A stretch of DNA of 64,000 nucleotides, from assembly GCA_945883675.1 (NCBI GenBank), contig CAMCYA010000002.1, forward strand, positions 1 through 64,000, read 5' to 3'. The translations under genes and the position numbers were made by a program. This DNA is from Bifidobacterium breve (GTDB taxonomy: Bacteria > Actinomycetota > Actinomycetes > Nanopelagicales > Nanopelagicaceae). A model generated the notes under the pieces. That model was given only the letters and a program-made list of their open reading frames with translations, was not told where the DNA came from and ran no database searches. The stretch's first letter is position 1, and each line of letters begins with the position of its first letter. This document shows positions 1-64,000 of the stretch, piece after piece.

Positions 1-392
1 GCTTTGATCCGATCTCGGTGTTCGACAATGTGCTGAGCACTGCTCTTTGCAGCCTCTTGCACCTTTCTCTTTTCACCAAGCGCGATTCGGTCACCCGAAG
101 CGATCTCATCGATGGAGAATCCTGTATATGCAGTTAGTTGCTGCGATCTTGCAAAGATGGTGAAGCCCTTAAGCACCATTCCATCTTTGACTATGTCATC
201 TTCGCCCGCGGTCAGTGCCACAAATGCTCGGCCCCCGCGGTATCTACGTCCGCCAACACCAATAGCCATAGTGCCCTGCTTGCGCAGACTACGGATATCG
301 TCTTGGAAAATTTTTGCTTGCTTATAGGCAAACCAGAGCTGGAACAGCCACATGATTCCAATGAGAATAAACAGTTTGCCTATATTGCTCAT
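1..392 (-). CDS. gutM: GutM (glucitol operon activator)-like protein, C-terminus cut by window edge
   Basis: Own minus-strand reading (not in ORF track): MSNIGKLFILIGIMWLFQLWFAYKQAKIFQDDIRSLRKQGTMAIGVGGRRYRGGRAFVALTAGEDDIVKDGMVLKGFTIFARSQQL...; N-terminal TM plus GutM-like pattern. Its ATG overlaps the SorC gene stop (ATGA). Confidence 0.75.
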   Translation of the reverse strand, partial: MSNIGKLFILIGIMWLFQLWFAYKQAKIFQDDIRSLRKQGTMAIGVGGRRYRGGRAFVALTAGEDDIVKDGMVLKGFTIFARSQQLTAYTGFSIDEIASGDRIALGEKRKVQEAAKSSAQHIVEHRDRIK

Positions 393-1363
393 GCGCTCTT
401 TACCGCCGATGGTTGTAGTGATTTAACGACAGAGTTAGCACATGCTAAATCCAGAATTAAGGTATCAATTAGTCCAGCATTGGCAGCCCCCACCACACCG
501 GCCACCTTTTCAGCCCCTGATGCCACACCAATCACACGAGGGATGTTTTTAATCTCTTCTAAGGTAAGTCCGATTACGCGGCCATCCATAGTTGAAGAAA
601 GTGATGAGCCATCTTTTTTATAGAAGCGAGCTGCAATATCTCCGGCGTAGTTTGAAGCCAGAGCCTCACGATCGGCCTTTGCGATTTTAAATTCAGAAAA
701 GACCATCTCACTAGATGATGAACCAGCTGAGCCGATTCCAACCAAGGCAACGTGTGCACCGCGTGCAAGCTGGAGTGATTTTGCGATGCTCTCTTCTTCA
801 AGAAGTGAGTCGCGAACCTTGGTGCTGTTAACGACAACTGGAGATAAGAATGGAATGAATTGAGCGTTTAGGTTCTTAGCCAAGTTGCGGCCTAGCTCTT
901 CTGCGCTTACTGATGTGCTTACAGATGAGAGCGAGCCCATCAGTTGGGTGACTTTAAGGCCCGAAAGAGTCTCTGAGTGAGCGTTAACTACAGTTGCCTC
1001 AAGGCCGCGGCCCCAAGAGATTGCAATGGTTTGGTTATCGCGAAGATCTTTCAAAAGCGCGCTCGCAGCTGCTCGCCCGATTGTGTTGAGGGTTAAATCG
1101 TTGGACTCAGTTGCAATTACCTGCACATCTTTAATCTTGAGTAGTTCTGAAAGCTGAGTAGAAAGTGATTCATGCTTGTGTGTTGGGGAGACAATCTTGA
1201 TCTCAACAAAACCAAAGCGCTTTGCATCAGAGAGCATGCGCGAAACATTTGATCTAGATGTATTGAGTTTGGATGCCACTTGATCTTGCGAATAGTGGCC
1301 CTCGTAATACAGGCGTGCTGCGCGCAGAATTAACTCCGTTTCGCGCTGCTTCACTATCGTCAC
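389..1363 (-). CDS. SorC/DeoR-type sugar-binding transcriptional regulator
   Basis: N-terminal HTH (YYEGHYSQDQVASKLNTSRSNVSRMLSDAK) plus SorC sugar-binding domain (AISWGRGLEATV; HVALVGIGSAGSSS). Confidence 0.88.
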   Translation of the reverse strand: MTIVKQRETELILRAARLYYEGHYSQDQVASKLNTSRSNVSRMLSDAKRFGFVEIKIVSPTHKHESLSTQLSELLKIKDVQVIATESNDLTLNTIGRAAASALLKDLRDNQTIAISWGRGLEATVVNAHSETLSGLKVTQLMGSLSSVSTSVSAEELGRNLAKNLNAQFIPFLSPVVVNSTKVRDSLLEEESIAKSLQLARGAHVALVGIGSAGSSSSEMVFSEFKIAKADREALASNYAGDIAARFYKKDGSSLSSTMDGRVIGLTLEEIKNIPRVIGVASGAEKVAGVVGAANAGLIDTLILDLACANSVVKSLQPSAVKSA

Positions 1364-1490
1364 ATCCGTTCAGTTATTGAGCAATTACGCTAGTGTGCAT
1401 TGCTTCACACTGGGAAATCAAGCACATCCGCCCAAAATTTAGTAACAAATTAGTACCAGTGAGTATCAACAAGCATCACATTGAAGAGCA

Positions 1491-3179
1491 CTAGAGGCCC
1501 AGATTGGCTAGCTCCACTAGTTCATTACGGGCAGAGCTTTTTGCCTCTGAGGCTGTATTTGCCCCTACCGCGGCCTTACCGGCCTTGATCAACTGCTGCG
1601 ATGAATGGGCCGTAATCGCCTGGGCAACATCGGTCAAGGTGGCAACACTGCAGGAAAGTGAAGATACGCCCATGCCAACTAGGACAGATGCCAACGATGG
1701 ATCAGATGCGGCCTCACCGCAGACACCAACTGGGCAGTTATTTTTAATTCCGGCCTGTGCAATTTGATGAACAGCGCGCAAAAGAGCTGGCTGCCAGGGG
1801 TCATTAAATCCTGCAAGGGCTGCAGATTCACGATCTGCAGCATGTAGATACTGGCCCAAATCATTTGTACCGATAGAAACAAAATGACAAACTTTTGTAA
1901 TTTCATCGGCAAGGAAAATCGCTGCAGGAACTTCAATCATTACACCAGCTTTTTCTAAACCATACTCTTTGGCCAACGCTACAAAGTTTTTTGCCTCTTC
2001 TGGCAATGTGATCATCGGTGCCATTACCCAGACTTCGGCCTTAGTCGCCTTTGCAGCTGCTGCGATTGCTTGCAACTGTGTGCGAAGCAAGTTTTCATGC
2101 TTATTAATCGTACGATAACCACGAACACCTAACGCTGGATTTGGCTCGTTATCAAATGAAATGAAAGCCATTGGCTTATCGGCGCCAGCATCTAATGTTC
2201 TGATAATTACTTTTTGATTATTAAAGGGAGTGAAAAGCTCTGTGTAAATTGCCGTCTGCTCTTGAAGAGTTGGCGCATCGTTTCGGTCCAAATACAAAAG
2301 CTCTGTGCGAAGCAGACCAACACCGTCGGCGCCAGCTGATACTGCTGCAACTGTGTCTTCGATACGACCAATGTTTGCATAGATTGGAACAACAACATTA
2401 TCTGTTGTTATGTAGCCATCTTTAGATCTAGTAACAGTTCTTGATTTACGGGCTTTAATTTTTTCAATCTTGCTCTCAATTGCTGATTTAACAGTTGAAT
2501 CCGGATTAAATACAATTGCACCTGTTGTCGCATCTACAGCCACCATTGCATTTGGTGAAGCTATTGCAGCTTGTACAACTCCGGGACAGGCAACAATGGC
2601 TGGAATTCCATTTGATCTAGCGATAATTGCTGTGTGGCTAGTTGGGCCACCACCTGCAGTAACAATTGCTAAAACTTTATCTGTCTCTAAATCTGCAGTA
2701 TCTGCAGGGGATAAGTCCTGCGCAATAAGAACTGTTGGAAGATCAAAATGTGGAATCTCAGGATATGAAGTACCTGCAATCTCACAGAGCACCCGATCTC
2801 TAATATTTGCAACATCGCTCACGCGCTCTGCTAAATAACCACCAGATGCAGTCAATAACTCTTGAAAAACCTCAGTTGCTTTAACCATTGCAAAACTTGC
2901 CGTACGGCCGCCTGCGATAAATGCTGCTGCCTCTTCTGCAATAGCAGGATCAGTTGCTATCTCTGCCATTGCAATCAAAATCTCATGGAGCTCTCCAGTT
3001 GTGCGAGCAGCGCGAGCATCTAAATCAGCGCCCACTCTGTCAATGGCTGCCGTTAATGCCTGTGTCTCTTCTTCGGTGCTTAACTGAGATTGTTGTGCAT
3101 CTGCAACTGGAATATCAGTGTTGAGTAGAAAGAATGGGCCAATTGCTGCACCAGAACTTGCAGGAATACCAGTGAGCAT
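1491..3179 (-). CDS. ptsI: Phosphoenolpyruvate-protein phosphotransferase (PTS enzyme I)
   Basis: GGGPTSHTAIIARSNGIPAIV active-site His motif; DGVGLLRTELLYLDR; GVCGEAASDP. Confidence 0.95.
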   Translation of the reverse strand: MLTGIPASSGAAIGPFFLLNTDIPVADAQQSQLSTEEETQALTAAIDRVGADLDARAARTTGELHEILIAMAEIATDPAIAEEAAAFIAGGRTASFAMVKATEVFQELLTASGGYLAERVSDVANIRDRVLCEIAGTSYPEIPHFDLPTVLIAQDLSPADTADLETDKVLAIVTAGGGPTSHTAIIARSNGIPAIVACPGVVQAAIASPNAMVAVDATTGAIVFNPDSTVKSAIESKIEKIKARKSRTVTRSKDGYITTDNVVVPIYANIGRIEDTVAAVSAGADGVGLLRTELLYLDRNDAPTLQEQTAIYTELFTPFNNQKVIIRTLDAGADKPMAFISFDNEPNPALGVRGYRTINKHENLLRTQLQAIAAAAKATKAEVWVMAPMITLPEEAKNFVALAKEYGLEKAGVMIEVPAAIFLADEITKVCHFVSIGTNDLGQYLHAADRESAALAGFNDPWQPALLRAVHQIAQAGIKNNCPVGVCGEAASDPSLASVLVGMGVSSLSCSVATLTDVAQAITAHSSQQLIKAGKAAVGANTASEAKSSARNELVELANLGL

Positions 3180-3209
3180 TTTGTATGGATGTCCTTTTGT
3201 TTGGGGCTT

Positions 3210-4379
3210 CTATAGGGAAGCGATGAGAGCATCTAAAAGTAGTGCACCATCATAAAAGTCACAAATGTTTAGATCAATAGTTAATGAAATATTTTTTGTG
3301 CTCTCGCTGTCATAACCAATAGTTAGTGAGGTAACTTGATTTGGGAAAAGCAAGGGAGTCGCAGAACTCATGGAATATGTGGTCAGATCAAAGATTGTTG
3401 TAGTCCCACCACTTAGCATTGCAATTGGCACTTTGCCATTTTTTGCTGCATCAGAAGTAGTTGTAACCAGAGTTCGCAATTCTTCTACGCTAATCAGATC
3501 TGGATCTCTAAAGACTGGAAGGGCGCTTCCATATTTGGATTCAATAATGAGTGAAACGCCAACATGTTGATGCACAGCTATATCTGGTCGTCCTCGCAAA
3601 ACTTTGGCCCAAGCAGAGATCAACTGTGCGTGATCAAAGTTTGCATGTGCACGGCGATTAAATGAAGCTTGCGCGATACCGCGAGTCATTTCAATTCCCT
3701 TAGCGATCAAGGCTTTGTTTGCTGCTTGTCGTTTCAATACTGCGGGATCAATCTGTGCAGAGTTCACATCTGAGAATGTGATTGTTCTATCCGGACCTGT
3801 TGGATGCACGGTGCGAAGATCGATTCCACGGTTAGCTGCTTCAACACGGGCTTTCGGTACAGCTTTAACAGAGGCGTTGACAATTTTTGGAGCGGTAACA
3901 ACTGGTGCAGCAACAATAGGTGCAGGAGTAATTACCGGAGCGACAGGTTGCACTACCGGCGCAACTAGAACTGGTGTAACTACAACCGGTGCAACCGGCG
4001 GTGGCGTTGGTGCCACGGGTGCAACAACGACAGGTGCGGCAACTACAGGTGCTGGGGCTACTGGAGGTGGAGTTGGAGCAGCAGTTTCAACTTGCGCAGC
4101 CGCATCGCCACCAAAATCAAAGGCCATAACCTCTGTTTCTGTGAGCATGATTAATACTGGTTTACCAATTTCAATTACATCACCTGGGTTACCAACTAAT
4201 GTTTCGATAACGCCATCTGCCGGTGCTTCAACTTCCATGTCAATCTTGTCGGTCATTACTTCAAATAAAACATCACCAGATTTAACCTGGTCGCCAACTT
4301 TTACATGGAAAAGCAAAAGCTCTCCAGTTTCCATGGTCATGCTCATCTTGGGCATAACTACGGGATATTTGAAACTCAT
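3210..4379 (-). CDS. 2-oxoacid dehydrogenase E2-like lipoyl protein with shortened/degenerate acyltransferase domain
   Basis: Lipoyl motif [14 protein letters not shown]-like [33 protein letters not shown]-terminal E2-like domain; overlaps the E1beta gene by 4 nt. Confidence 0.85.
3876..4090 (-). repeat. Low-complexity Pro/Ala/Val-rich linker region inside the E2-like gene
   Basis: Translation [61 protein letters not shown]. Confidence 0.7.
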
Positions 4380-5374
4380 CGCCAGTTTTTAACAATCTCT
4401 CGGGCCGCAGCTTCAATGTCTTCAATTTGAGGAACTGCTGCTTTTTCTAATTGAGGTGCATATGGGATAGGAATATTCATTCCAGCCAAGCGCTTGATAG
4501 GTGCAATGAGGGAACCAAATGATGAAGAACCAGCCATCTGCGCGATAACTTCATTAATAAATCCTGCATGTGCTGGACCTTCTTGAACAACCATGAGGCG
4601 ACCAGTTTTTTCAACTGATTCGTATACAGGTTGCATATCAAGTGGCGAAATTGTGCGCGGATCAATTAACGTCACAGAGATTCCTTCGGCTGCTAATTTC
4701 TCGCAGACTTCATAACTCTTGTTGACCATAATTCCTGTTGCAACAATTGTTAAATCTTTTCCTTCTCGAACAACTTTGGCAACACCTAATGGAATTCGCT
4801 CTGAACCTTCAGGTACAGGATCTCTACCTGGGATCTTGTACAAGAGTTTGTGCTCTAAGAAAATTACAGGGTTTGGATCATCAATTGCTGCAAGCAGTAA
4901 ACCTTTTGCATCTGCAGGATTTGATGGAACGACAACTTTTAATCCAGGAACTGATGCAAACCATGGCTCTAAGTTTTGTGAATGTTGAGCAGCAGCACCT
5001 GTTCCAGAGCCTTGCGGTGTACGCAATACCATTGGTACGTGTAGCGCTCCACCTAACATAAAGTGAATCTTTGCTGCCTGGTTTGCAATCTGATCCATTG
5101 CTTGCGCCGTGAAATCTGAAAATTGAATCTCAACGATCGGACGCATTCCAGATAGAGCAGCACCAACTGCAGCACCAACAATTCCAAGCTCTGCAATAGG
5201 AGTATCTAGTACTCGTTCTGATCCATAGCGGTGGTACATATCGCCAGAAACACCAAATGCACCGCCGTAAATTCCAACATCTTCTCCCAGTAAAAATACT
5301 TCTGGGCGTTCATCAAATGCGATACTCATTGCTTCGCGAACGGCTTCGGCCATAGTTAACATGCGATCGCTCAT
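4376..5374 (-). CDS. pdhB: 2-oxoacid (pyruvate-type) dehydrogenase E1 beta subunit
   Basis: [45 protein letters not shown]; full-length transketolase-like beta subunit. Confidence 0.93.
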
Positions 5375-6372
5375 GCTGACACCTTCTTAAATACTGCATC
5401 TAATAAGCCAGCAGGATCAGCAGCTTTGGCCTTTACTGCCTCATTTACTGCGGCAACAATGGCATCTGTTGCCTCTTGTTGAATCCCATCGCACTGCTCT
5501 TGGGTCAATTTCTTTTGTTTGATTGCGCGAGCGATAAATTTTGGAATCGGATCTAAAAGGCGCCACTCTTCAATCTCTTCTTTAGTTCGATACAAGTTCT
5601 TATCTGATCGAGAGTGACCTTTCCAACGATATGTTTCAGCAATGATTAAGGTTGGTCCTTCACCTTTTTTAGCACGATCAACAGCAATCTGCGCTGCTTC
5701 ATAGACTTCGACAACATCATTTCCATTTACGTTTACGCCAGGGATTCCATATCCCTTACCGCGATCAGCCAAGTTATCGATTGCAAATGCCTTCTCAGTA
5801 GATGATGACATTCCATATTTGTTGTTTTCACAGAATAAAATCATTGGCAGTTTCCAGATTGCAGCTAAGTTTGCTGCTTCGTGGAACGCTCCCTCATTCA
5901 TTGCACCATCTCCAAAGAATGAAACAGCAACAGTTCCCTTTTTCATCATCTTGGATGCGAGCGCTGCCCCTGCTGCGATTGGAATTCCGCCACCAACAAC
6001 TCCGTTTGCACCTAGGTTTCCGGTCTCAACATCTGCAATGTGCATAGATCCACCGCGACCTCCGCAGTAACCAATCTCTTTTCCGAGTAGTTCTGCGATC
6101 ATTCGCGTCAGGTCTGCACCTTTTGCAATGCAGTGACCATGTCCGCGGTGTGTAGAAGTTATTTGATCTTGAATAGTTAACGCCATGCACATACCTGTTG
6201 GTGATGCTTCTTGTCCGATCGATAAGTGCATCGTTCCGTGCATCATTCCGCGTCCAAATAAATCTTCTACTGCTTCTTCAAACTTTCTAATGCGGCACAT
6301 GTATAACAATGCATGGCGTGCGTGTTCGGTTGACGACAGTGGATGGCCCATTAACAGGGGATTTGCGCTCAT
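5371..6372 (-). CDS. pdhA: 2-oxoacid (pyruvate-type) dehydrogenase E1 alpha subunit
   Basis: ThDP motif [31 protein letters not shown]; the ORF extends to 6396 (GTG), but the ATG at 6372 is preceded by GAGGG and gives [13 protein letters not shown]. Confidence 0.9.
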
Positions 6373-6452
6373 TTTCTGACCCTCACATTTGTTCACGCGG
6401 TTGAGTAGATGTTCCTATTAAACACTACCTGTGCGCCCGTTACGATAGCCCA

Positions 6453-6728
6453 ATGAAAGAATTTCGCTCTGTTGTGGCCGCTGCTGTTGGCCTTCATGCT
6501 CGACCAGCCGCTCTTTTTGCATCAACTGCAAAGGGCTCGGGAAATACAGTGCGTTTGGCAAAGATTGTCGATGGTGCTCCAACCACACCAGTTGATGGCG
6601 CGAGTGTCTTAAGAGTGATGACACTCGGAGTTAAATGCGGCGATGAAGTTCTTGTAACCGTTGAGGGCGAAAACGAAGAAGAAACCTCTGCCAAGTTACA
6701 AGAAATTGTTGAGAGCAACGATCATTGA
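6453..6728 (+). CDS. ptsH: Phosphocarrier protein HPr
   Basis: GLHARPAALF active His motif; about 91 aa. Confidence 0.93.
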   Translation: MKEFRSVVAAAVGLHARPAALFASTAKGSGNTVRLAKIVDGAPTTPVDGASVLRVMTLGVKCGDEVLVTVEGENEEETSAKLQEIVESNDH

Positions 6729-7201
6729 ATTCTAAATTACGAACAGGCATAGGAATAGATGCTCACCAATTTGGTGATAGCGGGCCACTTGCGCTCGCAG
6801 GTTTGGTTTGGCCAGAGACAAAAAAACTAGTTGGACACTCAGATGGTGATGCAGCTGCGCATGCAATTTGTGACGCAGTTTTATCTGCATGCCAGTTAGG
6901 TGATGTCGGAAGTTTTTTTGGAGTCGATAAACCAGAAATGGCTGGAATATCTGGCAGTGAAATGATTACAAAGGTGCGAGATTTCGTTGTTAAAAAGGGT
7001 TTTGCAATTAATAACGTAGCGGTACAAATTATTGGAAACGCACCAAATGTTTCATCACGAAGAGATGAGGCGCAGTCAGCATTATCCGAATCTCTAGGAG
7101 CACCAGTTTCGGTTTCAGGGACCACGACAGATTCCATGGGATTTACAGGTCGCGGTGAAGGTGTGTGTGCAATCGCAACAGCGTTGGTACAGATTCCGTG
7201 A
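6725..7201 (+). CDS. ispF: 2-C-methyl-D-erythritol 2,4-cyclodiphosphate synthase
   Basis: GIGIDAHQFG...HSDGDAAAHAICDAVL...TTTDSMGFTGRGEG. Likely TTG start at 6725 overlapping the ptsH stop. Confidence 0.93.
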   Translation: MNSKLRTGIGIDAHQFGDSGPLALAGLVWPETKKLVGHSDGDAAAHAICDAVLSACQLGDVGSFFGVDKPEMAGISGSEMITKVRDFVVKKGFAINNVAVQIIGNAPNVSSRRDEAQSALSESLGAPVSVSGTTTDSMGFTGRGEGVCAIATALVQIP

Positions 7202-8583
7202 CGCTACATCTATATGACACCGCCTCACGTGAAGTAAGTGAGTTCAAATCTCTTAAACCATTACAGGTCTCTATTTATGTTTGCGGAGCAACAGTGCAGG
7301 GCCCACCTCATATCGGCCATGTTCGATCCGGAGTTAACTTCGATATTTTAAGACGCTGGTTAATCAAATCAGGATATGGAGTTACTTTTATTCGAAACGT
7401 AACTGATATTGATGACAAGATTTTACACAGTGCAAAGCACGATGAAATGCCTTGGTGGGCAGTAGCAATGAAGTACGAACGTGTATTTACTGCAGCATAT
7501 GCAGAGCTAAATATCTTGCCTCCAACATATGAGCCTCGGGCAACAGGGCACATAACGCAGATGATTGAACTGATGAAAAAGTTAATCGATAACGGCGCTG
7601 CCTATGCACCAGGCAACGGTGATGTTTATTTAGAGGTTCGAAAACTTAAGAGTTATTTAACTTTGTCTAGACAAAACATTGATGACTTACAAGCATCTGC
7701 AGATGCAGATGAGACAAACAAAAAAGATGTTCGAGACTTTGCATTATGGAAAGCTGCTAAACCCGGAGATCCTTCTTGGCCAACACCGTGGGGACCGGGA
7801 CGACCAGGTTGGCACTTAGAGTGTTCTGCAATGGCGCACGCATACCTTGGAGAAAAGTTTGATATTCATGGCGGCGGTTTAGATTTAGTTTTCCCTCATC
7901 ATGAAAATGAGATCGCGCAATCAGAAGCTGCAGGATATGGATTTGCTCAACGTTGGCTTCACAATGCATGGGTAACGCAATCTGGTGAAAAGATGTCTAA
8001 GTCATTAGGTAACTCACTACAGGTAAATGAAATTCTAAAATCTGTCCGTGGAATAGAACTTCGTTGGTATTTAGGTGGAGCCCATTACCGATCAATGCTG
8101 GAATATTCGCCAGCAGCGCTAGAAGAGTCTGCAACTAACTTTCGCCGGATAGAAAGTTTTTTAAAGAGAGCCACAGAGTTAATTGGTGAGAAACCATCAT
8201 TGCAGTTAAGTGAAGAGTTCAAAAATGCAATGAATGATGATTTAGCGGTTCCCACAGCACTTGCATCTATTAGCGAAAATCTACGTCTTGGAAATCAAGC
8301 TGTTACCGATAACGACAAAAAAGCAATTGCGAAAAATGCCAATGAGATTCGCGGCGCCCTAGATGTTTTGGGATGTGACCCTTTTGATCTGGCATTTGTT
8401 CAATCTGGCGGCTCTGATTTAACTCCAGCCTTAGATGGTGTAATTAAATTAGCTCTAACAGAGCGTGCATCGGCCAGAGAGCGTAAGGATTTTGCTGCAT
8501 CCGATGCAATCCGTGATGGGCTTGCTGATTTAGGAATTACAATTGAGGACACTGCTCAAGGACCTCGCTGGTCTATCAATTAA
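7198..8583 (+). CDS. cysS: Cysteinyl-tRNA synthetase
   Basis: YVCGATVQGPPHIGHVRSGVNFD, KMSKSLGN. Start moved to GTG 7198 (VTLHLYDTASREV), overlapping ispF by GTGA. Confidence 0.95.
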   Translation: MTLHLYDTASREVSEFKSLKPLQVSIYVCGATVQGPPHIGHVRSGVNFDILRRWLIKSGYGVTFIRNVTDIDDKILHSAKHDEMPWWAVAMKYERVFTAAYAELNILPPTYEPRATGHITQMIELMKKLIDNGAAYAPGNGDVYLEVRKLKSYLTLSRQNIDDLQASADADETNKKDVRDFALWKAAKPGDPSWPTPWGPGRPGWHLECSAMAHAYLGEKFDIHGGGLDLVFPHHENEIAQSEAAGYGFAQRWLHNAWVTQSGEKMSKSLGNSLQVNEILKSVRGIELRWYLGGAHYRSMLEYSPAALEESATNFRRIESFLKRATELIGEKPSLQLSEEFKNAMNDDLAVPTALASISENLRLGNQAVTDNDKKAIAKNANEIRGALDVLGCDPFDLAFVQSGGSDLTPALDGVIKLALTERASARERKDFAASDAIRDGLADLGITIEDTAQGPRWSIN

Positions 8584-8604
8584 GTACTGAAACGAGAATT
8601 AAAA

Positions 8605-9543
8605 ATGGCTGGCAACTCATCCCGTAAAGGCGCAGTTCGCCAATCAAAAAAAGGACCATCATCGGGTACTGGTGGAAATAACAAGCGACGTTTAGAAGGT
8701 AAAGGTCCAACTCCTAAAGCAGAAGATCGTCCTTATCACGCTGCTGCAAAGCGCAAAAAAGCTGCAGAGAAAAAAGAAGTTCGTTCACCTCGCATGCCTA
8801 AGGGTGATCGTCCACGTGGCGAAATTGTTGCAGGGCGTAACGCAGTTCTTGAAGCTTTACGTGAAAATGTTCCAGCAACAGAGCTTTTAGTTGCACGCAG
8901 TATTGATGTTGATGATCGCGTTGCAGAGAGTTTAAAGCTTGCACTTCACCAAGGGCTCCAGATTCGTGAAGCACATCGCGCAGAAGTTGAAGGCATCTCA
9001 CCGAACAGTCAAGGAATCATCCTTGCCATCAAACCATTTCAGTATTCAAGTTTTGAAGAGATAATGTCACGTGCTAAAAATCCAGCTCTAATCGTTGCTT
9101 TAGATGGCGTGACAGATCCACGTAACCTTGGCGCAATTATTCGAAGCGCTGCAGCATTTGGCGCAGCAGGTGTCATTATGACCGAACGCCGAGCCGCAAC
9201 CATGACTGCATCGGCCTGGAAGTCTTCCGCAGGAGCTGCAGCACGTTTACCAATTGCACAGATTACAAATCTTGCACGCACAATTGACGCAGCTAAAAAA
9301 GCTGGAATGTTTGTTGTTGGGTTAGATGGCGAATCAGATGTAGAGATTAGTGCTATGAAAGTCGCAACAGAACCACTGATGGTAATTGTTGGCTCAGAGG
9401 GTAAAGGCCTTGCACGTTTAACTAAGGAAAAATGCGATCTTGTAGTTTCAATTCCAATCAGTGCCACAACGGAATCTCTTAATGCAAGTGTTGCAACATC
9501 AATTGCTCTGTTTCATATTGATCAAGCACGCCGCGTAAAATAA
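8605..9543 (+). CDS. rlmB: 23S rRNA (guanosine-2'-O-)-methyltransferase, TrmH/RlmB family
   Basis: EIVAGRNAVLEALRE; VALDGVTDPRNLGAIIRSAAAFG; SIPISATTESLNASVATSI; basic N-terminal tail. Confidence 0.92.
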   Translation: MAGNSSRKGAVRQSKKGPSSGTGGNNKRRLEGKGPTPKAEDRPYHAAAKRKKAAEKKEVRSPRMPKGDRPRGEIVAGRNAVLEALRENVPATELLVARSIDVDDRVAESLKLALHQGLQIREAHRAEVEGISPNSQGIILAIKPFQYSSFEEIMSRAKNPALIVALDGVTDPRNLGAIIRSAAAFGAAGVIMTERRAATMTASAWKSSAGAAARLPIAQITNLARTIDAAKKAGMFVVGLDGESDVEISAMKVATEPLMVIVGSEGKGLARLTKEKCDLVVSIPISATTESLNASVATSIALFHIDQARRVK

Positions 9544-9566
9544 GCAAAAGGTAAGTTAGGTAAACC

Positions 9567-10355
9567 ATGAAATACCAGCGATTTATTGCATTAGGTGACT
9601 CATTCACTGAAGGTATGTGCGATGAAAAAAGATATGGCCAATACCGTGGCTGGGCAGATCGCGTTGCCGATGTTATGGCGGCTAACCAACCTGGTTTCCA
9701 ATATGCCAATCTTTCGATACGTGGCAAATTGTTAAAGCAGGTTATTGATGAGCAGTTAGAACCTGCGCTGCAACAAGTTATCGATAAAACAACCTTAGTC
9801 TCTTTTCATGCCGGGGCTAATGATGTTATTCGGCCAAAATACAATCCTGATGTAGTCCTACCTATGTATTCACAGGCGGTTCGAAAAGTTGCTGCATCAG
9901 GTGCAACTGTTATGTTGTTTACAGTTCTAGAAGACAGCGGAAAAGAAGGACGATTAGCCGAATCTTGGAAACATCGATTTAAAGAGTTTAATGAGAATGT
10001 TCGAAAAGTAGCCGCAGAAGTCGGTGCCATATTGTGCGATGGGAATCAAGAGGAATCTCTTAAAGATCCACGCTTTTTAGCCTTCGATCGCCTCCATTTA
10101 AATCCAATGGGACACGATCGGGTAGCACAAGCGGTTTTAGAAACAATTGATCTTCCTTTTGATCCATCATGGCGAAGACCACTTGCACCAGCAGAGAAAA
10201 CATCGAAGTTTGTCCAAACTGGTGTTACGACTTTATGGTTTGTAACTTTTGCACTTCCATGGATGTGGCGACGTGCACGAGGCAAGTCATCAGGTGATGG
10301 AAGAACCTGTAAGTATCCCCACGCAATAAAGTGGCCGCTTACACATTTGGATTAA
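9567..10355 (+). CDS. SGNH/GDSL-family hydrolase
   Basis: ALGDSFTEG, GANDVIRP, DRLHLNPMGH. Confidence 0.85.
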   Translation: MKYQRFIALGDSFTEGMCDEKRYGQYRGWADRVADVMAANQPGFQYANLSIRGKLLKQVIDEQLEPALQQVIDKTTLVSFHAGANDVIRPKYNPDVVLPMYSQAVRKVAASGATVMLFTVLEDSGKEGRLAESWKHRFKEFNENVRKVAAEVGAILCDGNQEESLKDPRFLAFDRLHLNPMGHDRVAQAVLETIDLPFDPSWRRPLAPAEKTSKFVQTGVTTLWFVTFALPWMWRRARGKSSGDGRTCKYPHAIKWPLTHLD

Positions 10356-10423
10356 ATCAATGCGATCTCCGATTATCTACCTTCTAGTTACCTTAAGTTC
10401 ATCTCTTCAGGTCATCATTAGGC

Positions 10424-12487
10424 GTGGGGTTCACAGTGCCATTTATTGATCGAGAACAGAGCTGGCTTGCCTTTAATCAGCGGGTTCTCGAACTGGCTGA
10501 AGATAAAAGCATTCCACTATTTGAAAGAGTTAGATATTTAACGATATTTGCATCGAATTTAGATGAGTTTTACATGGTTCGCGTCGGATCAGTATTGGGA
10601 AAAATAGAGTTAGGCATTACTGCCGCAAACTCTGCTGGTCTCACACCTAAAGATTCGTTGGAGCAGCTATCTCGTAAGGCTGGGGAACTCTCATTAAGGC
10701 ATGCTCGTTTGTTTAAAGATGAGTTAATGCCAGAATTACGTAAAAATGGAATTGAGATAATTACCTGGGACGAATTAACAGACTCAGAGAGAGTGCATGT
10801 AACAAAACTATTTACTGATCGAATTTTTCCAGTTCTTACTCCACTGGCTGTTGATCCATCTCATCCATTCCCCTACATTTCTGGCCTTTCATTAAACTTG
10901 GCTGTAATAGTTAAAAATCAAGACAGTGGCGCAGAGTTCTTTGCCCGTATAAAAGTTCCACCGATTCTTCCACGATATATTTCAACAAGTGCATCTGGTT
11001 CACTCCGCTACATTCCTATTGAAGAGTTGATCGTGATTCATCTGCAAGAGTTGTTCCCAGGAATGTTGATCCAAGATCACTACACGTTCCGTGTTACTAG
11101 AAATCAAGATATTGAGTTAGATGAAGAAGATAGTGATGACCTACTCAACACTTTAGAACAGGAGTTGTCACGTAGAAGATTTGGGCCACCCGTTCGGCTT
11201 GAAGTTGAAGAGGGTGTAGATCAAAAACTACTAACAAGATTATGTGAAGAGCTAGAGATAAATCCATCCAGCGTATTTTCACTTCCTGCCCCACTAGATT
11301 TAACTGATCTTCTTCGCATTACTGATTTAGATTTTCCAGAATTAAAGTATTCGCCATTTAGATCAAAAACTGTTACAGCATTAAGTGAAATAGATCCTGA
11401 AGAGCCAGATCTATTTTTTGCTGCTATTCGCCAAGGCGAAATATTGTTGCACCATCCCTATGACTCCTTTACAACTTCGGTCGTTCAATTTATTCAAAAC
11501 GCTGCTCAAGATCCTCATGTTTTGGCAATTAAGCAAACTCTTTATCGCACCTCGGGTGACTCACCCATTATGGAGGCGTTAATTGAGGCGGCAGAGGCAG
11601 GCAAACAGGTACTTGCAGTTATCGAACTTCGTGCACGATTTGATGAGCAGGCAAATGTGCGGTGGGCGCGCAAATTAGAGGCCGTCGGTGTTCATGTTGT
11701 CTACGGACTAATGGGATTAAAGACACATGCAAAGCTCTCTCTTGTTATTCGTGATGAAGCCACGGGAATTCGACGTTATGCCCATGTTGGAACAGGAAAC
11801 TACAATCCAAAGACAGCGCGTTTTTACGAAGATCTTGGAATTATGAGTAGTGATCCTGAATTAACTGAGGATTTAACAAAGCTGTTTAATCAGCTGTCAG
11901 GATTTGGACCCCAATCCACATTCTCACGTCTTCTAGTTGCTCCTCGCACTTTGCGACCTGGCTTACTTGAAAGAATTGAAAACGAGATTGAAAATTCAAA
12001 AGCAGGGAAGATCTCGGGAATCCAACTTAAACTCAATTCACTATTAGATGAAGAGTTTATAGAAGCTTTGTATAGAGCCTCACAGGCGGGTGTTCCTGTG
12101 GATCTAGTCATCCGAGGCATATCTTCTATTAAACCTGGTGTTGCTGGCCTATCTGAAAACATTAGAGTTCGTTCAATTCTCGGAAGATTCCTAGAGCACT
12201 CTAGAATTTATCATTTTAAAAACGGTGGTGCTGATGAGTACTGGATTGGAAGCGCAGATCTAATGCAGAGAAATCTAGATCGTCGCGTTGAAAGTTTAGT
12301 TCGAATTGAAAAAGCTGCACACAAAAGTATGCTTCAAGAGATTTTAGATATATCTATGGATCCTAAAACATCGAGTTGGCACCAACAAGATATGAGTTGG
12401 GAAAGAGTAAATGTAGGCGATCTCTCCGAAGAGTTAGTAGATATCCAATCGGTATTTATTAAACGTAGTAAAAAGGGACGAAAGTAA
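10424..12487 (+). CDS. ppk1: Polyphosphate kinase 1
   Basis: NLDEFYMVRV; RYAHVGTGNYNPKTARFYEDLG; HSRIYHFKNGG; GTG start. Confidence 0.96.
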   Translation: MGFTVPFIDREQSWLAFNQRVLELAEDKSIPLFERVRYLTIFASNLDEFYMVRVGSVLGKIELGITAANSAGLTPKDSLEQLSRKAGELSLRHARLFKDELMPELRKNGIEIITWDELTDSERVHVTKLFTDRIFPVLTPLAVDPSHPFPYISGLSLNLAVIVKNQDSGAEFFARIKVPPILPRYISTSASGSLRYIPIEELIVIHLQELFPGMLIQDHYTFRVTRNQDIELDEEDSDDLLNTLEQELSRRRFGPPVRLEVEEGVDQKLLTRLCEELEINPSSVFSLPAPLDLTDLLRITDLDFPELKYSPFRSKTVTALSEIDPEEPDLFFAAIRQGEILLHHPYDSFTTSVVQFIQNAAQDPHVLAIKQTLYRTSGDSPIMEALIEAAEAGKQVLAVIELRARFDEQANVRWARKLEAVGVHVVYGLMGLKTHAKLSLVIRDEATGIRRYAHVGTGNYNPKTARFYEDLGIMSSDPELTEDLTKLFNQLSGFGPQSTFSRLLVAPRTLRPGLLERIENEIENSKAGKISGIQLKLNSLLDEEFIEALYRASQAGVPVDLVIRGISSIKPGVAGLSENIRVRSILGRFLEHSRIYHFKNGGADEYWIGSADLMQRNLDRRVESLVRIEKAAHKSMLQEILDISMDPKTSSWHQQDMSWERVNVGDLSEELVDIQSVFIKRSKKGRK

Positions 12488-13389
12488 TGAAGACCCAGAA
12501 AATCCAGGCAGCAGGTGCTGTTTTATGGAGGGAAGCAGATGAAGATTTAATTGAAATTGCCCTTGTACATCGACCTAAGTACATGGATTGGTCTTTGCCA
12601 AAAGGGAAGTTAAATAGAGGCGAATCCCATATCGCTGCGGCATATCGAGAAGTTTTAGAAGAGACAGGTTATAAATCTAAATTTGGCCCATTTTTGGGCA
12701 CCGTGAATTATAAAACCGACGAGGTTGCAAAAGAGGTTCAATACTGGTCTGCAAAAGCGTACAAACTTCCCGAGACAGACCCCTCTGCTGATGAAGTGGA
12801 TGAGCTTCGATGGATCTCTTCTGTTGAAGCCAAAAACTTACTGACAAATGAATCTGATAAAGAGATTGTTGACAAGTTTTTAGAGATTGGTGCACAAACA
12901 CAAACTTTAATCCTGCTTCGTCACGCCAAAGCTTTAAGCCGAGACGAGTGGCAAAAAGATGATGAGGATCGTCCATTAGACCAAACCGGCCAAATTCAAG
13001 CAAAGAATCTTCCGCAGTATTTTCTTCCATTCATGTTGGATCAAATCTGCTCATCAGATGCCATGCGCTGTGCCGAGACGGTACTGCCGCTATCTCAGGC
13101 AATAGGTAGGTCGATTACATATGTCTCAGATCTATCGGAGTATGCCTTTTATAAAAATAAATCTGCTGCATTTGAGTATGTAAAAGAGTTAATAGAGTCT
13201 GAGGGTGCGCATCTTGTCTGTAGTCACAATCCAATTCTCCCAAAAATGGCAGAGAAATTAATTGGAAAAAAATCCTTTAAATCTTTAAAGACAGAACTTG
13301 CTCCTGGTGATGCAATAGTTCTACATTTCCGAGATGGAGATGTTGTTGCGTTAGATTGGATTAACGCTCCATCCAATCTAGCCATTTAA
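12487..13389 (+). CDS. Nudix hydrolase + histidine phosphatase (SixA-like) fusion, MutT1-like
   Basis: Nudix box GKLNRGESHIAAAYREVLEETGY followed by LILLRHAKA; overlaps the ppk stop/start. Confidence 0.9.
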   Translation: MKTQKIQAAGAVLWREADEDLIEIALVHRPKYMDWSLPKGKLNRGESHIAAAYREVLEETGYKSKFGPFLGTVNYKTDEVAKEVQYWSAKAYKLPETDPSADEVDELRWISSVEAKNLLTNESDKEIVDKFLEIGAQTQTLILLRHAKALSRDEWQKDDEDRPLDQTGQIQAKNLPQYFLPFMLDQICSSDAMRCAETVLPLSQAIGRSITYVSDLSEYAFYKNKSAAFEYVKELIESEGAHLVCSHNPILPKMAEKLIGKKSFKSLKTELAPGDAIVLHFRDGDVVALDWINAPSNLAI

Positions 13390-14278
13390 GAACAATTCCC
13401 TCTCGTAAAGCCCAGGGACAGATTTCAAGTCTAGTAATACTTAATCTCTCCATTGCAGATTTTGCAACCAATGAACCACTAAGTATCTGACCGGCTCTAC
13501 TCTCTGAAACCCCAGGTAGCTGCGACCTTTGCTTATTTGTCATGTCAGCTAACTTTGGAATAATTTTTTCAAGAGAGGAAAGTTCGAGAACATTTTGATC
13601 ATTATCAAACCAATGATTTCCAAGTCTGGCTAATGTTCGAAAGGTTTTGCTTGTTGCGATACAGCGATCAGAGCCATGAAGCTTTATCTCTTCAGGAATT
13701 GCGATTTTCATCGATTCGCGGATAAATAAATCGAGTTCTTTAATCTCTTTTTCTTTATAAGGATCACCACTTAAAAAATCACGAGTTAATCTAGAGGCCC
13801 CTAAGGGAAAAGATATTGCCGCCTCTGGCGCTTCATCTTCACCCACTGCAATCTCTAGAGATCCACCGCCAATATCTAAAACAAGAAGGCGCCCACTTGA
13901 CCAACCAAGCCAGCGACGAACTGCCAAAAATGTAATTGCTGCTTCTTCTTCACCTGAAAGAACATGTAAATCGATCTCATGTTTGCGATTTAATTCGTCA
14001 AGAATCTCTTTACCGTTTTTAGAGTCGCGAATAGCAGAAGTAGCGAAAGCCAATATTTCCTCTGTTTTAAACTCATGAGCATGTGCAACTGCTGCATCGA
14101 TTGCCGAATGAAGTAGATGGATTCCCTCTTTTGTAACGTATCCAGATTTATCAATGTATTCATGCAAGCGAAGCTCAACCTTTTGATTTGTGGTTGGGCT
14201 GGGACGAGCACCAGGATGAGCGTCTACAACTTGGAGGTGGACTGTATTTGATCCCACATCTAGAACTCCTAATCGCAT
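13361..14278 (-). CDS. Ppx/GppA-family phosphatase
   Basis: LGVLDVGSNTVHLQVVD; LVLDIGGGSLEIAVG. Confidence 0.92.
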   Translation of the reverse strand: MRLGVLDVGSNTVHLQVVDAHPGARPSPTTNQKVELRLHEYIDKSGYVTKEGIHLLHSAIDAAVAHAHEFKTEEILAFATSAIRDSKNGKEILDELNRKHEIDLHVLSGEEEAAITFLAVRRWLGWSSGRLLVLDIGGGSLEIAVGEDEAPEAAISFPLGASRLTRDFLSGDPYKEKEIKELDLFIRESMKIAIPEEIKLHGSDRCIATSKTFRTLARLGNHWFDNDQNVLELSSLEKIIPKLADMTNKQRSQLPGVSESRAGQILSGSLVAKSAMERLSITRLEICPWALREGIVLKWLDWMER

Positions 14279-14380
14279 CTGCTAAACCTACCTTGAGGTC
14301 CGGCGATTCGTCCGATTTTCAGATAACGACCATCACTGCCATAATTGCCTCTGCTTGATTTGGGGTAACTCAAAAAGCAG

Positions 14381-14452
14381 GCCTCTCTAGCTCAGTGGTA
14401 GAGCAGCGCACTTGTAATGCGCAGGTCGTCAGTTCAATCCTGACGGGGGGCT
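14381..14452 (+). tRNA. tRNA-Thr(TGT)
   Basis: Cloverleaf GCCTCTC-TA-GCTC..GAGC-A-GCGCA CTTGTAA TGCGC-AGGTC-GTCAG TTCAATC CTGAC-GGGGGGC-T; no encoded CCA. Confidence 0.96.
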
Positions 14453-14471
14453 CGTTTAGTTCAATCTTTCT

Positions 14472-15251
14472 TTATTCAATAATTTCTGGATTTACGCGCT
14501 TAACTGGTGAATATGTAATCGGATAACTTAAGTCTTCTAAAAATGCGACCATGATTGCATTAAATAATTCTGGCTTTTCTTTAACTAAGGCATGAGATGT
14601 GCCTGGTAATACCGCTAGTTGTCCAAGCGGAATTGATTGATACAACTCTTGCGTATGAGACAAAGTCACAACGTCATCATCACCTGATACAACCAAGACC
14701 GGACATTGAATACTTGCAAGTTGTTCCTTTGAGATATTTGGTTCTTTTTTCCAAATCTCAAACATCCGCGTAGTTTTTTCTAGCAGAGTGTGTGGTGCAT
14801 CAGGAGAGATTAATGTGTATTCAGCAAGATCATCTTCGCTAACCATTGGCTGCCCCATATCAAAATCAACACCCGAGTAGTGTGAATTTCCGCCAATAGA
14901 AACAACTGACTTCACTAGCTCTGGCCTGGCAATTGCAACCATCAGGGCAATGATCGCACCATCGCTATATCCAACTAAATGTGCTGGAGTTTTTACAACA
15001 TCTTCTAAATATGCAATTGCCTCTTTTGTTTGAAAATCAAAATGCAAACTTCCAGGCTGATCTGCAGTAAAACCATGTGCTGTTCGATCATATGCATAAA
15101 CATGAAACTCATCTTCTAAAGCTGGAACTATTAAGTAGTCCCAACTAGAGGTTTTACTTAATCCGCCGTGCAATAAAAGAACAGCTTCACCATCGTTTTC
15201 CCACTCATAGCCATAAACATCATGCCCACGAAGATTGATGTACTGCGGCAT
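14472..15251 (-). CDS. Alpha/beta hydrolase
   Basis: VLLLHGGLSKTSSWD; GYSDGAIIAL; GTSHALVKEKPELF. Confidence 0.87.
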   Translation of the reverse strand: MPQYINLRGHDVYGYEWENDGEAVLLLHGGLSKTSSWDYLIVPALEDEFHVYAYDRTAHGFTADQPGSLHFDFQTKEAIAYLEDVVKTPAHLVGYSDGAIIALMVAIARPELVKSVVSIGGNSHYSGVDFDMGQPMVSEDDLAEYTLISPDAPHTLLEKTTRMFEIWKKEPNISKEQLASIQCPVLVVSGDDDVVTLSHTQELYQSIPLGQLAVLPGTSHALVKEKPELFNAIMVAFLEDLSYPITYSPVKRVNPEIIE

Positions 15252-16487
15252 TTACACAGAATCCATGATGTGGCGATTGCCTCGATCAAAAGTTACGTAG
15301 TTCCAAGTCCAGTCGGCGATAGTTCCGATTTTGTTGCGCCCACCTAAGAGATAAAACAGGTGCAAAAACAGCCAGGCAAACCAAGCGGGAATACCAACCA
15401 AGCGGAACCCTTTAACTTCAACGATTGCTTTATGGCGACCAATAGTTGCCATAGATCCCTTATCTAAATATTTAAATGGTTTTAACTCTTGCTTCGTTGC
15501 TAAGCGCTTAATCTGCTTTGCGACCCATCTACCTTGCTGCATCGCAACAGGTGCAACCATGGGCAAGAAGCGTCCATCTTTACCGGTGAATCCAGCAACA
15601 TCTCCAATAGCAAAAATATGCGGATACTTTTTAACTTGCAAAGTCTTTTCAACATCAATTCTGGTATTTACTATTGGTAGATCTAAAGTGGCTGCAGCGG
15701 GCTCGCCGCGTACACCTGCAGCCCAAATCGTGATTTCTGATTCAATTGTTTGTCCATCTTGAGTTTGAATTGAATCAGATTTAATCTCTTTAACTGCAGT
15801 GTTTGTGTAGACCTTGACATCCAACTTCTCAAGATCGGTTTTTGCATGTTGAGAAAGTTTGTCTGAGAACATAGGTAGGACTCGAGGTCCAGCTTCAATT
15901 AAATTAATTTGGATTCTCTTTGCCGCGCGTTCCTGATCATTTTTTAGAGGACCTCGAACTAATTCGGCAAATGCGCCAGCCATCTCAACACCAGTTGGTC
16001 CACCGCCAATTACTGAGATAGAAAATACAGAGCCATCTTGATTGCTGCAGAGCTCTTCAAAGGAGCGCATAACTTTCGCTCTAATAGTGGTTGCTTCATG
16101 GACACTCTTCATACCAAGTGCATGTTCTGTAACACCAGGAATCCCAAAATCTGTGTTGGCAGAACCTAGAGCGACAACAAGGTAGTCAAAATCTAAAACC
16201 TGTTTATTATCTAAAGTAAGTGATTTCTTTTCGTGGTCAATGGATACAGGTGAGCCCATCTGAAATTGAACATCGGTTTTGCGTAGCGCCCCGCGAATTG
16301 GATGAGCAACGTGATCTGCAGCCAAACCGGCCGTTGAGACCTGGTAGAGCAATGGCAGAAAAGTTTGAAAGTTATGACGATCAACAACAGTGACATTTGC
16401 AAAGCCAGCCATTTTTTTGGCGGCAGTCAACCCACCAAATCCTGCGCCAAGTATTACTACTCGGGGCTTCTGATGTGTGTTTTGCAT
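15252..16487 (-). CDS. ndh: Type II NADH dehydrogenase / FAD-dependent oxidoreductase
   Basis: VILGAGFGGLTAAKKM; FLPLLYQVSTAGL; IGGGPTGVEMAGAF; FAIGDVAGF. Confidence 0.9.
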   Translation of the reverse strand: MQNTHQKPRVVILGAGFGGLTAAKKMAGFANVTVVDRHNFQTFLPLLYQVSTAGLAADHVAHPIRGALRKTDVQFQMGSPVSIDHEKKSLTLDNKQVLDFDYLVVALGSANTDFGIPGVTEHALGMKSVHEATTIRAKVMRSFEELCSNQDGSVFSISVIGGGPTGVEMAGAFAELVRGPLKNDQERAAKRIQINLIEAGPRVLPMFSDKLSQHAKTDLEKLDVKVYTNTAVKEIKSDSIQTQDGQTIESEITIWAAGVRGEPAAATLDLPIVNTRIDVEKTLQVKKYPHIFAIGDVAGFTGKDGRFLPMVAPVAMQQGRWVAKQIKRLATKQELKPFKYLDKGSMATIGRHKAIVEVKGFRLVGIPAWFAWLFLHLFYLLGGRNKIGTIADWTWNYVTFDRGNRHIMDSV

Positions 16488-16510
16488 GGAGTAAGTCTAG
16501 GCTTACCGAC

Positions 16511-17989
16511 ATGAACATGCACAATCAACGGAGAAAATTCCTCATCACAGGGGCCTCTGGTTATGTGGGTGGGCGATTAGTTAGAGCACTTGTTGAAGAG
16601 AACTGTGATGTTCGAATTCTCGTTCGCGATTCAAATAAAGTGATTGATCAACCATGGGCGCCTTGGGTCGATATCCGCACTGGGAGCGCCGAAAATTATG
16701 AAGATGTTTTTGACGCACTAATTGGCGTTCATACCGCTTACTACTTACTTCATTCAATTAATCTAGGTCCTAACTTCAATCAAATTGAAGCCGATATGGC
16801 TAGAAATTTTGCACGAGCTGCAGCCGATGCTGGGGTTGAACAAATTGTCTACCTAGGCGGAATCGCAAATGATAAGAACATTAGTAAACATTTGTCATCA
16901 AGGGCAAAAGCTGGAGAGCAGTTAGCCTCAACCTCTGTGGCTGTTATCGAATTACGAGCAGGGATCATTATCGGTTCAGGCTCTGCAAGTTTTGAGATGC
17001 TGCGACATTTAACTCACCGCTTGCCATTAATGACAACTCCAAAATGGGTCAGCAATAAAACACACCCAATTGCGATCAGAGATGTTTTGCACTACCTAAA
17101 AGCTGCAGGTCAGTTAGAAAAGCCAGTGACAAAAGTCTTTGATATTGGTGGCCCAGAGGTTTTGACGTATGCCGACATGATGCAAAAATTTGCAAAGCTT
17201 TCTGGATTAAGAAAACGATGGATCATCAAAGTGCCAGTTTTAACTCCAAATTTATCTAGTTTATGGATTGGGTTAGTGACTCCAGTTCCAACTGCACTAG
17301 CTAGACCGCTCGTTGGATCACTTATTAGTGAAGTTGTTGCCGATCCTGCAAAAAGTATTGATGGCTTAATTCCAAAACCTGCCGAAGGTTTACTAGATGT
17401 TGAAACCGCTATTAATTTAGCGCTCTCACGAACTACAACTCACGGTGTGGAGACGCGATGGTCGGATGCAACTATGCCGACAGCGCCTTGGCAAAAAGCG
17501 CAAGGTGATCCGTCATGGGCTGGTGAAATGGTTTTTAGAGATCGCAGAGAAGCAACTTCAGATGTGCCGGTAGATTTAATTTGGAAACAAATTGAAGCCA
17601 TTGGTGGTGATCACGGTTGGTTCGGTGCCGATCTACTTTGGTATGCACGTGGATTGCTCGATCGCGCATTTGGTGGAGTGGGATTACGTAGAGGACGCCG
17701 TGATCCCGACTTCTTACGTGTGGGAGAGTCATTGGATTTTTGGAGAGTTGAAGAGTTAGAGCGCGGAAAACATCTTAAACTTTATGCAGAGATGATTTTG
17801 CCAGGCAAGGCATGGTTAGATTTTCAAGTTGAAGAAGTTGACGGTAAAACACATGTTGTTCAAGAAGCTACTTTTTCTCCACGCGGTCTTGGTGGACAAC
17901 TGTATTGGGCAGCTGTCTCACCTTTTCATTCCTTTATTTTTCCAACGATGCTGAAGAACATAATTAAAAAAGCAAAATCAAATGCATAA
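16511..17989 (+). CDS. NAD(P)-binding SDR-family oxidoreductase with C-terminal DUF2867-like domain
   Basis: FLITGASGYVGGRLVRALVEE; C-terminal SFSPRGLGGQLYWAAVSPFHSFIF. ORF opens at 16397, but the ATG at 16511 avoids overlap with ndh. Confidence 0.88.
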   Translation: MNMHNQRRKFLITGASGYVGGRLVRALVEENCDVRILVRDSNKVIDQPWAPWVDIRTGSAENYEDVFDALIGVHTAYYLLHSINLGPNFNQIEADMARNFARAAADAGVEQIVYLGGIANDKNISKHLSSRAKAGEQLASTSVAVIELRAGIIIGSGSASFEMLRHLTHRLPLMTTPKWVSNKTHPIAIRDVLHYLKAAGQLEKPVTKVFDIGGPEVLTYADMMQKFAKLSGLRKRWIIKVPVLTPNLSSLWIGLVTPVPTALARPLVGSLISEVVADPAKSIDGLIPKPAEGLLDVETAINLALSRTTTHGVETRWSDATMPTAPWQKAQGDPSWAGEMVFRDRREATSDVPVDLIWKQIEAIGGDHGWFGADLLWYARGLLDRAFGGVGLRRGRRDPDFLRVGESLDFWRVEELERGKHLKLYAEMILPGKAWLDFQVEEVDGKTHVVQEATFSPRGLGGQLYWAAVSPFHSFIFPTMLKNIIKKAKSNA

Positions 17990-19328
17990 ATTCACGCAAG
18001 AAGTTGAAGAGCTGGCCAAAGAAGTTTTGGAATATAGCCTTGCTCGGCTAAAAGATGATCCACCATTAGACGGGCCACGAACTGCAGAGGATTTGTTTAG
18101 TGAAGTTGGAAATACAATTACAAAAAAGGGTTTAGGTGGTCATAAAGCTCTAGATGTATTCACAAATGTTTTAGCTAAAGCATGTATCTCTACAGATCAT
18201 CCGCGAAATCTTGCCTTTATTCCATCGGCACCAACGGAGTATGCAAATCTTTTTGATTTAGTTGTCGGAGCAAGTGCACTTTATGGTGGATCTTGGCAGG
18301 AAGGAGCAGGGGCAGTTTTTGCCGAAAATCAGGCGATTCAATGGCTCATTGATTTAGCAGGAATGCCTGTAACTGCTGGCGGCGTATTTGTTCAAGGCGG
18401 CACAATCGGAAATCTTTCTGCGTTAGTCGTCGCTAGAGCTCAGGCCCGAAAATCTCATCCCAATCCAACTCGCTGGGTAATTGCCTGCAGTCAAGAGGCT
18501 CACTCTTCTATTGCATCTGCGGCTCAGGTTATGGATGTTGATGTTTTGAAAGTTGAAGTAGATGGCGATGGAAAACTATCAGGGGCAGCAATTGCATCTG
18601 CAGTTGATCATCTTCATTCCACAACTGAAAATAGAGTATTTGCAGTAGTTGCCACATCTGGCACAACCAATTTAGGAATCATTGATGACCTCAAAGGAAT
18701 AGCGAAAGCTGCACATGAGCGAGATATTTGGTTTCATGTTGATGGGGCATACGGACTTGCAGCTTTATGTGCACCCTCTGTGCGCGCAAAATTCGATGGG
18801 ATAGAAGAAGCAGATTCTTTTATCGTTGACCCTCATAAATGGTTGTTCGCACCTTATGATGCATGTGCACTTGTCTATCGCCAACCAGAGTTAGCAAAAC
18901 AAGTTCATTCGCAGCAGGCATCTTATTTGGACACACTAAAAGATGGGCAATGGTCACCATCTGACTATGCAATTCATTTAACGCGTCGTACTCGGGGTCT
19001 CCCATTTTGGTTTTCACTTGCTGCTCATGGCACCGATGCATATTCAGAAGCAATGGAAAAATCAATCGAAGTCGCACAAGAAGCTGCTCGTCTGATAGAG
19101 ATACATCCAAATTTAAATCTACTGCGTCAGCCAGATCTATCAATTGTTGCATTTACTAGAAATGGTTGGAATGCAATCGATTATCAAAAATGGAGTGATC
19201 AGCTGCTAGAGGATCAAATTGGATTTATTCCGCCGTCATCTCATCAGGGCCAGCCGATTTTAAGATTTGCAATTGTTAATCCATGGACAAAAATAAGTGA
19301 TATTCAGATGATTTTGGACAGGCTCTAA
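17982..19328 (+). CDS. Group II PLP-dependent decarboxylase family protein
   Basis: GTIGNLSALVVARAQAR; WFHVDGAYGLAALCAP; PLP-Lys motif VDPHKWLFAPYD. Confidence 0.9.
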   Translation: MHKFTQEVEELAKEVLEYSLARLKDDPPLDGPRTAEDLFSEVGNTITKKGLGGHKALDVFTNVLAKACISTDHPRNLAFIPSAPTEYANLFDLVVGASALYGGSWQEGAGAVFAENQAIQWLIDLAGMPVTAGGVFVQGGTIGNLSALVVARAQARKSHPNPTRWVIACSQEAHSSIASAAQVMDVDVLKVEVDGDGKLSGAAIASAVDHLHSTTENRVFAVVATSGTTNLGIIDDLKGIAKAAHERDIWFHVDGAYGLAALCAPSVRAKFDGIEEADSFIVDPHKWLFAPYDACALVYRQPELAKQVHSQQASYLDTLKDGQWSPSDYAIHLTRRTRGLPFWFSLAAHGTDAYSEAMEKSIEVAQEAARLIEIHPNLNLLRQPDLSIVAFTRNGWNAIDYQKWSDQLLEDQIGFIPPSSHQGQPILRFAIVNPWTKISDIQMILDRL

Positions 19329-19368
19329 ATCCCACACTTTTGAGCATGCCTGTTCTAAGATTTAACTC

Positions 19369-19668
19369 ATGTCAGCCCAAGAAGATTCAGCAATCAATAA
19401 TCTCTCTGGTGCGGGCTTTTTATCTAAGGAACACAGCGGATTAAGTGAGCTTGAAGTTCGGATATTAGATTTTGAAGGTAATTGGTGGCGCTATGCCGGC
19501 GCTAAAGAGGCAGCAATTAAGGAACTCTTTGATTTAACCGCACCTCGCTACTACCAACTTCTCAACGATTTGATCGACAGAGAAGATGCCCTGACCGCAT
19601 CTCCAATGCTCGTTAAGCGCCTTCGCCGCCTGCGCGAGGCTCGCATGGCCACACGCACCGCTCGCTAG
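19369..19668 (+). CDS. DUF3263 family small protein
   Basis: ILDFEGNWWRYAGAKEAAIKELFDLTAPRYYQLLNDLIDREDAL; typical actinobacterial DUF3263 pattern. Confidence 0.85.
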   Translation: MSAQEDSAINNLSGAGFLSKEHSGLSELEVRILDFEGNWWRYAGAKEAAIKELFDLTAPRYYQLLNDLIDREDALTASPMLVKRLRRLREARMATRTAR

Positions 19669-19713
19669 CCAATCTCGTTTTGCTCCTGGGAAATAAAGGC
19701 CCTAGATTTGGCG

Positions 19714-19740
19714 TTAGCACTCTCGGGGTGCGAGTGATAA
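19714..19740 (+). promoter_or_regulatory. CIRCE element (HrcA operator)
   Basis: TTAGCACTC-TCGGGGTGC-GAGTGATAA; one mismatch to TTAGCACTC-N9-GAGTGCTAA, about 60 bp upstream of groL. Confidence 0.9.
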
Positions 19741-21420
<1,680 letters not shown>

Positions 21421-21442
21421 GGCACAGCTAAAGTAATTAATA

Positions 21443-21511
21443 GAGCACCGTCCGCGCGAACTACCAGTTAACTGGCTCAGAAATAAGCCAATTAACGCGA
21501 GGGCGGTGTTC
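21443..21511 (+). other. Long nested GC-rich hairpin between groL and the DUF3027 gene (terminator or 5' UTR element)
   Basis: Outer AGCACCGTCCGCG.../...CGCGAGGGCGGTGTT, inner GTTAACTGGCT-CAGAAATA-AGCCAATTAAC; no strong U-tract. Confidence 0.55.
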
Positions 21512-21528
21512 TGCTTTATCCTTATCCC

Positions 21529-22263
21529 ATGGCAAAGAAACCAAGCGTAAAAAAAATCTTCCAGCGTTCATCAAAGAACGTTGTCGAAGCCTTCGACGCA
21601 AGTGAACTTGCCCTTGCTGCAATTATTGAGCAAGCGGAAAAATCAGCGCATGTTGGCGGATTTGTTTCTGTTGAATTCGATGATGAAAACCGCGTTGCCA
21701 CATATCTTTATGAAGCAAATCTTGCAGGTTATAAAGGTTGGCGATGGTGTGTAACTGTTGCAAAAGTTGACGAAGATTCAGCTCCAACTATTTGTGATGT
21801 TGTAGTTCTACCAGGCCCAGATGCATTGCAACCACCAGAGTGGATTCCATATCTTGATCGAATTCTTCCTGGTGATGTAGGAGTTGGTGACATTGTTCCG
21901 AGTTCATTGTCAGATACTCGTTTAGTTCCAGGACAACAAAGTCTTCCAAACGATGAAGATCTTGATACTGCTTTAGCCATTGAACTTGGTTTTGGTCGAG
22001 CACGTGTAATGTCAATCGAAGGACGCGATCAAGCAGCAAAGCGTTGGTATGACGGGGAGCGCGGACCAAAAGCACCTGTTGCGCAGTCGGCACCAAAACC
22101 ATGTCATAGCTGTGGTTTCTTTATTCCAATTGCTGGATCACTTCGATCAACTTTTGGCGTATGCGCCAATGCCATTTCACCCGAGGATGCTCGTGTCGTG
22201 AGCGTAGATCACGGCTGTGGCGCACATTCGGAAGCGACCTTCACGGAGCCGGTGTTAAACTAA
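21529..22263 (+). CDS. DUF3027 family protein
   Basis: HVGGFVSVEFDDENRVATYLYEANLAGYKGWRWCVTVAKV; C-terminal PCHSCGFFIPIAGSLRSTFGVCANAISPEDARVVSVDHGCGAHSE. Confidence 0.88.
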   Translation: MAKKPSVKKIFQRSSKNVVEAFDASELALAAIIEQAEKSAHVGGFVSVEFDDENRVATYLYEANLAGYKGWRWCVTVAKVDEDSAPTICDVVVLPGPDALQPPEWIPYLDRILPGDVGVGDIVPSSLSDTRLVPGQQSLPNDEDLDTALAIELGFGRARVMSIEGRDQAAKRWYDGERGPKAPVAQSAPKPCHSCGFFIPIAGSLRSTFGVCANAISPEDARVVSVDHGCGAHSEATFTEPVLN

Positions 22264-22432
22264 GCACCTGTTATCGCAACCGCGATACCGATTCAAACGA
22301 ATGAAATATTCACAAGATATTCATAAGTTACGAACGAGATCAACAGGAACAAAAAGAGCAAGCGTTAGGTAGAACTAGCGCTCAGCAACATCAGGACAGA
22401 ATTAGCAAACTAGTAAGGAAAGAGAGCTCACA

Positions 22433-22816
22433 ATGCCTACAGGACATGTCAAATGGTTCTCACTTGAAAAGGGTTTTGGTTTTATTGCAAATGATGAAGG
22501 CGAAGATGTTTATCTAGCTGCAACATCACTGCCTGAAGGCGTCGCAACAGTTAAGCCTGGAACAAAACTAGAGTTTTCAATTGCAGATAGTCGCAAAGGC
22601 CCACAGGCAATGTCAGTGCACATAATTGATGCACCTCCGTCTCTTGTTGAAAACTCCCGTGCAAACAGTGATGACCTTGCTGCGATGATTGAAGATACGA
22701 TCAAAATGTTAGATCGAGTTGGAAACGGTTTACGTAGTGGTCGCCATCCAAATCCGCAAGAAACAGATCGACTTGGTCGCGTATTGCGCGGAATCGCATC
22801 ACAACTAGGTGCTTGA
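22433..22816 (+). CDS. cspB: Cold-shock domain protein (CspB-like) with C-terminal extension
   Basis: GHVKWFSLEKGFGFIANDEGEDVYLAATSLPEGV; SD-like AAGGAAAGAGAG upstream. Confidence 0.92.
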   Translation: MPTGHVKWFSLEKGFGFIANDEGEDVYLAATSLPEGVATVKPGTKLEFSIADSRKGPQAMSVHIIDAPPSLVENSRANSDDLAAMIEDTIKMLDRVGNGLRSGRHPNPQETDRLGRVLRGIASQLGA

Positions 22817-22880
22817 GCGCAAGCAATTATTTCGCTGGTTTCAAATCACTGCGTCAAAAAATCAGCGTATTAAGTTTGTA

Positions 22881-23069
22881 TTAAATGCCAGATCGTCGAT
22901 TGCGACGAATTGTGTAACGAATTCCGAAAAGTCCAAGAGCCGTGCCTGAAACACAGGTCCAAATTATTTTGGAATCAGCACCTACTGCAATTGAGATGAC
23001 ACCAGCAGCTATCCAACATGAAGTTCCAATAGCGACTAGGGTTACAACATTGCGTAGGCGAGTAGTCAT
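22881..23069 (-). CDS. Small membrane protein, DUF2530-like
   Basis: 62 aa, two predicted TMs, divergent to MFS; promoter-like TACTCT 6 nt upstream of ATG. Confidence 0.65.
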   Translation of the reverse strand: MTTRLRNVVTLVAIGTSCWIAAGVISIAVGADSKIIWTCVSGTALGLFGIRYTIRRNRRSGI

Positions 23070-23081
23070 GGAAGTAGAGTA

Positions 23082-24350
23082 ATGCGTTTTAAGGTTAAAG
23101 TAGATGGCAATATGCGATCATTTCGCCACCGCAATTACAGAATTCTCTTTCCCGCAAATGCTGTTTCAAATATTGGAACCTGGGCACAACGTGTGGCACA
23201 AGATTGGCTTGTTCTAGAGCTTACAAACAACAGCGGGACCTATCTTGGATTAGTTTCTGCTGTTCAATTTTTGCCAATACTTCTTTTCTCACTACATGGC
23301 GGAAAGTTTGCAGATCGATTCAATAAGCGAAAGGCATTGATTCTTACCAACGTACTAGGCGGGGCATCATCTCTTGTATTGGGCATCTTGGTAGTCACTG
23401 AATCTGTACTCCTTTGGCAAGTCTTTGTATTGGCCGGTGTGCTTGGACTCTCAAATGCAATTGACGGTCCTGTTCGTCAGTCATTTACATCTGAAATTGT
23501 TGGCCCAGATGATCTTGCAAATGCTGTCTCACTAAACTCAGCCAATTTCAATGCTGGACGTTTAATTGGGCCAGCGGTATCAGGTGGGCTAATAGCAGCA
23601 TTTGGTACAGGACCATCTTTTCTCATAAATGCTCTTTCATACCTTTTTGTTATTGCAGCCTTAATTAAACTAAATGAAAAAACATTTTTTCGCCAAGATC
23701 AAGAGAAATCAGATGGAAATATTCGGGAAGGCATTAAATACGTAAAGTCTCGGCCAGATATCTATGTGGTTCTACTCATTGTTTTATTTGTTTCAACTTT
23801 TGGGCTTAACTTCCAGATTTTCAATGCACTAATGGCAACAAAAGAGTTTGGGTTAGGACCTGCAAGTTTTGGACTCATGGGAACTTTTGTTGCAATTGGA
23901 TCACTTACTGGAGCAATTGGATCTGCTCGATTAGAAAGATTCAGAAGCACAAAGTTTGTCATCAAGGGTGGAATCGTCTTTTCAACATCGATAATCATTC
24001 TTTCCGTCCTACCAACATTTACTGTTTATATGATCTGGCTACCTATATGTGGATTGAGTGCTCTGACTACTTTAGTCTCGGCAAACTCATTAGTTCAGAC
24101 AAGTTCTGACACTGCGATTCGTGGACGCGTGATGGGCTTGTATCTACTTGTTTTCATGGGAGGTGCACCATTTGGATCTCCGCTAATTGGCGTAACAACT
24201 GAGCTAATTGGCATACGTCCAACTATCACAATCTGCGGGACTATTTCATTAGTTGCATCGATTTTAGTTTGGTTTATCTATAAAAACAGGGTTACTCCAC
24301 CAGCAGATATTTCTGTCGCTGCTGTTTTAAAGAGCGTTAATCGCAATTAA
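23082..24350 (+). CDS. MFS transporter
   Basis: FRHRNYRILFPANAVSNIGTWAQRVAQDWLVLELT; 12-TM pattern; the start could be the internal ATG at 23112. Confidence 0.9.
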   Translation: MRFKVKVDGNMRSFRHRNYRILFPANAVSNIGTWAQRVAQDWLVLELTNNSGTYLGLVSAVQFLPILLFSLHGGKFADRFNKRKALILTNVLGGASSLVLGILVVTESVLLWQVFVLAGVLGLSNAIDGPVRQSFTSEIVGPDDLANAVSLNSANFNAGRLIGPAVSGGLIAAFGTGPSFLINALSYLFVIAALIKLNEKTFFRQDQEKSDGNIREGIKYVKSRPDIYVVLLIVLFVSTFGLNFQIFNALMATKEFGLGPASFGLMGTFVAIGSLTGAIGSARLERFRSTKFVIKGGIVFSTSIIILSVLPTFTVYMIWLPICGLSALTTLVSANSLVQTSSDTAIRGRVMGLYLLVFMGGAPFGSPLIGVTTELIGIRPTITICGTISLVASILVWFIYKNRVTPPADISVAAVLKSVNRN

Positions 24351-24403
24351 TATCAGTAAACCAAACAGAGCAACAATGGTCACAGTTCGTCTTGTTTTGT
24401 AAT

Positions 24404-25560
24404 TCATACTGATTCCTTAACGTGTGATGGAACTAGTTTGATTATGGCAAATGCAACAATGATCAATACAAAAACCATTACGTATGCTCGAGAGATACCG
24501 TAAATATCCCCTAATAATCCTAATAAGAAGGGTGCCCCAGCTATCGCAATTCCAGCTGCAAGTGAGGCCCTTCCGATTGCTAAATCGGGTCGTCCTTGAC
24601 TCAAGCCAATCAGTCGAATTGAAGAGAGCGCAAACTGCATTGAAACACCAAGTCCAACAACGAACAAACAGATTAATGAGAGCACCATGTTATGTGAGAG
24701 CCAGAAACCTAAGAATCCGAAGAATTGGATCGCAATTATTGATAGCAGTTGATTGTCTAATGACAGGTGCTTTAGAACCAACCCTCCATACCAACGTCCA
24801 ACTCCCATTCCGGTACCTAAGGCAACGATTGCAACTGTTGAGACTGCTGCACTTGAGCCGACACGTTCTTTTAAAAGAGCAGCGGCCCAAAAAGAGGTTG
24901 CAAATTCTGCTGATATACATGCAATAAAAGCAACCCAAGAAATCCAAAATGTTGGTGAGAGTTTTCCACCTTGCGGCCCATCTTCGTGCGGAATGTGTTC
25001 TTCTAAATCTTTATCTCGTCCAACGATAAATAGTATGAGCGCAACGGGTAGAGCTACGAGCAAGCCTAAACGCCAAAGATTTGGATAAACAATTGCAATT
25101 GTTCCAATTAACGCTGTTCCGATAACAAAGCCAATGGATGCAATTCCATTGGCTTGAGGAATAGCCACCTCTGCAGACTTTCCATAGTGGTGTGACATTT
25201 TTGTAAGCATTGTATTGATGGTTAATGAAGTACCAAAGCCAGTTAATAAGGTTGCAGGTAAAGTTATATAAACAGGTGGCGAGAGAACGAAGATTAAAAG
25301 CCCAAAACTAAAGATTGTTAATCCAATCCAGCTGGCCCTTTCACGTCCAAATTTGTGTGCAATGTGCGGATTAGCCCATCCGGCAAAGATTGAGGCAATT
25401 CCCATTGCAGTACCGTGTAAACCAGCGATTGTCAGCGAAGTACCTTGATCTGCACGCAGTAATGATTGTGCTGGACCAAATCCACCCAAATAAAAGTTTA
25501 CAACAGCTGTTTGGACCGCAACGATCCAAAAAAATCTATCCCGCTGAAAACTCTTCGGCA

Positions 25561-25561
<1 letters not shown>
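24404..25561 (-). CDS. MFS transporter
   Basis: Multiple TMs; AHKFGRERASWIGLTIFSFGLLIF. Confidence 0.88.
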
Positions 25562-26676
<1,115 letters not shown>

Positions 26677-26682
26677 CTAAGA

Positions 26683-27348
26683 CTACGGGTAGTACCTCGT
26701 TAGTTCCCAATCGGAGTTGGTACTGGTTCGCTCATAGCGCAAGCGATCATGCAGTCTGGAGTATCGTCCTTGCCAAAATTCAATATTGAGTGGAACAACA
26801 CGATAGCCACCCCAATATTCAGGGCGCGGAACAATTGAACCTTCTGGCCATTTAGTTGCTGCGCCTTCATAGCGTTGTTCTAATTCCGCACGTGATGACA
26901 ACGGTGATGATTGATGACTAGCCCACGCACCAATTTGTGAACCCCATGGTCTCGCTGCAAAGTAGTCATCTGATTCTGATGCTAAAACTTTTTCAACTAC
27001 TCCACTAATTGAAACTTGTCGCTCCATTGCATACCAAGGAAATAGAAGAGATACATTTTCATTGATATTCATGGCATGTGCTTTGCGAGACTCATAGTTT
27101 GAGAAAAAAGTGAAGCCTCCCTCTGAAATATCTTTGAGCAAAACAGTTCTTGTACTTATTTGATTATCAGGGTGCACAGTTGAAAGCACCATTGCATTTG
27201 CTTCTACGATCACAGAGTTTTCATGAGCTTGTTTCAACCAGATTGAAAATGCTTCAAATGGGTCAGCAGGTAAGGTCTCCATACCAACGTCGCTATAGGA
27301 ACGTCGCATCGCTCGAATCTGATCCCGAGTGAAACCTTCATTTTCCAT
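26683..27348 (-). CDS. pdxH: Pyridoxamine 5'-phosphate oxidase
   Basis: TRTVLLKDISEGGFTFFSNYESRKA; C-terminal EFWQGRYSRLHDRLRYER. Confidence 0.95.
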   Translation of the reverse strand: MENEGFTRDQIRAMRRSYSDVGMETLPADPFEAFSIWLKQAHENSVIVEANAMVLSTVHPDNQISTRTVLLKDISEGGFTFFSNYESRKAHAMNINENVSLLFPWYAMERQVSISGVVEKVLASESDDYFAARPWGSQIGAWASHQSSPLSSRAELEQRYEGAATKWPEGSIVPRPEYWGGYRVVPLNIEFWQGRYSRLHDRLRYERTSTNSDWELTRYYP

Positions 27349-27410
27349 GGGCTAATCGAACCTCATTTTCAACTTCTTCGCATTATGGATCTCTGTGATT
27401 TAATCATCCC

Positions 27411-28781
27411 ATGCCCAAGGCGAAGTGTTCAATTATGTGGTTTCGCAGAGATCTTCGCGTCAATGATCATCCTGCGTTGCTAGCAGCAATTGAATCTGCC
27501 GAGACAGTTATCCCTCTATTTATTTTAGATAAGCAGCAAATCACTGAAGCAGGCGACAAACTCTTGGCATACATGGGTAAATCTCTGCGCGCACTGGATG
27601 AATCACTCGGAAATAGATTGCACATTATTGAGGGCGATCAAGTAGAAATTTTAAAGGAACTAATCGCAGAGCATCAGGTGCAAGAAGTTCACATTTCAAC
27701 TGAATATGAAAGATACGGAGCGCAAAGAGATGCGAAGGTTGAAGCATCTGGAATTACGCTAGTTCCAACTGGATCCCCTTATGCAGTTGCACCGGGTAGA
27801 GTTTTAAAACCGAGTGATGGAACTGCCTACAAGGTCTATACGCCTTTCTATAAAGGTTGGCGCGCACATGGTTGGCGTGCACCAGCAATAACACCAAAGA
27901 AATTTGATTTAGTAGAACCAACCGCTAAGTATCGTGCTTTCCCTGACTTTCCCGAAGAATCAGGAACGCATGTAATTGAAGCCGGAGAAAATGCAGCGTT
28001 AAAGCGCTTTGCAGCATTTGAAAAGAATGGATTAGATTCCTATGACGAGGCCCGTAATTTAGCTGGAATAGATGGAACGTCAAAGATGAGTACCTATTTA
28101 AAGTTTGGAGAAATTCATCCACGGACTCTCTTGCAAAATCTTGGAGAAAGTAAGGCCCATGACACTTTCCGAAAAGAGATTGCATGGCGAGAGTTCTATG
28201 CAGATGTTCTTTTTAATAATCCAAACACCGATACTGATTACTACGCACCTAAATTTGCGCAGATGCGTTATGACAAACCAGGCAAACAGTTTAAAGCTTG
28301 GTGTGAAGGCAAAACGGGCTATCCATTTGTCGATGCCGCCATGCGCCAATTAGTGATTGAAGGATGGATGCATAATCGCACACGGATGGTCGTAGCATCT
28401 TTCTTGGTCAAAGACTTACATCTAGAGTGGCAGTTGGGTGAGCGTTTTTTTGCCGAACATCTTGTTGATTATGATGTTGCATCTAATGCACATGGTTGGC
28501 AATGGACTGCAGGATGTGGAACCGATGCTTCTCCTTACTACCGTATTTTCAATCCCATAGAACAAGGCAAACGCTTTGATGAGAATGGTGATTACATTCG
28601 CAAGTATGTTCCAGAACTAGCTCATCTTTCTTCTGACCAAATAAACGAACCTTGGCTTTTTCTGGATGGTTATAGCAAGGGATACTGCGAACGTATAGTT
28701 GATCATGCGTTAGAAAGATTAGAGTCTTTGGCTAGATTGCAAGAGATTAAAGCGGACAAACCCCTAGACCCTCGCGCTTAG
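27411..28781 (+). CDS. phrB: Deoxyribodipyrimidine photo-lyase
   Basis: WFRRDLRVNDHPALLAA; GWMHNRTRMVVASFLVKDL; WQWTAGCGTDASPYYRIFNP. Confidence 0.95.
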   Translation: MPKAKCSIMWFRRDLRVNDHPALLAAIESAETVIPLFILDKQQITEAGDKLLAYMGKSLRALDESLGNRLHIIEGDQVEILKELIAEHQVQEVHISTEYERYGAQRDAKVEASGITLVPTGSPYAVAPGRVLKPSDGTAYKVYTPFYKGWRAHGWRAPAITPKKFDLVEPTAKYRAFPDFPEESGTHVIEAGENAALKRFAAFEKNGLDSYDEARNLAGIDGTSKMSTYLKFGEIHPRTLLQNLGESKAHDTFRKEIAWREFYADVLFNNPNTDTDYYAPKFAQMRYDKPGKQFKAWCEGKTGYPFVDAAMRQLVIEGWMHNRTRMVVASFLVKDLHLEWQLGERFFAEHLVDYDVASNAHGWQWTAGCGTDASPYYRIFNPIEQGKRFDENGDYIRKYVPELAHLSSDQINEPWLFLDGYSKGYCERIVDHALERLESLARLQEIKADKPLDPRA

Positions 28782-30117
28782 CTTTATACATTGCAGTATC
28801 CGCACGAAGTAAAAGATCTGGATCTCCAGTATTTTTTGCCACCCCAATACTGACACCCAAGTGAATCTCTTTGCTGTCAATATGTATTGGATAAGAAAGT
28901 GTTGCTCGAAGTGCAAGTGCAATTTCTATTGCACTCTCATGTAAACCTTCGATTAGAACTCCAAATTCATCTCCCCCAAGGCGCGCTAGAAATGCGCCAT
29001 GTGGCAAAGCTCGATCAAATCTACGTGCAACTTGCTTGAGAACTTTGTCTCCAATTTCATGACCATACATATCATTTATTGGTTTGAAGCCATCAAGATC
29101 TAGCAAGAGCAAAGAGCCCTCTTTGTTTACAAACTCTTCAATCTCAGAGATTAATCGCCTCCTATTTGGCAATCCCGTCAGCTCATCAGTTCGAGCTAAC
29201 AATCTCTCTGTGCCTATATGACGCGATTGGTTCATCGCAGTGGCTAATCGGGAAAATGCCAGCACAAGAGTTATCACTGCAGGTAACGCAACATAGCGGG
29301 GAAGATAGTTGGGCTGCAACGCAAAGAGTGCAAGAAGTGTTGCACTCAAAAAAACTGAAAGGGTAATAAAGATCGGATTTCTTGATTCAACTAAAGGCGA
29401 ATGCCCTTGTTCTTGATTTACCTCCATGCGCCAAAAACTCTCTGAGATCAAAAGAATTCCAAGCAGCCATCCATCATCGACTAACCCGCCTATCGAATAG
29501 TAGGCGTATGTATCAATGGAAAGATAGAGAAAATCTGTAAGAACAAAAGAAGTAATACCGATAATCAGAATTAGAGGGCCAGAAGAAAAGCTTCGGATAC
29601 AAAAAAGTGAGAGAACAATCGCTGCTAATAAAAGATCTGCGAGAGGGTAGACGAGAGGATAAAACAACTGCGCTAAGGGTTGATCAAGTGATGGCAAAAC
29701 TTGAGGAAGTAAAACCGCAGCTCCAAATGTTGTGATCCCAAAACCAATGATTGCACTGTCTAGAATTTCACTTTTCTTGTATGTTGAATGACCACGAATT
29801 ATCCGAACTGAGCCAATAACAATAAATGGGTAAAAAATAAGATACATCAACTCTCCAAAAGAAGTTAGAAGAGTTGTCGCAAAGTTGTAATGTGCAAAAC
29901 TGGCAACCACTGAACCAATAAGCCAAGCCAGTATCCCTAGAGCGATAGCAAATTTGGCGGTAGAAAACTCGAGCTTTGGTGACAATGCAATTGAGATGAT
30001 TGCAGAGAGTCCAACTAAGTTGTAGAGGAGAACTTCAGTCCAAATAGATTGGTTCGTTACTCTCAAGATTAGATGAAGTGCAAGCAGTGCTGGTCCGAGT
30101 AATCGAACTATGCGCAT
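28747..30117 (-). CDS. Multi-TM GGDEF-domain diguanylate cyclase
   Basis: DELTGLPNRRRLISEIEEF; FLARLGGDEFGVLIEGL; N-terminal hydrophobic segments. Confidence 0.92.
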   Translation of the reverse strand: MRIVRLLGPALLALHLILRVTNQSIWTEVLLYNLVGLSAIISIALSPKLEFSTAKFAIALGILAWLIGSVVASFAHYNFATTLLTSFGELMYLIFYPFIVIGSVRIIRGHSTYKKSEILDSAIIGFGITTFGAAVLLPQVLPSLDQPLAQLFYPLVYPLADLLLAAIVLSLFCIRSFSSGPLILIIGITSFVLTDFLYLSIDTYAYYSIGGLVDDGWLLGILLISESFWRMEVNQEQGHSPLVESRNPIFITLSVFLSATLLALFALQPNYLPRYVALPAVITLVLAFSRLATAMNQSRHIGTERLLARTDELTGLPNRRRLISEIEEFVNKEGSLLLLDLDGFKPINDMYGHEIGDKVLKQVARRFDRALPHGAFLARLGGDEFGVLIEGLHESAIEIALALRATLSYPIHIDSKEIHLGVSIGVAKNTGDPDLLLRADTAMYKAKREGLGVCPL

Positions 30118-30179
30118 GCCTACATACTAAGAACATGCATTTCACTGAAGAATAGGGGAAGCCTTAGTCAAACTTCGTT

Positions 30180-30947
30180 TTACTTGCGCTGTTTTTTGCG
30201 AAGGTTCATTCCAACTTTACGCACTATTGATCTAGGCAAAGTGGTCATTACAAAGATTAAGGTTTTGTACTGCCATCCAGGAATTGAAACAGCTTTTCCT
30301 TTTTGTGCATCGTCCCATGACTTAGCAACAATCACATCTGGATCTAGCCACATAAATTTTGGCAGACCCTTCATGGACATACGACCACGTTGATGAAATT
30401 GAGTTCTTGTAAATCCAGGAGCTAAGGCGCTCACTTTTACGTTGGTTCCGGCAAGTTCGGTATGCATTGATTCTGTTAGAACAGTTAGATATGACTTCGC
30501 AGCACTATAAGTGCCACCTGCTATCCATGCTGCAACTGATGTCACATTAATTACAACACCTTTGTTGCGTGCTTTCATTAAAGGTAGAGATACATGCATT
30601 AGTCGCATTGGAGTACGAGTAAGCACATCAAACATCTGCTGTTCTGCAGCAAGATCTGAAACCGTAAATGCCTTGTTAATGCCAAAGCCTGCGTTATTAA
30701 TTAGGACTTCAATTTCATTATCGGCAATGAACTTTTCTACAGTGGCACAGCCCGAATCAGTTGCAAGATCTGCCTGAATTACCTGTGTTTTAACTCCGTA
30801 GGTAGCTTCTAGTGATTCTGCTCGCTCATTTAGTTTTGGTAGATCGCGTGCAACTAGAACGATGTTGTATTTGTGCGAGGCTAATAAACGAGTAAAACTC
30901 TCACCGATTCCAACGGTTGCACCTGTAACGAGCGCCCAACTACTCAT
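30180..30947 (-). CDS. SDR-family oxidoreductase
   Basis: MSSWALVTGATVGIGESFTRLL; INNAGFGINKAF; YSAAKSYLTVL. ORF extends to 30974, but the ATG at 30947 has GAGGAG upstream. Confidence 0.9.
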   Translation of the reverse strand: MSSWALVTGATVGIGESFTRLLASHKYNIVLVARDLPKLNERAESLEATYGVKTQVIQADLATDSGCATVEKFIADNEIEVLINNAGFGINKAFTVSDLAAEQQMFDVLTRTPMRLMHVSLPLMKARNKGVVINVTSVAAWIAGGTYSAAKSYLTVLTESMHTELAGTNVKVSALAPGFTRTQFHQRGRMSMKGLPKFMWLDPDVIVAKSWDDAQKGKAVSIPGWQYKTLIFVMTTLPRSIVRKVGMNLRKKQRK

Positions 30948-31030
30948 TTCAATCTCCTCATTCTTAAACTCCACAAGATCTAAAATCTGGTAGCTCTAAA
31001 ACCTATAGCTTTAAATCTTTGCAAATAATG

Positions 31031-32257
31031 TTAGGCAACTATTCCGGCTGTGTCTTCGTCGCGAACTTTCCACTCAGTCCCATATGAAGGTAGTAAATCC
31101 AAGAACGGTTTAGCATCAAACCATTCTGGCCCAACCACACCTTCTGGCTTCCAAATACCTTTGTGAATAAGCTCCATTGCAATCACTGGGTTGATTGCAG
31201 TCTGCCAAACAACTGCTTGATCACCATATTCAGACATAGACCATTCGTTATCTACAACGTTATACATGTAGCAGGCATATGGCTTTCCTTCTTTATTGAG
31301 CCCCTTAACCAATGCTCCTGCACAGGTTTTACCCTTCATCCGCGAACCTAACGTTGCAGGATCAGGCAATGACGCTGCAAGTAGATCGCGAGGAGAAACA
31401 TTAATTCCTTGGACATCAACATTTTCCTTACTATCTAGACCAAGCATGTGAATTGTTTTTAGAGTTGAGATGAATTCAGCACCAAGGCCGTACTTAAAGT
31501 TAACTTTCTTTGCGTCAACTTTTTGTGGAATCAAAACAACCTCTTCGTGTTCAACGTTCACACATTCAACAGGCCCAATTCCTTCCGGAAAATCAAAGAT
31601 TTCAATCTCACTAAATGGCTCAGTTGTATACCAACCACGACCGTCTTCCCATACCAATGGGGGATTAAGACATTCTTCAATTGTTGTCCAAATCGAAAAC
31701 GAAGGCGCAAAGTCGTAGCCTTCAACCGTTAAATTAGAACCATCAAAAATTGTTAAAGAATCTATTCGACTAAAAAGATGATCTTCTGCGTATCGGGCAA
31801 ATACATCACTCATCCCTGGCTCAATACCCATTCCAACGAGGGCATAAATCTGACGCTCTCCCCAGTTCCAATCGCGGGCAAACTGCTCATCGCCAAGCTT
31901 TACGCCAGTCTCCGTATTTGGGTAGTGAGGATGTGGCCGTGATAGCGACATAGCCATATCGATGTAGTTGGTGTTTTCAATCTCGCACGCCAAGAAAATT
32001 GGCATTACAAAACGGGGATCAACTGCGTTGATAACAACATCTGGCTTAACTTTACGGATTAATGAGCGAATATCTTCAAGCTCTGCCGCATTGACCTCGG
32101 CTGCAGAAAATCGAGAATCTTTGACTCGTGTAACTGCTTCTTCCGCGCGTGACAGAGTTCGATCAGCGACAACCATCTGTGAAATAAATGATTTGCGTGA
32201 TGCGATATTGACGATTGCTCTGCCAACTCCGCCCGCGCCAATTACTAGCGCCTTCAT
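31031..32257 (-). CDS. Saccharopine dehydrogenase/carboxynorspermidine synthase family protein
   Basis: MKALVIGAGGVGRAIVNIAS; VKPDVVINAVDP; IEPGMSDVFARYAEDHLF. ORF opens at 32284. Confidence 0.85.
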   Translation of the reverse strand: MKALVIGAGGVGRAIVNIASRKSFISQMVVADRTLSRAEEAVTRVKDSRFSAAEVNAAELEDIRSLIRKVKPDVVINAVDPRFVMPIFLACEIENTNYIDMAMSLSRPHPHYPNTETGVKLGDEQFARDWNWGERQIYALVGMGIEPGMSDVFARYAEDHLFSRIDSLTIFDGSNLTVEGYDFAPSFSIWTTIEECLNPPLVWEDGRGWYTTEPFSEIEIFDFPEGIGPVECVNVEHEEVVLIPQKVDAKKVNFKYGLGAEFISTLKTIHMLGLDSKENVDVQGINVSPRDLLAASLPDPATLGSRMKGKTCAGALVKGLNKEGKPYACYMYNVVDNEWSMSEYGDQAVVWQTAINPVIAMELIHKGIWKPEGVVGPEWFDAKPFLDLLPSYGTEWKVRDEDTAGIVA

Positions 32258-32407
32258 TGTTGGCCTCTCATGAGGAAATAACATCCTTTACGTTAGAAAA
32301 CCAATCCTACCGTTTATACGTATTTATTGGCAAGGTGCTTCTAATTCATGCGAAAAATAGTGAACACCATGAAACTCATGACAAGATTGGCACTTACATT
32401 AGATTTA

Positions 32408-32480
32408 GTCCCCGTAGCTCAGTGGATAGAGCAACCGCCTCCTAAGCGGTAGGTCGCAGGTTCAACTCCCGCCGGGGACA
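32408..32480 (+). tRNA. tRNA-Arg(CCT)
   Basis: GTCCCCG-TA-GCTC..GAGC-A-ACCGC CTCCTAA GCGGT-AGGTC-GCAGG TTCAACT CCCGC-CGGGGAC-A; one A-C mismatch in the T-stem. Confidence 0.95.
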
Positions 32481-32488
32481 CAATTAAA

Positions 32489-33328
32489 TTAAGAGAAAAC
32501 TACTGTGCGCTTTCCAACGATAAATATTTTGTCATCAGCGAAGTATTTAACTGCCTTTGATAGCACGCGGCGTTCAATGTCTCGACCGATTGCAATCAAC
32601 TCATCTGGTGTGGCTATATGTGTCACATGTGCAACATCTTGTTCAATAATTGGACCTTCATCAAGATCATTAGTAACAAAGTGCGCAGAAGCACCAATGA
32701 TCTTCACACCCCTGTCATGTGCCTGGTGGTAGGGCTTAGCACCCTTAAAGCCTGGCAAGAATGAGTGATGGATGTTAATGATCTTTCCAGGTAATCTTTC
32801 ACAAAACTGCTTAGACAATATCTGCATGTATCGGGCTAAGACAACAAAATCAATATTTAACTCACCTATTAACTTTAAGACTTCATTTTCTTGATCTAAC
32901 TTAGAACCATCTTTTACAGGTAAATACCTAAACTCAACTCCATGTGACTCAACCAAAGACTTTAGATCTTCACGGTTTGAAATTACGAGGGGAATCTCAA
33001 TTCTGAGTTCGCCCAGTTCAACTAAATACAAAAGGTCGCGTAGGCAGTGACTTTCTTTTGTCACCATCACAACAACTCGAGGCTTTTCCTCAGCCGGACG
33101 AATGCGTAAATCAGGGTTGAACTTTGCCAACCCATCCTTTAGAGCTTTCGTGGCACCTTCTAAGTTTTGTGAAGTTTCAAAACGAGTGCGCATAACAAAT
33201 GAGTTAGTTGTTGGATCCGTAAACTGTTGGTTCTCAATTATGTTGCCACCACAAGCAAGTACTGCCGAAGTCATTGCATGCACGATGCCTGGCTGGTCTT
33301 CGCATTGAAGGGAAGCGATTAAATCCAT
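32489..33328 (-). CDS. purU: Formyltetrahydrofolate deformylase
   Basis: ACT-like N-terminus (CEDQPGIVHAMTSAV) plus formyltransferase domain IINIHHSFLPGFKGAKPYHQAHDRGVKIIGASAHFVT. Confidence 0.95.
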   Translation of the reverse strand: MDLIASLQCEDQPGIVHAMTSAVLACGGNIIENQQFTDPTTNSFVMRTRFETSQNLEGATKALKDGLAKFNPDLRIRPAEEKPRVVVMVTKESHCLRDLLYLVELGELRIEIPLVISNREDLKSLVESHGVEFRYLPVKDGSKLDQENEVLKLIGELNIDFVVLARYMQILSKQFCERLPGKIINIHHSFLPGFKGAKPYHQAHDRGVKIIGASAHFVTNDLDEGPIIEQDVAHVTHIATPDELIAIGRDIERRVLSKAVKYFADDKIFIVGKRTVVFS

Positions 33329-33347
33329 GCTCTAAGGGTACGCGAGG

Positions 33348-35453
33348 TTAGTGGTGAAGAGTAAATCGTTGCATCCACTTTGGCGCCCACCAGTTACGTT
33401 CACCCATCAATCTCATCAAAGCCGGCACTAGTAAGCCTCGAACGATGGTGGCATCCAAAATAATCGCAAATGCCACACCAAATCCCATCGATTTAATTGA
33501 TGTGACTCCACTGGTAACAAATGCAGCAAAGACAAATGCCAAGATCGCTGCTGCTGCCGTAATGATGCGCCCGGATCGTTGAAGACCAAGTGCAACTGAT
33601 TCGACATTTGTTTTACCTGCCAAATGCTCTTCACGAATTCGTGAAAGCAGGAAGAGTTCATAATCCATTGAAAGTCCAAATACAACGACTGCAATTAAAA
33701 TTACAATCGAAGTATCTAAAGTTCCGGTTTCAGTAAATGAACCGACAAGCCACTGTAGATTGCCATCAACAAAGACCCATGTCAGCACTCCCATAGTCGC
33801 AGCGAGGGAAAGAATATTTAAAATCACGGCCTTAATTGGCAAGATTATTGAACCAGTAAAGACAAAGATAAGAATAAGAACGCTGAGCGCAACCCAACCG
33901 AAAGCCCAAGGAAGAGTTTGCGAAATAGCATCTTGAGAATCTGTGTAGTCGGCTGCAACTCCTCCGACTAATGTTTGATCCACAGAAGGTATATCTCGTA
34001 TCGAATGAATTAACTCTTGAGCCTCTGGCGTGCGAGGCAACATTGAGTGATAGGCAATTATGCGAACATCGTTTCCATAGATCTCTGGAGGAACTACAGC
34101 TACAACTCCCGGCTCAACCTGGAGTTTTGAAATATATGATGTGATCTCTTCTGTTTTATCCGATCCACCCTTAATGATAATTTCAATTGGTTCCCCTGTA
34201 CGGCCAGCAAATCTCTCTGCTTGAAGGGCTGTTGCTATTGCTGCCTTATTTGTTTCTGGCAACATTCGTGAATCACCTTGAGAAAATTTAATGTTTGCAA
34301 TAGGAGAAGTCAGAATTCCCAGAAAAATTAATGACAGAACAACTACTGCAACAGGTCTTTTCATAACAAACCGAGCAGTCTGGGCCCATCGTCCATCATC
34401 TTTAGGCGTTATTGATGACTTACGAACAACTCCCTTATCAATCTTCTTGCCAATGACTGCCAAAATTGCGGGCAGTCCAACAATTGCACCGATAACAGCA
34501 ATAGTTACTACTGAAACTCCTGCATAACCAAAGGATTTTAAAAATGGCAATGGGAAGAATGTGAGAGATAAAAGCGTAACTAAAACCGTAAGTCCAGAGT
34601 AAAACACTGTTTTACCAGCGGTTGCGACAGTTGTGATTACAGAGTCTTCAACGGATTTACCTCGCTGTAACTCTTCGCGGAATCTATTCACCATCAGCAA
34701 GGCATAATCAATACCAAGACCCAGTCCCATGCCAGTAGTTAAATTCAAGGCATAAACACTGACATCGGTAAACAGTGAGAAGAGATAGAGAATAAAGAAA
34801 GCACCAAGGATTGCAGCTACGCCCACGATTAATGGCATTGCAGATGCAACGAGTGCACCGAAGACAAATGCAAGCAAAATAAAAGTAAGTGGAATAGAGA
34901 TTGCTTCGGCAATTTTTAGATCATCTGATATTTTCTTTGTTATTGCATGGCTTATTACTCCGACGCCTCCGGCATACAAAGTTAGACCTTCATATGAGCC
35001 ATCATAGTTTTCTTGAAAAAACTTACCGAGTTTTTGACTCTCTGGACTAAATGCATCGCCATCGCCGTAAATCAAAATGTAGGCAGCTTTGCCATCACTA
35101 GATTTTAAAGACTCCAATCCACCTGAACTCCAGTAGGAAAGAGTTTTCGTGACACCAGGCTCTTGGGCAATCTTTGCTTCTAGGGCTGCAGCTTTTTGCA
35201 CAACTGTTGGATCAGTAACTTCGACAACCTCTGCATCAACAACTACAACAATTGCTGGATCCTCTATGTTCAAATCATTTTTGAGGTACTCATAAACCTC
35301 ATAAGACTCACTTGCGGGGTTGGAGTAACCACCTGAATCAAGGCGACTAAAAACTAAAGATCCGATTACTCCTGATACGAGCACGCTTACAATAAACAGG
35401 GCAACAGCGGATCTGCGGTATCTAACGATTACGCGGCCTAGACTTTCAAACAC
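33348..35453 (-). CDS. MMPL-family transporter
   Basis: TGMGLGLGIDYALLMVNRFREEL and FGLSMDYELFLLSRIREE; RND-like repeated TM architecture. Confidence 0.93.
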   Translation of the reverse strand: MFESLGRVIVRYRRSAVALFIVSVLVSGVIGSLVFSRLDSGGYSNPASESYEVYEYLKNDLNIEDPAIVVVVDAEVVEVTDPTVVQKAAALEAKIAQEPGVTKTLSYWSSGGLESLKSSDGKAAYILIYGDGDAFSPESQKLGKFFQENYDGSYEGLTLYAGGVGVISHAITKKISDDLKIAEAISIPLTFILLAFVFGALVASAMPLIVGVAAILGAFFILYLFSLFTDVSVYALNLTTGMGLGLGIDYALLMVNRFREELQRGKSVEDSVITTVATAGKTVFYSGLTVLVTLLSLTFFPLPFLKSFGYAGVSVVTIAVIGAIVGLPAILAVIGKKIDKGVVRKSSITPKDDGRWAQTARFVMKRPVAVVVLSLIFLGILTSPIANIKFSQGDSRMLPETNKAAIATALQAERFAGRTGEPIEIIIKGGSDKTEEITSYISKLQVEPGVVAVVPPEIYGNDVRIIAYHSMLPRTPEAQELIHSIRDIPSVDQTLVGGVAADYTDSQDAISQTLPWAFGWVALSVLILIFVFTGSIILPIKAVILNILSLAATMGVLTWVFVDGNLQWLVGSFTETGTLDTSIVILIAVVVFGLSMDYELFLLSRIREEHLAGKTNVESVALGLQRSGRIITAAAAILAFVFAAFVTSGVTSIKSMGFGVAFAIILDATIVRGLLVPALMRLMGERNWWAPKWMQRFTLHH

Positions 35454-35492
35454 AGAGCTCTCATTTCATTGTAAGTAGGTAGACTCTCGCTC

Positions 35493-35609
35493 ATGAGTGA
35501 TCTCTTTCCGCAAGTAACTTCAGATGAAATTGATCCAGAAGCTGCTGCAGAGCAAGCAAAACGAGAAGCCGAAATTATTTCAGATAAACCGCCCCATCAC
35601 CAAGATTAA
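35493..35609 (+). CDS. Small conserved-looking ORF (38 aa), unknown function
   Basis: Own translation MSDLFPQVTSDEIDPEAAAEQAKREAEIISDKPPHHQD*; preceded by TAGACT-N7-ATG; absent from supplied track because it is short. Confidence 0.45.
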   Translation: MSDLFPQVTSDEIDPEAAAEQAKREAEIISDKPPHHQD

Positions 35610-35845
35610 TCAGCCTTAGGTGCAGGTGATGTTGGTGACGCTTTTGGTGGATCCGGAGTAACAGATTTTTTTGCTGAGTCGGTTTTGTAAAAACCAGAAC
35701 CCTTAAAGACCACTCCGACTGCGGAGTAAATCTTGCGAATTTCACCCTGACATTCTGGGCACTTTGTCAGAGATTCATCTGAGAAACTTTGAACCACTTC
35801 AAACTCATGGTCGCATGCGATGCATGCATATTGATATGTAGGCAT
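35606..35845 (-). CDS. FmdB-family zinc-ribbon protein
   Basis: MPTYQYACIACDHEFEVVQSFSDESLTKCPECQGEIRKIY; AGGAGG Shine-Dalgarno. Confidence 0.9.
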   Translation of the reverse strand: MPTYQYACIACDHEFEVVQSFSDESLTKCPECQGEIRKIYSAVGVVFKGSGFYKTDSAKKSVTPDPPKASPTSPAPKAD

Positions 35846-36020
35846 CCGAGCTCCTCCTTGAGTAAACCTAGTTGTAAGTGATTCCTGCCTGGTTCTCGCT
35901 TTTCAAGGCGATTTACTGGGCATGAAATACGGGGGTATGCATTAATTGTAAAGAAATGAGACGATTGGTGCGAATCAAGGCGCTATCTAGTGCCACCATC
36001 ATCGGGTTTGAGAGGAAGAG

Positions 36021-36569
36021 ATGACAAAAGTAAATCTTCGTTTTTCTATAGTAGCCATGCTCCTTTCATTTAGCTTTCTCTCTTTAAATCCATCCACAGC
36101 AGGTGCCAATGTTTTAGTTAGCACCTCACCAATTAGCGGCTCGACAGTTTCTGTCTCCCCAACAAATGTGACCGTCACAGGCCAACTTCCACTCTTGGCG
36201 GAGGCGGTTGATGCAAATGTGATTACAGTTAAAGATCCAAATGGTGATCGCGTTGATGATGGAACAATTTCCATTTCAGATTTAAGTGCCTCAGTTGGTT
36301 TGAAATCACTTGTTGTAACAGGAATGTACAAAGTGAGTTATTCATTACTTTCAGAGGGAGATGAGCCATTAGTTGGCGAATTTTCTTTCAAGTATTTAGC
36401 GCCAAGTAATATTGCACCCGTCGAGCCAAATCCAGAACCGACACAGAGTCAAACTCCTGCGAGCAGTAGTTGGGCTACAAACGTATTTGTGATTTTACTT
36501 CTTGCAGGTGCAGTAATCGTAACTATTGGTCTATCGCTGTATGCACGTAAACTATTCTCTGAAAGATGA
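36021..36569 (+). CDS. CopC-domain protein with C-terminal TM anchor
   Basis: Signal peptide, NVLVSTSPISGSTVSVSPTNVTVT Ig-like CopC pattern, C-terminal TM; followed by CopD/CtaG. Confidence 0.82.
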   Translation: MTKVNLRFSIVAMLLSFSFLSLNPSTAGANVLVSTSPISGSTVSVSPTNVTVTGQLPLLAEAVDANVITVKDPNGDRVDDGTISISDLSASVGLKSLVVTGMYKVSYSLLSEGDEPLVGEFSFKYLAPSNIAPVEPNPEPTQSQTPASSSWATNVFVILLLAGAVIVTIGLSLYARKLFSER

Positions 36570-38413
36570 ATTTCTTAACTCTTTGCTTTAAGTTTTTAAG
36601 TATCACTGGATCTTTTGCAACTGTCGGATCATTACTAGCCATGGCTTTTTTACTTCTTGATGTCGGTGGCAAATTCTCTACCTCAAGTGAAAAATTAAGA
36701 ACATTTCTCAAGATTTCAGCATTGACTTGGCTTATTGGTGCAGCTGGAACGGTAGTACTAACTCTTGCAACAATATTGGCAACCTCGATTCAAGATGCTC
36801 TAGATCTAACTGTACTTGGATCTTTCATTACTCAAGTAACTTTAGGTAAGTATTTAGCAATTCAAACATTGATAGCTCTAATTGTTTTTATTGCTGCTCA
36901 TAAAGTTCGCTCTGTTATTGCGACTACTGTTTTGATGTTTGTTGCTGTAGCAGGAATTACAGCACCTGTTTTTCAAAGCCATGCTGCTTCAAGTGGTTCG
37001 CACTCATTAGTTATTGGCTCTTTAGTCATTCATGTCATTGCTCTTAGCCTTTGGGTGGGGGGAATCTTTGCAATTGCTTTTCTATCCTCCACTGATCGAG
37101 TGATAGCAGTCCCTAGGTTTAGTCAGTTGGCCCTTTGGGCAGCAATAGCAGTTGTGTTAAGCGGAGTTGTTAATGCCTGGGCACGACTTAACTTTGTAGA
37201 TGCATGGGATTCAGCATATGCGCGTGTGGTAATTGCAAAGTCCATCGCAACAATCGCATTGGTGGGTCTTGGTTATTTACACCGTAAGAATTTAGAGAAA
37301 AAGAGTGAGATTAATTGGCTAGCTTTTGGAAAACTTCTGACAGTCGAAGCCATAATTATGGGAGTAACTGTTGCAATGGGCAGTTGGTTAAGCTCAAATT
37401 CTTCACCTGATCGTCCCGGTAATCAAGAATTCAATGCTGCACTGTCAATCGTTGGAATAAACACACCACCAGAACCAACGTTGTCTCGAGTTTTGTTTGG
37501 CTATGAACCAAACTCCTTAATAATCGGTGTACTGGTTTTACTCGTTGCCCTATATATAAAGGGTGTAGTAGTTCTTACAAAACGGGGAGATAAATGGCCA
37601 GTAGATAGAACCATCTCCTTTGCACTAGGAATCTCTGCAGTTGATTTTGCAACTAGTGGTGGATTAGGGCTCTATGCTAATTTTTCATTTTCATATCACA
37701 TGATTGCGCACATGGTTATTGGAATGATTGCACCGATCGGCTTGGTATTAGGTGCACCAATTACATTAGCTTTGCGAACTTTGCCACAGGCACGTAATCC
37801 TCAAGAACGGGGCATACGAGGATCATTGATAACTGTTTTACATTCAAAGGTTGGGATAGCCTTTACTAATCCAATCGTTGCACTGATTATTTTTGATGGC
37901 TCTCTATTTGCACTTTACTTCACAGATTTGTTTGCAGCAATGATGTCAAGCCATGTAGGGCATTTGTTTATGAGTTTTCATTTCCTCGCAGCAGGCTATT
38001 TATTCTTTTCTGTAATCATCGGAGTGGATCCAAATCCGCGAAAGATTCCGCATCTACTTCGAATAGTGGTGCTTTTTGCAGCGATGAGCATTCATGCATT
38101 TTTCTCTGTTGCATTGATGTCGACCACAACCCTGATTGACAAGGGTTACTTTGCATCACTGCAAACACCTTGGTTGACTGATCTCTTAGCAGATCAAAAA
38201 CTGGGCGGATCTATCGGTTGGGCAATGGGCGAGGTTCCCATCCTGCTTGCATTAATCGCTACTTTTATTCAGTGGATGCGTGATGATTCCCGTGAAAGTA
38301 AGCGAATCGATCGCAATATTGCACGCAGTGCAGCCATGGGGCAGCCAGATGAGTTAGCCGACTATAATTTGTATCTGCAGCAGTTAGCTCAACGCGAAAA
38401 GAATGGCTCATAA
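36566..38413 (+). CDS. CopD-CtaG (caa3 assembly) fusion membrane protein
   Basis: CopD-like SLVIHVIALSLWVGGIFAI then CtaG-like FSYHMIAHMVIGMIAPIGLVLGAPITLALRTL and SSHVGHLFMSFHFLAAGYLFF. Confidence 0.88.
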   Translation: MNFLTLCFKFLSITGSFATVGSLLAMAFLLLDVGGKFSTSSEKLRTFLKISALTWLIGAAGTVVLTLATILATSIQDALDLTVLGSFITQVTLGKYLAIQTLIALIVFIAAHKVRSVIATTVLMFVAVAGITAPVFQSHAASSGSHSLVIGSLVIHVIALSLWVGGIFAIAFLSSTDRVIAVPRFSQLALWAAIAVVLSGVVNAWARLNFVDAWDSAYARVVIAKSIATIALVGLGYLHRKNLEKKSEINWLAFGKLLTVEAIIMGVTVAMGSWLSSNSSPDRPGNQEFNAALSIVGINTPPEPTLSRVLFGYEPNSLIIGVLVLLVALYIKGVVVLTKRGDKWPVDRTISFALGISAVDFATSGGLGLYANFSFSYHMIAHMVIGMIAPIGLVLGAPITLALRTLPQARNPQERGIRGSLITVLHSKVGIAFTNPIVALIIFDGSLFALYFTDLFAAMMSSHVGHLFMSFHFLAAGYLFFSVIIGVDPNPRKIPHLLRIVVLFAAMSIHAFFSVALMSTTTLIDKGYFASLQTPWLTDLLADQKLGGSIGWAMGEVPILLALIATFIQWMRDDSRESKRIDRNIARSAAMGQPDELADYNLYLQQLAQREKNGS

Positions 38414-39558
38414 TGGAAAACGTATTTGATCTGCCTTCCGAATATAAGGAGTTGCGTACTAGCGTGCGCGCCCTGGCAGAAAAAGAGATTGCACCATATG
38501 CGCAGGCAGTTGATGAAGAGCATCGTTTTCCAGTTGAAGCAAAAAATGCGCTAACTAAGAACGGTCTATTTGCTGCTCATGTGCCTACCGAATATGGCGG
38601 CGATGGAGCAGATGCACTTGCAACAGTTTTAATTATTGAAGAAGTTGCTCGAGTCTGTGGATCTTCTTCTTTGATCCCTGCAGTAAACAAATTAGGATCT
38701 GTTCCGTTGTTACTTGGGGGTAATGAAGATCAGAAAAAGCGTTGGCTGCCACAGTTAGTAAAAGGTTCTGGATTTTCTTACTGTCTCTCTGAATCAGAGG
38801 CAGGATCAGATGCAGCTGCACTTCGAACCAAAGTTGAACGATCTGCAGATGGTTGGGTTCTAAACGGAAGTAAGAAGTGGATTACAAATGCAGGGGAGTC
38901 AGATTTTTACTCTGTAATCGCACAAGGAGATTCATCACTTGGCACAAAGGGAATCACAGCATTTATTGTAGAAAAATCAGATCCTGGAGTTTCATTTGGC
39001 GCACCTGAGAAAAAAATGGGAATGCGCGGATCACCAACTCGTGAAGTTTATTTTGACAATGTACAACTCAGTGATGACCGCCGGATCAGTGAAGTTGGAA
39101 AAGGTTTTGCTTTAGCGATGGACACCCTTGACCACACGCGCATAACAATTGCCGCACAGGCAATTGGATTGGCTCAAGGTGCCTTCGATGTTGCAACAAA
39201 GTATGCACATGAGCGCCAACAGTTTGGTAAGCCAATTTTTGATTTTCAAGCTATTCAATTTATGTTGGCCGATATGGCTATGAACATTGAATCAGCACGC
39301 CTTCTTACATATTCAGCAGCAGTCAAAAGCGAGAATAATGAGAAGGATCTTCGATTCTTCTCTGCTGCAAGCAAGTGTCTTGCAAGTGATGTGGCAATGA
39401 AAGTCACACAAGATGCGATTCAAGTTTTAGGTGGCTATGGGTATGTAAGCGATTATCCAGTCGAGCGAATGATGCGCGATACAAAATTGACTCAGATATA
39501 TGAAGGAACCAATCAAATTCAACGCGTTGTAATGGCTCGCAATTTACCTAACGGTTAA
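38413..39558 (+). CDS. Acyl-CoA dehydrogenase
   Basis: CLSESEAGSDAAALRTKVER; ARLLTYSAA; VLGGYGYVSDYPVERMMRDTKLTQIYEGTNQIQR. Confidence 0.94.
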   Translation: MENVFDLPSEYKELRTSVRALAEKEIAPYAQAVDEEHRFPVEAKNALTKNGLFAAHVPTEYGGDGADALATVLIIEEVARVCGSSSLIPAVNKLGSVPLLLGGNEDQKKRWLPQLVKGSGFSYCLSESEAGSDAAALRTKVERSADGWVLNGSKKWITNAGESDFYSVIAQGDSSLGTKGITAFIVEKSDPGVSFGAPEKKMGMRGSPTREVYFDNVQLSDDRRISEVGKGFALAMDTLDHTRITIAAQAIGLAQGAFDVATKYAHERQQFGKPIFDFQAIQFMLADMAMNIESARLLTYSAAVKSENNEKDLRFFSAASKCLASDVAMKVTQDAIQVLGGYGYVSDYPVERMMRDTKLTQIYEGTNQIQRVVMARNLPNG

Positions 39559-40090
39559 AGCGAATAAGAACCGATGGCGTTGCCGCGGCATCTAATGCAA
39601 CATCATGTGGTTCATGCGGAAGCTCTTCACTTGAAAGTTCGCCCGGATAAACCAAACCAATTTTCCACGCGTTAAGGGCCGGCAAAGAGCGGTCGTAATA
39701 CCCTCCACCTTGACCAAGCCGGTAGCCAGACTGATCAACTCTTAATGCAGGAACGACGATCGCTGTGATCACGGACAAGTCTGAGATAGCTGGACCAGTT
39801 GGTTCAAAGATCTTTTTCTTTGCACGAAGTGAACTCTGCTCACCATTCCAGTCGACCCATTCAAGAAGATCTCCATTAATCCTAGGCAAATAAAGTTTTT
39901 TCCCACTTCTCAAAAATGCCTGATTAATTTCTTCAGTACTTGGCTCAGTTTCATAGGAAACATAAGAAGCGATTCCTGTTGCAGATTGAATCTCTGGTGC
40001 CTTCAAAATCACATTAAAGTTTGATGGTATGAATTTTTGAGATCGATCGCGGCGTGCCCGCTCCCTAATCTCCTGTTTGTCAACGCCCAT
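39548..40090 (-). CDS. 5-formyltetrahydrofolate cyclo-ligase
   Basis: GQGGGYYDRSLPALNAWKIGLVYPGEL. Confidence 0.9.
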   Translation of the reverse strand: MGVDKQEIRERARRDRSQKFIPSNFNVILKAPEIQSATGIASYVSYETEPSTEEINQAFLRSGKKLYLPRINGDLLEWVDWNGEQSSLRAKKKIFEPTGPAISDLSVITAIVVPALRVDQSGYRLGQGGGYYDRSLPALNAWKIGLVYPGELSSEELPHEPHDVALDAAATPSVLIRFNR

Positions 40091-40144
40091 TTAAATCTCC
40101 CATGAAATCCCAAAGATAAAACTTAATAGAAGTAGGGTTCGATT

Positions 40145-41059
40145 ATGCCAGAACACACTCGGGTGGATGAGTTTCTTACTTCACTCCTTTCCATTTGTAA
40201 GCCTCTTGAGCCATTTGAGATGTCCCTACTTGATGCTCACGGAGCAACGTTGTCTGAAGATATTTATGCCGGTGAACGTCTAGTTTTACGATCAGGCACA
40301 CGAATACGCTCTACTCAAATTGGTTTGGCAGCATCTATTGGACGCGATCATTTACCAACTAGACCACATCCCCGAGTTGTTGTTCTTTCAGCGGGCCCAG
40401 ATCTTGTTGAACCGGGACAGCCACTCAAAGATTCCAGCGATGAATACGAAACTAATTCCTGGTTGCTAACAACTGCTGTTCGCGAAGTCGGAGCTGTTGC
40501 TTATCGCGTGCATTCAATTCCAGATACTGAAGAAGAGTTACAGAAAGTAATTGAAGATCAATTAGTCCGTGCAGATTTGATAATTATTTCTGGAGAGCGC
40601 AATGATGATTCATTTGATCTCATCACACGTACTCTTTCTTCTCTTGGAACAATTACCACAGTTGATATGGCGATAGAGGCAAGCGGGAGACACAATTTTG
40701 GAACTATCGGTCCAGATCAAATACCGGTAGTTACACTTCCGGGCGATCCAATCTCTGCATACATTTCATTTGAACTTTTTGTTCGGCCCATGATCCGTAC
40801 AATGCTAGGTGCTGCAACAATCCACCGACCTTCAGTTAAAGCTTCGCTAGAAAAACCTATTGAATCTGCAGAAGGTATGCGTTCTTACATTCGCGCTGTT
40901 TTGGCAGAAGATGGAAAGTCAGTAATGCCTTTAGAATCTCAAGATGAACAGTCAACCCTTTCTGATGCAAATGCATTTATTGCAATTTCTGAGTCGGATA
41001 CATCACTTAAAACTGGTGAGCGTGTAAACGTTGTAGTTCTAGAGCGACGTTATATTTAG
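40145..41059 (+). CDS. glp: Shortened MoeA/gephyrin-like protein (Glp-like)
   Basis: PGDPISAYISFELFVRPMIRTMLGA and LRSGTRIRSTQIGLAASIG are MoeA-like; 304 aa, lacks the PPFDxSAMDGYA region; syntenic with RimJ and SepX/GlpR-like genes. Confidence 0.8.
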   Translation: MPEHTRVDEFLTSLLSICKPLEPFEMSLLDAHGATLSEDIYAGERLVLRSGTRIRSTQIGLAASIGRDHLPTRPHPRVVVLSAGPDLVEPGQPLKDSSDEYETNSWLLTTAVREVGAVAYRVHSIPDTEEELQKVIEDQLVRADLIIISGERNDDSFDLITRTLSSLGTITTVDMAIEASGRHNFGTIGPDQIPVVTLPGDPISAYISFELFVRPMIRTMLGAATIHRPSVKASLEKPIESAEGMRSYIRAVLAEDGKSVMPLESQDEQSTLSDANAFIAISESDTSLKTGERVNVVVLERRYI

Positions 41060-41065
41060 GTAAAT

Positions 41066-41632
41066 ATGAATAGAGCTTGGCCAATTGACATAAAAAATAA
41101 TGGGTTAACACTGCGGCCCTTACGATTTCGAGATATGAAGAGATGGAATCGTGTCAGAGCTGAAAATAGAGATTGGTTGTCTCCATGGGAGGCAACTATT
41201 CCCAGTATCAGCCAAGAAAGCGTTGCAGAACTTCCTACTTTTTTTGGAATGGTGCGATCCCTTCAACATGAAGCCCGCAATGGTCGATCTTTTTCTTTTG
41301 CAGTATGGAAAGGGCCAGATTTAATCGGGCAGATTTCTTTGGGTGGTGTCATTTATGGTGCGATGCGTGGAGGCCACATTGGATATTGGATTGATCGCAA
41401 TTTCGCCAATCGTGGATACACAACGATGGCCGTAGAAATGCTTACTGAATATGCCTTTAAAGAGTTAAATCTGCATCGAATAGAAATTAATTTACGTCCA
41501 GAAAACGCAGCTTCCCGAAAAGTAGCTGAAAAAGCTGGCTATATTCTTGAGGGGGAAAGACCTCGATATTTACATATCGATGGTCAATGGCGAGATCACA
41601 TAGTTTTTGTCAAGGAAAATCCTGGGCTTTAG
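41066..41632 (+). CDS. GNAT N-acetyltransferase, RimJ/RimL-like
   Basis: LRPLRFRDMKRWNRVRAENRDWLSPWE; GYWIDRNFANRGYTTMAVEML; HRIEINLRPENAASRKVAEKAGY. Confidence 0.92.
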   Translation: MNRAWPIDIKNNGLTLRPLRFRDMKRWNRVRAENRDWLSPWEATIPSISQESVAELPTFFGMVRSLQHEARNGRSFSFAVWKGPDLIGQISLGGVIYGAMRGGHIGYWIDRNFANRGYTTMAVEMLTEYAFKELNLHRIEINLRPENAASRKVAEKAGYILEGERPRYLHIDGQWRDHIVFVKENPGL

Positions 41633-41683
41633 TAGTGCTTAAATCCCCGAAAAACATGGGGGGCTTCCTTAAGATTTACCATT

Positions 41684-42460
41684 ATGGCTTCGGGTTTAAT
41701 CTATCTAGCAATCATCGGCATGTGGGTTGCCTATTTTGCGCCCCGTTGGATTCACGACCGTAATGAATTCTCAGGAAAATCAGTTGAACAATTTAAATCT
41801 GCACTTCGAGTTGTTGCAGCACAATCACCAGGTGGTGCAAATACTTCCGGAGCAATTCACATTGACTTAGATCGTGAAGCAAAAGTTCGTCAATTACTTT
41901 TGCGCAGAAGGATCATCTTTATCATTATTACGTTTTCAATTGTTACAACAATTGTTGGAGGCTTCATGAAGACCATGCCATTTCTATATGCACTCGTTCC
42001 ACTTTCTGCAATGTTGGTATATGTTGCAAATGTGCGACGGCACGTAATCGCTGATCAGTTATACAAGCGTCGCGTGACACAGTTGCAACGTCGTAGTTCT
42101 GGTGTATCTGCAACAAACTTGGCAGAAGTTGTTCAACCAAAAGCAAGTACCGAACACTGGATACCTTTGTCAGAGCGCGAACTAAAAGGTGTGGTAATTG
42201 TGCCTCGTGGCTCTGCTACATATCAAAATGTTTGGGAGCCAACAGAAGTTCCTGTTCCAACATATGTAAATGCCCCTAAAGCTGTACAGTCCAAACGAGT
42301 CATCGATCTGACAACTCCTGGCCAGTGGTCAGAAGAGCAAGAACTACTTGAAAGACAGGCGTTAGCTGCGGCTTCACCATCTCGTGATGAGATCTTTGAT
42401 CAACAGTTAGCAGATGAAGCAGTTGAACGGTTGAATCAATCTCGCGCTGCTAACGAATAA
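41684..42460 (+). CDS. GlpR/SepX-like actinobacterial membrane protein
   Basis: N-terminal TM YLAIIGMWVAYFAPRWIHDRNEF, two further TMs, cytosolic tail; gene order glp-rimJ-this. Confidence 0.75.
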   Translation: MASGLIYLAIIGMWVAYFAPRWIHDRNEFSGKSVEQFKSALRVVAAQSPGGANTSGAIHIDLDREAKVRQLLLRRRIIFIIITFSIVTTIVGGFMKTMPFLYALVPLSAMLVYVANVRRHVIADQLYKRRVTQLQRRSSGVSATNLAEVVQPKASTEHWIPLSERELKGVVIVPRGSATYQNVWEPTEVPVPTYVNAPKAVQSKRVIDLTTPGQWSEEQELLERQALAAASPSRDEIFDQQLADEAVERLNQSRAANE

Positions 42461-42496
42461 TCTAGAGATAAAGATCTAAGGATTCAAAATCAATCC

Positions 42497-43771
42497 TTAG
42501 ATCCAGGAGTCAAACCACATTCTCGCTTGCCATTGTTCGTATGTTAATAATTGACCTGTATACAGTGGCAAAAAATATAAGAAACATAAAAAGATTAGCG
42601 TAAATCCTCCAGCAACAATGCCCTGTGAAACCCTTGGTTTTAGATCACTATCGAGTAATAACTTTGCACAGTAAATGATTGATAAAATCAAAAATGGCTC
42701 AATGATGATTGCATAAAAACTAAACATTGTTCGCTCGGGTAATGCAAACCAGGGTAGATAACCTGCGACTAATCCAATGACGATAATGTTGGCAACTGGG
42801 TCTGTGCTTCTATTTCTTAATGATTTAATCCAGTTCCTAATTACAAAAATGATGGCAACTGTCCCTATCCACCATAAAAATGGTGTTCCGAGTGCCAAAA
42901 CTTCGCGAGAGCAATCATCACTTGCGCAGCCTTTTGGTGAGTCATAGAAAAATGAGGTTGGCCGAACCATAACGAGCCAACCTAAAGGATTTGATTGGTA
43001 AGGATGCTTCTCCGTCAAACCAATATGAAAACCAAGCATCTCGGAGTGATAATTAATCAGAGCGATTATCGGGTTGCTCGAAATTTGACGATCCCAACCT
43101 CGGTCAGAGAGAAACCAACCCATCCATGTAATTGTGTAGACAGCTAATGGAAGTAAACCAAAACTAGCAAGGGTTTTTGCAATTTTACGGGGAGTCTGAC
43201 GAATATCCTGTGCAACTAATATTCGATAAAGTGTAATGAAAGTAATTACAGCGATGAAATAAATAGCGCTCCACTTACAACTAAGAGCCAAGCCAAATGC
43301 AAACCCTGCCCACCAATTCCTATTCCTACTCCATAGATAAATTCCAAGAAGTGTGAAGAAGGTTAGAAATAGATCCAGAAGAGCAGTTCGTGAATGAACC
43401 AACAAAAGACCATCGCTAGCCATTAATCCAGCAGCAAGTGCTGTCAAGACAGGTGAATAGAAAAGCACATGGACTAAACGTGCAAATAAAAGTATGAGTA
43501 AAGTTCCAAAGATTGCTGTCGCAAATCGCCATCCAAATTCATTGTCTCCAAATATTGCTATACCGATTGCTATAAGCCATTTTCCAAGGGGTGGATGAAC
43601 GATGAACTCGGAGCTCGCACCGGTAACTTCGACTCCAAAATTGAGAAAATCTTGCGCACCATCGACGTAGTAAAGCTCATCAAAAATAAAACCTTTTGGT
43701 GAACTTAAATTAAACAATCTCAGCACAAATGAAGCCAAAGCGATGAGAAGTGGGGCAATAGCAGCGGTCAC
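42497..43771 (-). CDS. pmt: Dolichyl-phosphate-mannose--protein mannosyltransferase (PMT)
   Basis: FIFDELYYVDGAQDFLNFGVEVT; HPPLGKWLIAIG; divergent from rsmI; GTG start. Confidence 0.93.
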   Translation of the reverse strand: MTAAIAPLLIALASFVLRLFNLSSPKGFIFDELYYVDGAQDFLNFGVEVTGASSEFIVHPPLGKWLIAIGIAIFGDNEFGWRFATAIFGTLLILLFARLVHVLFYSPVLTALAAGLMASDGLLLVHSRTALLDLFLTFFTLLGIYLWSRNRNWWAGFAFGLALSCKWSAIYFIAVITFITLYRILVAQDIRQTPRKIAKTLASFGLLPLAVYTITWMGWFLSDRGWDRQISSNPIIALINYHSEMLGFHIGLTEKHPYQSNPLGWLVMVRPTSFFYDSPKGCASDDCSREVLALGTPFLWWIGTVAIIFVIRNWIKSLRNRSTDPVANIIVIGLVAGYLPWFALPERTMFSFYAIIIEPFLILSIIYCAKLLLDSDLKPRVSQGIVAGGFTLIFLCFLYFLPLYTGQLLTYEQWQARMWFDSWI

Positions 43772-43819
43772 AAGTCAAGGGTATGCGCGATTACTCAAAA
43801 ATACTGAGAGTATTACGCC

Positions 43820-44662
43820 ATGACGCTCATTTTAGCTGCAACTCCAATGGGCAATCCTGGGGATGCAAGCAGTCGATTGAAGAGTGCAATCGAAGATGCA
43901 ACGATTATTGCTGCTGAAGATTCCAGACGCTTTCATCGACTATGCCAAGACATCGAAGTTACTTTTACTGCAAAAGTTGTTTCTTTCTTCGAGGGTAATG
44001 AAGAGGATAGGACAAAAGAACTTCTTGTTGAGTTAAAAAATGGTGTGACAGTTTTAGTTGTCTCTGATGCAGGTATGCCAACAATTAGTGATCCAGGTTT
44101 TAGGTTAATGCGTGAGGCAATTGCCCAAGATATTCAAGTTCAGGTTATTCCAGGACCAAGTGCAGTAACGATGGCAATTGCACTTTCAGGGTTACCTACA
44201 GATCGTTTTTCGTTTGAAGGTTTTCCACCACGAACTGCTGGTGCACGAACTTCTACTTTTGAAAAACTTCGGTTTGAAGAAAGAACTATGGTTTTCTTTG
44301 AAGCTCCTCATCGACTAAAAGAATCTTTGTCAGATGCGGTCGAAGTTTTTGGGCCAGAGCGTAAAGGTGCAATTTGTCGTGAAATGACAAAGCGCTATGA
44401 AGAAAGTATTCGAGGCACACTTTCAGAGTTATTGAGTTGGGCAAGTGCGAACGAAGTTCTGGGTGAGATAACTTTGGTGGTTCAAGGCGCAGAAATCGAC
44501 TCTGCCCTACGAACAGCTAATGACATGGTGGATCGAGTCCGTGAGTTTGAAGCAGCCGGAATGGATCGAAAGGGCGCAATTGCAACCGTTGCCGATGAAT
44601 TTGGTATATCAAAACGTCTTGTTTATGCCGCTGTCGTTGATGCGAATAAGATGAGCCAGTGA
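43820..44662 (+). CDS. rsmI: 16S rRNA (cytidine(1402)-2'-O)-methyltransferase
   Basis: LILAATPMGNPGDASSRLKSAIEDATIIAAEDSR; SDAGMPTISDPGFRLM; VIPGPSAVTMAIALSGL. Confidence 0.96.
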   Translation: MTLILAATPMGNPGDASSRLKSAIEDATIIAAEDSRRFHRLCQDIEVTFTAKVVSFFEGNEEDRTKELLVELKNGVTVLVVSDAGMPTISDPGFRLMREAIAQDIQVQVIPGPSAVTMAIALSGLPTDRFSFEGFPPRTAGARTSTFEKLRFEERTMVFFEAPHRLKESLSDAVEVFGPERKGAICREMTKRYEESIRGTLSELLSWASANEVLGEITLVVQGAEIDSALRTANDMVDRVREFEAAGMDRKGAIATVADEFGISKRLVYAAVVDANKMSQ

Positions 44663-46224
44663 CCAAGTCCTTTTATTTAACGACGCCAATTTATTACGTC
44701 AATGATGCACCTCATATTGGTCATGCCTACACAACTGTTGCTGGTGATGTTTTAACTCGCTGGCACCGTCAAAAAGGTGAATCTGTCTGGTTTTTAACGG
44801 GCACAGATGAACACGGCCAGAAAGTTATGCGCACAGCTGAGGCAAACAATGTTGCCCCTCAAAAGTGGGTCGACAAACTTGTTGCAGATGCATGGAAGCC
44901 AAATTGGGAGCATTTAAATATCGCCAATGATGACTTCATTCGTACAACTGAAAAACGACATACAGAACGTGTACAGAAATTTCTTCAATCACTCAAAGAC
45001 TCTGGCCATATTTATGCAGGTAAGTATGAAGGTCCATATTGTGTGGGATGTGAAGAGTTTAAACTTCCTGGAGATTTGATTGAAATTGATGGAGCAAAGT
45101 GCTGTCCTATTCACAGCAAACCAATTGAAATGGTGAATGAAAACAATTGGTTTTTTAAGTTATCAGATTTTGCAAAACCATTACTAGATCACTACCGTAA
45201 AAATCCAGATGCATGTCAACCAGAGAGTGCTCGTAATGAAGTAATTTCATTTCTTGAAGGTGGCGTCTCTGATCTTTCAATTTCACGTTCTACATTTGAT
45301 TGGGGAATTCCTGTTCCTTGGGATACAGCTCAAGTTGTTTACGTTTGGTTTGATGCGTTACTTAACTATGCAACTGCAGTCGGTCTAACTGATGATCCAA
45401 CCTCTGAAGGTGGGAAAAAGTTTGCACAGACATGGCCTGCCGATGTTCACTTAGTTGGAAAAGATATCTTGCGATTCCATGCCGTTATCTGGCCAGCTAT
45501 GTTGATGGCAGCAGGTCTTGATGTTCCTAAAAAAGTCTTTGCACACGGATGGCTGCTCGTTGGCGGAGAGAAAATGAGTAAGAGTAAATTGACAGGTATT
45601 GCTCCTAAAGACATTACTGATCACTTTGGTGTTGACGCATTTCGATATTACTTCTTACGTGCAATTCCATTTGGAACAGATGGATCATTCTCTTGGGAAG
45701 ATATGAGTGCTAGATACACATCCGAGCTTGCAAATGATTTCGGCAATTTAGCCTCACGAAGTGCTGCAATGATTGAAAAATACTGCGGTGGTGTGTTGCC
45801 AGCAGTTTCTGCAGATGCAGGATTAGAGCAGGCGTTAAATGAAACAGTTTCAAAGGCAGATGCAGCTATGTGCGCACTTGATTTTCAAGGTGGAATTGTT
45901 GCAATTATGGATTTTTGTAAAAAAGTAAATGGTTATGTCACAGAAAAAGAGCCTTGGATTCTTGCTAAGGATCCAGCAAATCAAGCGGTGTTAGAAGAGG
46001 TTTTATATAACACTGCTGAATCTTTGCGAGCATTGGCTGTACTTTTAAATCCTGTCATGCCCCACACGTGTGAAATTTTGTGGCAAAGCCTGGGAGCTCA
46101 ACCTGTTCTCGGCGATTTAGGCGCACAATCAATTTCATCTCTTGCTAAGTGGGGTCAGTTGCCAGCAGGCGCAGTAGTAACAAAAACTCCAGTTTTGTTT
46201 CCACGACTAGAAGTTACTCCTTAA
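44659..46224 (+). CDS. metG: Methionyl-tRNA synthetase
   Basis: TTPIYYVNDAPHIGHAYTTVAGDVL; KMSKSKLTGI; GTG start overlapping rsmI. Confidence 0.97.
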   Translation: MTKSFYLTTPIYYVNDAPHIGHAYTTVAGDVLTRWHRQKGESVWFLTGTDEHGQKVMRTAEANNVAPQKWVDKLVADAWKPNWEHLNIANDDFIRTTEKRHTERVQKFLQSLKDSGHIYAGKYEGPYCVGCEEFKLPGDLIEIDGAKCCPIHSKPIEMVNENNWFFKLSDFAKPLLDHYRKNPDACQPESARNEVISFLEGGVSDLSISRSTFDWGIPVPWDTAQVVYVWFDALLNYATAVGLTDDPTSEGGKKFAQTWPADVHLVGKDILRFHAVIWPAMLMAAGLDVPKKVFAHGWLLVGGEKMSKSKLTGIAPKDITDHFGVDAFRYYFLRAIPFGTDGSFSWEDMSARYTSELANDFGNLASRSAAMIEKYCGGVLPAVSADAGLEQALNETVSKADAAMCALDFQGGIVAIMDFCKKVNGYVTEKEPWILAKDPANQAVLEEVLYNTAESLRALAVLLNPVMPHTCEILWQSLGAQPVLGDLGAQSISSLAKWGQLPAGAVVTKTPVLFPRLEVTP

Positions 46225-46230
46225 ATAAAA

Positions 46231-47091
46231 ATGGCAGATCGCCACAATCGCGACATTGATCGTCAACGTGCTCCGCTTCCAGAGCCATTACCTGTTCCCA
46301 CAGTTGATGCACATGCGCATATGGAGATTGTTACAGATGCAGCATTTGATTCCAAAGAAGTGGCCGATGTAATTGCAGAGGCAAAATCTGTAAATGTAGA
46401 TCGGATAGTTCAAGTTGGTTATTCGGCTGAGCAATCACGATGGTGTGTGGGAGCTGCAGAAAAATGGAACAGTTCTGTACTTGCCGCAGTTGCGCTCCAC
46501 CCTAATGAAGCTCCAGTTGTAGATGATTTGAAGGCAGACCTAAAGATTATTGAAGAACTTGCCCAGCATCCAAGAGTTCGTGCGATCGGGGAGACTGGAT
46601 TGGATTATTTCCGCACTCCACCAGAGTTACGAGCCCGCCAACAAGAATCCTTTAAATGGCATATTGATTTAGCAAAGCGCACAAATAAAGCATTAGTAAT
46701 TCATGATCGAGATTCACATGATGATGTTCTTTCAATATTGTTAGAAGTTGGCGCTCCGGAAAAGACTGTCTTTCATTGTTTTTCAGGCGATGTTGCAATG
46801 GCAAAAATATGTATTGAACGTGGTTACATTCTTTCTTTTGCTGGAACTCTGACATTTAAGAACGCTCCAGAGCTACGAGATGCTGTAAAACTCGTTCCCT
46901 TGGATCAATTATTGGTTGAAACTGATTCACCATTTTTAGCCCCTGCTCCACATCGTGGTGCAGGAAATACGCCTGCACAGATTGCAAACATTGTTCGTGC
47001 AATGGCGACCGAACGAAATCAAGATTTAGCTGAGTTAGCCACGGCCCTCAGTGAAAATGCTGAGAGAGTTTTTGGATCTTTTGCGCCATGA
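46231..47091 (+). CDS. tatD: TatD-family metal-dependent hydrolase
   Basis: VDAHAHME; AIGETGLDYFR; VFHCFSGD; LLVETDSPFLAPAPHRG. Confidence 0.95.
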   Translation: MADRHNRDIDRQRAPLPEPLPVPTVDAHAHMEIVTDAAFDSKEVADVIAEAKSVNVDRIVQVGYSAEQSRWCVGAAEKWNSSVLAAVALHPNEAPVVDDLKADLKIIEELAQHPRVRAIGETGLDYFRTPPELRARQQESFKWHIDLAKRTNKALVIHDRDSHDDVLSILLEVGAPEKTVFHCFSGDVAMAKICIERGYILSFAGTLTFKNAPELRDAVKLVPLDQLLVETDSPFLAPAPHRGAGNTPAQIANIVRAMATERNQDLAELATALSENAERVFGSFAP

Positions 47092-47930
47092 CATTGCTGG
47101 GAGCGGCACAGATCCGCGAACTTGCAGCCCTTTTAGATTTAAAACCATCTAAATCTTTAGGCCAGAACTTTGTTATTGATTCAAATGTATGCAGCAAAAT
47201 TGTGCGAACCGCTGGAGTGCAACCCGATGATATTTGTTTAGAGATCGGGCCTGGACTTGGCTCTTTAACTTTAGCAATCCTTGAAAACGCCAAAGAGGTA
47301 ATCGCAGTAGAAATTGATTCAAGGTTAGCCCAGCAACTCCCAATAACAGTTGCGCAGTATTTTGATCATCCAGAAAATCTGACTGTTATCAATCAAGATG
47401 CCTTGAAAATCAATGAGCTACCTGCGGTGCCAACTGTCTTAGTTTCTAATTTGCCCTATAACGTTTCAGTACCTGTCCTGTTGCATTTACTTGAAAAATT
47501 TCCAAGCATTAGATCAGGTGTAGTGATGGTTCAAGCAGAAGTTGCCGATCGACTTGCTGCAAAACCAGGCGGTAAAGAGTATGGAATTCCAAGTGTAAAA
47601 GCTGCGTGGTGGGCTGAGGTTAAAAATGTTGGAACAGTCTCGCGATCTATTTTCTGGCCAGCACCAAATGTTGATTCAAAGCTCGTTGGTTTTACAAGGC
47701 GCTCAACTCCAGGAAGTGAAGAGATGCGCGTTAAAGTATTTACAATCATTGACAACGCATTTGCTCAGCGTCGAAAGATGTTGAGATCGGCGCTTTCAGG
47801 TCTATACGGTTCGTCATCGGCAGCAGAGCAGATTTTGATCAAGGCCGGTATCGATCCCACACTTCGCGGTGAGGCGCTAGAGATTCAAGGTTTTTGTAAG
47901 ATCGCAGCCGTTGCACCTGACATTTTCTAA
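47088..47930 (+). CDS. rsmA: 16S rRNA dimethyladenosine transferase
   Basis: SLGQNFVIDSNVCSKIV; LEIGPGLGSLTLAIL; VSNLPYNVSVPVLLHLL. Confidence 0.96.
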   Translation: MTLLGAAQIRELAALLDLKPSKSLGQNFVIDSNVCSKIVRTAGVQPDDICLEIGPGLGSLTLAILENAKEVIAVEIDSRLAQQLPITVAQYFDHPENLTVINQDALKINELPAVPTVLVSNLPYNVSVPVLLHLLEKFPSIRSGVVMVQAEVADRLAAKPGGKEYGIPSVKAAWWAEVKNVGTVSRSIFWPAPNVDSKLVGFTRRSTPGSEEMRVKVFTIIDNAFAQRRKMLRSALSGLYGSSSAAEQILIKAGIDPTLRGEALEIQGFCKIAAVAPDIF

Positions 47931-47951
47931 TCTCAGTTATAGGGTCGCATC

Positions 47952-48872
47952 ATGCCAGTCAAAAGTGTGACCGTTCGCGTTCCTGCAAAGGTCAACCTCC
48001 AACTTTCAGTTGGTCCCAAAGAGGCTGACGGCTATCACAATTTGGTATCAGTTTTTCAAGCTATTTCCATATTTGATGACATAACAATTAAGTTAGGCGA
48101 ACCAGGTTCTGGTCTAACAATAAGTATCTCTGGTGATCAAACACATGGAGTACCGGCTGATGCAAATAATCTTGCAGCAAAAGCAGTCTCACTGATATCA
48201 AAAGAATATGACCTCACAGTTGACGCGCACATAGAGATAAAGAAATCAATCCCCGTTGCCGGAGGCATGGCTGGTGGTAGCGCAGATGCTGCCGGAACAA
48301 TTCTTGGTATTGACTATTTATATTCGCTAGATATGACACGTGAAGAGATGATCGAGATTGCATCAAAAATTGGAAGTGATGTCCCATTCATGTTAAGTGG
48401 AGGAACGGCAATTGGTACTGGACATGGTGATCAATTAACTGCGGCACTTTCACGCGGTACCTATCACTGGGTATTAGCACTTTCGACTGTAGGGCTATCA
48501 ACTCCAGCAGTTTATGCAGAGTGTGATCGATTGCGCGGAGAACTTGAAATTGTGGAACCGCAAACTCATGAAGGTTTAATGCAAGCACTTCTTGGTGCAG
48601 ATGCACCAGGAGTTGGTGCTGCATTAGTTAATGATTTACAACTTGCAGCTTGTTCTCTTCGTCCAGCAATTCGTTTGGTATTAGATGTTGGTCAGGAATA
48701 CGGGGCACTTGGTGCAATAGTTTCTGGATCAGGACCAACTGTTGCCTTTTTAGTGGCAGATCAAGATTCAGGACTTGATCTTGCAGTGGCGTTAACCTCG
48801 AGTGGAGTAGTAGGAAGCGTTGCACAGGCCTATGGGCCAGTTGCTGGCGCAAAGGTAATCGCCACAAATTAA
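47952..48872 (+). CDS. ispE: 4-diphosphocytidyl-2-C-methyl-D-erythritol kinase
   Basis: VPAKVNLQLSVGPKEADGYHNLVSVFQAI; IPVAGGMAGGSADAAGTIL; SGSGPTVAFL. Confidence 0.95.
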   Translation: MPVKSVTVRVPAKVNLQLSVGPKEADGYHNLVSVFQAISIFDDITIKLGEPGSGLTISISGDQTHGVPADANNLAAKAVSLISKEYDLTVDAHIEIKKSIPVAGGMAGGSADAAGTILGIDYLYSLDMTREEMIEIASKIGSDVPFMLSGGTAIGTGHGDQLTAALSRGTYHWVLALSTVGLSTPAVYAECDRLRGELEIVEPQTHEGLMQALLGADAPGVGAALVNDLQLAACSLRPAIRLVLDVGQEYGALGAIVSGSGPTVAFLVADQDSGLDLAVALTSSGVVGSVAQAYGPVAGAKVIATN

Positions 48873-48921
48873 CTGCACCTGTTGGTTTGGAACAAATCCA
48901 CTTATGAGGGAGAATACGGGT

Positions 48922-48993
48922 TCCGCCATTGTGTAGTGGCTAGCACATGGGCCTTTGAAGCCCAGGGTCCAGGATCGATACCTGGTGGCGGAG
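48922..48993 (+). tRNA. tRNA-Gln(TTG)
   Basis: TCCGCCA-TT-GTGT..GCAC-A-TGGGC CTTTGAA GCCCA-GGGT-CCAGG ATCGATA CCTGG-TGGCGGA-G; no encoded CCA; T-loop begins with A. Confidence 0.92.
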
Positions 48994-49037
48994 CGATAAG
49001 CGAAGCACAGGGAAATTGCGGAGCGATAAGCGAAGCA
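48988..49037 (+). repeat. 20-bp direct repeat GCGGAGCGATAAGCGAAGCA x2 (period 30), first copy overlapping the tRNA-Gln 3' end
   Basis: Identical copies at 48988-49007 and 49018-49037; a partial third (TGGCGGAG) near 49047. Confidence 0.9.
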
Positions 49038-49086
49038 GATCCGAATGGCGGAGCTGTTGCGAATCCCGTCAAGATAGACTTCACAC

Positions 49087-50511
49087 ATGGCCTTACAGAC
49101 CGCGATCGTTCTTGCAGCGGGCGAAGGCACGCGTATGAAGTCATCGCTACCTAAAGTTTTGCATGAGGTAGCAGGCCGTTCACTTCTTGGTCATGTGCTG
49201 CACGCAGTTAATCAATTACAACCCAATGATTTACGAGTAGTTGTAGGCGCAGGCAGTCAGGAAGTAATTGCCCACCTTGCACAGATTGCACCAAAGGCCA
49301 CAACAATCTTTCAGGAAACTCGCGGTGGAACTGGCCATGCAGCCCAATTAGCGCTCGCAGGTAAAACATCTAAAGGAACAGTTTTAATTCTTGCCGGTGA
49401 TACACCGCTATTAACTGCTGATTCACTTAAGCAGTTTGTAGATACGCACTCAAAGGGAAAATTTGCTGCATCTGTTTTAACGGCAGAACACTCTGACCCA
49501 ACTGGATATGGTCGAATAATTCGCGATGACAACGATGAACTTCTGCGCATTGTTGAGGAAAAAGATGCCAGCGAAAATGAGAAGTATATTTTTGAGATAA
49601 ACAGCGGCGTATATGCATTTGATGGAGAAAAACTCGGCGCAGCCATTGGAAAATTAACAAGCTCAAATTCACAAGGCGAGCTTTATTTAACAGACGTTAT
49701 CGGAATACTTAAATCCGCAGGCGAATCAGTTGCTGCTGTAATTATCGAGGATTTTACTGAAACTCTTGGCGTTAATGATCGAGTTCAACTTGCAGAATCA
49801 GCAGCCATGATTCGCGATCGAATCAATGAGCATTGGATGCGCTCTGGTGTAACAATTATTGATCCAACAACAACGTGGATAGATTCAACAGTTGAAATTG
49901 CACAAGATGTAACTCTTCATCCAGGAACTGCGTTGTTTGGAAAAACTACAGCTGCATCTGGTGCTGTCATAGGCCCTCGATCGACGTTAACTGATTGCGA
50001 AGTTAAAGCTGGGGCCAAGGTTTTAGAATCGATAGCAATTGAAACGGTTATTGGTGAAGGCGCTACGGTTGGTCCATTTACATATTTGAGAGCCGGAACA
50101 GAGCTAGGTGATTCAAGCAAAGCGGGCGCATTTGTTGAGATGAAAAAAGCAACGCTAGGAACTGGTTCAAAGGTTCCACACCTGTCTTATGTTGGCGATG
50201 CCACAATTGGTGACAACAGCAATATCGGTGCAGCAACAATTTTTGTTAACTACGATGGCGTTGAAAAGCATCACACAACAGTTGGTGATCATGTTCGTAT
50301 CGGCAGTGACACGATGCTGGTGGCTCCAGTGACAATTGGAGATGGTGCCTATACAGCAGCTGGATCTGTGATTACAGAAGATGTTCCGGCAGGCGCGATT
50401 GGTATTAGCCGTTCTGAACAACGAAATGTATTAGATTGGGTTCTGCGCAAGCGCAAGGGAAGTAAATCTGCTCAAGCCGCTGAAGCAAGTTCTGGTAAAA
50501 AGAAGAAGTAA
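49087..50511 (+). CDS. glmU: Bifunctional GlcNAc-1-P uridyltransferase / GlcN-1-P acetyltransferase
   Basis: VLAAGEGTRMKSSLPKVLHEVAGR; LbH domain GDNSNIGAATIFVNYDGVEKHHT. Confidence 0.97.
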   Translation: MALQTAIVLAAGEGTRMKSSLPKVLHEVAGRSLLGHVLHAVNQLQPNDLRVVVGAGSQEVIAHLAQIAPKATTIFQETRGGTGHAAQLALAGKTSKGTVLILAGDTPLLTADSLKQFVDTHSKGKFAASVLTAEHSDPTGYGRIIRDDNDELLRIVEEKDASENEKYIFEINSGVYAFDGEKLGAAIGKLTSSNSQGELYLTDVIGILKSAGESVAAVIIEDFTETLGVNDRVQLAESAAMIRDRINEHWMRSGVTIIDPTTTWIDSTVEIAQDVTLHPGTALFGKTTAASGAVIGPRSTLTDCEVKAGAKVLESIAIETVIGEGATVGPFTYLRAGTELGDSSKAGAFVEMKKATLGTGSKVPHLSYVGDATIGDNSNIGAATIFVNYDGVEKHHTTVGDHVRIGSDTMLVAPVTIGDGAYTAAGSVITEDVPAGAIGISRSEQRNVLDWVLRKRKGSKSAQAAEASSGKKKK

Positions 50512-50525
50512 GAAAGGGCAGAGAT

Positions 50526-51506
50526 ATGAGCGAAATCCGATTAACGTCCGAAAAGAAATTACGTCTCTTTGCCGGCCGCGGATTTCCAGAGTTAGCTGAT
50601 GAGGTAGCCGCCGAACTCGGAATTCCTCTCACACCAACATCTGCATATGACTTTGCAAATGGCGAAATTTTTGTTCGCTTCGAAGAATCTGTTCGTGGTT
50701 GTGATGCTTTTGTAATTCAAAGCCACACAACTCCTGTTAATAAACAGATTATGGAGCAGTTGATTATGGTCGATGCACTCAAGCGTGCATCTGCAAAACG
50801 AATTACTGTGGTTGCACCTTTTTATGGATATGCCAGACAGGACAAGAAAAGTCGAGGACGCGAACCAATCACAGCGCGTTTAATGGCTGATCTATTTAAA
50901 ACAGCTGGCGCAGATCGATTAATGACTGTTGATCTGCATACTTCGCAGATCCAAGGATTTTTTGACGGCCCTGTTGATCACCTCTTCGCACTTCCAATGC
51001 TTGCAAATTACGTTGGCAGTAAAGTTGATCGAACTCGTTTAACAATTGTTTCGCCAGATTCAGGTCGTGTGAGAGTTGCAGAGCGTTGGTCTGATCTTCT
51101 TGGTGGCTGTCCAATCGCCTTTATTCACAAGACTCGTGACCCACGCATTCCAAACGAGGCCACCGTTGGTCGAGTTGTTGGTGATGTTCAAGGTCAAACA
51201 TGTGTAGTTATCGATGACATGATCGATACCGCCGGAACAATTACAAAGGCAGTAGATGCGTTATTTGAAGCTGGAGCTAAAGATGTGATTGTTGCAGCAA
51301 CCCATGCTGTCTTTAGTGGAGCAGCCGTTGATCGTTTGAAGAACAGTCGCGCATCAGAAGTTGTTATTACAAATACTTTGCCAGTTTCAGAGGATCAAAA
51401 GTTTGATAACTTAACTGTGCTTTCGATTGCTCCACTTTTGGCTCGGGCAATTCGTGAAGTCTTCGAAGATGGATCGGTCACAAGTCTTTTCGACGGTCAT
51501 TCATAA
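50526..51506 (+). CDS. prs: Ribose-phosphate pyrophosphokinase
   Basis: PFYGYARQDKKSRGREPITARLMADL; CVVIDDMIDTAGTI. Confidence 0.97.
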   Translation: MSEIRLTSEKKLRLFAGRGFPELADEVAAELGIPLTPTSAYDFANGEIFVRFEESVRGCDAFVIQSHTTPVNKQIMEQLIMVDALKRASAKRITVVAPFYGYARQDKKSRGREPITARLMADLFKTAGADRLMTVDLHTSQIQGFFDGPVDHLFALPMLANYVGSKVDRTRLTIVSPDSGRVRVAERWSDLLGGCPIAFIHKTRDPRIPNEATVGRVVGDVQGQTCVVIDDMIDTAGTITKAVDALFEAGAKDVIVAATHAVFSGAAVDRLKNSRASEVVITNTLPVSEDQKFDNLTVLSIAPLLARAIREVFEDGSVTSLFDGHS

Positions 51507-51591
51507 CATACGAAAATTTCTTGCAGGCTAAGCTCGTTCACTGCTTCGCTTTGACGTTCACTACGCTTACCTACTTCGAGATTTTCGTATG
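51507..51591. repeat. Inverted repeat CATACGAAAATTTC ... GAGATTTTCGTATG directly after the prs stop
   Basis: Arms 51507-51520 and 51578-51591; 13 Watson-Crick pairs plus one G-T, loop 57 nt, no U-tract. Confidence 0.85.
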
Positions 51592-51820
51592 GCTATAACA
51601 TCTGAAATCTCTCGCAGGCCAAGCCCGATGACAGGCCTCGTTATCCTTCATTTTTCGCCTATTGAGATTGATTTGCCTAATTACGGGTGGCAAAGATACT
51701 GTTTGCTCTGTTCCGGCGAGGGTAGCGAATAGCTTTCCGTGATCGACGGGTAAGAGATTTTTCTCCTGCTGGAACTTTGTGTTCAAACCGAAGTAACCGG
51801 AGTAATGAGGAGAAGTAAAA

Positions 51821-52444
51821 ATGGCAGAAATTAAGATCAACGGCACCCTACGTACCGAATTTGGTAAAGGTGCATCACGTCGCGCACGTCGCGATGGTTT
51901 AGTTCCTGCAGTTATCTACGGTCACGGTGAGAAGCCACAGCACATCACTCTTCCAGCAAAAGAAATCGGTGTTGCCCTAAAGCAAGCAAACGTTCTTCTT
52001 GATATCTCTATTAATGGAAAGAGCGAACTAACTCTTCCAAAAGCAATTGTTCGCGATCCGCTAAAGCAGATCCTTGAGCACATCGACCTTGTACTGGTAC
52101 GTCGTGGTGAAAAAGTTGTTGTATCTGTTCCAGTTCACTCAATTGGTGAGCACGATCGTGATGGAATTCTTGAGCATGTTCACAACACAATCGATGTTCG
52201 AGTTGATGCAGCTTCAATTCCAAACTTCCTTGAAATCAATATCGAAGGACTTGCATCTGGATCTTCAAAGTATGCAGCAGATGTGAAGTTGCCAGCCGGT
52301 GTTGAACTTGCTTCTGATCCTAAGATGATCGTCATTCACGTATCTGAGAAGTCAACTGCCGTTGTTGAAGAAGTTGTAGCAGCACCTGCAGCAGATGGAG
52401 CAGCACCTGCAGAGACGCCAGAAGCAGAAAAGACCGATAAGTAA
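51821..52444 (+). CDS. rplY: 50S ribosomal protein L25/CTC family
   Basis: GKGASRRARRDGLVPAVIYGHGEKPQHITL; TL5-like C-terminal domain. Confidence 0.95.
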   Translation: MAEIKINGTLRTEFGKGASRRARRDGLVPAVIYGHGEKPQHITLPAKEIGVALKQANVLLDISINGKSELTLPKAIVRDPLKQILEHIDLVLVRRGEKVVVSVPVHSIGEHDRDGILEHVHNTIDVRVDAASIPNFLEINIEGLASGSSKYAADVKLPAGVELASDPKMIVIHVSEKSTAVVEEVVAAPAADGAAPAETPEAEKTDK

Positions 52445-52471
52445 CAGGCTTAAGCCTTAGACTTTCTTGTT

Positions 52472-53047
52472 ATGACGTGGTTGGTAGTTGGACTGGGAAA
52501 TCCAGGAGATCAATACGCTGCCACCCGTCACAACATTGGGCAAATGGTTATCGACGAATTAGCCAAGCGGCATTCCGTCAAACTTTCTTCACACAAATCT
52601 CGCACTGAAATTGCTGCCTATAAATTGGGAGTTGGCGCAGATGCTCATTCAATAATTCTTGGGAAATCAAAGAGTTACATGAATGAAACTGGTGGACCAA
52701 TCAAGGCCCTTGCAAATTTCTACTCAGTTGAACCAAATAATATTATCGCCTTGCATGATGAGTTAGATATTCCTTTTGCTGCAATCCGTACCAAGATTGC
52801 AGGCGGAGACAATGGCCATAACGGTTTAAAGTCAATGACATCAGCTTTTGGTACAGCCGAGTACTACCGAATTCGCCTCGGTATTGGACGGCCTATGGGC
52901 GAACAAGACCCGGCAGATTTTGTACTTAAAGCATTCTCAAAAGTTGAACAAAAAGAGCTTGGTGAATTTATTTCTCGCTCAGCCGATGCTGTTGAATCAC
53001 TTATAAATGACGGGCTTGAATTAACTCAACAAAATTTCAATAGTTAA
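52472..53047 (+). CDS. pth: Peptidyl-tRNA hydrolase
   Basis: LVVGLGNPGDQYAATRHNIGQMVIDELA; SYMNETGGPI; GGDNGHNGLKSM. Confidence 0.96.
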   Translation: MTWLVVGLGNPGDQYAATRHNIGQMVIDELAKRHSVKLSSHKSRTEIAAYKLGVGADAHSIILGKSKSYMNETGGPIKALANFYSVEPNNIIALHDELDIPFAAIRTKIAGGDNGHNGLKSMTSAFGTAEYYRIRLGIGRPMGEQDPADFVLKAFSKVEQKELGEFISRSADAVESLINDGLELTQQNFNS

Positions 53048-53068
53048 AAAGTTTCCTATTTTAACTTA

Positions 53069-55777
53069 TCAACCAGTATTTCGAAGGCCTGCTGCCACTC
53101 CGTTAATAGTGAGCAGTAAAGCTCGGCGCAAAACTGGATCCACAGCGCTATCTGCTTCGCGTACACGCTTCAAGAGATTGATCTGAAGCAAATGAATGGG
53201 AGAAAGATAAGCATCACGCACTTGTAAAGTTCGCGCCAAAATCTCTTGATCTCCAAGCAGCGTCTTTTCTCCCGTTAATTTCAGAATCTCTGAAACGGTT
53301 AGATCGAACTCACTTTTGATCTCATCCAAGAAGTGGTGAAGTTCTTTTGGAACTAAGGCCTCAACATATCGCTGAGCGAGTTCCAAATCAGTTTTTGCTA
53401 GCGTCATCTCAACATTACTTATGAAAGTAGTAAAGAAGTGCCACTCCTTAAGCATTTTCTTCAATAGTTTTGAGTGTCCAGCTTCTCGAGCAGCCTTCAA
53501 CCCTGTTCCAACGCCAAACCAACCCGGAACAATCTGACGCGACTGAGTCCATCCAAAGACCCATGGGATAGCGCGCAAAGAATCTAAACCACTTGAAGCA
53601 TCAGGACGACGTGAAGGTCGTGAACCCAAGAACATTTCACCTAACTGCTCCACTGGGGTAGATGCATAAAAATATGCTGGAAGATCTGGTTTTTCAATCA
53701 AAGTTCGGTACTGCTTAAAGGATGCATCACTTACTAACTGCATGCAATCTCCCCACGCAGTTAACTCTTCTTTGTTCTGCCTTGGTCCACGATTTAAAAC
53801 TATTGCTTCTAATGATGCGGCAAGTGTTAATTCAATGTTCTCTCTAGCAAGTGATGCCAGTGAATATTTATCGCTGATTACTTCACCTTGCTCGGTCATT
53901 TTTATTGCACCATCAACAGATCCCCAAGGCAGTGCAATGAGCGCGTCATAAGTTGGTCCACCACCACGACCAACCGAGCCACCACGTCCATGAAATAAAC
54001 AAAGTCTAACTCCGTGCTTTTTAGCTACATCTCGCAGAGATCTCTGTGCACGATGGATCTCCCACTGGCTTGTTGCAATTCCTGCATCTTTGTTTGAGTC
54101 CGAGTAGCCGAGCATTACTTCTTGCTTGTCTCCGCGTAATGCAATCAGTTGACGGTATGTCGGATTACTTAAAAGTTTATCTAAGATCTCACCTGATGAT
54201 CGAAGCTCAGCAACAGTTTCTAATAGTGGTGCAAATCCAATTCTTACCTTTTTGTCTTTGAGTGAGACTAAGCCTGCTTGTTGTGCGATAACTATTGGTG
54301 CGATTAAATCATCGGCTCCCTTAGTCATTGATACTATGTATGTTTCAATTGACTCTGGACCAAATCGGTCAATCAAATCGTTTATCGCAACGAAGGTATC
54401 AAAAACTCTTTTTCCTGAAGCATCTAGAGTTGAAATATCAAAGGAAGTGTTTTCTGCAATCATTTTAGTTAGAAGTTCAAATTTCTCATCATGAGATTTA
54501 CCGAGGTATCCCTGTATTCCTAATACCTGATTTAAAAGGTTGTGATGAGCATCAGAGTGCTCGCGAATATCCATCGTTGCATGGGTTATTCCAAAGGCTG
54601 CGACCGTGCGAATTGTTCGCTCAAGTAAGCCCGTGGCTATCAGCTCTCCACGATGTGCCAATAATGAATCTCGCATCAAGACTAAGTCAGCAAGTAGTTC
54701 AGCAGTATTTTCGTAGTCGCGGTTTGCAACATGAGGAGCTCCTACTGCATGGCGATCGCGGGTAAATGCTAAACGATGCACAATTGCCGTTGCCTTGAGT
54801 CGATATGGTTCTTCAGCGTTTAGACGCAAAAACCTAGGTTCGAACTCTGGAATATTTTTTATGTCTTTTTCAACTGATGCAGAAAGCTCAGGAGTAGCAC
54901 CAACTATGTTGGTTGAAACAGACAACATTTGACGAAGCTCGTTCATTGCAGCAATTGTTACTCGTATGGAATGGCCAACTTGTAAAACCATGGCCTTAGT
55001 TGTTATTTCAGCAGTAATGTTTGGATTACCGTCTCGATCTCCACCGATCCAGTTGCCAAAAGATAGTGGCCGTGCAGTTACAGGTAAAACGACATCAATT
55101 CGCTTTAGCTCTTTTGCAAAGTCATTCAAAACCTCTGGAACAGTTTGAGTAAATAAATCATCAAGATAGTACAGAGCGTTTAATGCCTCATCTAAAGGCT
55201 CGGGCTGTCCTAAACGAAGCTCATCTGTCTGCCACAGTAAATCAATGTTTTCAGCCAGTCGATCTTGCTGTGATGCATTCTCAGGATCATTAAGTAAATC
55301 TGCAATCGCTCCCAGTTTTTTAAGCACTGAACGGCGAGCTGCCTCTGTTGGATGAGCAGTAAAAACTGGGCGCACAGACATTTCACTAACCCACTGTGTT
55401 ATCTCTTCTTTATTGAGATGGTGGCCGGGTGTCTGCTGCAAGAGCGCCTCTTCGATTCGATCTACTGCCCGTACAAGCCAGGAACCTCCTGTTGCGCGCG
55501 AAAGAGAAAGAACTCGTGCACGGTGAATCTGTTCAGCAACATTTGCTAAATTAAAGTAGGTACTAAAAGCTCTCGCTAGTTGCACTGACTCAACATCAGT
55601 TATGTTTGCTAAAACCTCTTGACTAGAGCCCTCACGCACAGATTTGCGAACTGCTTCAACAAGTTCAAAGAGTGCTGGACCTTCTTGACGAACCAATGTT
55701 TGCCCCAAAAGATCTGCCAACTGCCGCACATCACTACGCAATCCAGCATCATCATCGGCAATTTTGCTGTGGCTCAT
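53069..55777 (-). CDS. ppc: Phosphoenolpyruvate carboxylase
   Basis: VFTAHPTEAARRS; GGDRDGNPNITAE; GYSDSNKDAGIATSQWEIHRAQ; FHGRGGSVGRGGGP; C-terminal GLRNTG. Confidence 0.98.
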   Translation of the reverse strand: MSHSKIADDDAGLRSDVRQLADLLGQTLVRQEGPALFELVEAVRKSVREGSSQEVLANITDVESVQLARAFSTYFNLANVAEQIHRARVLSLSRATGGSWLVRAVDRIEEALLQQTPGHHLNKEEITQWVSEMSVRPVFTAHPTEAARRSVLKKLGAIADLLNDPENASQQDRLAENIDLLWQTDELRLGQPEPLDEALNALYYLDDLFTQTVPEVLNDFAKELKRIDVVLPVTARPLSFGNWIGGDRDGNPNITAEITTKAMVLQVGHSIRVTIAAMNELRQMLSVSTNIVGATPELSASVEKDIKNIPEFEPRFLRLNAEEPYRLKATAIVHRLAFTRDRHAVGAPHVANRDYENTAELLADLVLMRDSLLAHRGELIATGLLERTIRTVAAFGITHATMDIREHSDAHHNLLNQVLGIQGYLGKSHDEKFELLTKMIAENTSFDISTLDASGKRVFDTFVAINDLIDRFGPESIETYIVSMTKGADDLIAPIVIAQQAGLVSLKDKKVRIGFAPLLETVAELRSSGEILDKLLSNPTYRQLIALRGDKQEVMLGYSDSNKDAGIATSQWEIHRAQRSLRDVAKKHGVRLCLFHGRGGSVGRGGGPTYDALIALPWGSVDGAIKMTEQGEVISDKYSLASLARENIELTLAASLEAIVLNRGPRQNKEELTAWGDCMQLVSDASFKQYRTLIEKPDLPAYFYASTPVEQLGEMFLGSRPSRRPDASSGLDSLRAIPWVFGWTQSRQIVPGWFGVGTGLKAAREAGHSKLLKKMLKEWHFFTTFISNVEMTLAKTDLELAQRYVEALVPKELHHFLDEIKSEFDLTVSEILKLTGEKTLLGDQEILARTLQVRDAYLSPIHLLQINLLKRVREADSAVDPVLRRALLLTINGVAAGLRNTG

Positions 55778-55846
55778 TACCGAATCATCTCAGGTATGTC
55801 CTCAGGGCTCAAAACAAATAGAATCTGCCTTGTTAGCCCCCTTTTT

Positions 55847-55866
55847 ACTACCCAACCCTGGGTAGT
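55847..55866. promoter_or_regulatory. Perfect palindrome ACTACCCA-ACCC-TGGGTAGT in the ppc/mfd divergent region (candidate operator)
   Basis: 8-bp perfect arms, 4-nt spacer, between divergent start codons at 55777 and 55902; no U-tract in either direction. Confidence 0.5.
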
Positions 55867-55901
55867 TAGAAGTTGGGGCCTTATGGCATTGGAGGCAGCA
55901 C

Positions 55902-58900
55902 GTGCGCGGACTAATTCCCATGCTTTCGCTACAACCAAGCAGTGCGCAGCATGTTGTTGGTCCTTCATCTACATTTGCATTTCTTTTAGCGGCACGTGCA
56001 AAGACACATCCATTACTAGTGGTTACAAGTTCAAGTAGAAGTAGTGAAGATTTAGTAAATGAACTTCGAGAGCTACATGACAATGTTATTGAATTTCCAG
56101 CCTGGGAGACTTTGCCCCACGAGCGATTGAGTCCACGCAGTGACACTGTGGCATTGAGAATTCAATCTCTATATGCACTCAAGGAAAAACAAAAAGAGCA
56201 TCCAATTATTGTGACTCCGGTTAGAGGTGTCATACATCGGATCATTAGTGATTTAGGTTCAAGTCCAGTTTTAAAACTTCAAGTAGGACAAGAACAAAGC
56301 CTAGAAGAACTGATCCGACATTTATCCTCACTTGCATACACCAGAACAGATCTAGTCGAACGTCGCGGGGAGTTTGCAGTCCGTGGCGGAATTGTCGATC
56401 TCTTTTTGCCACTGAGCAATTACCCAATCCGAATAGATTTTTTTGGCGATGAGATAGAAGATCTTTGTTATTTTGAAACCTCTGATCAACGAACATTAAA
56501 GCCGGTAGAGGGCAATATCGCCATATTTGCCTGCCGGGAACTTTTACTGACAGATGATGTAAAAAAGCGTGCTCTCATGGCAAAGAGTGAAAATCTAGGC
56601 GCAGCCGAAATGCTCGACAAAATAAGCGAAGGAATTGTTTTTGAAGGCATGGAATCTCTCATACCTTTGCTTATTGAAAAGACTGAAACTTTATTGTCAA
56701 GAGTACCTGCCAACACAGAAATAGTTTTTATCGACGAACAACGGATTGCATCCAGGGCCGATGATTTACTGGGCACAAATGAAGAGTTTCTCAACGCATC
56801 TTGGTCCAACGCGGCTCTTGGAGCCGTTGCACCAATTCATCACGGATTAGAGACCTATATTTCTTGGAAAGAGTTAGAGGAGGAGATCACCGCCAACAAA
56901 TTAACTCGAGCAGAGTTGAGTACATATGGAAGTGATTTAGTTGAGGGGACAAATTTTCTTGACTACAGCGCCATTGACCCGATGCGCGGTGATGTTGAGC
57001 GCACGGTAGAAGCACTTCGGCAAGCCCTAGAAAAAAATCAAAGAGTTGTTTTTGCCACCCATGGCCATGGAATGTTAGAGCGGTATGCCGGAATATTTCG
57101 AGGAGCTGATCTACCCGTAAATATCATCGAAAAACTAGATGATATGCCCCTTAAAGGAAGTATCAACCTCACTACTTCTGTCATTACTCATGGTTTTGAA
57201 AGTGAATCCGATCAGATCTTTTTCATGACCGAAAGAGATTTAACTGGAAGTAAAGGCAGCGTAAAAGATAGCGAGAGATTGCCAACTAAAAGAAAGAAAG
57301 CTATCGATCCTTTAGAGCTTAAAACCGGTGATTTCATTGTCCATGAACAACATGGAATTGGTCGCTATGTTGAATTAATGCAACGAACTGTTGGAGGAGT
57401 AACCCGCGAATATTTAATTATTGAGTATGCCTCGGCCAAACGTGGGCAACCTGGTGATCGAATATTTGTTCCAACAGACACATTGGAACAAGTCTCTAAG
57501 TATGTTGGTGGCGAAGCCCCAACTGTTCACCGAATTGGAAGTGGTGAATGGCAAAAAGCAAAAGGCCGAGCACGCAAAGCTGTTCGCCAAATTGCGGGAG
57601 AATTAATAAGACTTTATGCAGCACGAACAAGTTCACCTGGATTTGCATTCTCACCAGATACACCGTGGCAGAGAGAGTTAGAAGATTCATTTTCCTATAT
57701 TGAAACTCCAGATCAACTTTCAACTATCGATGAAGTCAAAGCTGATATGGAGCGGCCATATCCGATGGATCGTATTATCTGTGGCGATGTTGGGTACGGA
57801 AAAACTGAGATTGCAATCCGAGCTGCATTTAAAGCAGTACAAGATGGAAAGCAAGTTGCAATATTGGTTCCAACAACTCTTCTAGTTCAACAACACAGTA
57901 AAACTTTTGCAGAAAGATACTCTGGATTTCCAATAAAAGTAGCAGGTTTATCACGCTTTAATTCAGTCAAAGAAAGTAAAGAGATACTCACGGCGTTAGC
58001 AGCAGGCAGTGTTGATGTTGTCATTGGAACACATCGAATTCTCTCAAATGATGTTCAGTTTAAAGATCTTGGACTTGTAGTCGTTGATGAGGAACAACGC
58101 TTCGGTGTTGAGCAAAAAGAGTCTTTAAAAAAACTACGAACTACAGTCGATGTTTTAGCAATGTCAGCCACACCTATTCCGCGCACATTAGAGATGGCAG
58201 TAACTGGAATTCGCGAGATGTCTACGATAACTACACCTCCTGAAGAACGTCATCCTATTTTGACTTACGTTGGTCCAGCAGAGGATGCTCAGATTGCTGC
58301 GGCTATTCATCGTGAACTCTTACGAGATGGTCAGATTTTTTATCTACATAATCGTGTTGAAAGTATCGATCGAACTGCCGTTCACTTAAAAGAGTTGGTA
58401 CCTGAGGCGCGTATTCGTGTGGCTCATGGCCAAATGTCAGAAGGTGAGTTAGAAGATGTCATTCTGGCATTTTGGAACCGTGATTTTGATCTTTTAGTTT
58501 GTACAACAATTGTGGAGAGCGGCTTGGATATTCAGAATGCAAATACTTTAATTGTTGAAAGAGCTGATCGATTTGGACTTTCACAGCTTCATCAAATTCG
58601 AGGTCGGGTTGGTAGAGGCCGAGAAAGAGCCTATGCATATTTTTTATACTCTGCCGAAGAGCCACTCTCAGAGTTAGCGCACGAGCGCTTAACCACAATC
58701 GCTACAAACACCGACTTAGGTTCAGGAATGAGGGTTGCATTAAAGGATTTAGAGATTCGGGGAGCAGGAAATCTTTTGGGTGGTGAACAGTCTGGCCATA
58801 TTGCAGATGTTGGTTTTGATTTATACATGAGAATGGTTGGAGAAGCCGTTCAAGAATACAAATCTGGGATTATCGAAACCGAGGAGAAAATTTTAGAGTG

Positions 58901-59354
58901 CAAAGTTGAACTGCCAATAAATGCACATCTTTCAACGCAGTATGTGCCTGGTGAGCGTTTGCGGTTAGATCTCTATAGAAGATTGGCTGACGTTAAATCT
59001 GCAGAGGATGTAAATTCAATCGAATCTGAACTCCTTGATCGCTTTGGAGCACTTCCAGAGGAAGCAAAGTCTTTACTTGGCGTTGCATCTTTGCGGGCAC
59101 AGGCCAAAGCCTTGAAGTTAACTGAAGTTGTTGTGCAAGGAAAACTTTTGCGTCTTTCGCCTTTAGTTTTACCGGAATCAAAGCAGCTTCGATTGGCACG
59201 TATGTATCCCGGATCTATTTATAAGGCCACCACAAACACCGTATTGGTTGCCTTACCCAAAGCAGCAGTCTGGAACCCGTCTGCGAACGCTCCAGAAATA
59301 GTGGATACTTCTCTTCTGGCCTGGGTCGTTGAGGCCCTTAATCAACTTGGCTAA
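55902..59354 (+). CDS. mfd: Transcription-repair coupling factor
   Basis: [53 protein letters not shown] start with GGAGG upstream. Confidence 0.97.
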
Positions 59355-59375
59355 GCAAGAGAAGGCGGGATAGTC

Positions 59376-59981
59376 GTGAAAAAACTCCTTACAGTTGTAG
59401 TTGCTTCGATTGCAGTGGTACTTACAGGATGTGCCCAAGTTGGTGCAGCAGCAACAGTTGGCGGAGTTCGTATCTCACAAGCTACTGTTCAAGGAAGTGT
59501 TGATTCAATTCTCGCCGAACGCAGTGGAACTGACACATCACAGATGCAACTTGAAACTGGCGAAACACTTAACCGATCACAACTGCGTTTTCATTTGTTT
59601 GGAACGCTTCTTCGCGAAGTAGGGGCAGAATTAAAAATCACAGTTTCAAAGGCTGAGATTGATAGTCAGAGAGCGGCAATTTTGCAACAAGTAGGAGGAG
59701 CTGATCAGCTTCCTATTGCACTCGTCGCTGCAGGTATTGCCCCACAAGATTTAGATTTATATATCGAAGCAATAACTTTCTCAGACAAAATTGGTAATCT
59801 CATTACAGCAAGTGGAGTTCCTGAAGAACAAATTGGAACAGAGATTCAGAGATTAATGACTGCAAAAGCAAAAGAACTTGGCATAACTGTCAATCCTAGA
59901 TACGGTACTTGGGATCCAGAGAGTGCAGATGTTGTTGCAAATGATGCAGCAGGTTCCGCAGTTACTCCATCAGGAAACTAA
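59376..59981 (+). CDS. Lipoprotein with SurA-like N-terminal domain
   Basis: Lipobox VLTGC; ATVGGVRISQATVQGSVDSIL; position mfd-this-mazG; GTG start. Confidence 0.75.
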   Translation: MKKLLTVVVASIAVVLTGCAQVGAAATVGGVRISQATVQGSVDSILAERSGTDTSQMQLETGETLNRSQLRFHLFGTLLREVGAELKITVSKAEIDSQRAAILQQVGGADQLPIALVAAGIAPQDLDLYIEAITFSDKIGNLITASGVPEEQIGTEIQRLMTAKAKELGITVNPRYGTWDPESADVVANDAAGSAVTPSGN

Positions 59982-59987
59982 AGAACA

Positions 59988-60635
59988 ATGCAGGGATCTC
60001 AGCTTCAACGTTTAGTTGAAGTCATGGATACGTTGCGCTCTCCTGGGGGATGCCCGTGGGATGCTGAGCAGTCCCATGAGTCCTTACTGAAGTATCTTCT
60101 TGAAGAGTCTTACGAATTTATTGAGGCGGTTGAAAACGGAAACCGCATTGATATGCGAGAAGAGTTGGGGGATGTTTTACTCCAAGTTTATTTCCATGCT
60201 CGCATGGCAGAGGATCATCCAACAGATCCATTTACGATTGAAGAAGTTGCACAGGGAATCGCCGAGAAGTTAATTCGCAGGCACCCTCATGTCTTTGCAG
60301 GCCTTGAAGTTAAAGATTCTGAAGAAGTACTTGAAAATTGGGAAGAGATTAAAAAGAAGGAAAAAGGTAGAACTTCACCAGTAGATGGGGTCGCTCTTTC
60401 ACAGCCAGCGCTACCGCTACTTGAAAAACTCTTGCATCGCGCCGAAAAATATAAAGTACAAGTAGACAGCCCTTCGGCAAATTCATTAGAGGCCGTTGCA
60501 GATGAAAGCGCAGTGGGTCAAGCCCTGCATGCTGTTATTGCATGGGCTCATGCCAATGGAATTGATGCTGAGGCGGCCCTTCGCAAGGAAGCGTTGCGAG
60601 TTAGTAATCAGATTAGTTCAAAAACTCAGAGTTAA
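59988..60635 (+). CDS. mazG: MazG-family nucleoside triphosphate pyrophosphohydrolase
   Basis: VMDTLRSPGGCPWDAEQSHESLLKYLLEESYEFIEAVE; LGDVLLQVYFHARMAED. Confidence 0.95.
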   Translation: MQGSQLQRLVEVMDTLRSPGGCPWDAEQSHESLLKYLLEESYEFIEAVENGNRIDMREELGDVLLQVYFHARMAEDHPTDPFTIEEVAQGIAEKLIRRHPHVFAGLEVKDSEEVLENWEEIKKKEKGRTSPVDGVALSQPALPLLEKLLHRAEKYKVQVDSPSANSLEAVADESAVGQALHAVIAWAHANGIDAEAALRKEALRVSNQISSKTQS

Positions 60636-60714
60636 CTCACGGTAGTATTGGTCCTATACCTTTAGAAAAAACATTTGATCCAGTGCGATTTCAGAGTTGA
60701 GGTCGGCAAGATGA

Positions 60715-62013
<1,299 letters not shown>

Positions 62014-62022
62014 GAATTAGCC

Positions 62023-62424
62023 ATGGCGCGTCGACAATTAAACTTTCGTCGTCGTACCAACAATCGTGCGTTGGCATTTATTGTGATTCTTTTTGTATTG
62101 ACCTTAGCAATTGCACCGCCTGTAAAACATTACTTCACACAACGTGCTCAAATTAACTCGCTCGAGTCTCAACTTTCTGCAGATAATGTAGCTCTGCAAA
62201 AAGCACGAGAAGAGTTATTGCGCTGGCAGGATCCTGAATACATAAAGTCACAAGCCCGTGAACGCTTACATTTCGTTTTACCGGGTGAGCGGCAATATAT
62301 TGTTGTGGACGGGTCTACGCCACCTCCACAGGAGAACACAACTGAGATTGCAAGCGCACTTACCGATGGCCAACCTTGGTATTCCAGATTGATTGCCTCG
62401 ATTAGTGAGGCCGGTAATCAGTGA
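62023..62424 (+). CDS. ftsB: Septum formation initiator (FtsB/DivIC-like)
   Basis: Single TM plus coiled coil INSLESQLSADNVALQKAREELLRWQDPEYIKSQARERLHFVLPGE. Confidence 0.9.
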   Translation: MARRQLNFRRRTNNRALAFIVILFVLTLAIAPPVKHYFTQRAQINSLESQLSADNVALQKAREELLRWQDPEYIKSQARERLHFVLPGERQYIVVDGSTPPPQENTTEIASALTDGQPWYSRLIASISEAGNQ

Positions 62425-62909
62425 GAGAAGTTACACAAGCAGATCTTGATTGTATTGAAGTTCAGCTTGGTCGCACACCTCGAGATGTTCATGCAATTGC
62501 CTATCGATGTCCATGTGGCAAGCCAGCCGTTGTTGAGACACCACCACGACTTGAAGATGGAACACCGTTTCCCACTTTTTATTATGCAACCTGCCCTCGT
62601 TTAACTGCGGTTATTTCAACGCTTGAAACAACTGGATTAATGGGGCAGATGAATGATCGCCTTGAAACAGATGCGCAGCTATCAGGTGCATATGCAGCTG
62701 CACACGATGATTACATCGCAGCACGTTCTGCACTGCAAATGGATGTACCAGAAGTGGAAAATGTTTCGGCAGGAGGAATGCCAAATCGTGTTAAGTGTTT
62801 GCATTCACTTGTTGCCCATTCATTGGCGGCGGGTCCAGATGTAAACCCACTTGGCGATGAAGCCCTTGAAAAACTGCCAGAGTGGTGGAAGAGCAACCCA
62901 TGCGAGTAG
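62421..62909 (+). CDS. DUF501 family protein
   Basis: QLGRTPRDVHAIAYRCPCGKPAVVETPPRLEDGTPFPTFYYATCPRL; GTG start. Confidence 0.92.
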   Translation: MREVTQADLDCIEVQLGRTPRDVHAIAYRCPCGKPAVVETPPRLEDGTPFPTFYYATCPRLTAVISTLETTGLMGQMNDRLETDAQLSGAYAAAHDDYIAARSALQMDVPEVENVSAGGMPNRVKCLHSLVAHSLAAGPDVNPLGDEALEKLPEWWKSNPCE

Positions 62910-63817
62910 CAGCAATTGACTGCGGCACCAATTCAATTCGCCTCTTAATTGCAGATGTAGAGTCAAATAAACTTCGCGAAGTTGTGCGAGATATGGAGAT
63001 AGTTCGTCTTGGTCAAGGTGTTGATCAAACTGGAGAATTTCACCCAGATGCCATAAAGCGAACACTTGCCGCAGTTGATAAATTTGCTGCAGAGATTGCA
63101 CGCCGAGGTGTTCAAAAGATTCGCTTCTGTGCAACAAGTGCAACGAGAGATGCAACTAATCGAAATTTGTTTATTGATGGAGTTCGTGAGCGCTTAGGTA
63201 TCGAAGTTGAAGTAATAACTGGTGTTGAAGAAGCAGAATTATCTTTTGTCGGTGCCATTCAAGAGTTGAATCCTAGCTTTGCTCCATTCTTAGTAGTCGA
63301 CATTGGCGGGGGCTCAACTGAGATTGTCTTTGGAAACAAGAAAGTTGAATCTGCAAAAAGTGTGAATATCGGATGTGTGCGAATGAGTGAACGCCACTTT
63401 AAAGACGATCCTCCAACTCAGAATCAAATTGAATTGGCACGGGCAGATATTCAAGAGGCCATTGCGTTAGCAGGGACTGAAGTTCCTATTACGCAAGCAA
63501 AAACTCTTGTAGCCGTAGCTGGAACTGCAACAACGGTTGCAGCAGCAGCTCTTGAGTTAAATACCTATGATCGACATTCAATCCACTTGTCACACATCTC
63601 GGCAGTACAAGTTCATGAAGTATCTGAAATGTTTAAAAACATGGATAGAAACCAGCGGATGAAACTTGGTTTCATGCATCCTGGACGAGTAGATGTAATT
63701 ACGGCTGGTTCTTTGGTTCTTTCAGAGGTAATGAAAGCGACAAGAGCTACGGAATTTATCGCCTCTGAGACAGATATTTTGGATGGCATCGCACTCTCCA
63801 TTGCCAGTGGTAGTTAA
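62900..63817 (+). CDS. ppx: Exopolyphosphatase/Ppx-GppA family
   Basis: MRVAAIDCGTNSIRLLIADV; VVDIGGGSTEIVFG. ORF opens at 62882. Confidence 0.94.
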   Translation: MRVAAIDCGTNSIRLLIADVESNKLREVVRDMEIVRLGQGVDQTGEFHPDAIKRTLAAVDKFAAEIARRGVQKIRFCATSATRDATNRNLFIDGVRERLGIEVEVITGVEEAELSFVGAIQELNPSFAPFLVVDIGGGSTEIVFGNKKVESAKSVNIGCVRMSERHFKDDPPTQNQIELARADIQEAIALAGTEVPITQAKTLVAVAGTATTVAAAALELNTYDRHSIHLSHISAVQVHEVSEMFKNMDRNQRMKLGFMHPGRVDVITAGSLVLSEVMKATRATEFIASETDILDGIALSIASGS

Positions 63818-63914
63818 GACATGAGTAGGTTGAGTATTTTGATCGAGACAATAATGGGATTTCGATCAGTAAATTAAGTGTAGATTTACCCCCGCTTGTG
63901 ACTAACTTGGTAAC

Positions 63915-63990
63915 GCCCCGATAGCCCAATGGCAGAGGCAGAGGACTTAAAATCCTCCCAGTGTGGGTTCGACCCCCACTCGGGGCACCA
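63915..63990 (+). tRNA. tRNA-Leu(TAA) with short (5-nt) variable loop and encoded CCA
   Basis: GCCCCGA-TA-GCC..GGC-A-GAGGA CTTAAAA TCCTC-CCAGT-GTGGG TTCGACC CCCAC-TCGGGGC-ACCA. Confidence 0.9.
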
Positions 63991-64000
63991 TTTCTCAGTA

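Follow-up and report, generated by a model that had tools for sequence, protein, structure and literature searches.

The locus considered here raises the question of what function remains for a MoeA-like protein that is only 304 residues long and is encoded close to a SepX/GlpR-like membrane protein. The analyzed stretch of 64,000 nt (the window) belongs to the genome of a streamlined actinobacterium of the genus Ca. Planktophila (Nanopelagicaceae), available as a 1.19-Mb draft in 62 contigs with a completeness of 84.5%. Within the region 39548-42460, a minus-strand gene for 5-formyltetrahydrofolate (5-FTHF) cyclo-ligase is followed by plus-strand genes for the MoeA-like protein, a RimJ-like protein, and a protein with three transmembrane (TM) helices (Table 1). 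Gene order and profile matches agree with the preliminary description of this DNA, which had recognized the actinobacterial glp-rimJ-glpR(sepX) locus and had remarked on the absence of its usual neighbor galU; at the locus, which was the part examined for this gene, galU does not adjoin glp. Promoter and terminator scans yielded no more sites than were obtained with shuffled sequence.

Table 1. Positions of the features at the glp locus (window coordinates) and at the yggT-ileS sites (coordinates of the respective loci).
Feature	Position	Strand	Evidence
5-FTHF cyclo-ligase, divergent neighbor marking the conserved locus	39548..40090	-	ORF and profile matches
glp, MoeA-like protein of the Glp clade (304 aa), reduced to domains I, III, and IV	40145..41059	+	Pfam, NCBIfam, alignment, tree, AlphaFold2, Foldseek
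Deletion junction in glp, codons 37-43	40253..40273	+	Alignments with C. glutamicum Glp and family sequences
rimJ-like GNAT acetyltransferase, 188 aa	41066..41632	+	ORF and profile matches; invariably flanked by glp and glpR
glpR/sepX-like membrane protein, 258 aa	41684..42460	+	NCBIfam NF050099, hydropathy, structure model
Conserved linear motif of the GlpR tail, residues 184-215, putative Glp-docking segment	42233..42328	+	Tail alignments
yggT-ileS sites without wag31	L204 5218-5504 (G000 contig C10); L206 7328-7613; L205 5287-5580		

The 304-aa protein contains the Pfam domains MoCF_biosynth (residues 97-218) and MoeA_C (residues 232-299), and of MoeA_N only the last 28 profile positions (133-160) were matched, with a score under the cut-off. 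Its best NCBIfam model is NF045515 (Glp_gephyrin; 271.7 bits, below the curated cut-off of 475). In the comparison with Glp of Corynebacterium glutamicum (8bve), the match begins at query residue 38, which corresponds to Glp residue 147, and in the multiple alignment the window Glp jumps from C. glutamicum residue 39 to residue 151. Since this gap spans domain II of the C. glutamicum protein (residues 46-145; PMC10522489), the missing piece is domain II together with a few flanking residues. About 105-110 residues are missing at the junction, where the N-terminal half of domain I (DAHGATLS) is joined directly to its C-terminal half (DIYAGERLVL), and the four-domain architecture I-IV is thus reduced to three domains. 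As judged by eye in the alignment, hinge 2 (PTRPHPR) is preserved in nearly all sequences, and the hinge 1 region is preserved as PLxPF/PLxxF.

The identical junction is present in all 14 aligned short sequences, which were spread over genera, and in 56 further loci, so it can be attributed neither to chance nor to a sequencing error. Misassembly of, or an artificial frameshift in, a normal MoeA of 400 aa, a reading invited by the fragmentation and incompleteness of the draft, is refuted because the same architecture recurs in independent MAGs, in a single-cell genome, and in complete genomes (e.g., Ca. Planktophila versatilis NZ_CP016774.1), and its probability is practically nil.

The AlphaFold2 model of the short Glp, built with 57 family sequences, has a pLDDT of 91.3 and a pTM of 0.89. 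In the Foldseek comparison with PDB structures, the best E-values were obtained for C. glutamicum Glp (8bve/8bvf; TM-score 0.81-0.82 by query and 0.63-0.64 by target), and the TM-score was slightly higher for the E. coli MoeA structures (0.87 vs. 0.82). The mean identity within the family decreases from 0.86 in domain I to 0.80 in domain III and 0.63 in domain IV, which is the least conserved.

Both MoeA motifs of domain II, PPFDxSAMDGYA and T-G-A, are absent from the short Glp, and the motifs of domain III are altered in the window protein, with SGERNDDSFD in place of SGGVSxGxYD, SAGPDLV in place of STGDELV, and LPGDP in place of LPGNP. The known molybdotransferases (E. coli MoeA, Cnx1E, and the E domain of gephyrin) share the domain I/III/IV fold with the short Glp, but differ from it in carrying domain II, which contains MDG and T-G-A motifs, as well as SGGVS and unaltered GDELV and PGNP motifs. 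The window Glp cannot plausibly be a molybdotransferase. Profile searches of the window's genome, complete to the extent given above, found no MoaC, MoeA_N, MoCoBD, or molybdoenzyme, and neither MoaC nor MoeA_N was found in ten genomes of this genus that are assembled as one contig with a completeness of 99-100% (G001-G005, G009, G010, G012-G014), an absence from profile searches not being equivalent to the absence of a very diverged protein. The sole PF00384 match in the window's genome, suspected to be a molybdoenzyme, was rejected as such, being NuoG followed by NuoH. These results uphold the part of the preliminary description that concerns the enzyme: the Pfam and alignment data show the skipped PPFDxSAMDGYA segment with its surrounding domain in a protein of just 304 aa and the SGERNDDSFD replacement, as it had reported, and together with the missing cofactor genes and molybdoenzymes they support its view that molybdenum insertion is probably impossible. 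The opposite case, a complete molybdenum pathway with this protein as its only MoeA, was looked for and not found.

Molybdenum cofactor (Moco) genes are unevenly distributed among the 201 genomes of the order, with MoaC in 61, MoeA_N in 64, and both in 60 of them; by a hand tally, most of the genomes with Moco genes also carry a long PF00384 protein or a MoCoBD_1 protein. Short-Glp genomes that possess Moco genes have a separate MoeA, and the short Glp is conserved whether or not these genes are present. Domain II of MoeA carries part of the molybdenum site, so a cell without the cofactor could drop this domain and keep a division function. In one genome (G007) that also has a short Glp, a Moco cluster (L103, contig C2, 180000-196000) comprises formate dehydrogenase, modA, modB, moaA, moaE, mogA, moaC, MoeA, and mobA; its MoeA is diverged (TGGTADG in place of SGGVSxG) and belongs to a group whose branch in the tree is distant from that of the Glps.

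Glp query matches were obtained in 194 of the 201 genomes, including 107 of the 108 good ones; one good genome (G098) was matched via a MoeA paralogue only, and at least 106/108 good genomes carry Glp. The short form, with a stable length of about 300 residues, occurs in all examined genera except two basal ones, g8 and g15, in which Glp has 404-405 aa. In the tree, where C. glutamicum Glp forms a long branch, the short forms are monophyletic (100/100), are sister to the full-length g8/g15 Glps of the same family, and fall within the Glp clade, separately from the family's MoeA paralogues (100/100). The phylogeny indicates a single loss of domain II in the common ancestor of most Nanopelagicaceae. 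Of the 80 named loci, 69 have an intact cyclo-ligase/glp/rimJ/glpR block, and the others are truncated by contig ends. Glp is under strong purifying selection (dN/dS 0.03-0.09) and is more conserved than its three neighbors in all but the closest comparisons. A decaying MoeA relic on its way out of the genome might be suggested by genome streamlining (1.2 Mb), the loss of domain II and the Moco genes, and the degraded catalytic motifs; the distribution and the selective constraint refute this reading, as the frame is open in nearly all of the 201 genomes across genera and is constrained both in sequence and in length, and we regard it as exceedingly improbable.

The high conservation of domain III, including the altered segment SGE-x(2)-D-x-SFD that replaces SGGVSxGxYD, could also be explained by binding of a small molecule or nucleotide in this MogA-like fold, in a role unrelated to cell division. 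Such a role is improbable, as glp is constantly paired with glpR and rimJ and has no metabolic operon neighbor once moaC and moaB are lost.

The product of glpR is best matched by the NCBIfam model NF050099 (SepX_GlpR_2; 98.9 bits, below the curated cut-off of 150). Hydropathy and the structure model reveal three long hydrophobic helices and two disordered cytoplasmic regions, as required for SepX/GlpR proteins, with which it also shares the N-terminal SGxIYxxIxxxW start and the position after rimJ (PMC10522489, PMC8748795). Its first disordered region is much shorter than in C. glutamicum GlpR (~50 vs. ~190 residues), and no Wag31 was found for it to bind. The C-terminal tail, modeled with low confidence, is probably disordered, and contains the motif W-x-P-x(3)-P-x-P-T-Y-x(4)-K-A-x(4)-R-x-I-D-L-T-x-P-G-x-W, the first and second halves of which occur, with invariant columns, in 70 and 68 of the 73 family tails, respectively. 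The motif, which is recognizable in other families of the class, is the leading candidate for the segment at which Glp docks. Its IDLTxPGxW part resembles the FtsZ peptide IDIPDF, with different spacing.

The C-terminus of FtsZ, (D/E)xxD(I/V)PDF, is kept in all 15 genomes in which ftsZ was found (EDEIDIPDFMK in the window's genome). The C. glutamicum FtsZ-loop residues M361 and Y369 are replaced in the window Glp by A and a gap, respectively; in the alignment, neither these residues nor L343 and L370 are conserved, and the hairpin is shortened. FtsZ binding by the short Glp may therefore have been lost or be of a different kind, as far as can be judged from the alignment. Since the contact residues are not conserved and conservation is lower in domain IV than in domains I and III, a serious rival explanation is that Glp keeps its GlpR-binding role only and makes no contact with FtsZ, serving as a membrane-receptor scaffold via GlpR, perhaps with RimJ or other partners. 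The high conservation of the GlpR tail motif would also fit this explanation, which we nonetheless consider unlikely: M361 was found in none of the seven aligned full-length Glps outside Corynebacterium, so that its loss says little, and the FtsZ peptide is intact, although SepF and other proteins also need this peptide.

DivIVA/Wag31 (PF05103) was detected by profile search in none of the 22 Nanopelagicaceae genomes vs. 16 of the 18 other genomes of the class. In the window's genome, G004, and g8, sepF and yggT come after ftsZ, and yggT then abuts the convergent ileS with no wag31 in between, so the gene is absent from its customary site in the dcw cluster. GlpR of Corynebacterium binds Wag31 (PMC10522489); with no Wag31 detected, the GlpR-Wag31 branch of polar growth cannot operate here as described for that genus, and the link to polar growth drawn in the preliminary description does not hold for this family. 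The region near ileS and lspA also encodes a protein that combines a TraR/DksA-like zinc-finger C-terminus with a long Lys/Ala-rich histone-like N-terminal tail (L204 1013-1816, L206 3136-3948).

On this evidence, we consider it fairly probable that the short Glp is a non-enzymatic scaffold that has lost the molybdenum domain, is tethered by GlpR, and provides a link to FtsZ at the septum without the Wag31 branch. We infer that it binds both FtsZ and GlpR. The protein would dimerize via its remaining domains, GlpR would hold the cytoplasmic Glp at the membrane, perhaps through the conserved tail motif, and Glp would link GlpR to the septal FtsZ ring, the whole scaffold acting without the polar-growth branch known from Corynebacterium. 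That Glp and GlpR are conserved in genomes without detected Wag31 argues for a core role in septation, beyond a switch to polar growth.

The short Glp is a variant of the known Glp-GlpR system. With C. glutamicum Glp (Cgl0883; 8bve/8bvf; NF045515; PMC10522489) it shares the clade, the domain I/III/IV fold, hinge 2, the rimJ-glpR synteny, and the degraded catalytic motifs, whereas the C. glutamicum protein has domain II and the FtsZ hairpin with M361/Y369 and acts in a cell with Wag31; the short Glp lacks domain II and these two residues, and Wag31 was not found in its family. By analogy, the proposed arrangement resembles that of gephyrin and the glycine receptor, in which a MoeA-derived scaffold, a membrane-embedded receptor, and a tubulin-like filament come together; gephyrin differs in that it has kept enzyme activity, contains a MogA domain, and has a different peptide-binding site. 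We found no report of a Glp without domain II or of Moco genes in Nanopelagicales in the open-access literature. The natural deletion separates the MoeA-derived enzyme part from the GlpR-associated part and offers a minimal scaffold (~300 residues) for structural studies and binding assays.

The locus from which the short form would have arisen is preserved in G035 and G060 (g8) and in G249, G219, G326, and G201, which represent four other families of the class. It consists of the cyclo-ligase gene on the minus strand, galU, full-length glp, moaC, moaB, rimJ, and glpR; G134 (g15) has the same order as far as its contig reaches, the contig ending in moaC. As this arrangement is found in basal genera and in other families, most of the family has lost galU, moaC, moaB, and domain II at this locus. 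The single loss of domain II was accompanied by loss of the Moco section of galU-glp/moeA-moaC-moaB-rimJ-glpR. Neither a small genome nor the loss of a neighboring moaC removes domain II by itself, since G231, from a small-genome lineage (family f5; L248 6699-11142), has a full-length Glp with degraded catalytic motifs at a locus that contains galU, rimJ, and glpR and in which moaC and moaB were not found; the sequence examined from G328 did not include the locus.

The full-length Glps of the ancestral loci possess the FDNS/WDNS-MDG, T-G-A, and (S/T)GGVS motifs. In each of these genomes but G201, no other MoeA_N protein was found. Such motif-intact proteins are encoded between galU and moaC-moaB-rimJ-glpR at L094 (5009-9435), L099 (5258-10038), L100, and L101. 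Judging from their sequences, the single MoeA_N Glps are candidate bifunctional MoeA/Glp proteins. According to a published analysis, bacteria with Glp carry two or more copies of MoeA, and Glp has lost its enzymatic role (PMC11733289), statements that these apparently single-copy, motif-intact Glps beside moaC-moaB do not fit. They suggest a testable bifunctional ancestor. One possible, still tentative scenario, to which we give somewhat less credence than to the scaffold role of the short Glp, is that the ancestral actinobacterial Glp was, like animal gephyrin, a true moonlighting protein, serving both as the only molybdotransferase of the cell and as a division scaffold, and that the Nanopelagicaceae cut the molybdenum half (domain II, moaC, and moaB) but retained the scaffolding half, which would still function in cells without Wag31. 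If so, this family would represent a natural separation of the two functions of Glp. At the g8 loci, the RimJ-like ORF (L094 8226-8612, L095 4569-4955) encodes only 128 aa from a listed start codon, compared with ~190 aa elsewhere, so that either translation begins at a rare codon or part of the N-terminus has been lost.
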